Below are positions 1 to 64,000 of a stretch of 64,000 nt of DNA, piece after piece. Within the stretch, counting starts at the first letter, position 1. Every line of letters begins with the position of its first letter. The notes beneath the pieces are model-generated. The model had not been told where the DNA came from. It was given only the letters and a program-made list of their open reading frames with translations, and made no database searches. The translations under genes were made by a program, and so were the position numbers. The DNA is from Leuctra nigra. Its lineage: Eukaryota; Arthropoda; Insecta; Plecoptera; Leuctridae. The DNA lies in contig OW203765.1 of NCBI GenBank assembly GCA_934045905.1, positions 16,927,409-16,991,408 on the forward strand, written 5' to 3'.

Positions 1-493
1 ATGACCATGTAATAATGTCGAATTACCGCTTGGCGCTTGGTCAGTTCAGACTTCTAGTGGGAAAATGTCCTTTTAAATGTACTTGTTACAAGTGTCACTT
101 TGCTACAAATTTTACCCTATAGAGCATAAAGTTGCACCACAAAGCACGATAAATATGTCAAAACTTGTAGTATACTTAGTAGTTGTTTCTACTTTTATGA
201 TAGAAAGATGTCTTTAAAAAAACGATGAGTTAAGTCCTTTTTAAAGTATTTTTCTGTTGTTTACATTATTTATTTCAAGGTGCGATTAAATATTTGGAAA
301 TTTCAATGATTAGTCACCTTTTTTAATCACTCTTTTTCAGTGCTGATATTTATTTGTTTTCCTTTCTTTTTTATAGTTGACAGAGACTTGGCTGCCATTT
401 TTACAAAGAGTGTTTTTTCTGGGTTATTGCTACTTCAGTAATAAGATCTGGTCTATATTATAGATCGTATTATAGATCTGGGCACTGTTACAG

Positions 494-2991
494 AAGGCAG
501 CCAAGAAACCACCCACACCGAGTCAGTCTGCAAGCATTTCATACCTCTATGCGCCAAGCTTTGCAGATGACAGCGCGGAGACATCGGGATGGACCCAAGA
601 GGATGTTGTTCCTGTGAGTTTAACCGTTTAACCATCAGTGTCAAAATGCTCTTCTCATTGGGCTACATATTGAGCGAGCGACTCCATTCTTTACTTTTGG
701 ACACTTTCACTGTTATTTGTGTTTGTTTGTTTGTTTGTTTGTTTGTTTGTTTGTTTGTTTGGCCCGACGCCACTGGTCACACTATTTTTCGATGGAGCTG
801 AAATTTTGCCTAATAACATTGTAGTCATGACTATAATACTCTATTCTGTCTTAATTGCGTATAGTTTTTGGGAGCTGCCCTCTGATTGCCCTCTGATAAC
901 TGCCCTCTGATATCTTCCGATTGGTCGCAAATCGTCACAATATTAAGACATTTTGTGATGCATAGGGCTAGGATGTTTAGGACATCTTTTTTTAGCTTTG
1001 TGTTCAGACACGTCTAAAAATTATATACCGGGTGGCCCAAAAAAACGTCCAGCGGGCGAGACAACACTGTGACGAAACCACTGTATATATCGGGCTGAAA
1101 ATTACACCAATTATACATAACACACTAAGGTCTAATATGTACAAGTTTAAACACCATAACTTTTATATAAAAAACGTTACAGCTGTTCGAATTTCGTTGT
1201 CGAAAAAACGATTTTTTAGCTAAAAAATCACTCGTCCAGAAAATGTCCAATGGCCGGGACGCTGTTTACTCAAAAAACAGCTATTAATATCAAGCTGAAA
1301 ATCTCATATGTTATTCACAATATATTACTATCGATTGTGTTTAAATTTCAATTAATTTAATTCAATGTTACGCAAGTTATGATATCTAGAATTTGCGCTT
1401 AAAAAGCAGAATACACAAGAGATAATTTCTCAAGTTTTATTTCGCATGTTAATTTTAGAAGTGAAATTATCTCCCGTATTTTCTGGTTTTAAGCTCAATT
1501 ACAAGATACCATAACTTTCGTTCCACTTATTCAAATGTATTGAAATTTTTATAGAATAGATAGTCATATGTATTGAACAATATTTGAAATTTTCAGCCTG
1601 ATATCATCAGTAATTTTGAATATAAAGGTGTCGATGCCATTGGACTTTTTCTGAATGCGCGCTCTTTGAGCTCCGTACAATCAATTTTTGGACATCCAAA
1701 TTCGAACAGCTGTTACTTTTTTCCTACAGAAGAAATATATTTGAAACTTTCACAGATCAAACATTGGTATGTTTGTCATAACATGTGAAATTTTCGGACT
1801 AATATCTGCAGTAGTTTCTTCACGGCGGTGTCTCGCCCATTGGACGTTTTTTTGGGCCACCCGGTATAAATATGTTTCATGTGTTCCTGATTTCAAAAAT
1901 ATGTGTTTCGTTTTGCCTGAAAATGCCTTTTTCGCATTTTTTTTTATAAATTCAGTTCTTTTTTGCTATTTTAATTTTTTTTTAATTTTTAATAAATTAT
2001 TGGTGAAAATAATATGAAATGCTTGTTGCAAGTTAAAACAATTTTATGAATTTTGGTATAGACCACAATTCATAAAATTTCCATCCACCATTTGGATGCG
2101 CCATCAACAATTGTCACTTGATAATATATTAAGACACATTCATACAATAATTTCAGTTAATTTTAATATATTTCTCTAAGTCTAACTCCTAAACCGATTA
2201 ATTGAATAATATGTTGACGAAAATAAGATAACATAAAATTACATTGGTCCTTTTCGGGATTTTGTGGTCCTTTTTTAATAGTTTTACGGTACTGTTTGCC
2301 TGCCTTTTTGGCCGTTTCAAAGGTCCTAAACATCCTAGCCCTAGTGATGTAGGTACATTCATTTGCATCTTTGTTTTGGTTTTGCTAGATTTACTTTTGA
2401 TGATCGATTGGTGTTCTCATTGTTCTGTTCTTCTGATTATGATTGTTGCTCTTTTCGTTTCTCTAGCGCAAGAAAAAACACGGGAGTATGAAGGACGAAA
2501 CTAAATGTAAGTACTGTTTCAATATTTAGATTCGCTTTACCCCTCGATGGCCTGCCACCTTGACGCGGTGGTGGGGCTTAAGGGGCCGCCATACATTACG
2601 AGTTGGTCCCAACTAAGAGCAGTTCAGGGTCGACCTGGTCCCATGCCCTCCCCAAATTCGCGTGCCCCTCGGGCCGGCCTCACCCCTCGAGATGGTGATC
2701 CCCCTGATATCGGGTCCCACTGGCCCGAAGCCTCCTTCGCCCCGGTCCGTCCCCATTCCGGCCTGACCCGCCACCAGTTCTGGACTCCTCCGGGCCGGAC
2801 CCCTTTGGTCGACCCCTCCCCATGTCTTCCCTATTATTCAACAAAGTTAACAGAATCTTAATGTGCGCAAAATGATTAGATTGGAAAGTACATCAGTTTG
2901 TTTTATTTTATTTCTAGATAAACGTCTGAAGTATGCATTTGCCCGGACTTTTCTTCGCCGTCCTAGCCGCAAGGACGAGGACGACGACTAA
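494..2991 (+). CDS. 3' terminal exons of an unrecognised gene
   Basis: Three short exons join in one open frame. They are 494-613 (after a ttacag acceptor, donor GTGAGT), 2467-2506 (ctctag acceptor, donor GTAAGT) and 2918-2993 (ttctag acceptor, TAA stop at 2989-2991, followed by a further GTAAGT). The joined tail begins KAAKKPPTPSQSASISYLY and ends in a basic stretch (RTFLRRPSRK) and an acidic EDDD terminus. No domain is recognisable, so no function is assigned. It is most likely the cytosolic or disordered C-terminus of a larger protein encoded left of the window. The donor just after the stop would mean an intron in the 3' UTR or an alternative last exon. The exon joins rest on splice consensus and phase only. 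The start of the first exon and everything upstream (1-493) are uncertain. Confidence 0.4.
721..762. repeat. (GTTT)n microsatellite
   Basis: About ten GTTT units in tandem within the presumed intron of the left-edge gene. Confidence 0.9.
1026..1866. mobile_element. long-TIR foldback MITE, Tc1/mariner type
   Basis: The left end reads TACCGGGTGGCCCAAAAAAA and the right end is its reverse complement, ending GGCCACCCGGTA. Both ends abut TA, the usual Tc1/mariner target duplication. The similarity between ends continues imperfectly for tens of bases and is nested: an AACAGCTGTTCGAA-like block near 1160 pairs with one near 1705, so most of the 840 bp can fold into one hairpin. No transposase frame is present, so it is non-autonomous. 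The superfamily call is inferred from the TA boundary. Confidence 0.75.
2535..2862. repeat. GC-rich inserted block of unknown origin
   Basis: A sharply bounded GC-rich segment of about 330 bp in AT-rich DNA lies between two exons of the left-edge gene. It has one open frame that is Pro/Arg-rich and resembles no family I know. A short TTAGATT motif occurs on both sides (near 2526 and 2876) and could be a target duplication. It could be a truncated retroelement 5' region; this is a guess from composition. Confidence 0.3.
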
Positions 2992-3291
2992 CGGTAAGTT
3001 CCCATACTTTGTATCGCATTCAACACAAATGCGTTGCTCCATCACGGCTCCAGAAGTGGCTCCATCACGTATGGCTTATTTGCGCAAATAGCTGCAGCTA
3101 ATATTAAAGTCACGTGACGAGTGCTACGACGGTCTTACCGCCAAACTACATCTATACCGTGCTTTGGCGGACCATGCTAAAAGCTTTTTATATCAAATCG
3201 TGTCTATGAAATTGTATTGTGTTATCTCAAAGTAATACTATCTTATTAAAACAAGAAGAGATTCTATACCAGTTAGTGTACTATTTTAAAA

Positions 3292-3431
3292 CCAACTATT
3301 GGATCCCTGGTATTACATTAAAAACACATTAAAAATGATTTCAACTTTGATTTTATCGTGACGATAGAATCATCGTCGAAATATTGTTTTAATGAGTAAT
3401 AATATTGGATCAGGGATCCAATAGTTGTTGG
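3292..3431. repeat. small foldback element
   Basis: The left arm CCAACTATTGGATCCCTGG (3292-3310) is repeated inverted at 3410-3431, separated by about 100 bp of AT-rich DNA. It is probably a tiny MITE or hairpin relic. Confidence 0.55.
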
Positions 3432-4334
3432 AATTTAAATAATTGTCTTAGTGGCATAGATTTTATTAGGTATGAGGCCTAAACAATGATTTATAGTTAC
3501 CCTATATATTTAATAATATATTTATAAAGTAAATAAAGTTTATAAAGTTAATTGACTATGAAGATTTTTGTAAAAAAAACGAAATATTTCATTAAATAAG
3601 TTGAATTTTGAGGTTAAGTCAAAAAAGTCTTAAAGTCATTAAAGTCATGCATGATGTTGAAGGCCGCCATTTTACACCAAATTCTGGATTAATAAAGACA
3701 ATACCACTTCAGTTTGCGATTAGATCATGTATACGCATTAAATGAATGCAGAGAAACATGTGAGGAGTTACATTTTAAATCGCCACTTGTGCAATGGAGT
3801 TAGTTTTGAGAAAATGACCAAAAACGAATTGATGATGATGACGTATTGAAAATGATGATTCAAACCTAAACAATATTATTACAAACCTAAAATAAATATA
3901 TTGCATGAAGTTTTAAGATTTTTTAAATGTGGACAAGTCGTATTTTGAAAAAAATTTGTGGTGAAAGGTGGGGCAAGCGCTCGGCCGTTTTAGCAAATTG
4001 AGAGAGAAAAATTGTTTCACATGTGGGTGAAACTTTGATAGGATGTTCACATGATCAGTCTGATTGTATATTAGTAGCACTTTTTCATTTTTGTTTCGTG
4101 ACAATTGCTAATTAGGCGCCGGTTATTCAACAAAACCGCTCAAAACTATGAAATTTCCTATACGATTGGAGACAAAACTCGTTAACCAATTGATCTTAAA
4201 TTTGAATCATGATTAGATAAAATATAGACTTAGGGTTATGACTTGGCACATATTGGCTCGACCGCCACCACCGTATTTCCATTTGCATGCAATTGATCAG
4301 CACCTACTAACGTAATCTTCCTCTTCCTTTACAG

Positions 4335-5787
4335 CGTCTCCTCTCCATGATTCGTGATACCAATGGGGTATGTACCACTTCTGTAATTCATGCCTCTTGA
4401 ATTACGCGTTCAATTACATATTATACTAATATCATTCATTTTCTCCCCTCTAGGAATTAGCTACATAAATGATAGCTATCAATTTTATTTTACTTTTCCG
4501 TGGACTCTAGTCCAATTCGCGCCGGCGGAATTCCGCCACGCATTTTTATTTACGTAATGTACGTGTCACAGCGACTGGTCGAGCCATATTTATAGGGTCC
4601 ACCTTTATCTTGGCCATCTAAATGCAGATTTATCATCATCCCGATTATAATTTCATCCACTGGTATTGTACCCTTTCTCTTACAAAGAAATTTAAATACA
4701 GTATCTTCCTCTTATATGCAATAGTTTGGCCAATTTCGTGTTTTATATGTTTAGTCACGTGGTACCACTTGAAAACCCTTGAGAGAGTAAAACACAACAA
4801 CAGGACAACTAACTGAAAACAATAATAGAATGAAGGTTTTAAGTTAAAGGACTAAATGTCGGCAAGTTGGTTAAATGCAACTGCAATTAATACAAACTGA
4901 AATACAATTACTCTAGGCCTGAATGCGTGACATCTCATTTCCATACAATTCAGCCCCCAGTATTCTTGTATCCACCAGCATTCTTGTATTCTTAGTTTTT
5001 CATGGTTTTCACGTGACGTCACGGCATTCGTCTCAGTGCTTTACCCCTACTTTACCCCTCTTAAGTATCGTCTTATCGAGTATCGCCGTTTTAAGAATCC
5101 TTGCAATCTGTCAATTCACTAAACATATGCAAATGCATATCTGAAGTCAAAAAACCACCTTACGGTACTCTTTTTTGAGATATAACATGTTCCTAACCAC
5201 ACATGAAAAACATATGACAATGATATCATCTTAGACTTTGACCAATGGGTGTCAGAGATAAAATGAATTTCAGTTAAAACTTTGCACGTTCTAACAGCTT
5301 TATGTCAAAATGTATGTATCAGAATTGTTTTCAAAGTTTCGAAAACCCAAAAAGAGAAGCTCTGCGGGGCAAGTAGCGACAATATGATACATAATTTGAA
5401 GTAATGGGTTTCCTTTTCTCAACATTGAATTTGTGGACGTTGCCAGAATCATACCAGCTTTTCTTTTGTGTGGGGGATAGGATTTTAATTGAAAAACGAA
5501 CGTGTTTCTGGTAAAATTTTTGTAACTTTTGCAGCGAAAGGTTATAACCTACTCACCAAGACTTAATAACAAAGACTTACGATTGAGTATTGATTAAAAA
5601 CTGTTATGTTCACATTATTGAATACAGAGACGTGGATCTACAATCTAACCGCTCAAGATGTAGTACTCGTTCTTAGAAGCATTCAACGCGACATCCAGTA
5701 TCCCCAGAGCTGGACAAGATGGCGCATCGGATGGCCACGGACGACCAACTCTTCAAGAAGAATTGCGACTACTACTATATCTGCTGA
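4335..5787 (+). CDS. candidate alternative terminal exons of the left-edge gene
   Basis: A 33-nt block at 4335-4367 is flanked by tttacag and GTATGT and is open in phase 0 (RLLSMIRDTNG). A second block, 5677-5787, follows a gttcttag acceptor and encodes KHSTRHPVSPELDKMAHRMA and 16 more residues, ending in DYYYIC and a TGA at 5785-5787. Both are in phase with the donor at 613, so they could form an alternative C-terminus. They could equally be chance matches. No family is recognised. Confidence 0.22.
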
Positions 5788-6159
5788 ATTTATAATTGTT
5801 ATTTGTTGCTAAATGCATTGGAAAACATACCAAATGTTTTATATAATAAACTACCTATTTAAAAGAATGATATTGTCATGTATCTTAATTACTTTCTGTT
5901 TGATTATAGCATACGATCTCACATGCAATAGAACAAACTTAAAAAGTGTCAGTCAACCACTTGTACAAAGTATTCAACAATCTCAAACAAGAAATCAAAT
6001 AATTCTGCCCTTCAAATGAATTGTCTTACAATCTATTTGGAAAAGGGAAAGTAGCTTGTTGAAGCACACCATTTTATTTCTCTATAATAAATAAGGAACT
6101 GTTAGTTTAGTTTCAAAACGTGTATCCATTACAAATAGGACAAAAATATATTCAATGGA

Positions 6160-6536
6160 CATCCCAACGGCTGCTGTGTTGGATAACATTTAGCGCGGTC
6201 AGCTGTTGGATGGGTGACCATTCAACTCTGCCTTGCCAGGTTGCTGCCGTTGGGTCAGAGAGACTGGGGTGTTTGGGGGTCAGTGTGACGACCTCCCTCC
6301 ACCTGTTATCAGTCTCTCGACGGCGCGGAGGCCTTGTGGAGGCCTGTGCTGTGAATGTTACACCGTCCTTCGGAAGGGACGTTAAGACGTTGGTCCCCTT
6401 GGTATCTTTCGTCAGGAGTAGGCTACATGCCGGTACCGGGTTTCCTCTTCTCCCTTCTCTATATTACATTCTCACTAGTGGAGCCTCGGCTCTGTTGAGA
6501 ATATAGACTTAATAATAATAATAATAATAACAATAA
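6160..6536 (+). mobile_element. 5S rRNA-derived SINE-like element
   Basis: Near 6195-6220 the sequence GGTCAGCTGTTGGATGGGTG closely resembles the internal control region of 5S rRNA genes (known form: GGT-AGTACTTGGATGGGTGACC). The body then has a hairpin CCTTCGGAAGGG near 6366, and the element ends in an (AAT)n tail at about 6508-6536. Promoter-like head, unrelated body and simple-repeat tail are the layout of SINE3-type elements. The left end is not well defined. Confidence 0.5.
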
Positions 6537-7225
6537 ATATTTTATGGACAGAGATCTGAAAATATATGAAAATATTCAAGTTGCCAAATAAAAATAAGAA
6601 TGAACGTAGACACGTGTGTCCCATTCCATACAATATTTTACCTGTAGAGTTCATGCATGTTTATAAGGTTACATTCATCAAATAATCATGAAGCAAAATT
6701 GAAACTCAGTAAACGATACCCAAGAAACATTGCAACATATTCTTTATGTTGCAAGAATGTGGCTATAAATCAACATATTACATCACTATAATAAATCGAG
6801 CTTTGAGAAGCCAAGTGGATTTAGCCTACAGTTCCGAGTTGCGCCAAAGAAAGGTCCTGAAGCTGCAGAAGAATGTTGACCAACTTTCAATCAGCAGTGC
6901 GATTGTATAACTTTCCCAAATGCTAACAATATCATTCAATTGGGGATTCTGTTACGATCTGTTACTGCTAGCAGTCTGTTAGCAAGCAAATACAGTCTAT
7001 GTTGCAGAAAAATCCACTGTGCATTTTTGTTGCATTTCCAAAATCCATGACGCAAATTAATTTTGTTTCCAGATAGCTCTGGTGAAAATAGTGGAAAGTT
7101 TCAGAATAAATTTCAATCATAATGACAAGATGAGTACAAAATGTGAAAATAACGCGTTATTTCTATAAAATGTTTCGATAGGAATAACTGGCGTAAAATT
7201 AGTTGCTTCTAAAGTAGTTGGCAAG

Positions 7226-10200
7226 ATGTCGACTCTTGTGAAATTGACGCAGATGGTGGACTTGGCAGTGGGAACACCGGAGGTAACCAGAAAGCATTTC
7301 TCCTACCATTCCCAAACGCATTCTCTTTCTTGGCAATTATCACTGATTTTCACGTTATTTTGCAACTTTCAAGCCTCACGTTTCGACATTATTCAATAAA
7401 AGCTACTTGGGATCTTTCAATTTGATTAAGAACCTATTTTTCGACAAAAAAAAAAGTGGAATTTAGTAGGTAGGTACGTACAAGATCATGAATTCAGGTG
7501 ACTGTCATTACCTAATTGAACGATCATGGCCGAAGGATCCAGTAGGTAGCAGTGTCTTACTAAATATCTATAGAACAAACGGCGTGTCCCTCCTTTAGAT
7601 GTCAAAGAGACATCGTTTGAGGCTGGCTGCTCCTAAATTCTGACAGCTGTCATTTTTAGATCAAAATATCAATTTTTATTTTAAATTCTCATAATTTCAC
7701 AAAATATTATTCCTACATTCCTACACGGATTAAACGCTAAGTTCGTCCCAAGAAATGCGTTGAAATGACTTCGCTGTTGTAAAAGCAGGAGTATGACCGA
7801 CTTCTCCCCCACTGCCTCCAGCCAGGCGCCGTGAACCTCAACATCCTCCACTCGCTGCTCCACGTCATCGTCCAGCAGATGCATCTGGAGGCGACGCAGG
7901 TGGAGTTCCGCGGCGACGACGCCGAGCGCATGAAGGCGTTCATCAACATCGCCTCCCCCTACCCGACCCTCCGGCTCAGCGAGTACCACCTCACCTCGCA
8001 CGGCACGCACGAGGTCGCCGATGAGGGATCGAAGGGTAAGTCACCGCCTCTCCTATCTGACCCTTCGTCATCATGTCGCACGGCACACACGAGGACGGCG
8101 ATGAGGAGGTGAAGGGTAGGTCATCGCCTCCCCTTACCCGACCCTTCGTCCTCACCTTGCACGGCACACACGAGGATGGCGATGAGGAGGTCAAGGGTAG
8201 GTCATCGCCTCCCCTTACTCGACCCTTCGTCCTCATGTCGCACGGCACACACGAGGACGGCGATGTGGAGGTGAAGGGTAAGTCATCGCCTCCCCTTACT
8301 CGACCCTTCGTCCTCATGTCGCACGGCACACACGAGGATGGCGATGAGGAGGTGAAGGGTAAGTCACCGCCTCCCCCTAACCGATCCTTCGTCCTCATGT
8401 CGCACGGCACACACGAGGACGGCGATTTGGAGGTGAAGGGTAGGTCATCGGATCCCCCTACCCGACCCTTCGTCCTCACCTTACACGGCACGCAAGAGGA
8501 TCACGATGAGGAGGTGAAGGGTAAGTCATCGACTCCCCCTACCCGACCCTTCGTCCTTACCTTGCATGGCACACACGAGGATGGCGATATGGAGGTGAAG
8601 GGTAAGTCATCGCCTCCCCCTACCCGACCCTTCGTCCTTACCTTGCATGGCACACACGAGGATGGCGATATGGAGGTGAAGGGTAAGTCATCGCCTCCCC
8701 TACCCTAGCATCTAAACGAGTACTACATCGCCTCGCAAGGAGAGCACGAGGACAGTGATGTGGATGTCGACGGAAGGAGTGTATAAACTTGAATTGGTGT
8801 AAACGGGATTGAATGTCTACATACCTATCTCTTGTTCACTCTACAGATTCAAATAATACGCCAACTGGCGAGTCGAAAGCGGAAGGTACTTGCATCATGA
8901 CAACCATCACTTTTAACACGTGCTTTCGTCATTGTTCACAGGAGGTAAGGAGAAACCCAAGACCTCCAAGCCGGCGTCTCCTGAGGAAGGTAACTTGACT
9001 ACAATAACGTCAATTCTTCTTTTAGTTTTAACATGGGGTTAGTTGTAAAAAAAATAAAAATTGTAAAAAGACTGCCAGGCGCCATCCCGCCTAAAAGGAT
9101 TGAGATCTAAAAGAAGGGTCAAGCAATAATATATTGTTTAAAATTGTTCGCACTTAAAATTCGTGAAATCATTTCGCCCAGGTACTGCCGCCAAGAACAA
9201 TACCATAAAAAAAAATCAAAATTTAAAATTTTTATGTGAATTATCATTGTAAACTTTAACAAAATTATTCAATTTAAAAGCGATACATAAAAATTCTTAA
9301 AAATGTATTTAAAAACATAATAAATGTTTTTAATACATTTACCTGAAACACAACTTTAAAAAAAAATTAAATCAAAATTTAAAAAAATTTAACTAAAGCT
9401 GGGCGCAATGTGTCAAGAAAAAGGCAACATAGGAATAAGTTGACGAAGAAGTAGACGACGAAAGAAAGTAGGAAGAATATAGAAGAAGTCTACATGGTCG
9501 GTGCAAATTCAATGCGCCAAGCTTTATTTTCTTTTTTTAAATTTGATTTTAGATTAATTTTTTTAAGTTGTGTTTTAAATTAATTAAAAACAATTATTTG
9601 GTTTTTAAGTGGCTAAATGTGTTTTCCTGTCATTTGCTTGAGTACCATCTGAACTGTGTCTTGTCTGTGGTTGCAGGAAAGTCGGCGCCGTCACAGGCGG
9701 AGCGGCCGAGCGTGGTGCTCGTGGAGGCGTACGAGGGCGGCGACAAGAACACCGGCCACCACGCGGCGGGCAAGTACGTCACCCTCTGCCACGCGGGTCT
9801 CGAGGTCCCGCCACACGACTAACGGGCTCCCCCTGGCTTGACGCCTCCTTACTTCCCCGCCAGGAAGATGCACACGCCGACGTCGCCTCCAACACTGCGC
9901 GAGATCGGCGACGCAGTGACAACGCTCAAGCAGGACGTGTCCATGATGAAGGAGGTCAAACTCATGTCCAACGAGCAGCTCATGGAGCATCTGCGCAACA
10001 CCGACGAGGGCGGCAAACCGGTGGGCGACATGTGGGAGTTGCTCAAGCTGGGCAAGAGGGTGGACGCCGCGGAGACGGGCGTCGGCAAGGTAAGTCACTA
10101 TCATGACGTGCTCTCTGCTTTGGAGGGCACGAAACTGATATCGTTTGAGTGTACCATTCACTACCCTCTCACCATCACCTCTCACCTGTCCTGCGTGTGC

Positions 10201-13200
10201 CATTCATTCACCACCCTCACTACGTGAACCTTCCTTGCTCTTCGTCCTGCGTGTTACATTCACCACCCTCTCAACGTTAACCTTCCTCGCTCTCCGTCCT
10301 GCGTGTACCATTCATCACCCTCTCAACGTGAACCTCCCTTGCTCTTCGTCCTGCGTGTACTATTTACCACCCTCTCAACGTGAACCTTCCTTGCTCTCCG
10401 TCCTGCGTGTACAATTCACCACCCTCTCGACGTGAACCTCCCTCGCTCTCAGTTGACAGGCATGATCGAGCGACTGGCCAAGGAGGTGAACGTCGTGATG
10501 CCGGAGATCTCGCAGCACGCCGTCAGCCCCGACGGTCAGCATGGGGACGACGACGACGTCGGCAAGAGAGTCCACTTGATAGAGAAACGTCTGTGGGATG
10601 TGGAGGTACGGAGGTCAACATGTCTCGCAATATTCCTAACCAGGACCAGGAACACATTTATGTTCTTGGGTTCAAAGATTCCAAGCAAATCGTATAAATA
10701 ATGATTGCACTTTATAATCCTCAATGAAGCAGAGATTCCAGTTATTTTCAGTTATTTTTTGGGCCGTTTTGAGGGGAGGGAGAATTGAGACATTAAATCA
10801 AACAAATGAAGAAGAATCAATCTACATAAATGGACACTATTTGGAGTTATTCATTCGTTTAGGCAATTTATCTTTTATTCTAAACCACTTCGAAGAAACA
10901 GGGCTCAGGCATTCAAGCCATTTTATGTAGATTCTCTTCCATTTGGTATTCCATTTCTTTTAGTTTCTAAGGCCCAGTCTTTCAATAGCCTGCTAAACCA
11001 TGTAGTTAAGTTTTAAAAGGTCATTCGAAGATTGTCCTTGGTTGTTGCCATGGCAACATAGTCCTAATTGACTGTTTAAAAGTTAGCACAACATTGAAAA
11101 ACTGGCCCTAAATAATTGTTATTGAAACTCGATAATAGTCACTTTCTAGTCAAAGAGTTCCGGGTTCGTACTCCGGTTCGGCCGGATATTTTTCACTTCG
11201 CACATCCTTTCCTATCAATTCCCTCCAACTGACTACTTTGTGACGACGACGGCGACGACAGAGCCGCCTGGGCACCACTGAGCGCCGCGTGTCGCAGTCG
11301 TCGACGGGCGGACAGGCGGAGGCGGACGCGGTTATCGCCTCCGACAAGGAAGAGGCGACGCCCGGCTACACGGCCGGCATTCTCGGCGGCGTCAACCTGG
11401 AGGGCCTCTCGCCGGTCGACGGCATGCTCACGCTGAGGGACGAGCTGGGACGACTCCGCCAAGAGCACGAGGAGCAGGTGGGACTCCGTCAAACTCAGTT
11501 TTGGGGACATTCCTTTCGAAAAGGAACTAGTTCCAGGACGTGCAGTTCCTTCTAATATAACTAAATCGTTCCTAGTTCCTTTTCAAAAAAAATGTTTTTC
11601 ATGTTCTTAGGAACGTATGCATCCTTTAGCGTTCCTTTTTCAGGTAAATTATCACTTTCATTTGAACATTTTGAAATATTTCTCCAGAGTAAGGTGACAA
11701 TTCTGATGAACCGATATGATTAAAGTTTAGATTTCAACTGGGGGAATGTCTATACAAAAGATATATCTTGTACGAAATCTGTCGAGTTCCTGAAGGTGCA
11801 TTTACTTAGACACATGATGTTGATTGGTCGTGCGCTTGAGCAGGCGGAGCGGCTGAAAGACGCCGCGGCGCTCACCGCCGCCGTCCCTCTGGAGCAGCTG
11901 ATCGACGGCATGCGTCGCGTCGGCGACATGCGGTCCAAGCTGGAGGACGTGATGGGCGTCTTGGCGCAGCGCGACCAACTCCCCAGCAGACTCGACCAGC
12001 TGGAGGTATGACAGTATGACGGAGCTGGACCAGCTGGAGGTATGACCAGTATGACGGATTTATAAATCAAGAAAGATAACGATAACAATGTGCCTTTGTT
12101 TTTCTCTATTGCTATTCTTATTTATTGTTATTGTTATTCGTCAGATGAGATTGCCGTATAGTCCGGTATGATTTTAAGTTATTATCTTGACATTATTTTC
12201 AGGCTCAAGCCGCCTCCTCCGACAACCAGATCGCGAACCTCGGCGCCTCCATGTCGCCGCAGATCGCGGAGATGCAGACGCAGTTGGCGAACATCGAGCG
12301 CGAGCTGGGCGTCGTCAACGAGCGCCTCGTCAGCGGCTACGGCGGCGGCGGCGGCGCTGACGGCGGAGGCGTGATCGCGGGCGACGGCGACGCCCACGAC
12401 TACGGCGGCTTCGGCGAGCTCTACGGGCGTCTGCAGGGGATGCAACAGGACATGGACACCGTCGCGCAGACCACGCAGCGCCTCATGGTCAGTCAACAGC
12501 GGGGTCGGCCTCTTGGAATAACCGCGTTCGTTCCAACGCCTCGCCAAATAAAAAATGATCGTTGAACACATTTGAATGACTGCTGGTCATGTTCTGTAAC
12601 ATTCAATGGTTGGTATTATCATTGAAATAAGAGGTCATGCTGCTGAAAAGAGACAAGGAGGGCTTATACTGACTTCAGGGGTGCGATCACATAACTTTCT
12701 TGTCTCGGTGACAAGACCCTAGAATACCGTGAATAACATTGAGATGAGAAGCTTGTCACCGTGACACGCAAGTTCTCATTTTATGTGATCGCACCCCTGA
12801 TGACAAACGGACGTGATAATAAGGATTTATGAAAAATGCGTGTATCAATCATTTATAAAACTCGCAGTTAAAATAAGCAAAATGTGGACATTTTAATTAT
12901 ATTTTACGGTGTAGACTGATGAATAATAAGTTATGGTTACCATTTTCCAAAGAAACTGAACCACAACAAACTTTCCCGCAAACCGCGCATACATCATCGT
13001 CCTAGCCTTGACACGCCCTATTGTGTGGATGTTGCCAGGAGGAGCAGGACGAGCGCGAGCTGCACATGCAGGCGCTGCTGGAGCAGGTGGAGGTGCTGAA
13101 GACGGTCAAGGCGGACAAGGAGGTGCTGGAGGACGTGTTGGCGGACAAGGCGGACACCAACGTCGTCAACCGCAAGGTGTCTCACGACCAGTTCGACGCC

Positions 13201-16200
13201 GCGTGCGAGGACCTCAGTCGCGGACTAGAGGAGGCGTTGACCAAGCTCAGCCAGCAGGAGACCGTCTGGTGAGTCCAGAAGGCGGTGAGACCATCAGGTG
13301 AGTCCAGGAGGCGGTGAGACCGTTTGGTGAGTCCAGGAGGCGGTGAGATGAGACCATCTGGTGAGTCCAGGAGGCGGTGAGACCATCGGGTGAGTTCAGG
13401 AGGCGGTGAGACCGTCTGGTGAGTCCAGGAGGCGGTGAGATGAGACCATCTGGTGACTCCAGGAGGCGGTGTACCATCTGGTGAGTCCAGGAGGCGGTGA
13501 GACCGTCTGGTGAGTCCAGGAGGCGGTGAGACCATCTGGTGAGTCCAGGAGAAGAGTCTTGGCTTCGCTAGTCGAACAATTTATCATGCGGTTTCGATTG
13601 GAGAAGAGGCCTCCATTTCACAATAGCCTTCTACGCACCTTCCTTCTTTGCTTACCTATTCTTCAACATCATCTCTCTGTCATAATCAGTCATTTGTTGC
13701 GGAACAGTGCGACGACCAAAAAATAAGAAATAAATCACAGTCATGATTTCATGATTTCAGTCATGATTTCAGACATGAAGTTTTGAATTTTCCGTGGCAT
13801 GTCCTCGTCGATGGCTCTCTTGTTGATATCGATGTCGACCGCAGTAGACGGCTCTCTTGTCGATATCGATGTCGACTACAGTTACGTGATCGCAGGTCGA
13901 CGGCTCTCTTGTCGATATCGATGTCGACTACAGTTACACGATCGCAGGTCGACGGCTCTCTTGTCGATATCGATGTCGACTATAGTTACATGATCGCAGG
14001 TCGACGGCTCTCTTGTCGATATCGATGTCGACTACAGTTACGTGATCGCAGGTCGACGGCTCTCTTGTCGATGTCGATGTCGACTACAGTTACATGATCG
14101 TAGGTCGACGGCTCTCTTGTTGATATCGATGTCGACTACAGTTACATGATCGCAGGTCGACGGCTCTCTTTTCATATCGATGTCGACTACAGTTACATGA
14201 TCGCAGGTCGACGGCTCTCTTGTTGATATCGATGTCGACTAGAGTTACATGATCGCAGGTCGACGGCTCTCTTTTCATATCGATGTCGACTACAGTTACA
14301 TGATCGCAGGTCGACGGCTCTGGACGACATCCAGCGCGAGGTCGAGACCAAGCTGGACAAGGTCGAGATCTCCCCGCTCAAGGACTTCGTCAACAACAAG
14401 CTGCGACTTCTGCAGGAGCGACTCAAGATGCTGGCAGCGCTCAGGAAGGAGACGGAGGCTGCAGGTAACTCTCTGGACCACGTGGCAAGGCAGATGTACA
14501 CCTAGTTCGAGGTTTATACGCTGTAGAAGTTTTGACGTGGAATTATGGACTACGTCGTATTGACTTCGACACGAGCAAAAAAATGTTAAGTTCAGTAGTA
14601 TGCATGGTAGTTTGGTCCAACAAAGGATGCCGCCGTCAATCATCATTAGTCACGGTCAATTAGTCAAAGCGTGCCGCCTATTGTCCTGTCACTCATAATC
14701 ACACGGTCAATTACACCTGTCAATCCGGTCAATTACACCTGTCAATCATCATTACTTCCGGTCAATTAAACAAATTTGCATAATCAATCTCAATCAATCA
14801 AAAAAGTGCATCCAATCAATTAAAAAGTGCATAATCAATCCATTTAATCAAGTGCATATTAAATTCAATCAATTAAAAAAGTGCATTCAATCAATCAAAA
14901 AGCGCATCCAATCAAAAAGCGCATAATCAATCTAATCAATCAAAATAGCGCATGTTAAATTCAATCAATCAAAAAGTACAATCAATCAAGTGCATATTAA
15001 TCGTGGTCTTCAGAGGCGCGCGCATTGCTGCGTCATCTTGGAATCAGTAACTTACTAGTCTTAACTTGAAAACGCAGGTGTAGTACTACGTCATCATGAT
15101 CAGGTAGGGAAAGGGTGTGGTCCTTTTGTATCCAGCAACGACATCACTTAGCCATCAATAGGAACATGGGTTAAACTCTATTGTTAATGTTTACACCTGA
15201 GTACGTATATAGTGCGCATCATTGGTTTTCTTTAGACTAATCTTAAACGGACATCCCTTCTTAGACAATAGAAATGAGGGTGCGCTGCCCAACCCTTGGC
15301 ACAGGTGCTTTGAAAATCAGGTCAGTGGGCGTGAGAAAAGGTATCTAGGTCACTACGTCACACGGAGGATAGCGAATAGCAGAGCTTGATTTGGGAATAG
15401 GGGCGTATACAGTTTAAGGATAGGATCGCTGACTATACGTTTTGTTTCTGCGCATCCGTTACTGCGCATTCTAAACTGTGTTGCGAGTTTAGGATTGTTA
15501 TTTGAAATAGGAATACTTAGACCAAGAATTGTCATTACGTTCTCAGCTCTTGTAGCAGTCAGTTCGTAGTTGCGCTTATTCATTGTGTTTGGAAGTTTTT
15601 GCGTCGTTTGGAGTTAGTGTTTGAAGTGAGTTTTCGAGTTAGTTTATGCTTTTGCGTTTGATTTGCGGTTGTGAAGTGTTTTAGAGTGTCACGGTTTTAA
15701 TTAAACTTGCGCTGCTTGTTTCAAGTGAGATTGCCGACCAACATTCTAACATTAATCTGTTTAATTCTGAATTAAGTTTTTATTAACGATTTCTAACAGC
15801 GAGTTTTTCACCACTGTGCTTTAATAAAAATCTGTGTTGGATTTATTCCATAGATTTTTATATTTCTTCATTGACGGTTTTTGAAAGCAGTCAATTTTTA
15901 AGTTGTGTGATTTATTCCGCATCTGTTTTATACGTGATTCAGTCCGTATCTTTTTATACGTGATAAGTCCGTATTTTCTGTTTTTGCCACTACAATAAAA
16001 TGGAGGCAAATACCAATAGTGCCAATTTCACACTGACTCCGCCAACTCATTCGAGGCGTGAGCGTGAAACGACAGGAGATCGTGTTTCGGTTATTATGAG
16101 GCCACGGATTGCCCCCACACCATCAAGGGCAGTCGCGGAGGAACCGGAGCAGCAAGAACCATCTCAACAAGAACCACCTCAACAAGAACCACCGCAGCTT

Positions 16201-19200
16201 GTTCAACGCGACACATCGCCTCGTCATGAACCAGTAAGGTACTGGCAGCCATGGCGAGGTGATTCGCAAGAAGAATCATCGTCTGAACACCATGAAGCTG
16301 ATGTACCGCACTCTCCAGAACCGGGTCCCTCACACCGTCCGGATCCGATTCGCCGTCCAACACCGACGCGCCGAGAACCTTCGCCGCAACCGGGACCATC
16401 CCATCGGCCAGATCCGGTCCAGTTGGTCGACTATTCCGACAGCGAGGACTCGGTTGAAGAGGAGCAGCGTCCCCCAACTCCGCAACAACAACACGGAGCT
16501 GGTGCCGTCCCTGGCAGGGGTTTCAATGTCATAAATGAGCATGTGGTCAGGCTGCGCCAGTATAAAACTAATTTTCGGAAAGTTGAAATTTCTATGGACG
16601 AAGTCCCTGCTGGCGTCAATCCCCTCCAGTGGCTAAGGAGAACTTTAAATAATTTAATAGACTACTTAAAATCGGACGAGGTTCAACCATACCATAAAGT
16701 TGGTATGAAAATATTCAGTTCTACAGCCCCTCAAGACCCCATCATAATTACTTTCATGCTTGCCTCCCAACTCGATGCGGACGTCATAATGTCACGCATC
16801 GAGAAGGTTTGCCAGAGCAATAAATCGTTTTTAAGTGGAGGCACACTCACAATTTTACTCACGCATATCGACCTCCCTGTCGGTACAGGTCGGGCTCGTG
16901 GCTGCGTACCGAGTTTTGTCTCAAACGACTCAAAAGCAAAACATAAGAGAAGCATTATTCGCATTGTAAATAAAGATAACCTCTGTCTGGCTAGGGCTCT
17001 GGCTGTTGCTGTGGCTATTCATGAAAAGCCACATGATTGGGATGCTATTAGGAGGGGAAGACTTATTCAAGGTGATATTGCTGAAAACTACTGTACTGCT
17101 GCAGGAGTAGATTTGATTCAGCACGGAGGAGGCATCGATGAGGTTCGTGCTTTTCAGCAATACTTTTCAAAATACACCATCACCGTCTATGGTTCATTGA
17201 GTGGTACGAAGCAGGATGTTTTGTTTGAGGGACCAGCGTCAGTGATAGGGCATGAGAGATTGAACATCGACCTCTGGATGCACGACAATCACTTCGATGT
17301 GATAACAACGGTCACAGGCGCATTCGACTGTTCGTACTATTGTCGTGCATGCCATGTTTGCTCTTCCAACGTAGGTGACCATCAATGCAAGTCCCGATGC
17401 CCCTACTGCAGGTTTACGGAAGATTGTTGCCCGAACGGTGTTTCAAGACACGAATGCTCTACTTGCAATAGAGTTTTTCAGAGTAGCAAGTGTTTTGCTT
17501 ACCATAAAATGGGCGGTACTTATGGCAAAAACGCGTCAGTGTGTGACACTTTGAAAATATGTATGCATTGTAACGCTTTTGTAGATTATTCAAAGGGACG
17601 ACGAGGCCTTATTTGTGGGGAAATGTATTGCTGCATGTGTAAAAAGTACTGTCGGGCTAGTCATCAATGCTACATGCAGAGAGTGGAACCTGAAAAGCCG
17701 AATAATAAAAATAAAATATTCACTTTCTTCGACATAGAGGCAACACAGTGTACCCCTATGTCCGGTCATGACAACATATTGGAGCATGAACCGAACCTCA
17801 TTGTTTCCCAGCAAGTGTGTCTCAGATGTGCTTCTGACTCATCGATCACTGCATCATGCGATGCATGTTCCCCCAACGAAGCAAGGCAACAAGTTTTCAA
17901 TGGACCGTCCCCTCTCACATCATTCTTCCAACATGTGACTAAACATCGGAAAGGCGTTTCAGAAAACATGTTGATTGCTCATAATATGAAGGGGTACGAC
18001 GGACATTTTGTTTTGGGACACATGGTAAATGAGTTGAAGATGAACCCTACCATTATACAGAGCGGGTCTAAGCTTATGCTTATGTCAGTAAAAGGTTTAT
18101 CTGTCAAGGACTCTCTAAATTTTATGCCAATGGCTCTTAGTAAACTTCCTGCGGCTATGAATCTTGAAGATCATTTTAAGAAGGGTTTCTTTCCGCACTT
18201 TTTCAACCGGCCAGAGAATTTTGGCTATGTTGGACCACTTCCCGATCCTAAGACCTACGGGTGTGATGCCATGGACATAAAGGGTCGGAAAAACTTTATG
18301 GACTGGCATGACAATGAAGTGGCCAACAACAAAGTCTTTGATTTCGATCAAGAGCTGCGTGACTACTGCGTCAGTGATGTGTCCATCCTCAGAGAAGCTT
18401 GTCTCTCATTCCGAAAAGAGTTTCTAGCGGAAAATAACATCGATCCGTTCTGGCAAGCAGTCACTATTGCCAGTGCTTGTCTGCTAGTGTTCCAACAAAA
18501 CTTTTTGCAAGCTGACAGCATTGGACTGATTCCTGTTGGTGGATACAGAATGGCTGACAAGCAGAGTCATGCAGCTATTCTCTGGCTGGATTGGGTTGCT
18601 TCTAAGAACAATATTGACATTCAACATGCCGGAAACGGTCGGGAGTTTATTCTGCACAGCCGTTGCAAGGCAGACGGGTATTACAAGAACGCTGACGGTC
18701 GACAGACCATTCTTGAGTACCATGGCTGCTTCTGGCATGGGTGCCCCAACTGCTTCAAAAACAGGGACAGTCACATATCCAATACGAACGCGGATACAAT
18801 GGGCAAACGATTTGAGTCTACCGGGCGGCGTACTGCATTTCTGCGTAACGCCGGCTACGAGGTTGTTGAAATGTGGGAATGCCAGTTCAATGAATTGAAA
18901 AAGACCACCCCTGAATTAGTCGAATTTATTAAACAACACCCCAACAACAACAAGGAACCGCTCGATCCCAGGGATGCCTTCTTTGGAGGACGAACCAATT
19001 GCACCAAGACTTACTTTAAACCACCTCAAGGGTCTACGGTGCAATACTTAGACGTCTGCTCCCTTTATCCCTGGGTGAATAAATATGGGGCGTATCCCTT
19101 AGGTCATCCGAAAATCTATCATGGTACGAAGTGTAAAGACATTGTTGGCCCCAATTTTGACATTACTGGGGTCAATGGTTTTATTAAATGTAAAGTAGTA

Positions 19201-22200
19201 CCTCCATCCAGCTTATACCATCCCGTTCTACCAGTGCGACACGACGGCAAGCTTCTCTTTCCTCTGTGCCGCACTTGTGTTGAGACCACGTACAATGGTG
19301 AATGTCCACATACGAACGATGAAGATCGCGCGTTCGTTGGGACGTGGGTCTCAATGGAACTGCAGAAGGCTGTGTCCCTGGGGTAAAGGTTGATCGCCAT
19401 ATATGTGGTATGGCAGTATAACACCACAACCTATGATCCCAACACCAAGTCAGGAGGCCTCTTCACGGGGTACATCAATCAGTTCCTTAAGGCCAAGGTT
19501 GAGGCAAGTGGTTGGCCTGATTGGTGTACCGATGACTTAAGCAAAACGGAATACATCAGGCAGTTTGAGGACCGTGAAGGGGTCTCTCTTGATCAGGGCA
19601 GAATTGAGAGCAACCCAGGTAGACGCTCATTGGCCAAACTGATGCTCAATAGTTTTTGGGGCAAGTTTGGCCAGCGTCTGGACCTGACGAAACATGAGAT
19701 TGTGGACAACAACAGTAAATACATGGATTTAGTGTGCGATCCTGGCAAGACAATAAACACTGTCGACCCTCTCTCCAACGATAAACTCTTGGTTACGTGG
19801 AATGACCACAGCGAGGCTGGAGCTGGGTCCACAAAAGCAAGCGTTGCCATCGCCGCCTTCACCACCGCGCTGTGGTCATTCCACGTAACCAAGAGTTTAT
19901 CGTTGGAGAGAGGGTCGACAGTGTTTATTGTCTTGCCAGGATCGCACACTAAATCCATGTATTTACTGTTGTTGTCCACAATCTCATGTTTCGTCAGGTC
20001 CAGACGCTGGCCAAACTTGCCCCAAAAACTATTGAGCATCAGTTTGGCCAATGAGCGTCTACCTGGGTTGCTCTCAATTCTGCCCTGATCAAGAGAGACC
20101 CCTTCACGGTCCTCAAACTGCCTGATGTATTCCGTTTTGCTTAAGTCATCGGTACACCAATCAGGCCAACCACTTGCCTCAACCTTGGCCTTAAGGAACT
20201 GATTGATGTACCCCGTGAAGAGGCCTCCTGACTTGGTGTTGGGATCATAGGTTGTGGTGTTATACTGCCATACCTCATATATGGCGATCAACCTATACCC
20301 CAGGGACACAGCCTTCTGCAGTTCCATTGAGACCCACGTCCCAACGAACGCGCGATCTTCATCGTTCGTATGTGGACATTCACCATTGTACGTGGTCTCA
20401 ACACAAGTGCGGCACAGAGGAAAGAGAAGCTTGCCGTCGTGTCGCACTGGTAGAACGGGATGGTATAAGCTGGATGGAGGTACTACTTTACATTTAATAA
20501 AACCATTGACCCCAGTAATGTCAAAATTGGGGCCAACAATGTCTTTACACTTCGTACCATGATAGATTTTCGGATGACCTAAGGGATACGCCCCATATTT
20601 ATTCACCCAGGGATAAAGGGAGCAGACGTCTAAGTATTGCACCGTAGACCCTTGAGGTGGTTTAAAGTAAGTCTTGGTGCAATTGGTTCGTCCTCCAAAG
20701 AAGGCATCCCTGGGATCGAGCGGTTCCTTGTTGTTGTTGGGGTGTTGTTTAATAAATTCGACTAATTCAGGGGTGGTCTTTTTCAATTCATTGAACTGGC
20801 ATTCCCACATTTCAACAACCTCGTAGCCGGCGTTACGCAGAAATGCAGTACGCCGCCCGGTAGACTCAAATCGTTTGCCCATTGTATCCGCGTTCGTATT
20901 GGATATGTGAATGTCCCTGTTTTTGAAGCAGTTCGGGCACCCATGCCAGAAGCAGCCATGGTACTCAAGAATGGTCTGTCGACCGTCAGCGTTCTTGTAA
21001 TACCCGTCTGCCTTGCAACGGCTGTGCAGAATAAACTCCCGACCGTTTCCGGCATGTTGAATGTCAATATTGTTCTTAGAAGCAACCCAATCCAGCCAGA
21101 GAATAGCTGCATGACTCTGCTTGTCAGCCATTCTGTATCCACCAACAGGAATCAGTCCAATGCTGTCAGCTTGCAAAAAGTTTTGTTGGAACACTAGCAG
21201 ACAAGCACTGGCAATAGTGACTGCTTGCCAGAACGGATCGATGTTATTTTCCGCTAGAAACTCTTTTCGGAATGAGAGACAAGCTTCTCTGAGGATGGAC
21301 ACATCACTGACGCAGTAGTCACGCAGCTCTTGATCGAAATCAAAGACTTTGTTGTTGGCCACTTCATTGTCATGACAGTCCATAAAGTTTTTCCGACCCT
21401 TTATGTCCATGGCATCACACCCGTAGGTCTTAGGATCGGGAAGTGGTCCAACATAGCCAAAATTCTCTGGCCGGTTGAAAAAGTGCGGAAAGAAACCCTT
21501 CTTAAAATGATCTTCAAGATTCATAGCCGCAGGAAGTTTACTAAGAGCCATTGGCATAAAATTTAGAGAGTCCTTGACAGATAAACCTTTTACTGACATA
21601 AGCATAAGCTTAGACCCGCTCTGTATAATGGTAGGGTTCATCTTCAACTCATTTACCATGTGTCCCAAAACAAAATGTCCGTCGTACCCCTTCATATTAT
21701 GAGCAATCAACATGTTTTCTGAAACGCCTTTCCGATGTTTAGTCACATGTTGGAAGAATGATGTGAGAGGGGACGGTCCATTGAAAACTTGTTGCCTTGC
21801 TTCGTTGGGGGAACATGCATCGCATGATGCAGTGATCGATGAGTCAGAAGCACATCTGAGACACACTTGCTGGGAAACAATGAGGTTCGGTTCATGCTCC
21901 AATATGTTGTCATGACCGGACATAGGGGTACACTGTGTTGCCTCTATGTCGAAGAAAGTGAATATTTTATTTTTATTATTCGGCTTTTCAGGTTCCACTC
22001 TCTGCATGTAGCATTGATGACTAGCCCGACAGTACTTTTTACACATGCAGCAATACATTTCCCCACAAATAAGGCCTCGTCGTCCCTTTGAATAATCTAC
22101 AAAAGCGTTACAATGCATACATATTTTCAAAGTGTCACACACTGACGCGTTTTTGCCATAAGTACCGCCCATTTTATGGTTAGCAAAACACTTGCTACTC

Positions 22201-25200
22201 TGAAAAACTCTATTGCAAGTAGAGCATTCGTGTCTTGAAACACCGTTCGGGCAACAATCTTCCGTAAACCTGCAGTAGGGGCATCGGGACTTGCATTGAT
22301 GGTCACCTACGTTGGAAGAGCAAACATGGCATGCACGACAATAGTACGAACAGTCGAATGCGCCTGTGACCGTTGTTATCACATCGAAGTGATTGTCGTG
22401 CATCCAGAGGTCGATGTTCAATCTCTCATGCCCTATCACTGACGCTGGTCCCTCAAACAAAACATCCTGCTTCGTACCACTCAATGAACCATAGACGGTG
22501 ATGGTGTATTTTGAAAAGTATTGCTGAAAAGCACGAACCTCATCGATGCCTCCTCCGTGCTGAATCAAATCTACTCCTGCAGCAGTACAGTAGTTTTCAG
22601 CAATATCACCTTGAATAAGTCTTCCCCTCCTAATAGCATCCCAATCATGTGGCTTTTCATGAATAGCCACAGCAACAGCCAGAGCCCTAGCCAGACAGAG
22701 GTTATCTTTATTTACAATGCGAATAATGCTTCTCTTATGTTTTGCTTTTGAGTCGTTTGAGACAAAACTCGGTACGCAGCCACGAGCCCGACCTGTACCG
22801 ACAGGGAGGTCGATATGCGTGAGTAAAATTGTGAGTGTGCCTCCACTTAAAAACGATTTATTGCTCTGGCAAACCTTCTCGATGCGTGACATTATGACGT
22901 CCGCATCGAGTTGGGAGGCAAGCATGAAAGTAATTATGATGGGGTCTTGAGGGGCTGTAGAACTGAATATTTTCATACCAACTTTATGGTATGGTTGAAC
23001 CTCGTCCGATTTTAAGTAGTCTATTAAATTATTTAAAGTTCTCCTTAGCCACTGGAGGGGATTGACGCCAGCAGGGACTTCGTCCATAGAAATTTCAACT
23101 TTCCGAAAATTAGTTTTATACTGGCGCAGCCTGACCACATGCTCATTTATGACATTGAAACCCCTGCCAGGGACGGCACCAGCTCCGTGTTGTTGTTGCG
23201 GAGTTGGGGGACGCTGCTCCTCTTCAACCGAGTCCTCGCTGTCGGAATAGTCGACCAACTGGACCGGATCTGGCCGATGGGATGGTCCCGGTTGCGGCGA
23301 AGGTTCTCGGCGCGTCGGTGTTGGACGGCGAATCGGATCCGGACGGTGTGAGGGACCCGGTTCTGGAGAGTGCGGTACATCAGCTTCATGGTGTTCAGAC
23401 GATGATTCTTCTTGCGAATCACCTCGCCATGGCTGCCAGTACCTTACTGGTTCATGACGAGGCGATGTGTCGCGTTGAACAAGCTGCGGTGGTTCTTGTT
23501 GAGGTGGTTCTTGTTGAGATGGTTCTTGCTGCTCCGGTTCCTCCGCGACTGCCCTTGATGGTGTGGGGGCAATCCGTGGCCTCATAATAACCGAAACACG
23601 ATCTCCTGTCGTTTCACGCTCACGCCTCGAATGAGTTGGCGGAGTCAGTGTGAAATTGGCACTATTGGTATTTGCCTCCATTTTATTGTAGTGGCAAAAA
23701 CAGAAAATACGGACTAATCACGTATAAAAAGATACGGACTGAATCACGTATAAAACAGATGCGGAATAAATCACACAACTTAAAAATTGACTGCTTTCAA
23801 AAACCGTCAATGAAGAAATATAAAAATCTATGGAATAAATCCAACACAGATTTTTATTAAAGCACAGTGGTGAAAAACTCGCTGTTAGAAATCGTTAATA
23901 AAAACTTAATTCAGAATTAAACAGATTAATGTTAGAATGTTGGTCGGCAATCTCACTTGAAACAAGCAGCGCAAGTTTAATTAAAACCGTGACACTCTAA
24001 AACACTTCACAACCGCAAATCAAACGCAAAAGCATAAACTAACTCGAAAACTCACTTCAAACACTAACTCCAAACGACGCAAAAACTTCCAAACACAATG
24101 AATAAGCGCAACTACGAACTGACTGCTACAAGAGCTGAGAACGTAATGACAATTCTTGGTCTAAGTATTCCTATTTCAAATAACAATCCTAAACTCGCAA
24201 CACAGTTTAGAATGCGCAGTAACGGATGCGCAGAAACAAAACGTATAGTCAGCGATCCTATCCTTAAACTGTATACGCCCCTATTCCCAAATCAAGCTCT
24301 GCTATTCGCTATCCTCCGTGTGACGTAGTGACCTAGATACCTTTTCTCACGCCCACTGACCTGATTTTCAAAGCACCTGTGCCAAGGGTTGGGCAGCGCA
24401 CCCTCATTTCTATTGTCTAAGAAGGGATGTCCGTTTAAGATTAGTCTAAAGAAAACCAATGATGCGCACTATATACGTACTCAGGTGTAAACATTAACAA
24501 TAGAGTTTAACCCATGTTCCTATTGATGGCTAAGTGATGTCGTTGCTGGATACAAAAGGACCACACCCTTTCCCTACCTGATCATGATGACGTAGTACTA
24601 CACCTGCGTTTTCAAGTTAAGACTAGTGAGTTACTGATTCCAAGATGACGCAGCAATGCGCGCGCCTCTGAAGACCACGATTAATTGAGCGAGCGAAGCG
24701 AGCGTCTCCATTTGGCTCTTTTGGCACGGACCTCTGTTTTTTTTTTTGTTTGTTATTTTTTTTTCTGTTACTGACGATATACAGGTCAGAGTTTTTCTTC
24801 GATCGAGCTGAAATTTTGCACACATGTACGTAACATTTCTGATTGTTGCAGACCCTAATTTTTTTGAAATCCATTGATTGGTTCAAATTTAAAAAAAATT
24901 AACTTTCGATTGGTTGTTTTGATCAAATTGAAATTTTGACAAGTCATTACCCCCAACATTGTACCCAATCAAACAAAGTTTCAGCCAAATCCTCCCATTG
25001 GTTAAAATTTAAAACCATCTTTCCTGTGTTTTTAGAAATTTAAACTATAACCGATTGAACGATCAACTTATAACTTCGCATGATGGTTGGGTCCAACATT
25101 ATCTGCATTTTTGACAATTTTCATACTAATCTGTGTTTAAATCCAAACGTTATTGACATTTTACGGACTATTAGCGTGTTGGCTGTCAAATTCACGGCGA

Positions 25201-28200
25201 CTTCGACTCTTCAGTTCAAGGCAAGGTAGTTAGAGCAGAAACTTTCAAACGCAAATGAAACTGATAATGACCGTTCAACAGTCGATCTGATATTGTGTAG
25301 ACACACTTATATCATATGAGTGGTCTCAGGTATATTTTTTGAAGGAGATCCTGTGATTTTTGAAAATTAACACGGAACAGTTCAATCATAAAGGTTCAAT
25401 TGATCAACTTAAAGCTTTGCATGGTTATTTGGACCAATATTTTAGGAATGTTTTGAGATTTCTATACAAATCTGTGGCGAAATTTTAGAATTATTGGCTT
25501 TTAATGACATTTTCGATAGACAGAATTTCGGTTCGAGGTGTTGCGCGTATCCGTGCTCGCTCATCAACGCGTTACTCAGATTCATTGGTTAAAATTTAAA
25601 TAAATATCTCCTGATAGGCTGAAAAATGAAAACGGTCTTCGATAATTCTGATCAAACTCATATTTTGCATGATCATTAAGACCAATATTGTCTCATATTT
25701 TACAAAATTTCATCCCAATCACTTAAGAACGTATGAAGTTATTTACATTTTTAATATCTGTCAGTAATGAAGTATCGAAATGAATGTTTTCCAGTGCCAA
25801 TTGAAAATTGATTCTGATTTGCTTTATGAACCAGGTGCTTAGATGCTATTTTAAAGTTTCGATGAAAAGCATACACTTTTAAGTTGATATCATAATCAAT
25901 TCCATATGGATGTATATGTTTTCTGTGCGTTGTGTACGCATTTCCGGTTCGAGAATTTGCACGTACCCGTGCTCGCTTATCAACGCGTTACACTGAGCGT
26001 TTTCCTAGTATGCACTTGATTGATTGTACTTTTTGATTGATTGAATTTAACATGCGCTATTTTGATTGATTAGATTGATTATGCGCTTTTTGATTGGATG
26101 CGCTTTTTGATTGATTGAATGCACTTTTTTAATTGATTGAATTTAATATGCACTTGATTAAATGGATTGATTATGCACTTTTTAATTGATTGGATGCACT
26201 TTTTTGATTGATTGAGATTGATTATGCAAATTTGTTTAATTGACCGGAAGTAATGATGATTGACAGGTGTAATTGACCGGATTGACAGGTGTAATTGACC
26301 GTGTGATTATGAGTGACAGGACAATAGGCGGCACCCTTTGACTAATTGACCGTGACTAATGATGATTGACGGCGGCATCCTTTGTTGGACCAAACTACCA
26401 TGCATACTACTAAGTTCTCTTTTAAACTTTTGAACACATTTTTTGTGAAATTGCTCGCTTGCTGTCTTCTTGAAAGTTTTACATATTTACAAAGGAATCA
26501 TTTCTATGAGACCGTTCCACCAATGGCAGCACAATTTTACAAGAAAATTTGCACTTTTCACAAAGAATAACTTCGAAATATAGCATAAAACTCTGATAAC
26601 TTGGTAAACATGATACACTAATAGTTTGGTAAACATTCAGGAGCGTGTATACTCAGATATGTTAGGTATAAAATATAATTAAACTGAAACACAATAGTAG
26701 TTTTTCAAACAAATCTATATATATGTGGCAAAGCAGTTCTGTGTGGATGAAACGGAATGAAAACCTATAACTTTTTAAGCAATTAATCTTGACAAATAGT
26801 CCGCGTTGACCACTTATTTATGCATTCTACTACAATACAAAAAACTATTATAATGTCGAATTCGAACGATTTCTCACTGCTTGACATGCGACTGTGTCAT
26901 CGTCAGGCACCAAGCACAAGCTGCTGCGCGACGTCCAGTGCGTGTCGTGCGACGCCGACGTCGTGCAGCGTCGCGACGACACTGGACAAGGCGTGGCGTC
27001 GGAGGCGCTGCCGCCGAGCCGCAGCATGCGTCCCTACCTCGCCTACGAGCTGGACGCCGTGCGACGCCAACAACGACGCATGCCCGGCGTCGGCCGCAAC
27101 ATGAACCACTTCCAGGAGGCGGAGAAGCAACAGGCTGCGCGGAACAGGGTGCGCGACGACGAGGGGCGCGATCATCTCTGCAACAGGTACTACATGGGTC
27201 GACGTAATTATTATAATCTTTCCAACATCTTCTTCAAGCCCTTATACTCTAGTTCCCTTCTCATGCCGTTTGGAAGGGTTCAGTAGCAAAGAGGAACATC
27301 CCCACTTTTTGCACATTTGAGAAACGAAGAAAGGTCTGTTCGTTTTGCTTACTGCAGTTGCAGTAGCAGCAGCTTACAGTAGGCCCTGGTAACTCTTGCA
27401 GTAGCTTACTGTACCAACACAAAACGAACGCATTTGCAGCAGGATGGCAGTCTGGTGAGAGGTTTGTGAATTTGGCGGAAAGAATTTAAAAATAAGTGAG
27501 GTTATGTTCTGCATTTATAGAATTCTTGTCTAATCCCAATGCATTTTTATATAAATATGTATCATTTCATAACATATAACTCACCTAAATTCTCTGAAAC
27601 AAATACTCATTTCCCTCAGCCTTGGGCGTATTTTCACTATCCATCCATAAGAAACACATTTTACATTTCAATACGTCCGCCATTTTGCCGTCTACTGCAA
27701 AGTTACTGCAGCTACAGTACTACCTCCCTACCCAGCTGTAAGAACAGTCACTGCGCAGCTACTGTCAGTGTCAAATCGAACAAATTCGCAGTGACGGAAC
27801 AGCAAGTTTGATGCAAAACGAACGGATTTGCAGTGAGCAGTCTAATCAGTGAGCATCTAATCACTAGGAAAACGCTCTGAGTAACGCGTTGATGAGCGAG
27901 CACGGATACGCGGAGCACCTCGAACCGAAATTCTGTCTATCGAAAATATCATTAAAAGCCAATAATTCTTGAATTTCGTCAGACTTGAATAAAAATCTCT
28001 AAATATTCCTAAAATGTTATTATCAACCTTTATGATTGAACTGTTCCTTGTTAATATTCAAAAATCACAGGACCTCTTTAAAAAAAATATACCTGGGACC
28101 ACTCAAATCATATGATATTAGTGTGTACACAATATCATATCAATCTGTTGAACGGTCATTATTAGTATCATTTCGTTTGAAACTTTCTGCTCTAACTACC

Positions 28201-31200
28201 TTGCCTTGAACTGAAGATTCGAAGTCGCCGTGAATTTGACAGCCAACACGCAAAATGTCCCTAAAATTACAAAAACTTTTGAAAATAACGACAGATTTGA
28301 CTGAAAATTAGCAAAAATACCTTAAATGTTGGTAGTAATGACCATGCAAAGTTTTTAGTTGGTCGGTCAATAGGTTCTAGTTTAAATTTCAAAAATCACA
28401 GGAAAAATGATTTCAAATTTGAACCAATGGGAGGATTTGGCTGAAATTTATTATGATTGGGTACAATGTTAGTTGCAATGACTTTGCTAAATTTCAAATT
28501 GATTGAACCAACCAATCGAAAGATTATTTTTTTTAAATTTGAACCAATCAGGGGATTTAAAAAAATTAGGGTCTGCAACGCAAGGAAATGGTCAGTACAT
28601 GTGTGCAAATTTTCAGCTTGATCGAAGAAAAACTGTGACTTGTATATCGTCAGTAACAGAAAAATAAATAAAAAAAAAACACAAAAAAAAAATAAAAACA
28701 GAGGTCCGTGCCAAAAGAGCCAAAAGGAGACGCTCGCTTCGCTCGCTCAATGACAGTAAGCAAAACGAACAGACCTAAAGTTAGGTGTGCATGTGCAAAT
28801 ATGCCTATGTGCCCAACTTTTTCGCGCAATGCAGAGCTTAGGTGGCTGTGGAAGTTTGGTCCACTTTGCTTTTTAAAAAGTATGAAAAACTCAAAGCATA
28901 ATGGTCCAAAAAGAAAACTTTGGCTAAGCCCCAATATGTGGGTTCGGTCCACTTTGCTTCTGAACCCTCAGTGACAATGAAAAAACCAACAGAAAGGAAC
29001 CCCATCCTATATAATATGACTATATGAGTTACGGATCCAAGAGAGCAAGCGAACACAAGAGTTAATTACCAATCAATGCTAAGAAAGTCGGTGGGTATTA
29101 GTCGCATTGTAAAACTGTCAAATGTAAATGTAAATGTCAAAACACCGCCGCCATGTTGGTTGAAGCAAAAAATTAAATTTGTACCAAGTAATATCCCTAA
29201 GGTCCAGTTTTCAATTATCTGCTAAAACAAGTATAATTAACCTAACAGAGATACAGTCCTAATGAACTGTTTAAAGTTAGCATAGTATTGAAAGAAAAAA
29301 GTTTGTAAGTTTGTCTTTCATCTAATCATGATTAAAACTTCAAATCATTTCGTCAACCAAAAAACCAAAAACGTGTCTACAAAAAGCAAATTCTCAGTTT
29401 CGCAGATATATTTTTTTATTTCCCTATTTAAATTGTAGGAATATTAAATTGTCTAATCATTTTACTGCTTTTTTTGATTCTGCACAAGTTCTTCAAGACA
29501 ATGTACTTTGTTTAGAGAATGCCCATGTGAAATAAATAGGCAATGCTTATTGCTTCGGGCATGATTATGCATACTAGTTTCAATGATGCCTAATAACTGA
29601 TAATACCAAAATTATAGTAATTATGGCTAAAATTAGACTGGTTTGTAGTCCAATGCAGACCAGAGAAAGTATACTAAACCATACTTAGTTATAGCTACGT
29701 AGAGCATATTATTATACGCTGTTGTGCCAGATCTGCGTACTGCAAAAACTCACAGAATACAATGAATAATAATCTCCGTAGATTGCATTGCATTACTAAA
29801 AAGTCGCTGTAAACACAAAAATATTTTTAATATCATTTAAGAGATCATATTTTAACGATCTAGAAAATAGTTAAGATCGTCATTGGTAATTTTTCCATCT
29901 AATTTAATGATCATAACTGAGCGAGCGAAGCGAGCGTCTCCTTTTGGCTCATTTGGCACGGACCTCTGTTTTTTTTTCTTTGTTTGTTTGTTTTTTTGCT
30001 AGGTGAGACTATACAGGTCACAGTTTTTCTTCGATCGAGCAGAAATTTTGCACACATGTGGAAACAATTCCTTTTCTTTTTGCAGACCCTAATTTTTTTG
30101 AAATCCATTCATTGGTTAAAATTTAAATAAACATCTCCCTAGGTTGAAAAATGAAAATGGTCTTCGATACATCTGATAAAACTCACATTGTGCATGTCTC
30201 TTATTTTACAAATGTTCATCCTAATCAGTTAAGAACGAAGAGCGCATTTTAGATAGCTGTCAGAAATGAAGTATCGAAATGAATGTTTTCTAGTGCCAAT
30301 TGAATTGAATATGATTTGCTGTATTTACCAGGATGCTTAGATGCTATTTTCATGTTTCGACGAAAATCATAATACTTTTATGTTGATTGAGTGGCTTATG
30401 TTTCAATTCAATATGGATTTACTAGGTTTTCTGTGCGTTCTGTACGCATTTCCGGTTCCAGAATTTGCACGTACCCGTGCTCGCTCATCAACGCGTCACA
30501 CTGCGCGTTTTCCTATTGTTAAAGTAAAGTGAACAATATACCTCATGTAGATAGTGAGTTGTTCCTGTATGGCACTCAACAAAGACGTCAGGGACCCTAT
30601 TCTATATCTCGTTTTGATCTCGTCGCGGCCGCCTTTGTCTCGGCGTAATGCTATCTTAATGGCAGTGAAACGAAGGCGGCCGAGACGAGATCAAAAAAAG
30701 ATATAGAATAGGGCCCCAGTTCCCTTGTTGTTGTCGCAACCAAGGTGTAAAGGTCATGATAGATCCACGACAGCGTTGAATTGTCACCTGTCACTCGCTT
30801 CTGTCACCATCTGTCACTCACTTGTCACATCTTCAGACATCGCATTGTAAACACGGCTATTGTACTCAATTTACGCTTACAGTCTTGTATCATTTCTATT
30901 TTTTTCTTTTTTTTAGGAAAGAGCCTCCATATAAATACTGTAAAAATAGCCAACGCATTATTTCCGTTGTTCATTCCAATTTTTAAATTATTTATCTCCT
31001 TTCCTGCTCTGTATAGCTCATCTTATGTTAAAAAAATATTGTGTACTTTCATTTCAAAGCTCTGGTAGGTTGGTAGACAGAGTATGGTGTCAATAAAATT
31101 AATATACCTTACCTACAATTCAAAGTCAATTCACTTCGAAACATATTTTTACTTAGCACACCTACATCAATTCGTAACACTTATAATTAAATTAATATTC

Positions 31201-32525
31201 TTTGTTGTTGATTAGTGTTTCATGTTTATCTTATTAGCGATAAAAGTGATGAAATTAAAATATCTCTGGAGTGCAGTTATTATTGATAGCTTTTCATTTG
31301 AATACAATCTGAGTACTTTGATGGATTTGTTTTATTTTTATGATAAAATGTGGCAAAGAGCCTATAATAAGTTGTGCAATTTTTTAGATAGCTTGGAATA
31401 TTAGTGATATAATCGAAAAAAATAGCTATCTCAGGAAAATTCTACATTAATTCATACAAACTTTGCAGGCCCCATTCGAATGAAGTTTTAAATAAGAAAA
31501 TCCTGTATTGGTTGATATATTATTTTAACAAATTAAAGTGAGGTACCTTTACTTTCGCATGTATGATTTTTGCTACTAAACTCTTGTTTCTTCTAACTCG
31601 TCGTCGACTTGGTCCCAGATATTGCGGCGGCAGTCACACCGTCACAACGCCTCAGCAGCGCGTCACTCGCGTCGGTCACTTCCTGACCCAGTGGGGCCCC
31701 GAGGTCATCCCCTTGCAGGAGAAGGTGTGTCCGACGTCGCCGCGTCTCTCCACCGTCGTCGAGCAGCCCCAGGAGGTCGCCCCACCCTCGCCGCCCGCGC
31801 CGCCGAGTCCAACCAAGTCCCCGACACAACGCAGTCCTCGCGTCTCCGTCACGAAGCCCAAGAAGTCGTCGACGACCGAGGAGGTCGTCACCGGGGTCGT
31901 GGAGGCGACGGAGGAACCGAAGAAGGCGTCACCGCCGGCAGCGTCGTCGGCGACGAAAGTTGCCACACCACCGAAATTGCCATCGCCGAAAGCATCTGCG
32001 ACATCGTCGCCTAAAGGTTCACCGAAGACGTCGCCCAAAGGTTCGCCGAAGACGTCGCCTAAGGGTTCGAAGTCGGCTTTGACGTCGCCGAAGGGCTCGC
32101 CTAAAGGTTCCCCGAAAACATCGCCGAAGACATCGCCGAAGACATCGCCGAAGGGTTCTCCTAAGGGATCGGCGGTGACGACGCCCAAGGGTTCACCGCC
32201 GGTGACACCCTCCTCGCCGAAGGAGGGCTCACAAAGCATACCGCAGGACGCCGATCAGGCCAAGAGGGGGTCGAGGACGTCTCAAGGAGAGAGGGTGTCG
32301 GTCAGTAAGTCGATGTCCGACGCGAAGGGGAGGTCGCCGAGACCCTCGCAGCAGCTGGTGGAGACCGTCGGCGACGTCGCGGCGCCCGAGGAGGTGGAGG
32401 CGATCACCGAGACGCCCGAGATCGTCGAGGTGCAGGAGGTCGACGTCGTGGAGGAGGCCGTGGTGGTTGAGGAAGTGGCGGAGGAGGTGGAGGCGGTGGC
32501 AGAGGAGCCGCCAACAGAGGAATAA
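7226..32525 (+). CDS. QRICH2: glutamine-rich protein 2-like (DUF4795) protein, 14 exons
   Basis: Exons by splice consensus and phase: 7226-7282, 7822-8035, 8847-8885, 8942-8989, 9677-9773, 9864-10089, 10453-10605, 11262-11477, 11844-12005, 12203-12487, 13039-13268, 14310-14464, 26907-27186, 31619-32525 (TAA). They total 3069 nt, an exact multiple of three, for 1022 residues. The N-terminus (MSTLVKLTQMVDLAVGTPE, then GAVNLNILHSLLHVI) and the region from about residue 150 to 755 match the DUF4795/QRICH2 layout: coiled-coil segments, DKADTNVVNRKVSHDQFDAA (about 520-540), a CVSCD motif (about 640), RSMRPYLAYEL, and YCGGSHTV opening the last exon. The tail has SPKGSPKTSPKG repeats, then a Glu/Val-rich end. 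Vertebrate QRICH2 is needed for sperm flagellum structure; the same role here is inferred. The intron after 14464 is 12.4 kb because of a Polinton. Orthology is judged from remembered motifs. Confidence 0.75.
8036..8707. repeat. 81-bp minisatellite spanning the exon 2 donor of the QRICH2-like gene
   Basis: Eight units with an exact 81-bp period (the GACCCTTCGTC block starts at 8059, 8140, 8221, 8302, 8383, 8464, 8545 and 8626). Each unit copies the last ~45 nt of exon 2, its splice donor and ~25 nt of intron. Five units carry GGTAAGT and three GGTAGGT. A decayed further copy lies at about 8708-8790. The true exon 2 donor at 8036 is the first in the series. The spacing from exon 2 to the first unit is 80, not 81, so the array is out of frame with the exon. 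Confidence 0.9.
10192..10452. repeat. 52-bp tandem array ending at the exon 7 acceptor
   Basis: About five units of a pyrimidine-rich 52-bp repeat (GTCCTGCG recurs at 10244, 10296, 10348 and 10400). The last unit merges into the functional acceptor CCTCGCTCTCAG at 10441-10452. In the upstream units the same place reads CTCTCCGTCCTG without an AG, so they duplicate the polypyrimidine tract rather than the acceptor dinucleotide. Confidence 0.85.
10971..11108. mobile_element. PIF/Harbinger-like MITE
   Basis: Imperfect terminal inverted repeats (GGCCCAGTCTTTCAAT on the left, GGGCCAGTTTTTCAAT read from the right) are flanked by TAA on both sides (10968-10970 and 11109-11111). A 3-bp TWA duplication and GGSCC ends are typical of PIF/Harbinger. 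The core contains CCATGGCAACA. Related copies lie at 54910 and, decayed, at 29201. Confidence 0.7.
11150..11250 (+). mobile_element. tRNA-derived SINE head fragment
   Basis: GGGTTCGTACTCC resembles a tRNA B box (GGTTCGANTCC). The flanking sequence, through the CGGATATTTTTCACTTCGCA block, matches the SINE at 57150-57410. It ends just upstream of the exon 8 acceptor at 11261. Confidence 0.45.
11990..12045. repeat. tandem duplication of the exon 9 donor
   Basis: GACCAGCTGGAGGTATGA occurs at 11994 and again about 34 bp later at 12028. The first copy contains the exon 9 end and its GTATGA donor; the second is an intronic duplicate with the same potential donor. Confidence 0.75.
12675..12800. mobile_element. 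126-bp foldback MITE
   Basis: CAGGGGTGCGATCACATAA (12676-12694) is repeated perfectly inverted at 12781-12799. Further pairing inside (GGTGACAAG with CTTGTCACC) makes it almost one hairpin. No coding capacity. Lies in the intron between exons 10 and 11 of the QRICH2-like gene. Confidence 0.75.
13269..13556. repeat. 29/34-bp minisatellite of splice donors after exon 11
   Basis: Ten units begin with GTGAGTCC (one GTGAGTTC, one GTGACTCC) and read on as AGGAGGCGGTGAGACC. Two units carry a 5-nt extra ATGAG. The first unit starts exactly at the exon 11 donor (exon ends ACCGTCTG at 13268), and most units repeat that exon end (CCATCTG or CCGTCTG) before the next GTGAGT. Use of any later donor would read straight into the in-frame TGA of TGGTGA. 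Confidence 0.9.
13570..13735 (+). mobile_element. SINE tail fragment
   Basis: The stretch with CTTACCTATTCTTCAACATC and ATAATCAGTCATTTGTTGC matches the 3' half of the tRNA-derived SINE at 57150-57410. It separates the donor array from the acceptor array inside the intron between exons 11 and 12. Confidence 0.5.
13800..14309. repeat. 52-bp minisatellite of splice acceptors before exon 12
   Basis: About ten units of roughly 52 bp, each with GTCGACGGCTCTCTTGTCGA early on and ATGATCGCAG at the end. The last unit's ATCGCAG is the acceptor of exon 12, whose first bases GTCGACGGCTCT also open every upstream unit, so nearly every junction looks like AG before an identical exon start. Using an upstream unit would reach an in-frame TGA inside the unit. 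The units are rich in palindromic GTCGAC and ATCGAT and have a weak pyrimidine tract. Confidence 0.9.
14594..14996. repeat. iterated terminal segment of the palindromic element (left copy)
   Basis: The outermost ~400 bp consists of GTCAATTACACCTGTCAATC-type repeats followed by many short variants of TCAATCAATCAAAAAGTGCA. The mirror copy is at 26009-26411. Such iterons at the terminus could serve as origin or terminal-protein binding repeats; that role is inferred. Confidence 0.7.
15353..15583 (-). CDS. small divergent ORF in the left arm of the palindrome
   Basis: A 76-codon frame (starts MNKRNYELTATRAENVMTIL) runs outward, away from the polymerase. The mirror copy at 24098-24328 (+) is unchanged. 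No homology is recognised. It may be a small element protein or a chance frame; the only support is that it stays open in both arms, which are anyway nearly identical. Confidence 0.25.
   Translation of the reverse strand: MNKRNYELTATRAENVMTILGLSIPISNNNPKLATQFRMRSNGCAETKRIVSDPILKLYTPLFPNQALLFAILRVT
16000..19867 (+). pseudogene. protein-primed type B DNA polymerase, left arm, nonsense-broken and truncated
   Basis: Open from ATG 16000 to a TAA at 19384-19386; the frame then continues to the loop. In order: Pro/Gln-rich N-terminus (to ~residue 175), an OTU-like block with DNLCLARAL (~325) and HFDVIT (~430), a Cys/His-rich zinc-binding stretch (~443-562), exonuclease motifs FFDIEAT (~576), HNMKGYDGHFVL (~660) and YCVSDVSIL (~788), a YHGCFWHGCPNC block (~905), polymerase motif A DVCSLYP (~1017) and motif B KLMLNSFWGKFG (~1212). 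These are features of the DNA_pol_B_2 family of Polintons. The stop falls between motifs A and B, and the gene is cut at the palindrome centre before motif C (YxDTD), so no active enzyme can be made. Confidence 0.85.
19593..23681 (-). CDS. protein-primed type B DNA polymerase, right arm, truncated with antisense tail
   Basis: The mirror copy of the left-arm gene, open for 1362 codons from ATG at 23681. It keeps TAT where the left copy has TAA, and differs from it at a few other residues (Asn for Tyr in the zinc region, Cys for Trp, Ile for Ser, Glu for Val). Real polymerase sequence ends at the palindrome centre near 19868. The last ~90 residues are translated from the loop and then from the antisense of the opposite arm, so they are not part of the family. 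Motifs A and B are present and motif C is absent. It is therefore a long open frame but not a functional polymerase. Confidence 0.85.
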   Translation of the reverse strand: MEANTNSANFTLTPPTHSRRERETTGDRVSVIMRPRIAPTPSRAVAEEPEQQEPSQQEPPQQEPPQLVQRDTSPRHEPVRYWQPWRGDSQEESSSEHHEADVPHSPEPGPSHRPDPIRRPTPTRREPSPQPGPSHRPDPVQLVDYSDSEDSVEEEQRPPTPQQQHGAGAVPGRGFNVINEHVVRLRQYKTNFRKVEISMDEVPAGVNPLQWLRRTLNNLIDYLKSDEVQPYHKVGMKIFSSTAPQDPIIITFMLASQLDADVIMSRIEKVCQSNKSFLSGGTLTILLTHIDLPVGTGRARGCVPSFVSNDSKAKHKRSIIRIVNKDNLCLARALAVAVAIHEKPHDWDAIRRGRLIQGDIAENYCTAAGVDLIQHGGGIDEVRAFQQYFSKYTITVYGSLSGTKQDVLFEGPASVIGHERLNIDLWMHDNHFDVITTVTGAFDCSYYCRACHVCSSNVGDHQCKSRCPYCRFTEDCCPNGVSRHECSTCNRVFQSSKCFANHKMGGTYGKNASVCDTLKICMHCNAFVDYSKGRRGLICGEMYCCMCKKYCRASHQCYMQRVEPEKPNNKNKIFTFFDIEATQCTPMSGHDNILEHEPNLIVSQQVCLRCASDSSITASCDACSPNEARQQVFNGPSPLTSFFQHVTKHRKGVSENMLIAHNMKGYDGHFVLGHMVNELKMNPTIIQSGSKLMLMSVKGLSVKDSLNFMPMALSKLPAAMNLEDHFKKGFFPHFFNRPENFGYVGPLPDPKTYGCDAMDIKGRKNFMDCHDNEVANNKVFDFDQELRDYCVSDVSILREACLSFRKEFLAENNIDPFWQAVTIASACLLVFQQNFLQADSIGLIPVGGYRMADKQSHAAILWLDWVASKNNIDIQHAGNGREFILHSRCKADGYYKNADGRQTILEYHGCFWHGCPNCFKNRDIHISNTNADTMGKRFESTGRRTAFLRNAGYEVVEMWECQFNELKKTTPELVEFIKQHPNNNKEPLDPRDAFFGGRTNCTKTYFKPPQGSTVQYLDVCSLYPWVNKYGAYPLGHPKIYHGTKCKDIVGPNFDITGVNGFIKCKVVPPSSLYHPVLPVRHDGKLLFPLCRTCVETTYNGECPHTNDEDRAFVGTWVSMELQKAVSLGYRLIAIYEVWQYNTTTYDPNTKSGGLFTGYINQFLKAKVEASGWPDWCTDDLSKTEYIRQFEDREGVSLDQGRIESNPGRRSLAKLMLNSFWGKFGQRLDLTKHEIVDNNSKYMDLVCDPGKTINTVDPLSNDKLLVTWNDHSAVVKAAMATLAFVDPAPASLWSFHVTKSLSLERGSTVFIVLPGSHTKSMYLLLLSTISCFVRSRRWPNLPQKLLSISLANERLPGLLSILP
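19814..19867. other. 54-bp asymmetric loop at the centre of the palindrome
   Basis: The arms pair up to ACCACAGCG (ending 19813) and CGCTGTGGT (from 19868). The 54 bases between do not pair. Read on the + strand they continue the polymerase frame in a family-like way (VAIAAFTTA), so the loop is the natural continuation of the left arm. The mirror strand carries no such match, which sets the direction of the fold-back. Confidence 0.8.
24685..26008 (+). mobile_element. non-autonomous Helitron-like element, copy A
   Basis: A 1324-bp insertion in the right arm of the palindrome. The unoccupied left arm (14996/14997) shows it went in between A and T with no duplication. The 3' end is TTTTCCTAG (CTRR form), with a short hairpin AACGC...GCGTT just upstream. 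The 5' end begins TTGAGCGAGCGAAGCGAGCG rather than the canonical TC. No Rep/helicase frame. Internal sequence is shared with copies at 27864 and 29917. Confidence 0.7.
27332..28776. mobile_element. TIR element interrupted by Helitron-like copy B
   Basis: Terminal inverted repeats of about 23 bp (AGGTCTGTTCGTTTTGCTTA on the left, inverse at 28754-28776) bracket a ~560-bp body with several AAAACGAACG(C/G)ATTTGCAG subrepeats. The element is split by the Helitron-like copy at 27864-28750. No coding potential and no clear target duplication, so the superfamily is undetermined. Confidence 0.6.
27864..28750 (-). mobile_element. non-autonomous Helitron-like element, copy B
   Basis: Inverse orientation relative to copy A. 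Read on the minus strand it starts TTGAGCGAGCGAAGCGAGCG after a host A and ends GCGTTTTCCTAG before a host T, with the same 3' hairpin (AACGC...GCGTT). It is shorter than copy A through internal loss and is nested in another TIR element. Confidence 0.65.
29201..29300. mobile_element. decayed PIF/Harbinger-like MITE
   Basis: TAA followed by GGTCCAGTTTTCAAT, an internal CAGTCCTAATGAACTGTTTA and TTAGCATAGTATTGAAAG resemble the MITE at 10971-11108. The right terminus is eroded. Confidence 0.45.
29917..30515 (+). mobile_element. non-autonomous Helitron-like element, copy C
   Basis: Starts CTGAGCGAGCGAAGCGAGCG and ends GCGCGTTTTCCTA. It shares the interior TTTTTTGAAATCCATT and TTTCCGGTTC blocks with copy A but is less than half as long. 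The terminal CTAG is eroded to CTAT. Confidence 0.6.
30591..30715. mobile_element. short foldback MITE
   Basis: GGGACCCTATTCTATATCTC on the left is mirrored by GATATAGAATAGGGCC on the right, and GGCGGCCG pairs internally, giving almost one hairpin. The GGG-CCTATTCT terminus resembles that of the element at 58173-58290. Confidence 0.65.
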
Positions 32526-32665
32526 CAAGATGAACAAGTCTGAATTCGTTCAGATTTGACCAAAATTAGAGCATGACGGATTCCATTTTATTGATTTTAA
32601 ATTTGTATTGATTTTGACTGATTTTTGCGATTTTTATGAGGTTGTTCCTAAGTGTTTTTGTTGAC

Positions 32666-32671
32666 AATAAA
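32666..32671 (+). terminator. polyadenylation signal of the QRICH2-like gene
   Basis: AATAAA 141 bases past the TAA stop, in AT-rich DNA. It is the first canonical hexamer downstream. Confidence 0.6.
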
Positions 32672-33080
32672 ACATTGTTTACTCGGACTGCACTTGTAAT
32701 TTGAAAGATTGTAATATCTTGTATTTTTATTTTAAATTAAAGTTCGTTCACGTTAAGAATATTTCTGAAGTTTTAGTCGATCACGTCGTTCAATGGTCGT
32801 TCACATGAACACTGCCCTGTCAATGGCAAGACTTTCTTCTTTGTATTATTGAAATTGTATAAATTATGTGAAATACCTACACATTTTTTAATTGTAGAAA
32901 ATATTATAAAAATTCAATAAAATTGATTTATTTTTATCTACAGTCGTCTTATACATATTTTTTGATTATTGATATTTTCATGTGTATGTATACAATTGTT
33001 CGCTTGACTACAGTAGTACACGGCCGCCTTTACGGATCATTATTCTTAACGTGAACGAACTTTAAGTATTTTTCCTAGGA

Positions 33081-33081
33081 A

Positions 33082-33114
<33 letters not shown>
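33081..33114. repeat. (ATTG)n microsatellite
   Basis: About eight ATTG units in tandem. Confidence 0.9.
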
Positions 33115-33115
<1 letters not shown>

Positions 33116-34582
33116 AGAGGTGTGTCGGCTTGTTTTTTAGCAACGCAATCAGATTCCATCTTGACACATTATCTGGATTGTATTGTTGTTTTCGCGGTGT
33201 TGACTTGGCAGTTTCAGCCTCTTATCTTCAATTAAAACAATGCTCGTCATACATCATACGATATGTTTTCCTTCAGCGATTTAACCTTCTTCTAATGACT
33301 CGCAAAACTGTGCCAAACAAACAAAAACAACTCTTATCAAATGTATTAAATAAATATTATAAAAATATGATTACTATCATCATACTTTACTGAACCATTG
33401 CATTATTGTTTTAGTAACATGATGGGAAATCCTTGGGAAACATCCATTTTATAGGTCATTTTCTTAGAGTTGCTTTTCTGCTCATCGGTTTCTACGAACA
33501 AGACATTTTTGTAATGAAGTGATAATGAAAATGATACAATTTACAATTTCTGAAGTCCTTGTTCTGTTTGCAGCAATATTTTTCTAATGATAGATAATCG
33601 TATCGTTTTTTTTTAAGGAGGGGCCCAAGTAGATTTTCCGAAAATATTTTTTCTTGAAATTTACAATTTTTATTAATTTGCCAACATTTCAATTATATTT
33701 TAATGTAAAAATTTCATCAATGTCTTGTAACTTGCAACTCTCAACTTATATTGAGTATTCACTTTTATGTCTTCAGAACATGAGGAAATTTTAACACAGG
33801 ACAGGAGGTATAGGAAAATTATTTAGATTTGGTTTCTAACTTCTAAAAACGTAAAAATCTTAATAATTAATTATTAGTTTTGGTTAAAATCGATCAGAGG
33901 AAAATAGTTTAAATCTAATATTTAGGTATTAGGAAAGTTCATGTGTTTTTTCGACTTGTGTTAAAGATAGGGCTAACTTAAATTCATAAAGAGACGGCTG
34001 CGTCAAATTTTACCAAAAAAAGAACATAAATCGAATGCCCAACTTTGGGAGGTAGTTTTTCCCTGGGAATACCTCGATTGAGAAAATATAAGACATAATA
34101 TTTCAAGGAAAAATGTTTTATATTTTCATATATTTCAAGAAAAATATTTTGAGAATTAAACTTATTTATTATTTATTATTTATTTACTTCCTAAATTTTC
34201 TCAATGGCATTTCAGAAAATGGTTATCAAACTACCTCCCATGTGTGCATAACAGTACAGCAAAAAATTGGCTTCCGTATTTTGAGAAAAATTAACGCAGA
34301 AAAAATATTTAGACAAATTCTCCAATTTGTTAAAAAAAAACGATTGGCAAAAAACCAAAAGGAGGGGATTGAAGTGAACTATCTCACACTATCTCAAATT
34401 TTACACAATTTAAGTGTTTCGAAAAAGCTGTCAGAATAGATGTAGGTATTGAAAAGTCCTAAATTCATCGGCACATATCTGTTATTCAATGATTCCAGAG
34501 TGTATGGAAATTGGAAAGTTGCATTGAAAATCAGAAATTATGTAAGTAGTAGTTCATTGATTGAGGTGATCATATTTGATTG

Positions 34583-34630
34583 GAGATGGTGCACGTATCG
34601 GTGCTCGCTCATCAACGCGTTACACCCCGC
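34583..34630 (+). mobile_element. 3' end relic of the Helitron-like family
   Basis: TCGGTGCTCGCTCATCAACG and the following CGTTACA match the 3' ends of copies A to C, without the rest of the element. Confidence 0.45.
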
Positions 34631-34667
34631 CTTACGATTTCCAATAGTTTATAATAACGGAACAAGC

Positions 34668-34890
34668 ATGGCTAGTGGCTCAGTCAGTACTTGCACTCCT
34701 CTGTGCTCGATTCCCTAGGACCTGGGGCAAATGCTGAGAAGGTAATAGGCCACGATCGCCTCCTTCCCACCGTTCATCGATCCGTCGCCGTTAGCCACAA
34801 CACAACGGCAGCAACTAGCGTGCTATTCGGCTTCTATAGGAATCAACTAGAAACTTCTCGTGCGGGTTCATCATTGCTGAATGAAAAGTA
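34668..34890 (+). mobile_element. tRNA-derived SINE-like element
   Basis: GGCTAGTGGCTCAGTCAG resembles an A box and GTGCTCGATTCCC a B box about 30 bp on. The following body includes CGCCTCCTTCCCACCG, similar to the SINE body at 57290. The termini are unclear. Confidence 0.4.
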
Positions 34891-36558
34891 GGTATAATGA
34901 ATAGGTGGGTATGCAGGTAGGTATTCGATTCGTAGGTATATTTGATTGAGTAAATAACTGACAGAAGTTTCTTCACCAAATCTTTGAGCTAGGAAGATAG
35001 CTTTGAGCACCACCTTCTTCCCCTAGAGTGCGTGAAGGTGGTGGCTTTGAGGGTATGATCTGTTACCAATCGTAACTTTCTGTTTTTTTGTATGCAACAG
35101 GTCAAGTCGATCAGGGGTGGGCTGCGAGGTTTAAGAACTCTGTTTCTTTTCGGTTATTTAATTACCGCCCGATTGCGGTATCTAGAAATCAACCAAAACC
35201 CTTTTTTTTGGGAAGGGGAGGTTTTGTGAGGGTAAGTCCGAGAAAATTCCATTTCAAAAATTAATTCAGGTCATTTTATGTAATTTGGCCCATATTTTTT
35301 TAAGATTTTAATTTTGCAATGACTACTATGATGTTACAGTTGATGGTTGAACACAACACTAGTATTACAAGTTTCTTTTAACAAGGGATTAACATGGGGA
35401 TTGAGCATGAGCATACGGGGGGGAATTTTCGAGATCATTCGATTCTTTTTCGAACAATCTGGAATATACGGGTCCAACAGATCCTCTCAGTTCACCCGTC
35501 ACATAGCATACGTCACACTTTACAGCTTTCAGCAACACGACTGGTCAACAATTAAAAATTACTCTTTGGGACGAATCAACCTGTAATTAATTGATTTAAT
35601 TTTACAAATTTTTTACAAGATCATTCGAGAAATGACACATTGATAATTTCCAAATAATAAGTTCTGTTTTTCAGAATGTCGATCTGCAACTCATGCCCAA
35701 CATTCATGAAAAATACTCATTTATCAACGCGTCCCCACTTTGTTTGTTTTCCTTGTTATACAATACGCAAGAGTTTCAATGACTTTACACCTAGTAATAA
35801 AAACTCTACTACGACACCTTTAATTACGGAAGACAAAACAAGTATTGTTTATCGTTATCAAAGAATGCGATGCTGTAATTGATAAGGTGTATACGTCATT
35901 GAGGGCGGCGATGATGGGAATTGACCCCCCTGCATCAAGGCTAATTCTACTACTAACTCGACGCCGCCAGCTGCAGTTGAGAGAACAAGTCGTTCAGTTG
36001 CTTGATCGCCAGCATTAGCAAGAGTTGTTTCTTTCGCGTAGCACATTACGAAGATCACTAGCTACATTTTTATAGTGTTGTGAGAATATTGTGTTGTTTT
36101 TGAGTAATTTTGAAGACGGCGGTGAAAATCTGAGAAATTATAATTTTTTTCAAAGAAGTTTAGAAGAAAGATTAGCGATGGCAATTTTGAATGAGGTAAG
36201 ATGAAATTAAATAATTTTGTTGGGTGTATTGTATAGGTGTTAAATGTGTTTTTTGTATGGTAATAAGTTAATTTTGGGGTAGAGTTATTTTATTATATTT
36301 AAAAAGGAAATGAGAAAAAAAAAATTTCCATGGCGAAGGACGCGAAGATTTTGTGTGAAGGTCATTCGATTGTCGCGCAATTTCGCCGTTTGAAAGTTTT
36401 TTTTTTAAATATAAAACACATTTCGATGTACTATAATATAAGCACATGCTAGAGAATATCAATGTTATCAAAGATTTCTGCTGTATTATATTAATTATTT
36501 CCTGAATAATATTATAATTTTTGATACATACATTTCGTTATTTAGTTGTGATTTCAAG

Positions 36559-37681
36559 AGGGTGGGGGGGGGGGGGGGTAAGACATTGATCTAAGCCATA
36601 ATTAAATTCATAATATTAGTTGCTAATTTAATTTAATAACCAATTGGCATTTTATTAATCTGATTAATTATCAATTTGATATGATCCAATGCTATTTCAT
36701 GCAATCCGTTATCACCAAAGCAAACAGTGTCAAGTTGTTTACTTCTTCTCGACTTAGTCATTTTCATCGAAGTTACATCAGCCTAAGTGAGTAGGTGTCA
36801 ATCATTCTCTCACATCCCGGGGACTCGGTTCGCGCCCCGGTCACTGTGACCTCTGTCGCGAGATAAGAGGCGAGGTCACATGATTGCGCGGCGTTTAGGA
36901 CCCCCAGTCGACTCACGGGTCAACTCATGACCTCAGATAACAGATAAGACGTCAATAAAGTGATCGAGAAATTAATTGTAAATAATTAATAAATTTAGAT
37001 CGCGGAAACGGTGGACTTTAATATTTGATTTGCATGAGACGACGGCGTGGTCCATCGCTGATCTGTTCTTCTCCATCTTGATGTCTCGTATGTCTTGTAT
37101 GTACAAATCAGAGGTAGAAAGCCCGATGTCCATTTTCTCAATTTTGGTTTTTGGATTAATCAAGCTCTATCAATTGTAAATTGACTGAAGTCAAATACAA
37201 TATTTTAGTATCCTCTCAAAACGACTGATGTCACCATTACAAATATGATTGGATGAAGGCAGATTTACTGGTTTATTAGCTCACCTAAAAATAATTGAAA
37301 TGGGCTTCTAGCCTTCTACCTCTGAGTTAGGTATATACTTGGTGTCGTGTATATGGGCGACGGTAAGGTGGGCAGCAAGGAGAGGTGGGGGCACTTGACT
37401 CCCTTACCAGATTTTTGGAACAAATTAGCATTATTTTCTTTCTTTCAACTAATAATTCTCTTTAAAAAATTACACCATACATTAGTATCTATACAGGGCA
37501 ACCCTGGTAGAAATGACATTTTTTCACGCCGATCACAATTTCACTACTCCTCTAACGATTCTTTTCCCAAAGCCTCAAATTCCGTAACCAAAAAGTTCGA
37601 TATCTTTGGCCTATCTTTGAACACTTTTCTGTTTAAACAATACATATTTTTATGCCTCTCCCCCCCCCCCTCCCCCCCCCC
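36559..37681. repeat. poly-G (36559-36578) and poly-C (37660-37681) tracts
   Basis: A G-run broken by one T at 36559-36578 and a C-run broken by one T at 37660-37681 lie about 1 kb apart in opposite sense. A third run of 15 G is at 54602-54616. Run lengths are prone to sequencing error. The DNA between the first two has no supportable gene. Confidence 0.8.
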
Positions 37682-40064
37682 TTTCCTCAATTAAGTATAA
37701 ATTGAGGGAATAATAAATAATTGCCTCACTCTAATTTCCGATTAGTTGGATCCCAAGGATGAAAAACATTGGTTGCATCTTGGGTCAAATGTTGGGTCAA
37801 GTTTGGTCAAGTGTTGGGTCAAAGAAGGCACTTCGAAAAGGGGACACAAAATGTTTTCTTGACCATTTGCGGTGTCAAGGTACTAGTGAAGGTATTCTAC
37901 AGAAATGTATTGTGAACTACGCATATGTGAGATTATATTTATCACTCACTGTCTTTCCGCCTTGGAATACCAGGTCTTTCCTAGAACACGTATTTATTCA
38001 CGTAATCAGGAAAGGCACATGAAGTTACAATAATATGTTTATTCTGCTCTGTTTTTTAAAAACTTTGTAACTGCGAAATTAAACGGGTTTTTGAAAAGTG
38101 TACGCCAATTAGATTAGTAATTTATATCTTGATTAATTATTTTTAGTAAACTGAAGTATGTCAATGGAGTTATATGTCCTTCAAATCGGCAACAACAATT
38201 TCTAAGTATGGACATGGATAACAGTTGAAGCCGAGCCTCCAAAACAACTTGCAAAAACATCGGTTTTCGTTTCTTTTTGATTTGTACAGAAGCATGAACA
38301 AATTCAAATGCATTGAAGATGACTTATAATTTTCCAAAACTAGTAAATAATGTACCTACTGTCGATTTTTAGTCAAATATACATTAAACGTACGTGTTCT
38401 TATATAGTGACACTTTCGATTCAAGAATTTAAACAGTTGTAAGCTGACATAAATTCTCCGCAACATTGCTAGTTTCATCGAAATTAATCTAGAAAGTTCT
38501 CTTATTTACTCACTCCATCAACTGCTAAGATAAATGTCGCCTTGTAATAAAGTATAAACCTCTTGCCTGATAAGAAAATATATCTGACGAAATTAATAAA
38601 TATTTTGCGTCAAAACGAAGTTACAAAATTCCCAGCGACGTGGGGGAAACGTATTTTCCTTTCTAGATAGCATGAAGTATTCTTTGGAGTCAAATATTGA
38701 CCTCTCTTATCTTGACCCCCTGCAGTGGCTGTCGGGAGATAATGTTTGACCTCTGGGTCATATGTCTTGCAAAACATGATTAATTACTTAGTAGCAATTA
38801 AATTAAATCGTTGGCTTGTGTAGAATATTTTGCTCATAGAAATTATGTTAGCTTCGTTGAAAATAAAGGTTTTACTTTGAGCTATTTGCTAAATTTACAA
38901 ATTGGGTCGAACATTTTCCTTGGCGTAAGAAAATAGCAAATGTCCAGCTAAAAGGTTGTCGTATTGGACATTATCCATAGCCACTGATTTGGGTTAGTTT
39001 AAAAATAAAACCGATGCTCCGAGAGCTATCTACAGCGGGCAAAATAACTAAGCGAGTCTGGTCGGCAAAGTAGACATGCCCTCTACACACCTCGCGTTCA
39101 ACCAATCAGAAGCGAGCGATACCGGTTAACCTCGGATCACGTGTTGCGAATTCCAACCTGTCAACAACATACGTCTTTCAGAGCTCGCCTCGCCAAATAC
39201 GCAATAGCGAGGAAACAACGAAGCCAGCGACCGGTTTGCGAAGCGAAGCTCTACGTATACAGTTTGTTGCGAGTGCCGCTCTAATATTATATAAGAAACT
39301 CGCCAATTTGTGTACCTACCCATTAAAATTTGTAATAATCGACGAAAGTGAATGTGTCATATTTTCGAAGTGATTTGTTTGAAATTCATTTCTCCAAGGT
39401 TGTGTGAAATTGGCAGTGGAACTTGGCGCTGGGACTGATGATAACACTGGACAGCTAATATTGAACAGTTTAAAGTCTGAAAACTGACCCCAGGCATCAC
39501 AACAATCGATAACGAATACTATCAGTATATATTTGCTCGTTTCTATGCAAGATTTCTCAGTCTCTAGGAGATTTTCAAGCGACAGGTTGCATGGGCGGTC
39601 ATGATTGGTCGACGATTTTTGGCGTAATTTTCAAAAGTGGTTCCAAAAGTGTTCGAATATAAAAATTGTATTACCGAATCGTTCTAACTGAAAAGCGTGT
39701 GCGATTTATTTTGTGTTTAATTTTGAACAATAAAAATTCACAGTTTAAGAAACAATCCAAATGCTTGCCACAACGAATCCTCTGATTATGGCCATCGTAT
39801 CGCTTCATTTCCGAGTGAATCCCATCTATTATTCCGACTACTCCGATACTTAGGGATACTCGAATAAGACAGAATCGTTCGAATTCAGAAATATCTGTCT
39901 GATTTTTATAACCGTGTTCCTAAAAATATATTTTAATAGTGTTATTGATTCCTTGTTAAGTTTGAATAGCCTACCTCGCTTATTACTACGCTTAATAATT
40001 ATTCGTTAAACCGCAAGCAACTAGTTACGCTAGATTTGTATACGATTGCAATTAACCGGATACA

Positions 40065-43000
40065 ATGGACCTCTCAAAAGTGAGTAAAAACTAACAAAAG
40101 AGCAATAATTTTAAATTACAAAACTAGGTACCTACCTACCTATTTGTCCTACAAAATTCATCCCCTGTTTTCACATGCAATTTTCTGTTTGACTTGATTA
40201 AGTACCTACTTTTAGTTAATACCTACAAATTATATATTGTAAAATTTGTAAACTTACTCTCGTGGTGAAGTCAGAAGTCAGAATAATTGTGGGTTCCGAA
40301 AAATTGTCTTTCCAAAAGTCAGAAAATTTTCCAGAAAATTTTCCAACATATTTTATTTTTACACAATAGTACCACCAAGTTTCTACAATTATATTCAACT
40401 TTGTTTCTTCATCTTTTCCAGTCTCCAGTATTGAAGGCCTTCTTGGCCGGCTCTTTCTCCGGAACATTCTCGACGGTGCTCTTCCAGCCGTTGGACCTGG
40501 TGAAGACACGTCTGCAGACGTCGGTGGCGCTCGCCGCCGCGCACCCAGCCGGTATCGCTCATCCGACCAGCATGCTCGCCATCATGGGCAACATCGTGCA
40601 GAAGGAACATATCGCGGGGCTGTGGAAGGGCATGACACCGGTAAGCGACATTTCACGCAATTAATTCAGCGAATTACTGCTTCCCTTTTGTTTTGCTGAT
40701 TCTGTATGCATTTATTTACCTACAATAATCGTGGGAATTTACATAAAAGGAAGAACACCTGTTTGACCAAATTAACATAAAATTAAATCACATTTCTTTT
40801 TAATTTACCTCATAGGTCTATAGAACGTTTGTCACGGAATCACAAACACATCATTTGACAATCATAAAAATTAAACTGTTTGGAATTCCTATTTTTCACG
40901 CTAATTTTGTCTATTTTTTTGGCACTATCTCCACCTCAACTCATAACAAGAGAGGATCAAAGAAAATCCACATTTTTTATAACAGCAATTGTTGATTGAT
41001 ACTTGGCATTTGCCTTCAGGCGCTGAAAGGTACACTCCGGATCTACCTAGATAGTACTTCTAGTTGATTGTGCAGTAGAACAATTTTGTACTTTTTTAAT
41101 TTAACCCCTACTACTAACATAATATTTACTTTTTTACACATTTTCCTCTGGATTACTACCATACCATTTTCTTCTTTTTGAGAAAATCAGGCTTCCACTA
41201 GCTGTTATTTTCCACTAAAGGGACATTTTTATTAAGATTCCATTTTTGCCACTTTTTGCTCGAATTTATTGGACTACCAATGTAGTCTACCAATGTAGGT
41301 ACAACTACCAATTGTAAAATAAAATGGTCGGTTCGGTCAGCCATGGTGGCTGAATGTTGTCCCTGATAAACTTGTGTGTACTGAATGAACTCTCACAAGG
41401 TTGTTTCGTAGCGCAAATAAAAGCCGTCAACTTGAAATCTCTCGCCCAACCCCGAGGCCAAGATCAAGGCATTTGTTATATCACCGATCATGCCATCTAT
41501 AAAAACACACTCGTGATGTGGAAAAAACCTCAAGTGTTTATCTTATCTGCCTGTCAGGTGTAATCTTCCTCCCGGCAATGCGAATTTTTTACTGTTCACT
41601 GAGGTTTTTATTATCTTGCACTTTGCTCACGTTATAAGCTGCATTGTTCTGTCATTTACTTTCATTTTTCTGCGTCGTACGAAATATTTTTATTGCCACA
41701 ATAAATCTTATTTAAGCTTTCTTCTTAGATTTCATGCAATAAAAGTACTAATTTACTACTATTACTACGCAATACTTTCTGAAATAGAGAAATTCCACAT
41801 AAAAAGGCTTCATTCCGTGGGTTAAACAGCTTGCAATTTGTAAAAAAAGTCCGCATTGAAGTCTAAATGCATGGTGAAACTTTCTTGCGAATTTATTCTG
41901 GGATTTTGCGTTTTACTTTTTTATATTTTTATAAACTATTCACAAGTCTGCCGTGAGCGGTTTCTGGACTTGGGATTGACTATAAAGCCTAGTTTACACG
42001 GTTCAATGTCTCACTCAACTCAATTCATAATCAATAATTAAATTATTCACTGAAGGAAAAATAAGACCGTTTCTAAATGAAACGTACTTTTGCTTCAATT
42101 TCGCGTCTTCACAGTCCTACATACGACATTGAACCATGATTGAACCATGTTAACTAAACAGAAAACGGTCATATCTTAGAGCTCTGAAATCGGACCTTTT
42201 TATGTAGATTATCCCCCTTCTCACGTGTTATGGTAGGTCCTACGGCGCAAAACAAATATTTCGCTACCGAAACAAGTCGTTCTGTTTCATCATCAGGTTC
42301 ACCTTGCTGAAGAAACAGTGTTCGAACATTTCGCATGTATTCGCCAGCTCTATAAATTAACTTCCTCCTAACAACTACTGGTTATGCTAAACGGTGTAAT
42401 TCGCAATGACGTGCGGACTCCGGATCAACATGCAGATTAAGATTAATGCTCGATCACGGGTTGACAGTTTGACCTTGCCAGAGGATCGACGTACAGAGAA
42501 GTCTTGCGTGCAGAGCAGCGACGAGCCCTCTATTCTTGCGTGACCAAAAGCGCGGAATGTCTTTTTGTTTTGTTTTATTTTGAAGATCTCGCGAACCTAA
42601 TATCATGCTATCATGCCGATCTATCAACATCGACTCATTTTATCAGCCAATATATTATTGGGAATTTTCATGAAATGTTTAGATTTGGATTAACAGAAGG
42701 ACAATGACACCTTAATTTAATGCGTTTCAATCATTATTTAAATATCTAAACTAAACTCTAAAGAATGGAAATTAACACAAAATACAAAGTTTAATCTACA
42801 CAAAGTCACGACAGATGACATAGCAAACGTAACGTTGAGCTATTTTTTATTTTTTGTTTTTTTAATTTTGGATACGCCTTGAAGTGAAATTAAGTCCCAC
42901 ACACTAGCCAAGTATTAACTTAATTATTGTTGACTACTAAATTTTCTTCATTTCGAATTGAAATAATGGGCGTGCAAAACATCTTCTAGGTAATTTGACC

Positions 43001-46000
43001 ACTAGACGATTTAGCCGCCATCTGGTGGTACTTTGTACCTGCCGTATAGACATTATTCTCTTATCTTGACGTATACAAGTACTTTATTTTGAATTATTAC
43101 AATCTGAAAAACATTTAAAAAGTTTGTAGGAAATTATTACAATCTCTGTAGGTACATGAATGAGAATGATTTAGGTACATTTCAAGATAACAGTTGCTAT
43201 GTATTTATCTTTCTTGGCGCGTGCAAATCTGTCTTTTGATCTTGAGACGTTTTTATAAGGAAGAGAGTCCAATGAGTTCATGACCCCACGTAAATTATTG
43301 CTATCTTATCAGCTTTGATTTTGCGCTTTTTTATTCAAATCTGCTAATGCAGGGCTATCAAGGTTATTTATTTTTTATTTTTTTAAGAAGATCATCAACC
43401 TAAAGAAGGTTGCAAGTTCATTTTAAAGACGTCAAGGAACTTTTTATGTGGAGTGGAACTAATTAAAACAACTACTTTCAGCTAAAATCTTGATCTTGAT
43501 CTTGGCAAAATATTAATTTTTCAGAAGGAAGAATAATTTTTTTTAAATGTGTAGTATGATCTATGATCTCGTCGAAATTACCATCCCAGATCTTATAATT
43601 CTTGTTTAAGATTTTGTAGGAATTAGACAATAAAATTGACAACATTTGGCAAGATTTTTTTTATCAGGGGCCTACATAAATAAGTTCCATTTCTTGAGTA
43701 AGTTCACTTTATAAAAAGACCAGTAATCTGAATAGCTTTTAGCTAGGATTAGTCTGAATAGCTTGGAAAAAAACCACTATTAAAAGTGGTTTAAACTAAT
43801 CCAAGTATTGCAGACTTTTCTGTAGATTCCCCCTCTCTAGTGGCACTCCACTACTATTCATTCAATGATGTCATGAACTCATGGTATCGTGTCGTTGTTT
43901 GTTGCAGTCGATCACTCGTTGCGTTCCCGGCGTGGGCTTGTACTTCTCCTCGCTGCACTGGCTCACCGCCAAGTTCTCCGCGGGAAACCCGAGCGCGTTG
44001 GAGGCCATCGCGCTCGGGATGGTGGCGCGGACGATGAGCGGAGTGCTGCTCATCCCGATCACCGTTGTCAAGACTCGATTCGAGGTCAGTTTATTCAACA
44101 AAGCACAAAGAATTCAGGATTCAGTTCTTCATTGGCCTGTAGAAGACAGCCGAAGCGTTGTTGAAATATTACCTCCGTATTTTCATTTGTGTTTACTGTT
44201 TTTATAATATAGTAGGTACTACCGGTGTCGTCCAGATTAGGGGTTTTCTCATCAAAAACACATAGGTTTACTACATTTAGGTTTTCTACCAAATTGTGTA
44301 CCTCCAAAGAGGTAGGTAGCTAAATGTGATTTTTTTTTTGAAAGTATCAAATCAAGTATCGAAAAATAATATTTAAAATTGTTGATAACAAGCAATTGTA
44401 AACATCGATATTTTTGTTGCTAAAATTTAGGAAAGGATGATAAATCCACTAATCATTTACCTACGTACCTACTCTTTTTCAGTATCCATATGTAGGTAAG
44501 GTTACTAAATATCGAATAGATGTATTTCAATTCTAGATGAAAGATTGTATTTATTTAATTGAAAATCGGATAATGGAATCGATACTCAATATCGATCGAT
44601 ACATCTATATTCTATCGTTGTGAATGTATCGATATATTTTGCCCATTCATGCTCCAAAGTCTGCCAAAATATTATTTACATAGGTATTCACAATATTTGC
44701 AAATTATATTCATTGAAAAGTCCTACTCTCTCCGAGCTACATTGAACTCCGTATTGTAAATGACTCGTCGACTATTTGAACAGGTGGCGGCAAGAGTGGA
44801 GGTCAGGATTCGCTCGATTCAATTGCCTTTGTTCGCGCGGGTAATTTATTTCGTTGGCGTCCGCGTCATCGATGCGCCATTATAATACATTTTAAATTAT
44901 TCCATGAGAACCTGACTAGACAAAAATTGAACTAGTTTCCTTACAAAGTGATTTTTTAAATACATGTTTACATACGTAGGTAGGTACATAGGAAGACTGC
45001 TTGACTAGTGCTTATACTAATTAGTAATTACCTATTAATTATTTGTAAATTTACTGAATTAGGTTTGCTAAGTGTCATTTTTAAAAATAGATTCTCCATT
45101 GTACATTATTAAGCCAGAGAAAAACCAAGAAGACTCAAGAAAGGCATTTTTTTTTATTTATGTAAAAATGGATCCATAATATATGAGTATAAAGGTAATT
45201 GAGTAGTAATTGATATTTTTAGGACAAATAGTGTTGCGTAGAATACTTTTCAAGTAAATTCAAATTGTATTTTCTTGTTATATTTTTTTAGTGGTGGATT
45301 CAATTCCAGTCTTGCATAGAGTTTTTCTGTATGGTAATATTGTAAGAGCTATCAATATTGTATGTATCGGACTCGAGTGCTCGAGCTAACGACCGTTTGT
45401 TCTCCGCAGAGTGGCGTGTACCAGTACGGCAGCATGAGCAACGCGCTGCGCGTCATCTACCGCACCGAAGGCGCGCGCGGCCTGACGTGCGGCCTCCTTC
45501 CGACTCTCTTCCGCGACGCTCCGTTCTCCGGCCTGTACCTCATGTTCTACACCCAGACTAAGCGGCATGTGCCGCGCGACTGGCTCGAGTCGAGCGCCGC
45601 CGCGCCGGTCAACTTTTCGTGCGGCATCGCGGCGGGACTGGCGGCGTCGATAATCACGCAGCCGTTCGACGTCATCAAGACCAAGATGCAGCTGTATCCG
45701 GGGAACTTCAGCGGGATACAGTCGGTCATCGTACACGTGCATCAGGTAAGAAGTCAAATAAAACTTGGACCAATTTGAAGGAGATGTTTGGAAAATGCTT
45801 AAAATCCATTTTTCCTATTCTATTGTTTAAAGTGGTCCCACTGCTCCAGCCAAGGTGCTTACAATTCGCCGTAATTCATACAAATCTCTGATGAAATAAT
45901 ACCTCAAACAACAGTATAAAACAATTATATCTTACCGTGTGCTCCAATTATATGTTTTTAATTGAAGTTCCAATTAAACTAGACCAAAATAATTCATATT

Positions 46001-47491
46001 TGTAGTGCAATGTTGCCAGATTTATGGTAAATTTCACACATTGTACACATTTTCTTTCTTATTTGGCCCGTGACCCCATATTTTCAAACGGCAGTCTTAT
46101 TCTAAAAATTATTATCTATAATTTGAGACTATTTTCAATAATTTGTCATTCCTCTTGCGGTTTTAGGAGCAATTTAAGGCCAATTTTCCAGGACGATTTC
46201 GTGTCTCCCTGTGTTATCTTATGGGGGAAAAGATGATCTTCAATCAAGAATATCTAATTATTTCATACCGTAAGGGGCAAATATTTTTTGCTAGTTGTAT
46301 GTAATATGGTTTCATTAATCTTTGATGTGAATTACAGCAAATTCTCATTCCTATGCCGTAACCGTGGAACCCCCTTAAATCTTTCATGCCTTTGACATAT
46401 TATGATTGAAGAGGTCAGCACACTTATCTAATTCATAAATTGAAGACATTTGATCTCTGATTTCATGTTTTAAAAATCAGCCGTTATATTCACATGAAAC
46501 AATCGACTCCCTAAGGCCCGGTTGTACCAAGTCCCGATAAAGTTAGCGGTAGGATTTATTGCCTGAAACCATGGCAACAGCCAATGAAACACAGCCATCT
46601 AGACCGCTAAAGTCAACTCTAAGCTACAGTCAACTTTATCTTACTGATCGGGACATTGTACAACCGGGCCTAAGAGAATGATGAAACTTACCTAAACATC
46701 ATTAAATTTAAAGTTATACACAAAAATTTAATTTCCTTCTAATTCTTGAAGAAGAGCCCAAACAAAGAGTTTATCGGAGACATGGACTTAAGAATTTCAA
46801 AACGTCACTATGTGTTCTACTCTTTGCGCCACTCGAGAAAGTGAATGGAATCCGCGCACAAAAGTTCAATTTCTCGGGCTATTTTATTTATTTTTAAATA
46901 AAAACAACAGAACAACAGAAGGCAACAGATTCCACTAAGGAAATGAAAGCTCCACCAATCGGATGCACCTTGCTTGAAAGTACTAGTCTGACAGCTGAAA
47001 AGTAGTAAAAATGCGTACTTATCCCAAAATATGGAGCCTTTTTGTGTGGATTATATTACTCTTTTATCGTACATGGTACAGATTTTGTCTGACATCCTAA
47101 TTTTAGTCTGAACTTAATTGCATCGTCAATATTTTCTTAGTCAATTAGGTACATAACACTAATTAATTTATCAATAGCTACTAAATGGATACCTACATCA
47201 CAAACAGTTAGTAGATTAGCACTAATGAACCGTACTAATCGAAATATAGAACTATAATTCACTTATGTAATTATTGGTATTGATAAGTACCAGAAATTTT
47301 AGCACCATAAATTAATCTAGTTGTACCTTACTAGTCATGTTACTTACGCAATTCATTTTGTTTAATTACAGAAGTATGGTGTAGCCGGGTATTTCAAGGG
47401 CCTAGTTCCCCGCATGCTGCGCAGAACTCTAATGGCATCCATGGCGTGGACAATCTACGAGCAGATAAACAGAACCATCGGCATCAAATGA
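40065..47491 (+). CDS. SLC25A38: mitochondrial glycine transporter, SLC25A38 family
   Basis: Coding exons 40065-40079 (MDLSK), 40422-40640, 43908-44084, 45410-45745 and 47372-47491 (TGA) total 867 nt, giving 288 residues, the normal length for the family. Three mitochondrial-carrier repeats are visible with their PX(D/E)XX(K/R) signatures: [10 protein letters not shown] in exon 2, PITVVKTRF in exon 3 and [10 protein letters not shown] in exon 4. Family-specific stretches include LLGLWKGM-like [32 protein letters not shown] and the C-terminal [17 protein letters not shown]25A38 imports glycine across the inner mitochondrial membrane for 5-aminolevulinate and heme synthesis. All introns begin GT and end AG. 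The five-residue first exon is supported by phase and by a good GTGAGT donor. Confidence 0.93.
46515..46670. mobile_element. PIF/Harbinger-like MITE in SLC25A38 intron 4
   Basis: Perfect terminal repeats GGCCCGGTTGTAC and GTACAACCGGGCC are flanked by TAA on both sides (46512-46514, 46671-46673). Subterminal GTCCCGATAAAGTT pairs with AACTTTATC and ATCGGGAC. The interior has CCATGGCAACAGCCAATGAA. Confidence 0.8.
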
Positions 47492-47910
47492 CGCACAAGT
47501 TAATTCCGGTTAAATTGATTCGACCCGGGAGGGTAGCAATGCGCTGGAAGTGCCGTTGCATGCAATGTTGCAGTTGTCTTTTCGAATGCTGAGAGCGCAT
47601 ATCTACTTAGTAGATTTATCGCCCAAGAGCGGCTTCCGAACGTGAGAATACTTGCTGTATTGATTGATGTGGATAGTTCATTTTATGTTGAATTTGAGTG
47701 GAAATACATGCCTAGTAGCAATATGTTTATGTATTTAGTAATTCTGCAAGTTCGTTAAATCCACACTAGGATTTTTATCTGATATGTTCAGTATTAATAA
47801 ATGAAAAGTTGAATGAAAGGATTTTTAAAAGTATTTATGAATTTTTGGTATGATACCTTAATTTTAATTTTATAAATGTATTGTGTGTGTAATAATTTTT
47901 AATATTGTTC

Positions 47911-47916
47911 AATAAA
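47911..47916 (+). terminator. polyadenylation signal of SLC25A38
   Basis: AATAAA about 420 bases after the stop codon, followed by an AT-rich stretch. An earlier weaker candidate is AATAAA near 47796. Confidence 0.5.
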
Positions 47917-48788
47917 ATTTAATTATGTATTTTTGGAAATAGTGAAAATTTGATTTCATCCCATTCACGGACCTTGATTTTATCCCAAAGAATCATCAAT
48001 TTATTTTGTTTTACTCTTGATCACAATGTTTTAAAATTTACAGATGTTGATAAATATAAAATAACTAGTGTAATCTGGAGGTACGTAACATTGTCATTCA
48101 AATCATTGGGCATACATACCCTTCAAAAGTCACAATAATTGTAATTCTTTTGTTTGGTTTTGTGTCTCTGGAAATTGCATCAGTTTCTTGAAATTGTAGG
48201 CTATGAATTGTTATAACCTTCGATCCAGAGGTAAGCTCAAAACATTATCAGTTTGTAAGATTGGAGCTGCAATGAAGACGACATTTACTGAGAGGAGTTG
48301 TTTATTAGAAAGAAGTTTGCATTCCTATCACTGATTGGAATGCTCTTGGTTTGTCTGATTGGTCGGATGCCCAGTGAGGAACCCAATGATTCAGTTTTGT
48401 CACTGTGTTGAAATTGACTTCTACAACATATTTCTCCATGTGTCAAATTTTGAACATCAATGTGAATTCACCATAAAACATCATTTGCATTCGCATCAAT
48501 CTTGCATGGGTCTTAAACCATCGAGCGTAAAAGTGTGAAAAAAAGATTTCACTAGAAGATATTCAAGTCTATCTACTACCACTTGCCTTGCACTATCAGT
48601 GAAGAGATTTGCTTCAGAAAGATGATTTTTAATATTAACCTAATTTTTATAGGAAGAAATGCATTTTCTAGCTTTCATTCAATTTGGATAAAATATGTAC
48701 CTAGTGTTTTTTCGATGGCAACATATCGCAAAAATTTGTGAGGAAGCTGTGCACAACCAATCTCAAAATGATTGACCATCTACTCGAT
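47917..48788. other. intergenic region before the SUN-domain gene
   Basis: AT-rich DNA with no convincing exon. It should contain the promoter and any 5' exon of the SUN gene. A possible donor-bearing fragment (CGATCCAGAG before GTAAGC, near 48231) is not supported further. Confidence 0.4.
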
Positions 48789-48791
48789 CAG

Positions 48792-48912
48792 GAGGGTGAT
48801 TCAAAATTTCCTTGTCATCTCGTACCTATCAATTGATATGGCGATAGATAGCACTCCAGTGAGCCTGAATCAAATTTATAACGAGACGACAAGGAAATTT
48901 AGAATCACCCTC
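48792..48912. mobile_element. 121-bp foldback MITE beside the SUN gene
   Basis: GAGGGTGATTCAAAATTTCC on the left is mirrored by AAATTTAGAATCACCCTC on the right, and TTGTC pairs with GACAA inside. CAG flanks both ends (48789-48791, 48913-48915). The right repeat contains tttag directly before a codon in the SUN reading frame. Confidence 0.7.
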
Positions 48913-49004
48913 CAGGGCAGCCCCTGCATCCGATCCTTAATCTTGGGAACCCTGGCCCTCCAGTAGTAAACCCAGCTCACGCAGCAGTTGCAAATCCTGG
49001 AGCA

Positions 49005-50964
49005 ATGAACGGTGGTAGGCGAGGAATCGCAGGTAAACAAGTAGCACATATTCTGGTTCAAAAGCTGTTGAATGTTCAGACAATGGCGAGCAGTTGTTAT
49101 TTCAGATCTTTCCCTTTAGGTCGGCTTCATGGGCTTGTGATTCCAAACCCGCCTGCTCTACTGGGAGCTCCTCCAGTAAATATAGCAATTCCAGCTCCCC
49201 CGGTGGCTTTGGCCAATCAGGCTCCTCTAGGTGCTCCCCTGGTGGATCTGGCCAATCAAGCTCCTCTTGGAGCTGCTCCGGCGGATCTAATAAATCAAGG
49301 TGCTGACGCGGCATTTGGGTATCATGCACAGATGGACGGTCACGGTGGTCACCATTGTGGTGGAGGTAAAGAAATAACTCGAGCACATCAAAATCAAATG
49401 ATTTAAAAGTGTAAAGAATGTTGTGACACCTACAGCTGTGTTTCCTTGTTTTAAACTATTCAGGACATCAAAACGCACCCAGGAATCTGTGTTGGTCATT
49501 GCTCAAAGCTCTATTCAGTCCAGTATTTGTCCTCATGGTTGTCGGTAAGTATATTGGGAAAACATGAAGAACATTTTATTTGAATAAAAAAGCAACCTAA
49601 ATATTTTGGTTGCCATTTTTTTTAGGTGTCGCAGGACTTGCTTATTGTTACGTAAGATATGAAATAGACAATATCATTAAGGTACTTTCAAATTGTTCTC
49701 TCTTTTAACAATTTCTGTAATATAATAGATATAACTTGTATATTTTTTGAGAATCAATTAATTTCTTGCAGGCGACACAGGAAGCTTTGAATGAGGGTAA
49801 GAATTTTTTTTTTAAATGTAAATTTGTTGAATTTGTAGTTTTAGTAATTTCTATGAAATTTCTGGTTTCTTGTGGTTCGTTAAATTTCTTTTAACAGAAT
49901 ATTCAAAAAAGCTGGCCATGGAACTCGACAAACTAGATGCAGATAAAACTGGCCTCATGGATTATGCACTTGAGAGCGCGGGTATGACATAAACTTTACA
50001 TTTTGTTATAATGAATTTCGTCTGATTTACTAACTGTTTGTATCATCTCGAAGGGGGAAAAGTTGTCAATATTGGAAGAACAAAACCTTTTCCTCGAGAC
50101 CCTCCAGTCGAATCCTTCTTCGGATTCCGAAGATGCCAACCGTACCCCGATCCATCGATCATTATTCAAGTATGTTGCTAACAGATCCATTTATGATTTA
50201 TTGCAGTGCTTATTAATTTTTTTTTTCAGCGTTAGAGATTTATCAAAAGTCCACTATGTGAGCAAAAATTCTATAAAGTGTAGGAAACCATTATTCAGGT
50301 TTACCAGACTTTAAAGTTACTTTTGATGGAATTTATATCCATTTTGTTTATTTTTTCTCAGTTTGCTTTATTATTTAAAAAAAATAGAATCTAAATTACA
50401 GTTTTGAATTTGAATTTGATACATTTGAGTGATTGCCATCCAGGAAGTAGAATTTAAGTGTTTCATTAAAAAGAAGAAATTTTGTTTTGCAGCCTCAATC
50501 ATTGACAGGCAATTGCTGGCCATTTGAAGGATCGAAGGGAATCGTCGTCATTCGAATGGCATACGAGGTAAACATAACCGGCGTTTCTCTTGAGCACATA
50601 CAGAAGTCTCTGACGCCAACTGGACATATCGACAACGCTCCCAAGGAATTTGCCATTGAGGTGTGACAATGTTAGATTTGGAAAACGCAGTCGGTGAACT
50701 TATTGTCAGGCCCTAGTTTATGACGTAAAGTCTGTCCTTTTTCAGGGCATGGATAGTGCAGAAGAGCTTAATGGAGTTATTTTGGGCACATTCACTTACG
50801 ACGACAACGGGAAACGGATACAGTACTTCCAGATCCCGGATAATCGTTACAGCAAGCCATACCAGTTTGTGGCATTTAGAGTGATTTCGAACCACGGCCA
50901 CCCCTATTATACCTGTATATACCGAGTTAGAGTACACGGTTACCTGTCAACTAAGATACGTTGA
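49005..50964 (+). CDS. SUN-domain protein (short, SPAG4/SUN5-like architecture)
   Basis: Exons from the first Met: 49005-49032, 49120-49365, 49464-49544, 49626-49681, 49772-49796, 49898-49981, 50054-50169, 50493-50660, 50746-50964 (TGA). They give about 340 residues. The N-terminal part is Pro/Ala-rich with repeats of ANQAPLGA. A hydrophobic segment around ALFSPVFVLMVVGVAGLAY is a likely membrane span, followed by a short charged segment. The C-terminal SUN domain is clear: NCWPFEGSKGIVVIRM, LEHIQKSLTPTGHIDNAPKE and FRVISNHGHPYYTCIYRVRVHG. SUN proteins sit in the inner nuclear envelope and bind KASH partners to form LINC bridges. The short form resembles testis SUN proteins. The frame is open upstream of the Met to 48903, so the start is uncertain. 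Intron 49033-49119 is 87 nt and has no stop in this frame, so it may be retained. Confidence 0.85.
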
Positions 50965-51055
50965 GATCACGTCATATTTTACCAGATATTTGGAGTTTCT
51001 CATTTATTTAGGTTTATGATTTATGTAATGTATTTTATTATTAGCTTCCTCATTA

Positions 51056-51061
51056 AATAAA
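51056..51061 (+). terminator. polyadenylation signal of the SUN gene
   Basis: AATAAA 92 bases after the stop, about 230 bases before the PSMD10 start codon. Confidence 0.6.
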
Positions 51062-51293
51062 TTCGTATTGTTTTAATCATTATATTAATATTGATAGTAT
51101 TTAACCATAGTTTAACTTTAATAATAAATTTGGGTTTGCTTTTCTTGCTTGTTGACGATCGAAAAAAGCTTTTGAAGAAATCCCGCATTTTCAGTTAATA
51201 ATCACGGCCTCTTTAGCCACATCTGGCCACATCGCTGGTGATTGGTTGTAATGAACCTTGTTGAGTTGAGTTGTTGATTGGTTGAATTTAAAA

Positions 51294-52613
51294 ATGGCAG
51301 ACGACAAGTGGGATGAATCGCCTTTCGGCTTGGCGTATAAAGGTGATTTTGAGTGCTTAAAACTTCGTATTTTACAACGTAATGAGATTTTAGGCCAACT
51401 GGACGATGTAAGTATAATTGTGACTAATTTATTTCATGCTTATTACCGTATTGTGGCTGTACGAAGTGATACGAAATTCCTAACCTCAACAGAGTAAACG
51501 TATGCTGACTCATTGGGCTGCATTGGCTGGGCACACAGAAATTGTCAACTTTCTGTTGGATGAGAAGAAATGTCCAGTCGATCCTAGAGACGATGTAAGT
51601 ACTACCTATCTTGATGAGCTTTTGTAATATTCTCCCTGAACCTTGGAGTGTGAATGCGAAAATATCCTTCTATTCGTTTCAGATGGATCTGACGCCGCTC
51701 ATACTCAGTGCTTCGGCCGGCAAGGAATCGACAACACACGAATTGATTTCTCACAAAGCCGACGTAAATGCGAGAAATTCCGAAGGCCATTCTGCACTTC
51801 AATATGCGGCATCAAAAGGCTGGACAGATGTAAGAAATTCCATGACAATCAAGATTTTATTGCATATTTATTCCTGATCTTTTGTTGTACAAAATCACAT
51901 TTGGTTTTATCCAAATTCTACCTAAAAGTTTGGGGCACTGGACAAAGTAGTTAGCATCATTATTCATAACTCATTAGGTAGGTATTACCTGTAAACTGCT
52001 CATGAGAGTACAATTACAATAGCACGGAATTCTTAGCATTTAGATACAGTGTTAGATACAGTGTCGAATGACAAAGTACTACCTAATTATCTCTCACCAT
52101 CCCATGCAATTTCGAAACACCTCACAACCATTTCTTAATTGCAATATCAAATTGTATTAATAATTAGTGTTTCCGGAAAAAATCATCGATGTTATGCAAT
52201 ATTTTCCCACAGGAGATTAGGTTTAATGATTCATTTATGAACATAAAATGGCACCATTACAGTTCTGTCCTGTTTTATTTCTTCAGATAGTAAAAATGCT
52301 ACTGGAGAATCAAGCAGACGTCAACATCACCGACAAGCGCGGGGCGACGCCGCTTCATCGCGCGGCATCGAAAGGCAACACCATGATCGTGAAACTGCTT
52401 CTCGAATGCGGACAACCGCTGAAGATCGACGCGACAGACGCATCCGGAAACACGGCCCTGCACTTGGCGTGCGAGGAAGGCCGTCTGGAAGAGGCCAAGC
52501 TATTGACTCTGCAAGGTTTCTCATTGGAACTGAAGAATAGAGAAGAATTAACTCCATTGGATCTTGCCAAGCCCGGCATCGCCAGACAGCTTGTGGAGTT
52601 AACCGAGAAATAA
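51294..52613 (+). CDS. PSMD10: 26S proteasome non-ATPase regulatory subunit 10 (gankyrin)
   Basis: Exons 51294-51407, 51493-51594, 51683-51829 and 52287-52613 (TAA), all phase 0, give 229 residues; human gankyrin has 226. The protein is a run of ankyrin repeats: LTHWAALAGHTEIVNFLLDE, TPLILSASAGKES, SALQYAASKGWTDIVKMLLE, TPLHRAASKGNTMIVKLLLE, TALHLACEEGRLEEAKLL and a final TPLDLAK. Exon 4 begins inside a repeat, as usual. The family is an assembly chaperone for the 19S regulatory particle, binding an ATPase subunit. An in-frame ATG 12 bases upstream (51282) is possible, but MADDKWDESP at 51294 fits better. Only about 330 bp separate it from the SUN gene stop, so its promoter must be compact. 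Confidence 0.93.
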
Positions 52614-52663
52614 TAGTGAAAGTGAATAGAGATGAAAGACTACCTCATTGCCATTGTCATTTA

Positions 52664-52669
52664 AATAAA
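52664..52669 (+). terminator. polyadenylation signal of PSMD10
   Basis: AATAAA 51 bases after the stop codon. Confidence 0.6.
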
Positions 52670-53114
52670 TATTAAATATGCACTAAATACAATAATCAAT
52701 ATACAACTTCATTCATATGGTAATCTAGTGTTAAGGGGCTGTAGGTACTTAAATTATGTTGCATTTTAGGAAGTTAGATACCAGACAGTTTTTGAAGGGG
52801 GTTATTTTCCAGAATTTGTGATCAGTACCAATGTTTGTACACCTAGATAAAAACATTTTATCTGTTATAAATAGTATTTTATGAATTTTCTTGTGATTTG
52901 TTTGTGCGTCTGTTATGTAATTTAAGAATCTACAGCCCCATATTCAGTGTTAGTTAATGTAGTTTTACTCCCACCACCCCTCTGACAGCCTGACCACCTG
53001 CTCCAGTCATTGACCTTGAAAGTGAAATCCAACAACAAAACCAGCTGCTCGGCTCATTGTTGTTGTCAGCAACTTTGAGTTTCTGTCAGTCAGTGTCATT
53101 GCCAAAGCGTTAGT

Positions 53115-56100
53115 ATGCCAAAGATAAAAGAAAATTACCTGCAATTATGCAAGGGATTTAATATAGTGCCTCAAGATGTCATTATTAATGCTTTAATACA
53201 AGGAAGGTAAGTTAAAATGATTTTTAATAAGTAATTTAGGCATCGAATCTTTGAAGTGAGGTTATGTTGACAGCTTGTTTGTGTATCCAGTGAAAGAGGT
53301 GAACTAGACTTGTCCGGCAAGACTGAGACATCATTAGGATGGGAGGTGCTAGGTAAAGTAATTGCCTCTTCTGAAGATATTCGCACGTTGATCTTCCGAG
53401 ACTGTTTGATACCGCCTCGAGGATTGTCTGCCCTCCTCGACTGCCTCTGTCAGTGTCCTTCCGTATACTCATTGGATCTGCGTGGCAACAACATTCAGTC
53501 TGGAAGTGTGCCGCTGCTGGGGAAGTTGTTACGGCATACACACAGCTTGAAGAAGTAAGTCCCAGATTCATTCAAATTATACTTAAATTATTAATCAAAA
53601 GAATGCATCGAAAGCTGTGCTAAATCCATGTGTTTTTTACGATTTAATAGAGAATGATTAGTACTAAGAGACGGGAGGTAGATGAATATCCAGCAACCCC
53701 TACTGAGTGTACTACTTATACCCAGGACTTGGCAAGATCTTGCAGAGATATTTCAGCACTGACAGAAAGATTTTATAATAAAATTAATTTTTTGAAAACA
53801 TTACATTTTTCTTGGCAATTTATTTATCATTATTGAACAAATGTAGAATATTATTTATACCAATACTCATCTCCTTCTCTTGTAGTAGAATGGTAACATT
53901 GTCTCTTTTTGTCTCAGATTATGTCTTGAATGGAACAGCATCGGTGCTAACCCGGACTCTTTCGGCCTCTTCTGCGACGGTCTCGCTCTGAACCAAACTC
54001 TGGAGCACTTAGACTTAAAGAACAACCAGATCTCTTCGGACAGCGCTCCTCACCTGTCCGACGCGCTGCGCAAGAACACCGCGCTGCGCCAGCTCGACCT
54101 GCGCTGGAACTCTCTGGGTTTCAAGGGCGGGCAGCACATTCTCTCGGCCATGGAGGCGAACCGCGTGGTGCATCGTATCCGAGTGCAGGGCAACTGCATG
54201 CCGGACGAGCTGGCCAAGAGCATCGAGCAGATCGCGCGGCACAACGAGGAGCAGGAGAAACTCAAGAAGAGCTGTAAGCAGGAGACGGAGTTCCTTGCGC
54301 AGCATCTCAAGGAGTCGGAGGAGAGCAGGGAGATCATCAAGAAGGAGAGTCGAGGGAAGATCCAGGAAGTTGTCAAGTGAGTTGGAGTTGAAAAACCTTT
54401 CTTATTAAAATGTTGAGGTGATGCAAGAGCGATTGGTTTCGCTGGTTTCGACTTAAAGAATTAGAAGGTTTCACTGTGTTTGTAGACACTTTTTAAAATT
54501 GATTGCAGGAGAAATGGTGCATTTTTCTGCTTGAAAAAACTTTTTGAAAAACATGAGGGGTGCCTGAAAAATTATTTTGACTGACTTTACCTAATAATGA
54601 AGGGGGGGGGGGGGGGTCAGTGACATGCAGGTCGGGGCAGCTTAGCTCTGTAACTTTTTTGAATTTCAACATTCCTTTTGGTGCATTTTTATGGGTTTTT
54701 AGCAGGTAGGTATAGCTTTTGGTCAACTGTAATCAAAACAAAGGTAGGTAATCAAAACATACCATCTCGTTGGCTTATTTAAATTATGATACAGGATCTT
54801 AGAGGATAACAGGTAGAGAATGTCTATTTTCTAGGAATTTTAAAGCTCTATAAATTGGCGTATTGCATTACAAATTATTTTTTCAGCCTGTACCTATTAG
54901 TGAATTTAAGGGCCAGTTTTTCAATAGGTAGGTACCTACTCTGCTAAATTTAAAACAGTAGATTAGGAATGTATTGCTATGGCAACAACCAATGAAATTC
55001 CTTGAACAACCATTTAAACTTAATTACCTAGCCCTACTGAATTTAGCAGAGTATTAAAATCTGTCCAGAAGTGTTAGTACAGTGGTACTCAACCTGCGGT
55101 CCGCGGGACTAATTTTTGTGGCCCCCCAGTTGATGTTTCAAATACCTATTCATTCACAAAATGTGACTACTGAAAAAATATTATTAAAAAAAACTCATCA
55201 TCAGGCTGAAAATACGAGGAGTTACTTAAAAGAAACTTCATACTTGTTGCAACGAAAATTAAGCTATTTACCAATTCCGAAAATTGTAAAAAGGTTTTGG
55301 TTTGGCATGTGAAATATTGTTCGTTTCGTTTCATAATAAATAAAAGACACTGAATAAACCAGGCCCGTAGAAAAGATCACTTATAAATTTGCTGAAATTC
55401 TAAAAAAACGCCCTGCAGGGCAACAATTGGAGGGTAGTTTGCTCTAGTTCGTGCATTTTAGAGCCCCAGAATCACTTTTAAATGGTAAAATTCTAAAAAA
55501 AAACGCCCTGCGGGGCTAAAACTGAGGGCTTCGCGCCTCTCCCGCCTGATAAAAGTAGTTCCTACGCGCCTGGAATGAACCTTCCTAATCACGTGAGCAT
55601 TATTGTAATTAAAAAAAAAAAATGCGGCCCGCCAACAAAAGCAAATTCGTATTATTGGCCCGCAAGTCAAAAAGGTTGAGTACCACTGTGTTAGTAGGTA
55701 CATCATTTCTCAGGGTGAGAGTGTAAATGTTTTAACTCCACCAACTACAATTTCGAGATATGAGTTGTCAAAAAATAGTAACTTCTGATTGCAGGGAGAG
55801 TGAGAGTCGCATCGGTCAGCTGGAAGCAATGCTCTCGGAGCGAGCAGCGAAGATAACAGCGCTGCAGCACGAAGTCGAGTCTTGCCGGAGAGATCTGCAA
55901 TCCGGCGAGGGGAAGATACACGCCTTGCAGGAGACAGTTCGGAAGAAAGATGAACTCTACAGCGAGCTGACCGTTAGCAAGCAGCGAGAATTCAAAGAAA
56001 TAGAGAAGGTATTTGTTTATGTATTTAAAATATGTTAAAAAGGAATTGCATTGTACATGTTGATGTTTTCTGAAAGGAACCAGTTTTTTACTGTTTCTGG

Positions 56101-59100
56101 GTGGAAATGTGAATTTCATTTCCAATGTCTAAAAATTACTTAGCACTTCTTGCCTTAGGCCGGGTAGGACAACTTTGGATTAGCTAACTATCGATAGTTA
56201 GTGAGCAGTTAACCAATTAATCAAGTTGGCGCGAATTCCACAGCCAATAAGATTCACTAATTTCCACTAACCATCGATAGTTAACTTAATCCATAATTGG
56301 TCCTACTCGGCCTTAGGTGATTACTGATTAGTGATTACTGAAATTATCACTAGTATAGGCAGCGTGTTTAGACTACAGATAGTGCTACAAAAAGTACAGA
56401 CAGAGCCACCTAATCTGTGGGAAGGAAGCCTACCTTTGGATGCCTTTGGCTAGGCGTCCAAGTCGCTGCAGTTATACGTTATGTTGCTGCACATATTACG
56501 CATTATCACTTCTTAAAATTGAAACAAGTTTATCTAATGTTTATTTGCCTACAAAATATTAATAATAAAGTGTTCACAATTTCACTGAATCTGATCACTA
56601 GATTAATTTGTGCGACTTAGTTCTGATTCCGAAATATTTTGAGTACATTTGTTGACATCTGATCGGTTGACTTGCTAGGTCACGGCCAATGAGAAATGAA
56701 ACGGTTGAACATCATTCCCACAAATGTTGCTTATTTCTCTCACTCGTGGCGAACACTCGGTGCCTATTGGATGTTCCAAATTTTTTGAGGTCCTCTCAGG
56801 ATTGGAACTTGCACTCTACATCGTAAACTCTGTGATTGATATTGATTTAAAATATTGATAGATTACCGGATGTATGTTTACCACTATTTGTTACGAATAT
56901 GGTGGCTGTGGGTGAATGAAGAGAATCTTAATTGTTCTTGTTGATTGACAGAAATTAGCCGACAAGGACTTGGAGATGGCGGCATTGAAGACGAGACACG
57001 AGGCGGAACTGCTGGCCGAGAGAGGACTGTTGACGGCGGCGGAGAACAAGCTGAGTGCTCAGGCCAAGGAGGCGAGAGCTCTGGAGAAGGAGGTGCAGCA
57101 GAACGCAGAGAAGCTCAGACTCTGTCGCCACGAGAACGAAGGTCAGCCATATTAACAGAGACACCTAGCAAGTTGGTTCAGGGACTTGAGATCCAGAGGT
57201 CCCAAGTTTGATTCCCACTGCCGGAAGTTTTTCATAATTTCGCACAGTTTAGAGGGAGTTGTTGTGACGGTTCCTTATTAATAAGCCGCAACCACCTCCT
57301 TCCTACCTTTGATTTTTGCCTATTCTTCATCATCACCGCCCTATCATCATCATAATCATTCATCTGTCGCCTTTAGCATAGTTGCAGAAAATTGTTACCT
57401 AATAATTACCACTTAAATATTATTCTTTTGGATAGGTATGTTATAGAGATAACAGGGTGGAACAGCAAATATATTATTTATTTAACAAAGTCACAAGTAC
57501 AATACATAAAACATAGGTGGAAAAGACAATAATTAAACAATTCAACATCCACAATTTAAACACAATTAATTAATTACTATTTTACCTAGTAAAAAGTTTT
57601 TTATGTGTGTCTAAGATGTTGTAGTTTTAAAAGTAGTATTGCCCAGCGTTTTAGATGATCTATTTCTTGAAGAAAAAATGAAGTTCAACTTACATGCAAG
57701 AAACTGATGTTTCAAGTTTCTCGTTGTTCGGAAGAGATTAACAAAGTCTAGTTGTTCAAGGCCATCTGTGACGTTTTGCGTTGCTTATTCGAAGATACGG
57801 ACAAGGTGTGCATGTTCGTTTAATATTGAAGATGCATCTCGTCTGGAAGCTTGTTTCTTATTCTGTCGTGCTCCAGACATTAAAATTGTTGACACCTAGA
57901 GCCCTTGAACTCAAAACAAAACATTAGCTTCCCCGGAAGGGATTTAACATTTGTTGTAAATCCATCTAGGTATTTAAGACTCATATTTTTATTTAGATAG
58001 GTAGGTAGGTACTATTGATTATTTTTTATAAAATTTTAAAATAGGTATCATCATTCATCATGTAGGTTCACAAATACAATGTTGGTCTAGTATGGAGCTA
58101 GCCAGTTCTACGAAATTCACTGAAGTTTTGCTTTCCTAAAACGTAGAATTTGAATGCATTCAAAACAGCCAAGGGGGCCTATTCTCTAACGAAAACGAAA
58201 TCATTCCGGCCTGGAATAATTTCAAAGCCATAAGGTTCTGAAATGATCCCAGGCTGGTATGATTTCGTTTTCGTTATAGAACAGGCCCCCTGCCCCGACC
58301 CACTCTCCTCCGGGATTGGTTACCCAATCTCAAGTGGGTTGCTCAGGTTACTACCAACAATGTATTGACTCGCTCCCCAGGGACTCCACCTACTGGATCT
58401 TGAAGGAGCAGACTGTGTGATGTCAAAGCCTTAAGGCTAGCTTAAACATGAAACAATAATGAAAACATTAACTTTAACTTTAACCTATTCACAATGACAA
58501 CGGCAACGAAAACTGTTAGCCAATCACAACAAAATAGAATACCTCGGGATTCTTTGCCTTACCTCGGGTATTTTCGTACTGTTGCACGATTTTTATTGGT
58601 TGATCTCAAGGTCGATGGTTGACGTAACGTGAATGTTTGGAGATTGGTAACTTTCATATTTACATTGTCAAGTTAGCGTTCTGTCATTGTGTATACTACC
58701 CAGTGATCCTGTAAAACAAACATTCTTAAGTTAACGTTAGCGTTTTAAGTTAAAGTTAGCAGTGCATTGTGAATGAGCCATTAAAAAGTGGGTCAGCTAG
58801 AGGAGCTAGTTATCTCGGTTTTCGATTTAGTTTGTTGGTTATTTCGTATTGGCGCTATTGCCCACAGTAATTATTTAGATATTATAACAATGATATATAA
58901 ATTAAGAAACTTCATATAAAATGAAATGTTCATGCACTTACAGTAATGTTAAATGTATCTCAGCTAGATCCTATCATCCTTGATGAATGGTTTTTTCTTT
59001 ATTGATGGCGATGGTTTGGGATGAACGTTCTTTTCTTGAGTGTGTTGGAAAGATGTTCTCGTATGGTCTTAATGAGGGCAGGTCAACATTAAACGAGTAT

Positions 59101-62100
59101 ATATGTTCTCTCAGACCGACCGACTCTGCAAGAAACAAACAAGCCATGAAGAAACACGGTTAATTAACAGTCCTGACAGATCTGCTACGTCATAAGCGCT
59201 GGGCAATACTATAAACAAAAAAACAAATGATTCTATATCCTTGAGCAGTTGGTACATATGATTAAGACAATAACTTGACAGTTGTAAGCTGTACTTGTTA
59301 AAGTCTACATGTAATGAGTAAATGTAAGTTCTTCTTCAATAAAATAACTAGTGATGTTGAAAGTCAGTTGCTTCTGTTCTTATCTTGGGTCTTCACAGCA
59401 TCTTCCTTAATGAATGTTTCTGTCAACTCTTCACTGTAGTTTTCTAGAAGAGGGACTTCGTTGACTTCTTGACTGCTCCTGCGTTGTCAGAAATATAAGA
59501 CACGGAATTAAATTGTTTCTTTGCTGTGTTCTCTTCTGAAAATATATTTCAAGTTGTATAGGATAGGTACTCTAACTCGGATATTTTGAACTTATTCTTC
59601 AAGTAAACTGGAACTTTAGAAGTTGTTTGTGATGTTACAAAATTATTCAGCGAAATTTATTTTCTCACATCTGAAATTAATTTCACTTTTTTAACACTTT
59701 GTTGACAATCATGGAAACAACAACAATGATCTGATACAATAATGGGTTCTCAGTAGCCATTGCATTATTAAACTGAACACTTGTTGAATATGGTCAAGTA
59801 TTTCTTACTGTACACAAACGCCTGTTTTCATGATAGGTACATTGTTGACAAATGCAACCACATGTTGATTCACTCTGAATCTTCTACTTTTTGCTACAGA
59901 TCTTCAGATATCCTCATTTATTTTCAATAAGTCACTTCTGTTACATACATTTTTCAACAATGAACTAATTTTCAGTTCATTACATTTGTGTTTTTATTTG
60001 AATGGCTTTACAGGACTTGCACTACCACTGCAGCCTCAACATCCTAACTCAATTGATAACTCTGCAAGTTTGTTTATGATTTATAACTGTCCGGATGTCA
60101 AGCTAGTATGTCGTTAGCTCCCTACGTTGTGCGGACCCCGTGAAGGTCGTTACACTACCCCCACGTCTCTCTGGCACAATGGCGGCAACAAGTGGGATAG
60201 ACTAATTAGTACTGGCGTACTTGGACAATCTCGCATCCAACTACAGAGCGCGCTCAATGTTGCTTTACCTCAGTGATCTGATGAGAACCTAGGTATCCAA
60301 TATACACTGGATGTTTCGCAAATAAATAGTAGTAGGTACACTTGGCACAACTAAAATTGATCGTACAATAAATCTGATTGACTGAAAAATATTAGATTCC
60401 ACCATCAGAAGTGAGTCCAAGCAATCTTCTTGTCTCACTCCAGTAGGTAAACTCTCAGTAGGTAAACTCTCTTTTGTATGATTTTATTGTATCAGGCATT
60501 TAATACAGATATTGAAAGACTACAGATTCTACAAAATAGAGGCATGAGGATTATTCTGAAATGTAGTATATATGCACCTGTAAATACTATGTTAAAATCT
60601 CTAAATTGGCTAAGGATTAAGGATTATGTGTATTTTCAAGGCATGTGTTTTATTTACAAACTTCAAAATGGTCTTCTACCTGCATATTTTACAAACACTG
60701 AAAAAGTTGAAAATGTCCATCAGCATTACACGAGAGCGCATAATAATTTTTTTCTAAACCATGTTCATAAACAATCATCGGCCAAATCTTTATTTTATCT
60801 TGGGATTCGTTCTTTTAATGCTCTTCCACTTAATGTTAAAAGTGTGAGGAGTCTTAGCATATTTAAAAGCAAACTTTTAGAAATTATAATGACGGAAACA
60901 TTTATGTTGACATCCTAATTAGATTATTCTATGTTTTTAGTGTGTTAATTCTTTGGTTTGTGTCTTTATTGTGTATCTTTATGTATCTTTGTATTGTACT
61001 GATTTGTGAAAGATAGCGCTTGCGCTAAATAAAGAATTATTATTATTATTATTATTATTTCAATGATAATCAGTCACAAACTTTGATTGGTACGGAACAT
61101 GACCAGCAGTCATTCAAATTTGTTCACCGATCAATTTATGTTGGGCCTAGTGTTTAATTAATTTGTACACTCAAAGAAAAAATTGTATTCGAGAGAAATG
61201 GATTGGCTGCTCTGCTGGTCAGTTTCCTTGACAGTCAATCCTTGTTATTCAATGAAATCAGAGCTCACGTCATCGAGTTAGATGACGAGTTGGCATAGAC
61301 TTCATTGGATGCTGCCATCAAATCTGTATCAGCCAATCCATGCCATTTGAATATCGGGTTTTCTTTTGTTGCGTGTACTATCCTATGTGATCATGTACAT
61401 ACTGCCGGTGACGACGGACTAAGAACCGAGTGTTGTGTCCCACAGAGACGCTACTCGCCGAGCACGCGTTGAACCAAGAACTGCTGCTGAAGGCGGAGCG
61501 CGAATGCGATGCCAAGCTGTCCAAGCTCAAGTCCGAGATGAGCCACACGAGATCGTCGCTGCTGGACCGATGCAAGGAGCTGGAGAAGGAGAACGAAGCC
61601 GTCGAGAGGAAGAAGGCGGAGCTCTCGTCGCTGCTGGCGAGAGAGCAAGCTCGGGCCGACGGTGAGCTCGAGAGTCTATATTCTATATTCCTTGTCACTG
61701 TGAGACGACATGGCATCACTGATTTTCAATAGTATAAAGTAAATGGCTTTCAAAACAAGAAACTTGGAATGAGAGACCCGGGCAGCTAGTTGCTCATTTG
61801 TTCATCATAGAATATGTTTACTTATATGTTGCCTGTTTCTCTAAAGTCATTGGTAACTTCCTCAAATCATTTTCATGTTATCTCATGGAGGCTAAGTAAA
61901 ATCGTGTCCTGTTTAGGCTACTATAAGTAAGTTTTTTTTTAATATTTATAAATGTGAACAAAAACTTATTTTCTGGTAGACAGATTTACATAGAACGGAA
62001 AAAATTGAAACAAAACTTATGTGTGCTAATTTGTAAGTTAGAAACCAAAAAGGGGAAAAAAAAATCTTAAGACCTTGAGTATAGACCCAAAGTTTTGTTC

Positions 62101-63652
62101 ATTGATGACAATTGAATATTCGTGAGACGTTAGTTGCAAGTTCCAAAAAAATCAAATGTTAGAAAAATTAATACATAATGATATTTTTTTTAAAACTGTG
62201 TTTATGGCATTCTTTGTTCAGCCTCAAACAGATACTGAAATTGAGGTTATTTCCCTCTTCAACATCGTGTCTCCAATGTATGTTGTTCCTCAGAAGCGTC
62301 TGCGCTGGCGCTGCAGCAGGCGCGCGCCAGAGAGGAGGCGCGCGCTGGGCAGCTGGAGGACAAGCTGGCGCTGGCGCGGGAACAGACGGCGTCGCTGGAG
62401 AAGCAGCTGAGCGTGGTGCACTCGGCCATGACGCAGCTGCAGCAACACAACGCGGCGCTCATGGCCGAGATGGCCGAGCCGCAGAGGAAGCTAGGACTCG
62501 CTCACGAGGTGAGATCACAAACTCGTGGCGATCTCGAATCCCTCCGGATTCATAGAGATGGGATTGAAATATTATTTTGTACCTACCTATCTCAATTTAT
62601 GTACCTAATACATAGAAGTAAAAAAATCAGTCTGAATATTTTCTAAAAAATATGATTGTAAACGATTGCAATAATGTTGTTTTAGAAAATGTTCAGACTG
62701 ATTTATATCTAATTTAAAATATATATTAGGTCATTCATTTATCATTTACTTGCCTAATACTGCCACAATAAAAATTCAGAGTATTTCCTTATATCGCTGC
62801 AGTTCGAACATTCTTTTAGTTGATGTCGTGGACGTTTTCGGAACCATCGGGTGATTGCATGGCAGTGGTGACGGTTTGTTCCGATGAAAGTGCTGGTGAC
62901 CCTGAAAAGGGCCATTCGCATAGAAGATGAAGGTAGTAACAACACCTTCGAAACGTCGCGAACGGCCGTTATCAGGGCCACCAGCACTTTCATCGGAACA
63001 AACCGTCACCACTGCCTTTTTTTTAGTTACTAACTTACCATGTGCACACGTGAAAAAAGGAATGGAATCTACATAAAAGCTCAATTATTTTTTTATTTTT
63101 TATTGGTAATAAAATAAATAATTAGGACATACAAATAAATAAATAAATACACTACAACAATATGCCGCATAGCCAAAAGGCTCGTCTGCGGCCAAGTACA
63201 TAATAATTGGTGTATGTATATGCAATTTTAAATTTTTTATTTAACCTACTTGAAAGTGTACTAGTTGAGCCATTCAGCTTTACTCGACTAAAAGGTGGAC
63301 TTGTGACAAATTATAATCTCTTCTTCGTGAAGAAATTGAGATTTGTATTTGGATTCCATTCCCCTTCTCTTGTGTATGTCGGCGATGTAAGAAGCGTTGT
63401 TCTGACCTTGCAGGAGCTGGCGTCGGAGCGCGCCGCCATCCAGCGCGTGCGCCAGGAGCTGGCCGACGAGGCGGCGCGTGCCGCCAGCAAGCTGCGCGAG
63501 GTGGAGTCCCTGCGCGACCAGCTGCGCGACTCCCAGGCCAAGGTGGCGGCGCTCACGGCTGCGCAGACGGACCACGAGAAGGCCAAGAGCGCGCAGGCGG
63601 AGGAGTGGCGCGCTGCCATGGCGGAGAGAGACAGAGAGTTGCAGCTCATCAG
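53115..63652 (+). CDS. LRRC45: leucine-rich repeat-containing protein 45 (3' end outside window)
   Basis: Exons 53115-53206, 53291-53554, 53918-54376, 55795-56008, 56952-57141, 61446-61661, 62294-62508 and 63414-63652 join in phase for about 630 residues; the last ends in a GTGAGG donor, so the gene continues. The N-terminal ~230 residues hold leucine-rich repeats: ELDLSGKTETSLGW, SLDLRGNNIQSG, CLEWNSIGANPDSF, HLDLKNNQIS and QLDLRWNSLGF. The rest is continuous coiled coil rich in Glu, Lys, Arg, Gln and Ala. That layout and length match LRRC45 (about 670 residues in vertebrates), a centriole and basal-body linker that supports centrosome cohesion and ciliogenesis. The 4.3-kb intron 57142-61445 contains a SINE, a MITE and a LINE fragment. 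Exons 7 and 8 are much more GC-rich than exons 1 and 2. Confidence 0.9.
54910..55066. mobile_element. PIF/Harbinger-like MITE (eroded right end)
   Basis: TAA at 54907-54909 is followed by GGGCCAGTTTTTCAATAGG, and CTCTGCTAAATTTA pairs with GAATTTAGCAGAG. The core holds GCTATGGCAACAACCAATGA. The right end has decayed to CTGTCC. A hAT element begins 14 bp further on. Confidence 0.55.
55080..55688. mobile_element. non-autonomous hAT element
   Basis: Terminal repeats CAGTGGTACTCAACC and its inverse GGTTGAGTACCACTG are flanked by an exact 8-bp duplication TGTTAGTA (55072-55079 and 55689-55696). An 8-bp duplication and CAGTGG-TCAACC ends identify hAT. A 76-codon frame inside has no transposase motif I can name. 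Lies in LRRC45 intron 3. Confidence 0.85.
56158..56312. mobile_element. PIF/Harbinger-like MITE with TTA duplication
   Basis: GGCCGGGTAGGAC and GTCCTACTCGGCC are the terminal repeats, flanked by TTA (56155-56157, 56313-56315). AACTATCGATAGTTAGTG pairs with CACTAACCATCGATAGTTAA inside, so it forms a long hairpin. Confidence 0.75.
57150..57410 (+). mobile_element. tRNA-derived SINE
   Basis: CCTAGCAAGTTGGTTCAGGG resembles a tRNA A-box region and CAAGTTTGATTCCC a B box about 50 bp from it. A non-tRNA body follows (CGGAAGTTTTTCATAATTTC, then CATCATCATAATCATTC). Partial relatives are at 11150 and 13570. Lies in LRRC45 intron 5. Confidence 0.6.
58173..58290. mobile_element. 118-bp foldback MITE
   Basis: GGGGGCCTATTCTCTAACGA and the inverse TCGTTATAGAACAGGCCCCC bracket GAAAACGAAATCAT and its complement, plus a GGCCTGG/CCAGGC centre. 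Terminus resembles the MITE at 30591. Confidence 0.7.
58291..60477. other. intronic stretch of LRRC45 without recognised features
   Basis: AT-rich intron sequence. I see no exon, RNA gene or bounded repeat in it. Confidence 0.4.
60478..61060 (+). mobile_element. 5'-truncated LINE (reverse transcriptase C-terminus)
   Basis: A 146-codon frame carries the typical post-RT tail of CR1/Jockey-type LINEs: LQILQNRGMRIILKC, then LNWLRIKDYVYFQGMCFIYK, ending 60918. The 3' end reads GCGCTAAATAAAG followed by an (ATT)n tail to 61060. The 5' part of the element is missing. Confidence 0.8.
62861..63016. mobile_element. foldback element in LRRC45 intron 7
   Basis: GGCAGTGGTGACGGTTTGTT and about 30 further bases at 62861-62910 are repeated almost perfectly inverted at 62966-63016, around a loop of about 55 bp. 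No target duplication is clear. Confidence 0.7.
63080..63200 (-). mobile_element. possible 3' end of a retroelement, minus strand
   Basis: A run of AAAT units (AAATAAATAAATAAATAC) is followed by CATAGCCAAAAGGCTCGTCT, which contains a small inverted repeat. Read on the minus strand this is a structured 3' end followed by a (TTTA)n tail. The assignment is weak. Confidence 0.3.
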
Positions 63653-64000
63653 GTGAGGATGTTCAAACAGATGTGGAAGTCTTCATACTTGTGCTGTTTG
63701 TAACTTATATTTAGCTTGTCCAAAAATGTATAGTTTAAAATCTGTAGTTAGTATCCAACCATGTGATACAGAGTTAACTCCTCTCCCAGCTATTTCTGCT
63801 TATATGAGTGTAAAAATATTGATTTATTGCCATATGCCAATTAATTTGCATATCTTGGTGATTTCTCCTAAAATAATAGACGTATAAATATGAGAAATGT
63901 CACAATACGTGTGCTACATTATCACAAAAGAAATTGATAAACTACTTTCATTAAAATTTAAATGTTATTTTCGTCTAAAACAATACCAATTCCTTCCGGT

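Follow-up and report, generated by a model that had tools for sequence, protein, structure and literature searches.

A palindromic Polinton-derived element in Leuctra nigra whose fold junction fits a snap-back template switch

In foldback-type transposons, two very long inverted arms flank a short centre. Palindromic transposon-like insertions form a recognised structural class, which is also a length class, and the Mavericks named in the relevant part of its source are complete. In Polintons, the (AGT)2//(ACT)2 terminal motif and its role in jumping back have been described (PMC8097293). Self-complementary defective genomes of the snap-back type are documented for AAV (PMC8235507), and ODIRA junctions contain inverted repeats of ~5 nt lying 40-80 nt apart, a form attributed to a template switch by the leading strand (PMC10766186). 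No description of palindromic Polintons of the kind reported here was found in the literature searched.

The window, that is, the whole 64,000-nt stretch of L. nigra DNA that was analysed, has no N letters and contains a Polinton-derived element of 11,818 bp between two copies of AAGTTC, outside which the flanks differ. The tips of the element are AGTAGTATGCAT and ATGCATACTACT, of the form AGTAGT...ACTACT. Its features are as follows, the full-length Polinton at C12:10749101-10764186 of the same genome being called the C12 copy.

14588-14593, unstranded: target-site duplication AAGTTC, left copy
14594-19813, plus strand: left arm, inward from the left tip, with tip AGTAGT, 722-nt terminal repeat and PolB frame (99.6% identical to the C12 copy in its polymerase half)
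14594-15315, plus strand: left copy of the parent family's 722-nt terminal inverted repeat (aligns with either end of the C12 copy)
15967-19383, plus strand: PolB open frame of the left arm, 1139 codons from stop to stop (PF03175)
19809-19813, plus strand: first stem half of the 5-nt inverted repeat, CAGCG, where the sequence turns back
19814-19867, plus strand: 54-nt unpaired loop between the arms, colinear with the left arm in unfolded relatives
19868-19872, plus strand: second stem half of this repeat, CGCTG, and last bases colinear with unfolded relatives
19868-26411, minus strand: right arm, the polymerase-side end inverted, inward from the right tip
19596-23717, minus strand: PolB open frame of the right arm, 1374 codons from stop to stop
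24366-24684, minus strand: right terminal repeat, inner part, partner of 14997-15315 (by the arm pairing rule and the C12 match)
24685-26008, unstranded: Helitron-like dispersed repeat of 1,324 bp, right arm only
26009-26411, minus strand: right terminal repeat, outer part, partner of 14594-14996 (by arm pairing)
26412-26417, unstranded: target-site duplication AAGTTC, right copy

The preliminary description had called the element a near-perfect palindrome of 11.8 kb. This holds for the arms, which have 5,220 paired positions with nine substitutions and no indels, but not for the insert in the right arm, which places 1,324 of the 11,818 nt outside the palindrome. The nine differences are scattered along the whole arm, and with the C12 copy as reference the arm-private changes are split 6/3. 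The insert, which lies between A and T and ends in CTAG at its 3' end, is a dispersed repeat with further window copies at 28025-28749 and 29918-30513. In our judgement, inverted arms of this length are not a chance product. The clean 6-bp target duplication was confirmed, as was the claim that both ends derive from the same terminus: both arms begin at the polymerase-side tip, and the left arm plus loop aligned over 5,271 nt, at 99.6% identity, with the C12 copy's polymerase half.

A protein-primed-type family B DNA polymerase (DNA_pol_B_2, PF03175, E 2.9e-29) was found in 16000-19383, and the nearest named PolB was that of Ladona fulva (37% identity). The fold cuts the PolB frame at about codon 1302; the frame of the left arm ends at a stop created by a left-only change at 19386, and that of the right arm continues through the fold into the opposite arm. 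The element also has terminal inverted repeats with (AGT)2//(ACT)2 ends and a 6-bp target-site duplication. A retroviral-type integrase is absent from the element, which is built solely of polymerase-side arms, and none of the ATPase-like, BIR, protease-like and other distal frames of the full-length relative was present in the arms. Since the integrase is missing, the element is a Polinton derivative and not a complete Polinton. The full-length copy at C8:15304970-15320893 encodes an integrase (rve plus chromo), and its frames of 449, 266, 165 and 279 codons gave no Pfam match to capsid families at E up to 1. The eight window frames outside the element gave only leucine-rich repeats and one weak match in Pfam.

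The window sequence turns back exactly at CAGCG/CGCTG, a 5-nt inverted repeat whose halves are 54 nt apart. In all six of the other polymerase-bearing copies examined, with the nearest full-length relative among them, the sequence was colinear through the fold site and both stems were intact; in the C8-type copies, the query match ends before the fold. An inverted repeat of at least 5 nt occurred at 0.6% of 200,000 random folds in the window arm. The element is self-complementary with one original terminus at both ends, and it turns back at a short inverted repeat carried by the parent. Such a junction is what a snap-back template switch would be expected to leave.

Among 25 related loci grouped from the matches listed, ten were palindromic or partly palindromic, which rules out the window element as a lone case. 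(AGT)2 tips and an own 6-bp duplication were found in all eight testable palindromic loci, with eight different duplications. A 402-bp loop was common to five satellite loci (99.5-100% identical), four of which show both ends, with four different 6-bp target duplications. Because one loop occurs at five loci, palindromic Polinton DNA evidently moves as such. An unfolded parent element for this loop was not encountered. The outer arms within a locus differed by 1-5 substitutions in 2.89 kb in all six satellite loci compared, and within-locus arm identity by BLASTN was 98.8-99.98%. Between loci, C7:2106 differed from its sister loci by 0-3% in most 250-nt bins and by 14-21% in one block. A retroelement is present in only one arm of C7:34, and inner sequence is missing from only one arm of C13. 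The unpaired centres of C5:2727 and C7:34 (3.4-3.5 kb) and of C13 (2.4 kb) are not given by a plain short-loop snap-back. Three of the ten palindromic loci have runs of 200 N inside them or at their edge, and their details are therefore uncertain; C7:2106 resembles a single palindrome that was assembled from its two sides and left unmerged.

A second polymerase-side fold was found at C12:24537131-24542984, with a 96-nt loop and a 12-nt stem (read by eye) that includes two G.T pairs. The outer ends of the other palindromes match the non-polymerase end. The genes of their arms rule out that these are mere distal-end palindromes of the same parent. Two or three related terminal-type genes, and possibly a decayed PolB fragment, are present in the satellite arms, so that these palindromes look like a separate satellite lineage. 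The PolB fragment is weak: when 84 PolB proteins were searched with TBLASTN, L038 had 9 hits, L039 had 4, L025 had 9 and L035 had none, those listed spanning 72-114 residues at E 2.6e-5 to 8.9e-5. By BLASTP, the L038 frame matched none of these 84 proteins at E up to 0.001. The terminal 282-codon frame, in a protein search with 329 candidates, likewise had no match at E up to 0.001. That the satellites encode endonuclease VII was rejected, since the Pfam matches were weak, below the cut-off, and adjoined PolB-like sequence, of which they are presumably part.

The window element is a genuine non-autonomous Polinton derivative, integrated in the genome, and we consider it likely that it arose by snap-back during protein-primed replication and was then integrated with enzymes provided in trans. 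Replication would start at the polymerase-side tip, and the strand would grow ~5.28 kb inward, ~1,300 codons into PolB, where its 3' end CGCTG would pair with CAGCG 54 nt back, either on itself or on the displaced strand. Copying would then return to the tip to give a hairpin, which the next round of priming would open into a linear palindrome that has the same (AGT)2 end on both sides and a PolB cut short at the fold. Because the arms contain no integrase or distal frame, the integrase of a full-length Polinton would have inserted this palindrome, giving the 6-bp duplication; afterwards the arms would have mutated independently and the right arm gained a transposon. The satellite group probably took the same course with other sequence and spread as palindromes. 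That the palindrome preceded integration is well supported for the satellites, and for the window locus we infer it. Satellite copies at several sites suggest that such palindromes may replicate as helper-dependent free molecules, as snap-back defective genomes do. The earlier proposal of a snap-back-like linear palindrome accepted by an integrase in trans thus gains support from the fold junction and the 402-bp-loop loci, the order of events at the window locus itself being inferred. We give an even chance to the broader idea that a palindromic satellite Polinton lineage replicates in self-complementary form with polymerase and integrase in trans, its arms being rebuilt from one strand before each integration, the window element being a fresh case of this kind that was born independently. 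Rebuilding both arms from one strand would explain arms that are near-identical within a locus and block differences between loci.

If a full-length Polinton at AAGTTC had broken inside and one 722-nt terminal repeat had copied from the other inward through PolB, followed by microhomology joining, the product would also show these ends and this duplication, with microhomology at the junction. The window junction alone is compatible with such repair in place, and the terminal repeats of the C12 copy, 99.86% identical, could pair; that they differ at one site does not discriminate between an origin before and after integration. However, the inner ends would be independent, so that loops of 54 and 96 nt in two cases would be a coincidence, and repair in place does not give the same satellite fold junction at several sites with different duplications. 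We therefore regard this origin as unlikely. A chromosomal fold-back without a terminal repeat would enter the host flank, whereas the palindrome stops exactly at the tips; for this reason a chromosomal inverted triplication around an origin, as produced by ODIRA, was ruled out.

Gene conversion homogenises long inverted repeats, and conversion after integration could have kept the arms alike, the palindrome then being older than the arm divergence suggests. The contrast between within-locus arm identity and the divergent block between loci fits this explanation, which we nevertheless find improbable: it accounts for arm identity but not for the shared fold junction or the duplications, and the nine window differences extend over the whole arm and are not one unconverted tract. 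Least probable is an artefact, in which a fold-back read (missed adapter or hairpin) or a scaffolding error mirrored one arm. Inverted duplicates impair Nanopore base calling (PMC7229812), and palindromes seem to disturb the present assembly, as judged from the N runs and the unmerged appearance of C7:2106. At the window locus, on the other hand, there is no N; the different flanks with a perfect duplication, the 6/3 private changes and the one-sided insert argue against a read artefact, and one-arm-only features recur in C7:34 and C13.

Extrachromosomal replication of Polintons has mostly been inferred from their genes. If the snap-back origin is correct, a snap-back junction beside colinear relatives, together with repeatedly inserted palindromes, would be a fossil record of Polinton replication, showing where the strand started, its direction and the template-switch point. 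It would also suggest that the ends in cis suffice for Polinton integration, that defective or satellite Polinton forms exist as in viruses, and that palindromes of 12-16 kb can enter eukaryotic chromosomes and disturb assemblies there.

Compared with known systems, the window element resembles the full-length Polintons (Mavericks) of the same genome, the C12 and C8 copies, in its (AGT)2//(ACT)2 tips, 6-bp duplication, terminal inverted repeats and PolB (PF03175); it differs in having another polymerase-side end in place of the distal one and in its length, 11.8 kb including the insert against 15.1 kb. Foldback-type transposons belong to other superfamilies with other ends, whereas the window arms have Polinton ends and a PolB gene. 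The class of palindromic transposon-like insertions, in the relevant part of its source, is not linked to Polintons, unlike the window element. The junction has the form of the ODIRA junctions described in PMC10766186; however, ODIRA acts on chromosomes and gives inverted triplications, and the window palindrome terminates in transposon tips flanked by a 6-bp duplication. The snap-back genomes of AAV, as described in PMC8235507, are likewise self-complementary with one terminus and an inner fold, occur in symmetric and asymmetric forms, and have a template switch as their proposed origin. AAV is a parvovirus, whereas the window element is a Polinton, apparently protein-primed and integrated with a target duplication.

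The 11,818-bp element in the window (C4:16927409-16991408, C4 being one of the 144 contigs of this 536-Mb genome) is a palindromic Polinton derivative with AGTAGTATGCAT at its 5′ start and ATGCATACTACT at its 3′ end, and its coordinates in the preliminary description proved exact. Its features are as follows.

14588-14593: AAGTTC, left copy of the target duplication
14594-19813: left arm
19809-19813: CAGCG, left stem half at the turn
19814-19867: loop, 54 nt
19868-19872: CGCTG, right stem half at the turn
19868-26411: right arm
24685-26008: 1,324-bp stretch, right arm only
26412-26417: AAGTTC, right copy of the target duplication

Position-by-position pairing of the arms gave 9 substitutions and no indels in 5,220 paired positions. 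The palindrome is near-perfect, as first described, except for the 1,324-bp stretch. This stretch lies between A and T, ends in CTAG and is a dispersed repeat, which we take from its 3′ end to be Helitron-like; further copies occupy 28025-28749 and 29918-30513 of the window. Several Polintons contain, adjoin or lie inside copies of the repeat (locus pieces L025, L026, L029 and L043), so that it may be a preferred target. Immediately left of the element is a tandem array of ~51-52-bp units (14016-14321). The element contains only the polymerase-side end, present twice. PolB is truncated near codon 1,302 of the frame; in the left copy, moreover, a change at 19386 that is unique to that arm creates a premature stop.

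The parent family is a Polinton. The left arm and loop were 99.6% identical over 5,271 nt to the polymerase half of a full-length copy, C12:10749101-10764186 (15.1 kb; 722-nt terminal repeat; own duplication CGCATG). In a second full-length copy, C8:15304970-15320893, the frames were ordered PolB, ATPase-like (241 codons), 279, integrase (373; rve and chromo), 266, 165, 449, BIR (268), protease-like, 236 and 282. Pfam matches of the ATPase-like frame were weak and all below cut-offs, and the protease-like frame (184 codons in the C12 copy) matched Peptidase_C5 at the cut-off. Both the full-length copy and one palindromic copy have the BIR (inhibitor of apoptosis) frame next to the protease-like one (PF00653, E 1.6e-19 and 2.3e-20; L035:637-1089 (-) and L045:8609-9412 (+)). 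The two full-length copies were 99.1% alike over the middle 6.3 kb, although their PolB proteins were just 57-59% identical, which indicates that the Polintons of this genome are mosaics that switch sharply next to PolB (L044, L045, L010 and L026).

A genome search with window 14588-16000 as the query, in which the best 40 of 183 candidates were scored, gave a lower bound of at least 45 matches, grouped by hand into at least 25 loci. At least 10 were palindromic or partly so (10 of the 25 grouped).

Classes of related loci (C3:4484, C3:2343, C9:67, C4:62 and C1:2102 stand outside the classes)
Palindromic or partly so, 10: window element, C12:2453 (C12:24537131-24542984), C6:143, C7:2106, C7:34, C5:948, C5:2727, C10:2908, C13:73, C100
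Non-palindromic, one polymerase end and one other, 6: C12:1074 (the C12 copy), C8, and, from match coordinates only, C1:4307, C11:1664, C4:167, C9:1186
Colinear polymerase half with a 241-codon frame past the fold, like the full-length copy, 4 (classed by this half, other ends unseen): C10:1712, C6:357, C6:363, C5:1045

All eight palindromes with both ends visible carried AGTAGT/ACTACT tips and were flanked by a perfect 6-bp duplication. The eight duplications were distinct (AAGTTC, GCGAAA, TATCAT, TCTGTG, GTTGGT, GTAGCC, ACCAAC and CATAGC), two being read after a one-base tip shift. C100 and C12:2453 each showed a single end. The preliminary description had suggested looking for further copies with two polymerase-side ends and 6-bp duplications; C12:2453 has two such arms (2.87 kb, 99.97% alike) but one visible end, since its left arm runs into a 200-N run. 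Flanks of up to 400 nt, compared for ten loci, were unrelated, apart from those of C13 and C7:2106, which lie inside one dispersed repeat with different insertion points and duplications. At C7:34, a tandem repeat occurs in both flanks.

Up to 19872 the window stays colinear with the C12 copy, and there it reverses. The inverted repeat at the turn is also present in the C12 copy, and both stems were kept, with the sequence continuing straight, in all six other polymerase-bearing copies examined (C12:1074, C10:1712, C6:357, C6:363, C5:1045 and the right strand of C12:2453); in the more diverged C8, C1:4307, C11:1664, C4:167, C9:1186 and C3:4484, outside this comparison, the match ends before the fold. 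Microhomology of at least 5 nt occurred in 0.6% of 200,000 random fold junctions (this arm, loops of 20-200 nt). The turn of C12:2453 has, by eye, a 12-nt stem (24539998-24540009 / 24540106-24540117) that includes two G.T pairs, and a 96-nt loop. Passages of PMC10766186 give junctions at inverted repeats of ~5 nt, separated by 40-80 nt, as the mark of leading-strand template switching, and the abstract of PMC4176320 concludes that a polymerase (phi29, by the section headings) switches template onto the single strand already synthesised.

We consider it probable that replication started at the polymerase-side tip, that the strand snapped back and the product opened to a linear palindrome, and that this integrated with enzymes in trans. 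The preliminary description had likewise favoured a linear palindrome before integration and an integrase in trans. The ends, duplication, junction, unfolded relatives, missing integrase and independent arm changes are observed, and protein priming, a hairpin and a helper would supply the remaining steps. An assembly or read artefact is unlikely: with the C12 copy as reference, 6 of the 9 arm differences were private to the left arm and 3 to the right (alignment column 404, at the insert edge, being left out), the window contains no N, and the flanks differ and bear the duplication, none of which a mirrored read would yield. Nine differences in 2 x 5,220 sites correspond to ~0.09% per arm; at an insect rate of 3e-9 substitutions per site per year, the arms would be roughly 0.3 million years old, which is only a guide. 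Runs of 200 N, taken as scaffold gaps, lie inside or border palindromic Polintons (C5:9483716-9483915, C7:21073518-21073717 and C12:24536931-24537130). This assembly seems to break at long palindromes, and gaps may therefore conceal others.

The main rival, terminal-repeat repair after integration, is rather improbable, and the satellite group (palindromic loci with outer arms like the non-polymerase end) bears on the timing. Its pieces in group G000 (L011-L025, L035-L041), which have inner arms in common, are as follows.

C13:73260-86368
C5:9480816-9492917
C6:143233-159390
C7:21063070-21084243
C10:29080046-29094606
C100:1-9618

A 402-bp loop, 99.5-100% identical, was present at five of the eight satellite loci (C6, C7:2106 twice, C5:948, C100 and C13), flanked by inner arm on both sides except in C13 (one side). 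Because this loop occurs with four different duplications at C6, C7:2106, C5:948 and C13, one palindrome arose a single time and was then inserted repeatedly. In bins of 250 nt, C7:2106 was mostly 97-100% identical to C6, C5:2727 and C10 (92% to C10 in the first two) but only 79-86% at 500-1000 nt, where positions 667-828 had no BLASTN match. Over 2.89 kb, however, just 3 substitutions separate its own two arms; the counts are 1 for C6, 4 for C10, 5 for C13, 1 for C5:948 and 1 for C5:2727, with gap columns of up to 40 (C5:2727). Locus-marking changes are therefore present in both arms. If the two arms were rebuilt from a single strand before integration, this pattern is explained; the alternative is gene conversion once the element had integrated.

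In the eight satellite loci, the outer arms resemble the non-polymerase end. The arms contain two or three related genes of the terminal type (282/300/237 codons), as well as tandem repeats and possibly a short, degraded piece resembling PolB, a weak match absent from L035. For the terminal gene, 0 of 329 candidates scored in a 5.8-billion-protein search. C7:2106 is nested around a run of 200 N, and its simplest reading is a single palindrome of the C6 type that was assembled from either side. By eye, C10 turns with a loop of ~7 nt near the others' entry into the 402-bp loop. One arm of C7:34 contains a retroelement whose frames match RVT_1, rve and Baculo_F (L042-L043, C7:34003954-34015940); the parts of the arm that flank it overlap in their coordinates by ~6 bases, as expected of a target duplication. 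Unpaired centres measured 2.4 kb in C13 and 3.4-3.5 kb in C5:2727 and C7:34, the latter two holding one inner-arm copy. Centre deletions stabilise palindromes, and these centres could be such deletions or asymmetric snap-backs of the kind described for AAV.

Among the papers listed by searches of an open-access library, no title or abstract opening described palindromic or snap-back Polintons, in agreement with the preliminary description. Palindromic insertions are a known general class, according to part of PMC11202377. The snap-back idea is already known from viruses, and snap-back AAV genomes are described in a portion of PMC8235507; finding it in integrated Polintons, along with a group of palindromic satellites that inserted repeatedly, seems to be a new form of that idea. 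In tip motif and 6-bp duplication, the window element resembles the vertebrate Mavericks, for which a section of PMC8097293 gives (AGT)2//(ACT)2 tips and a 6-bp duplication.
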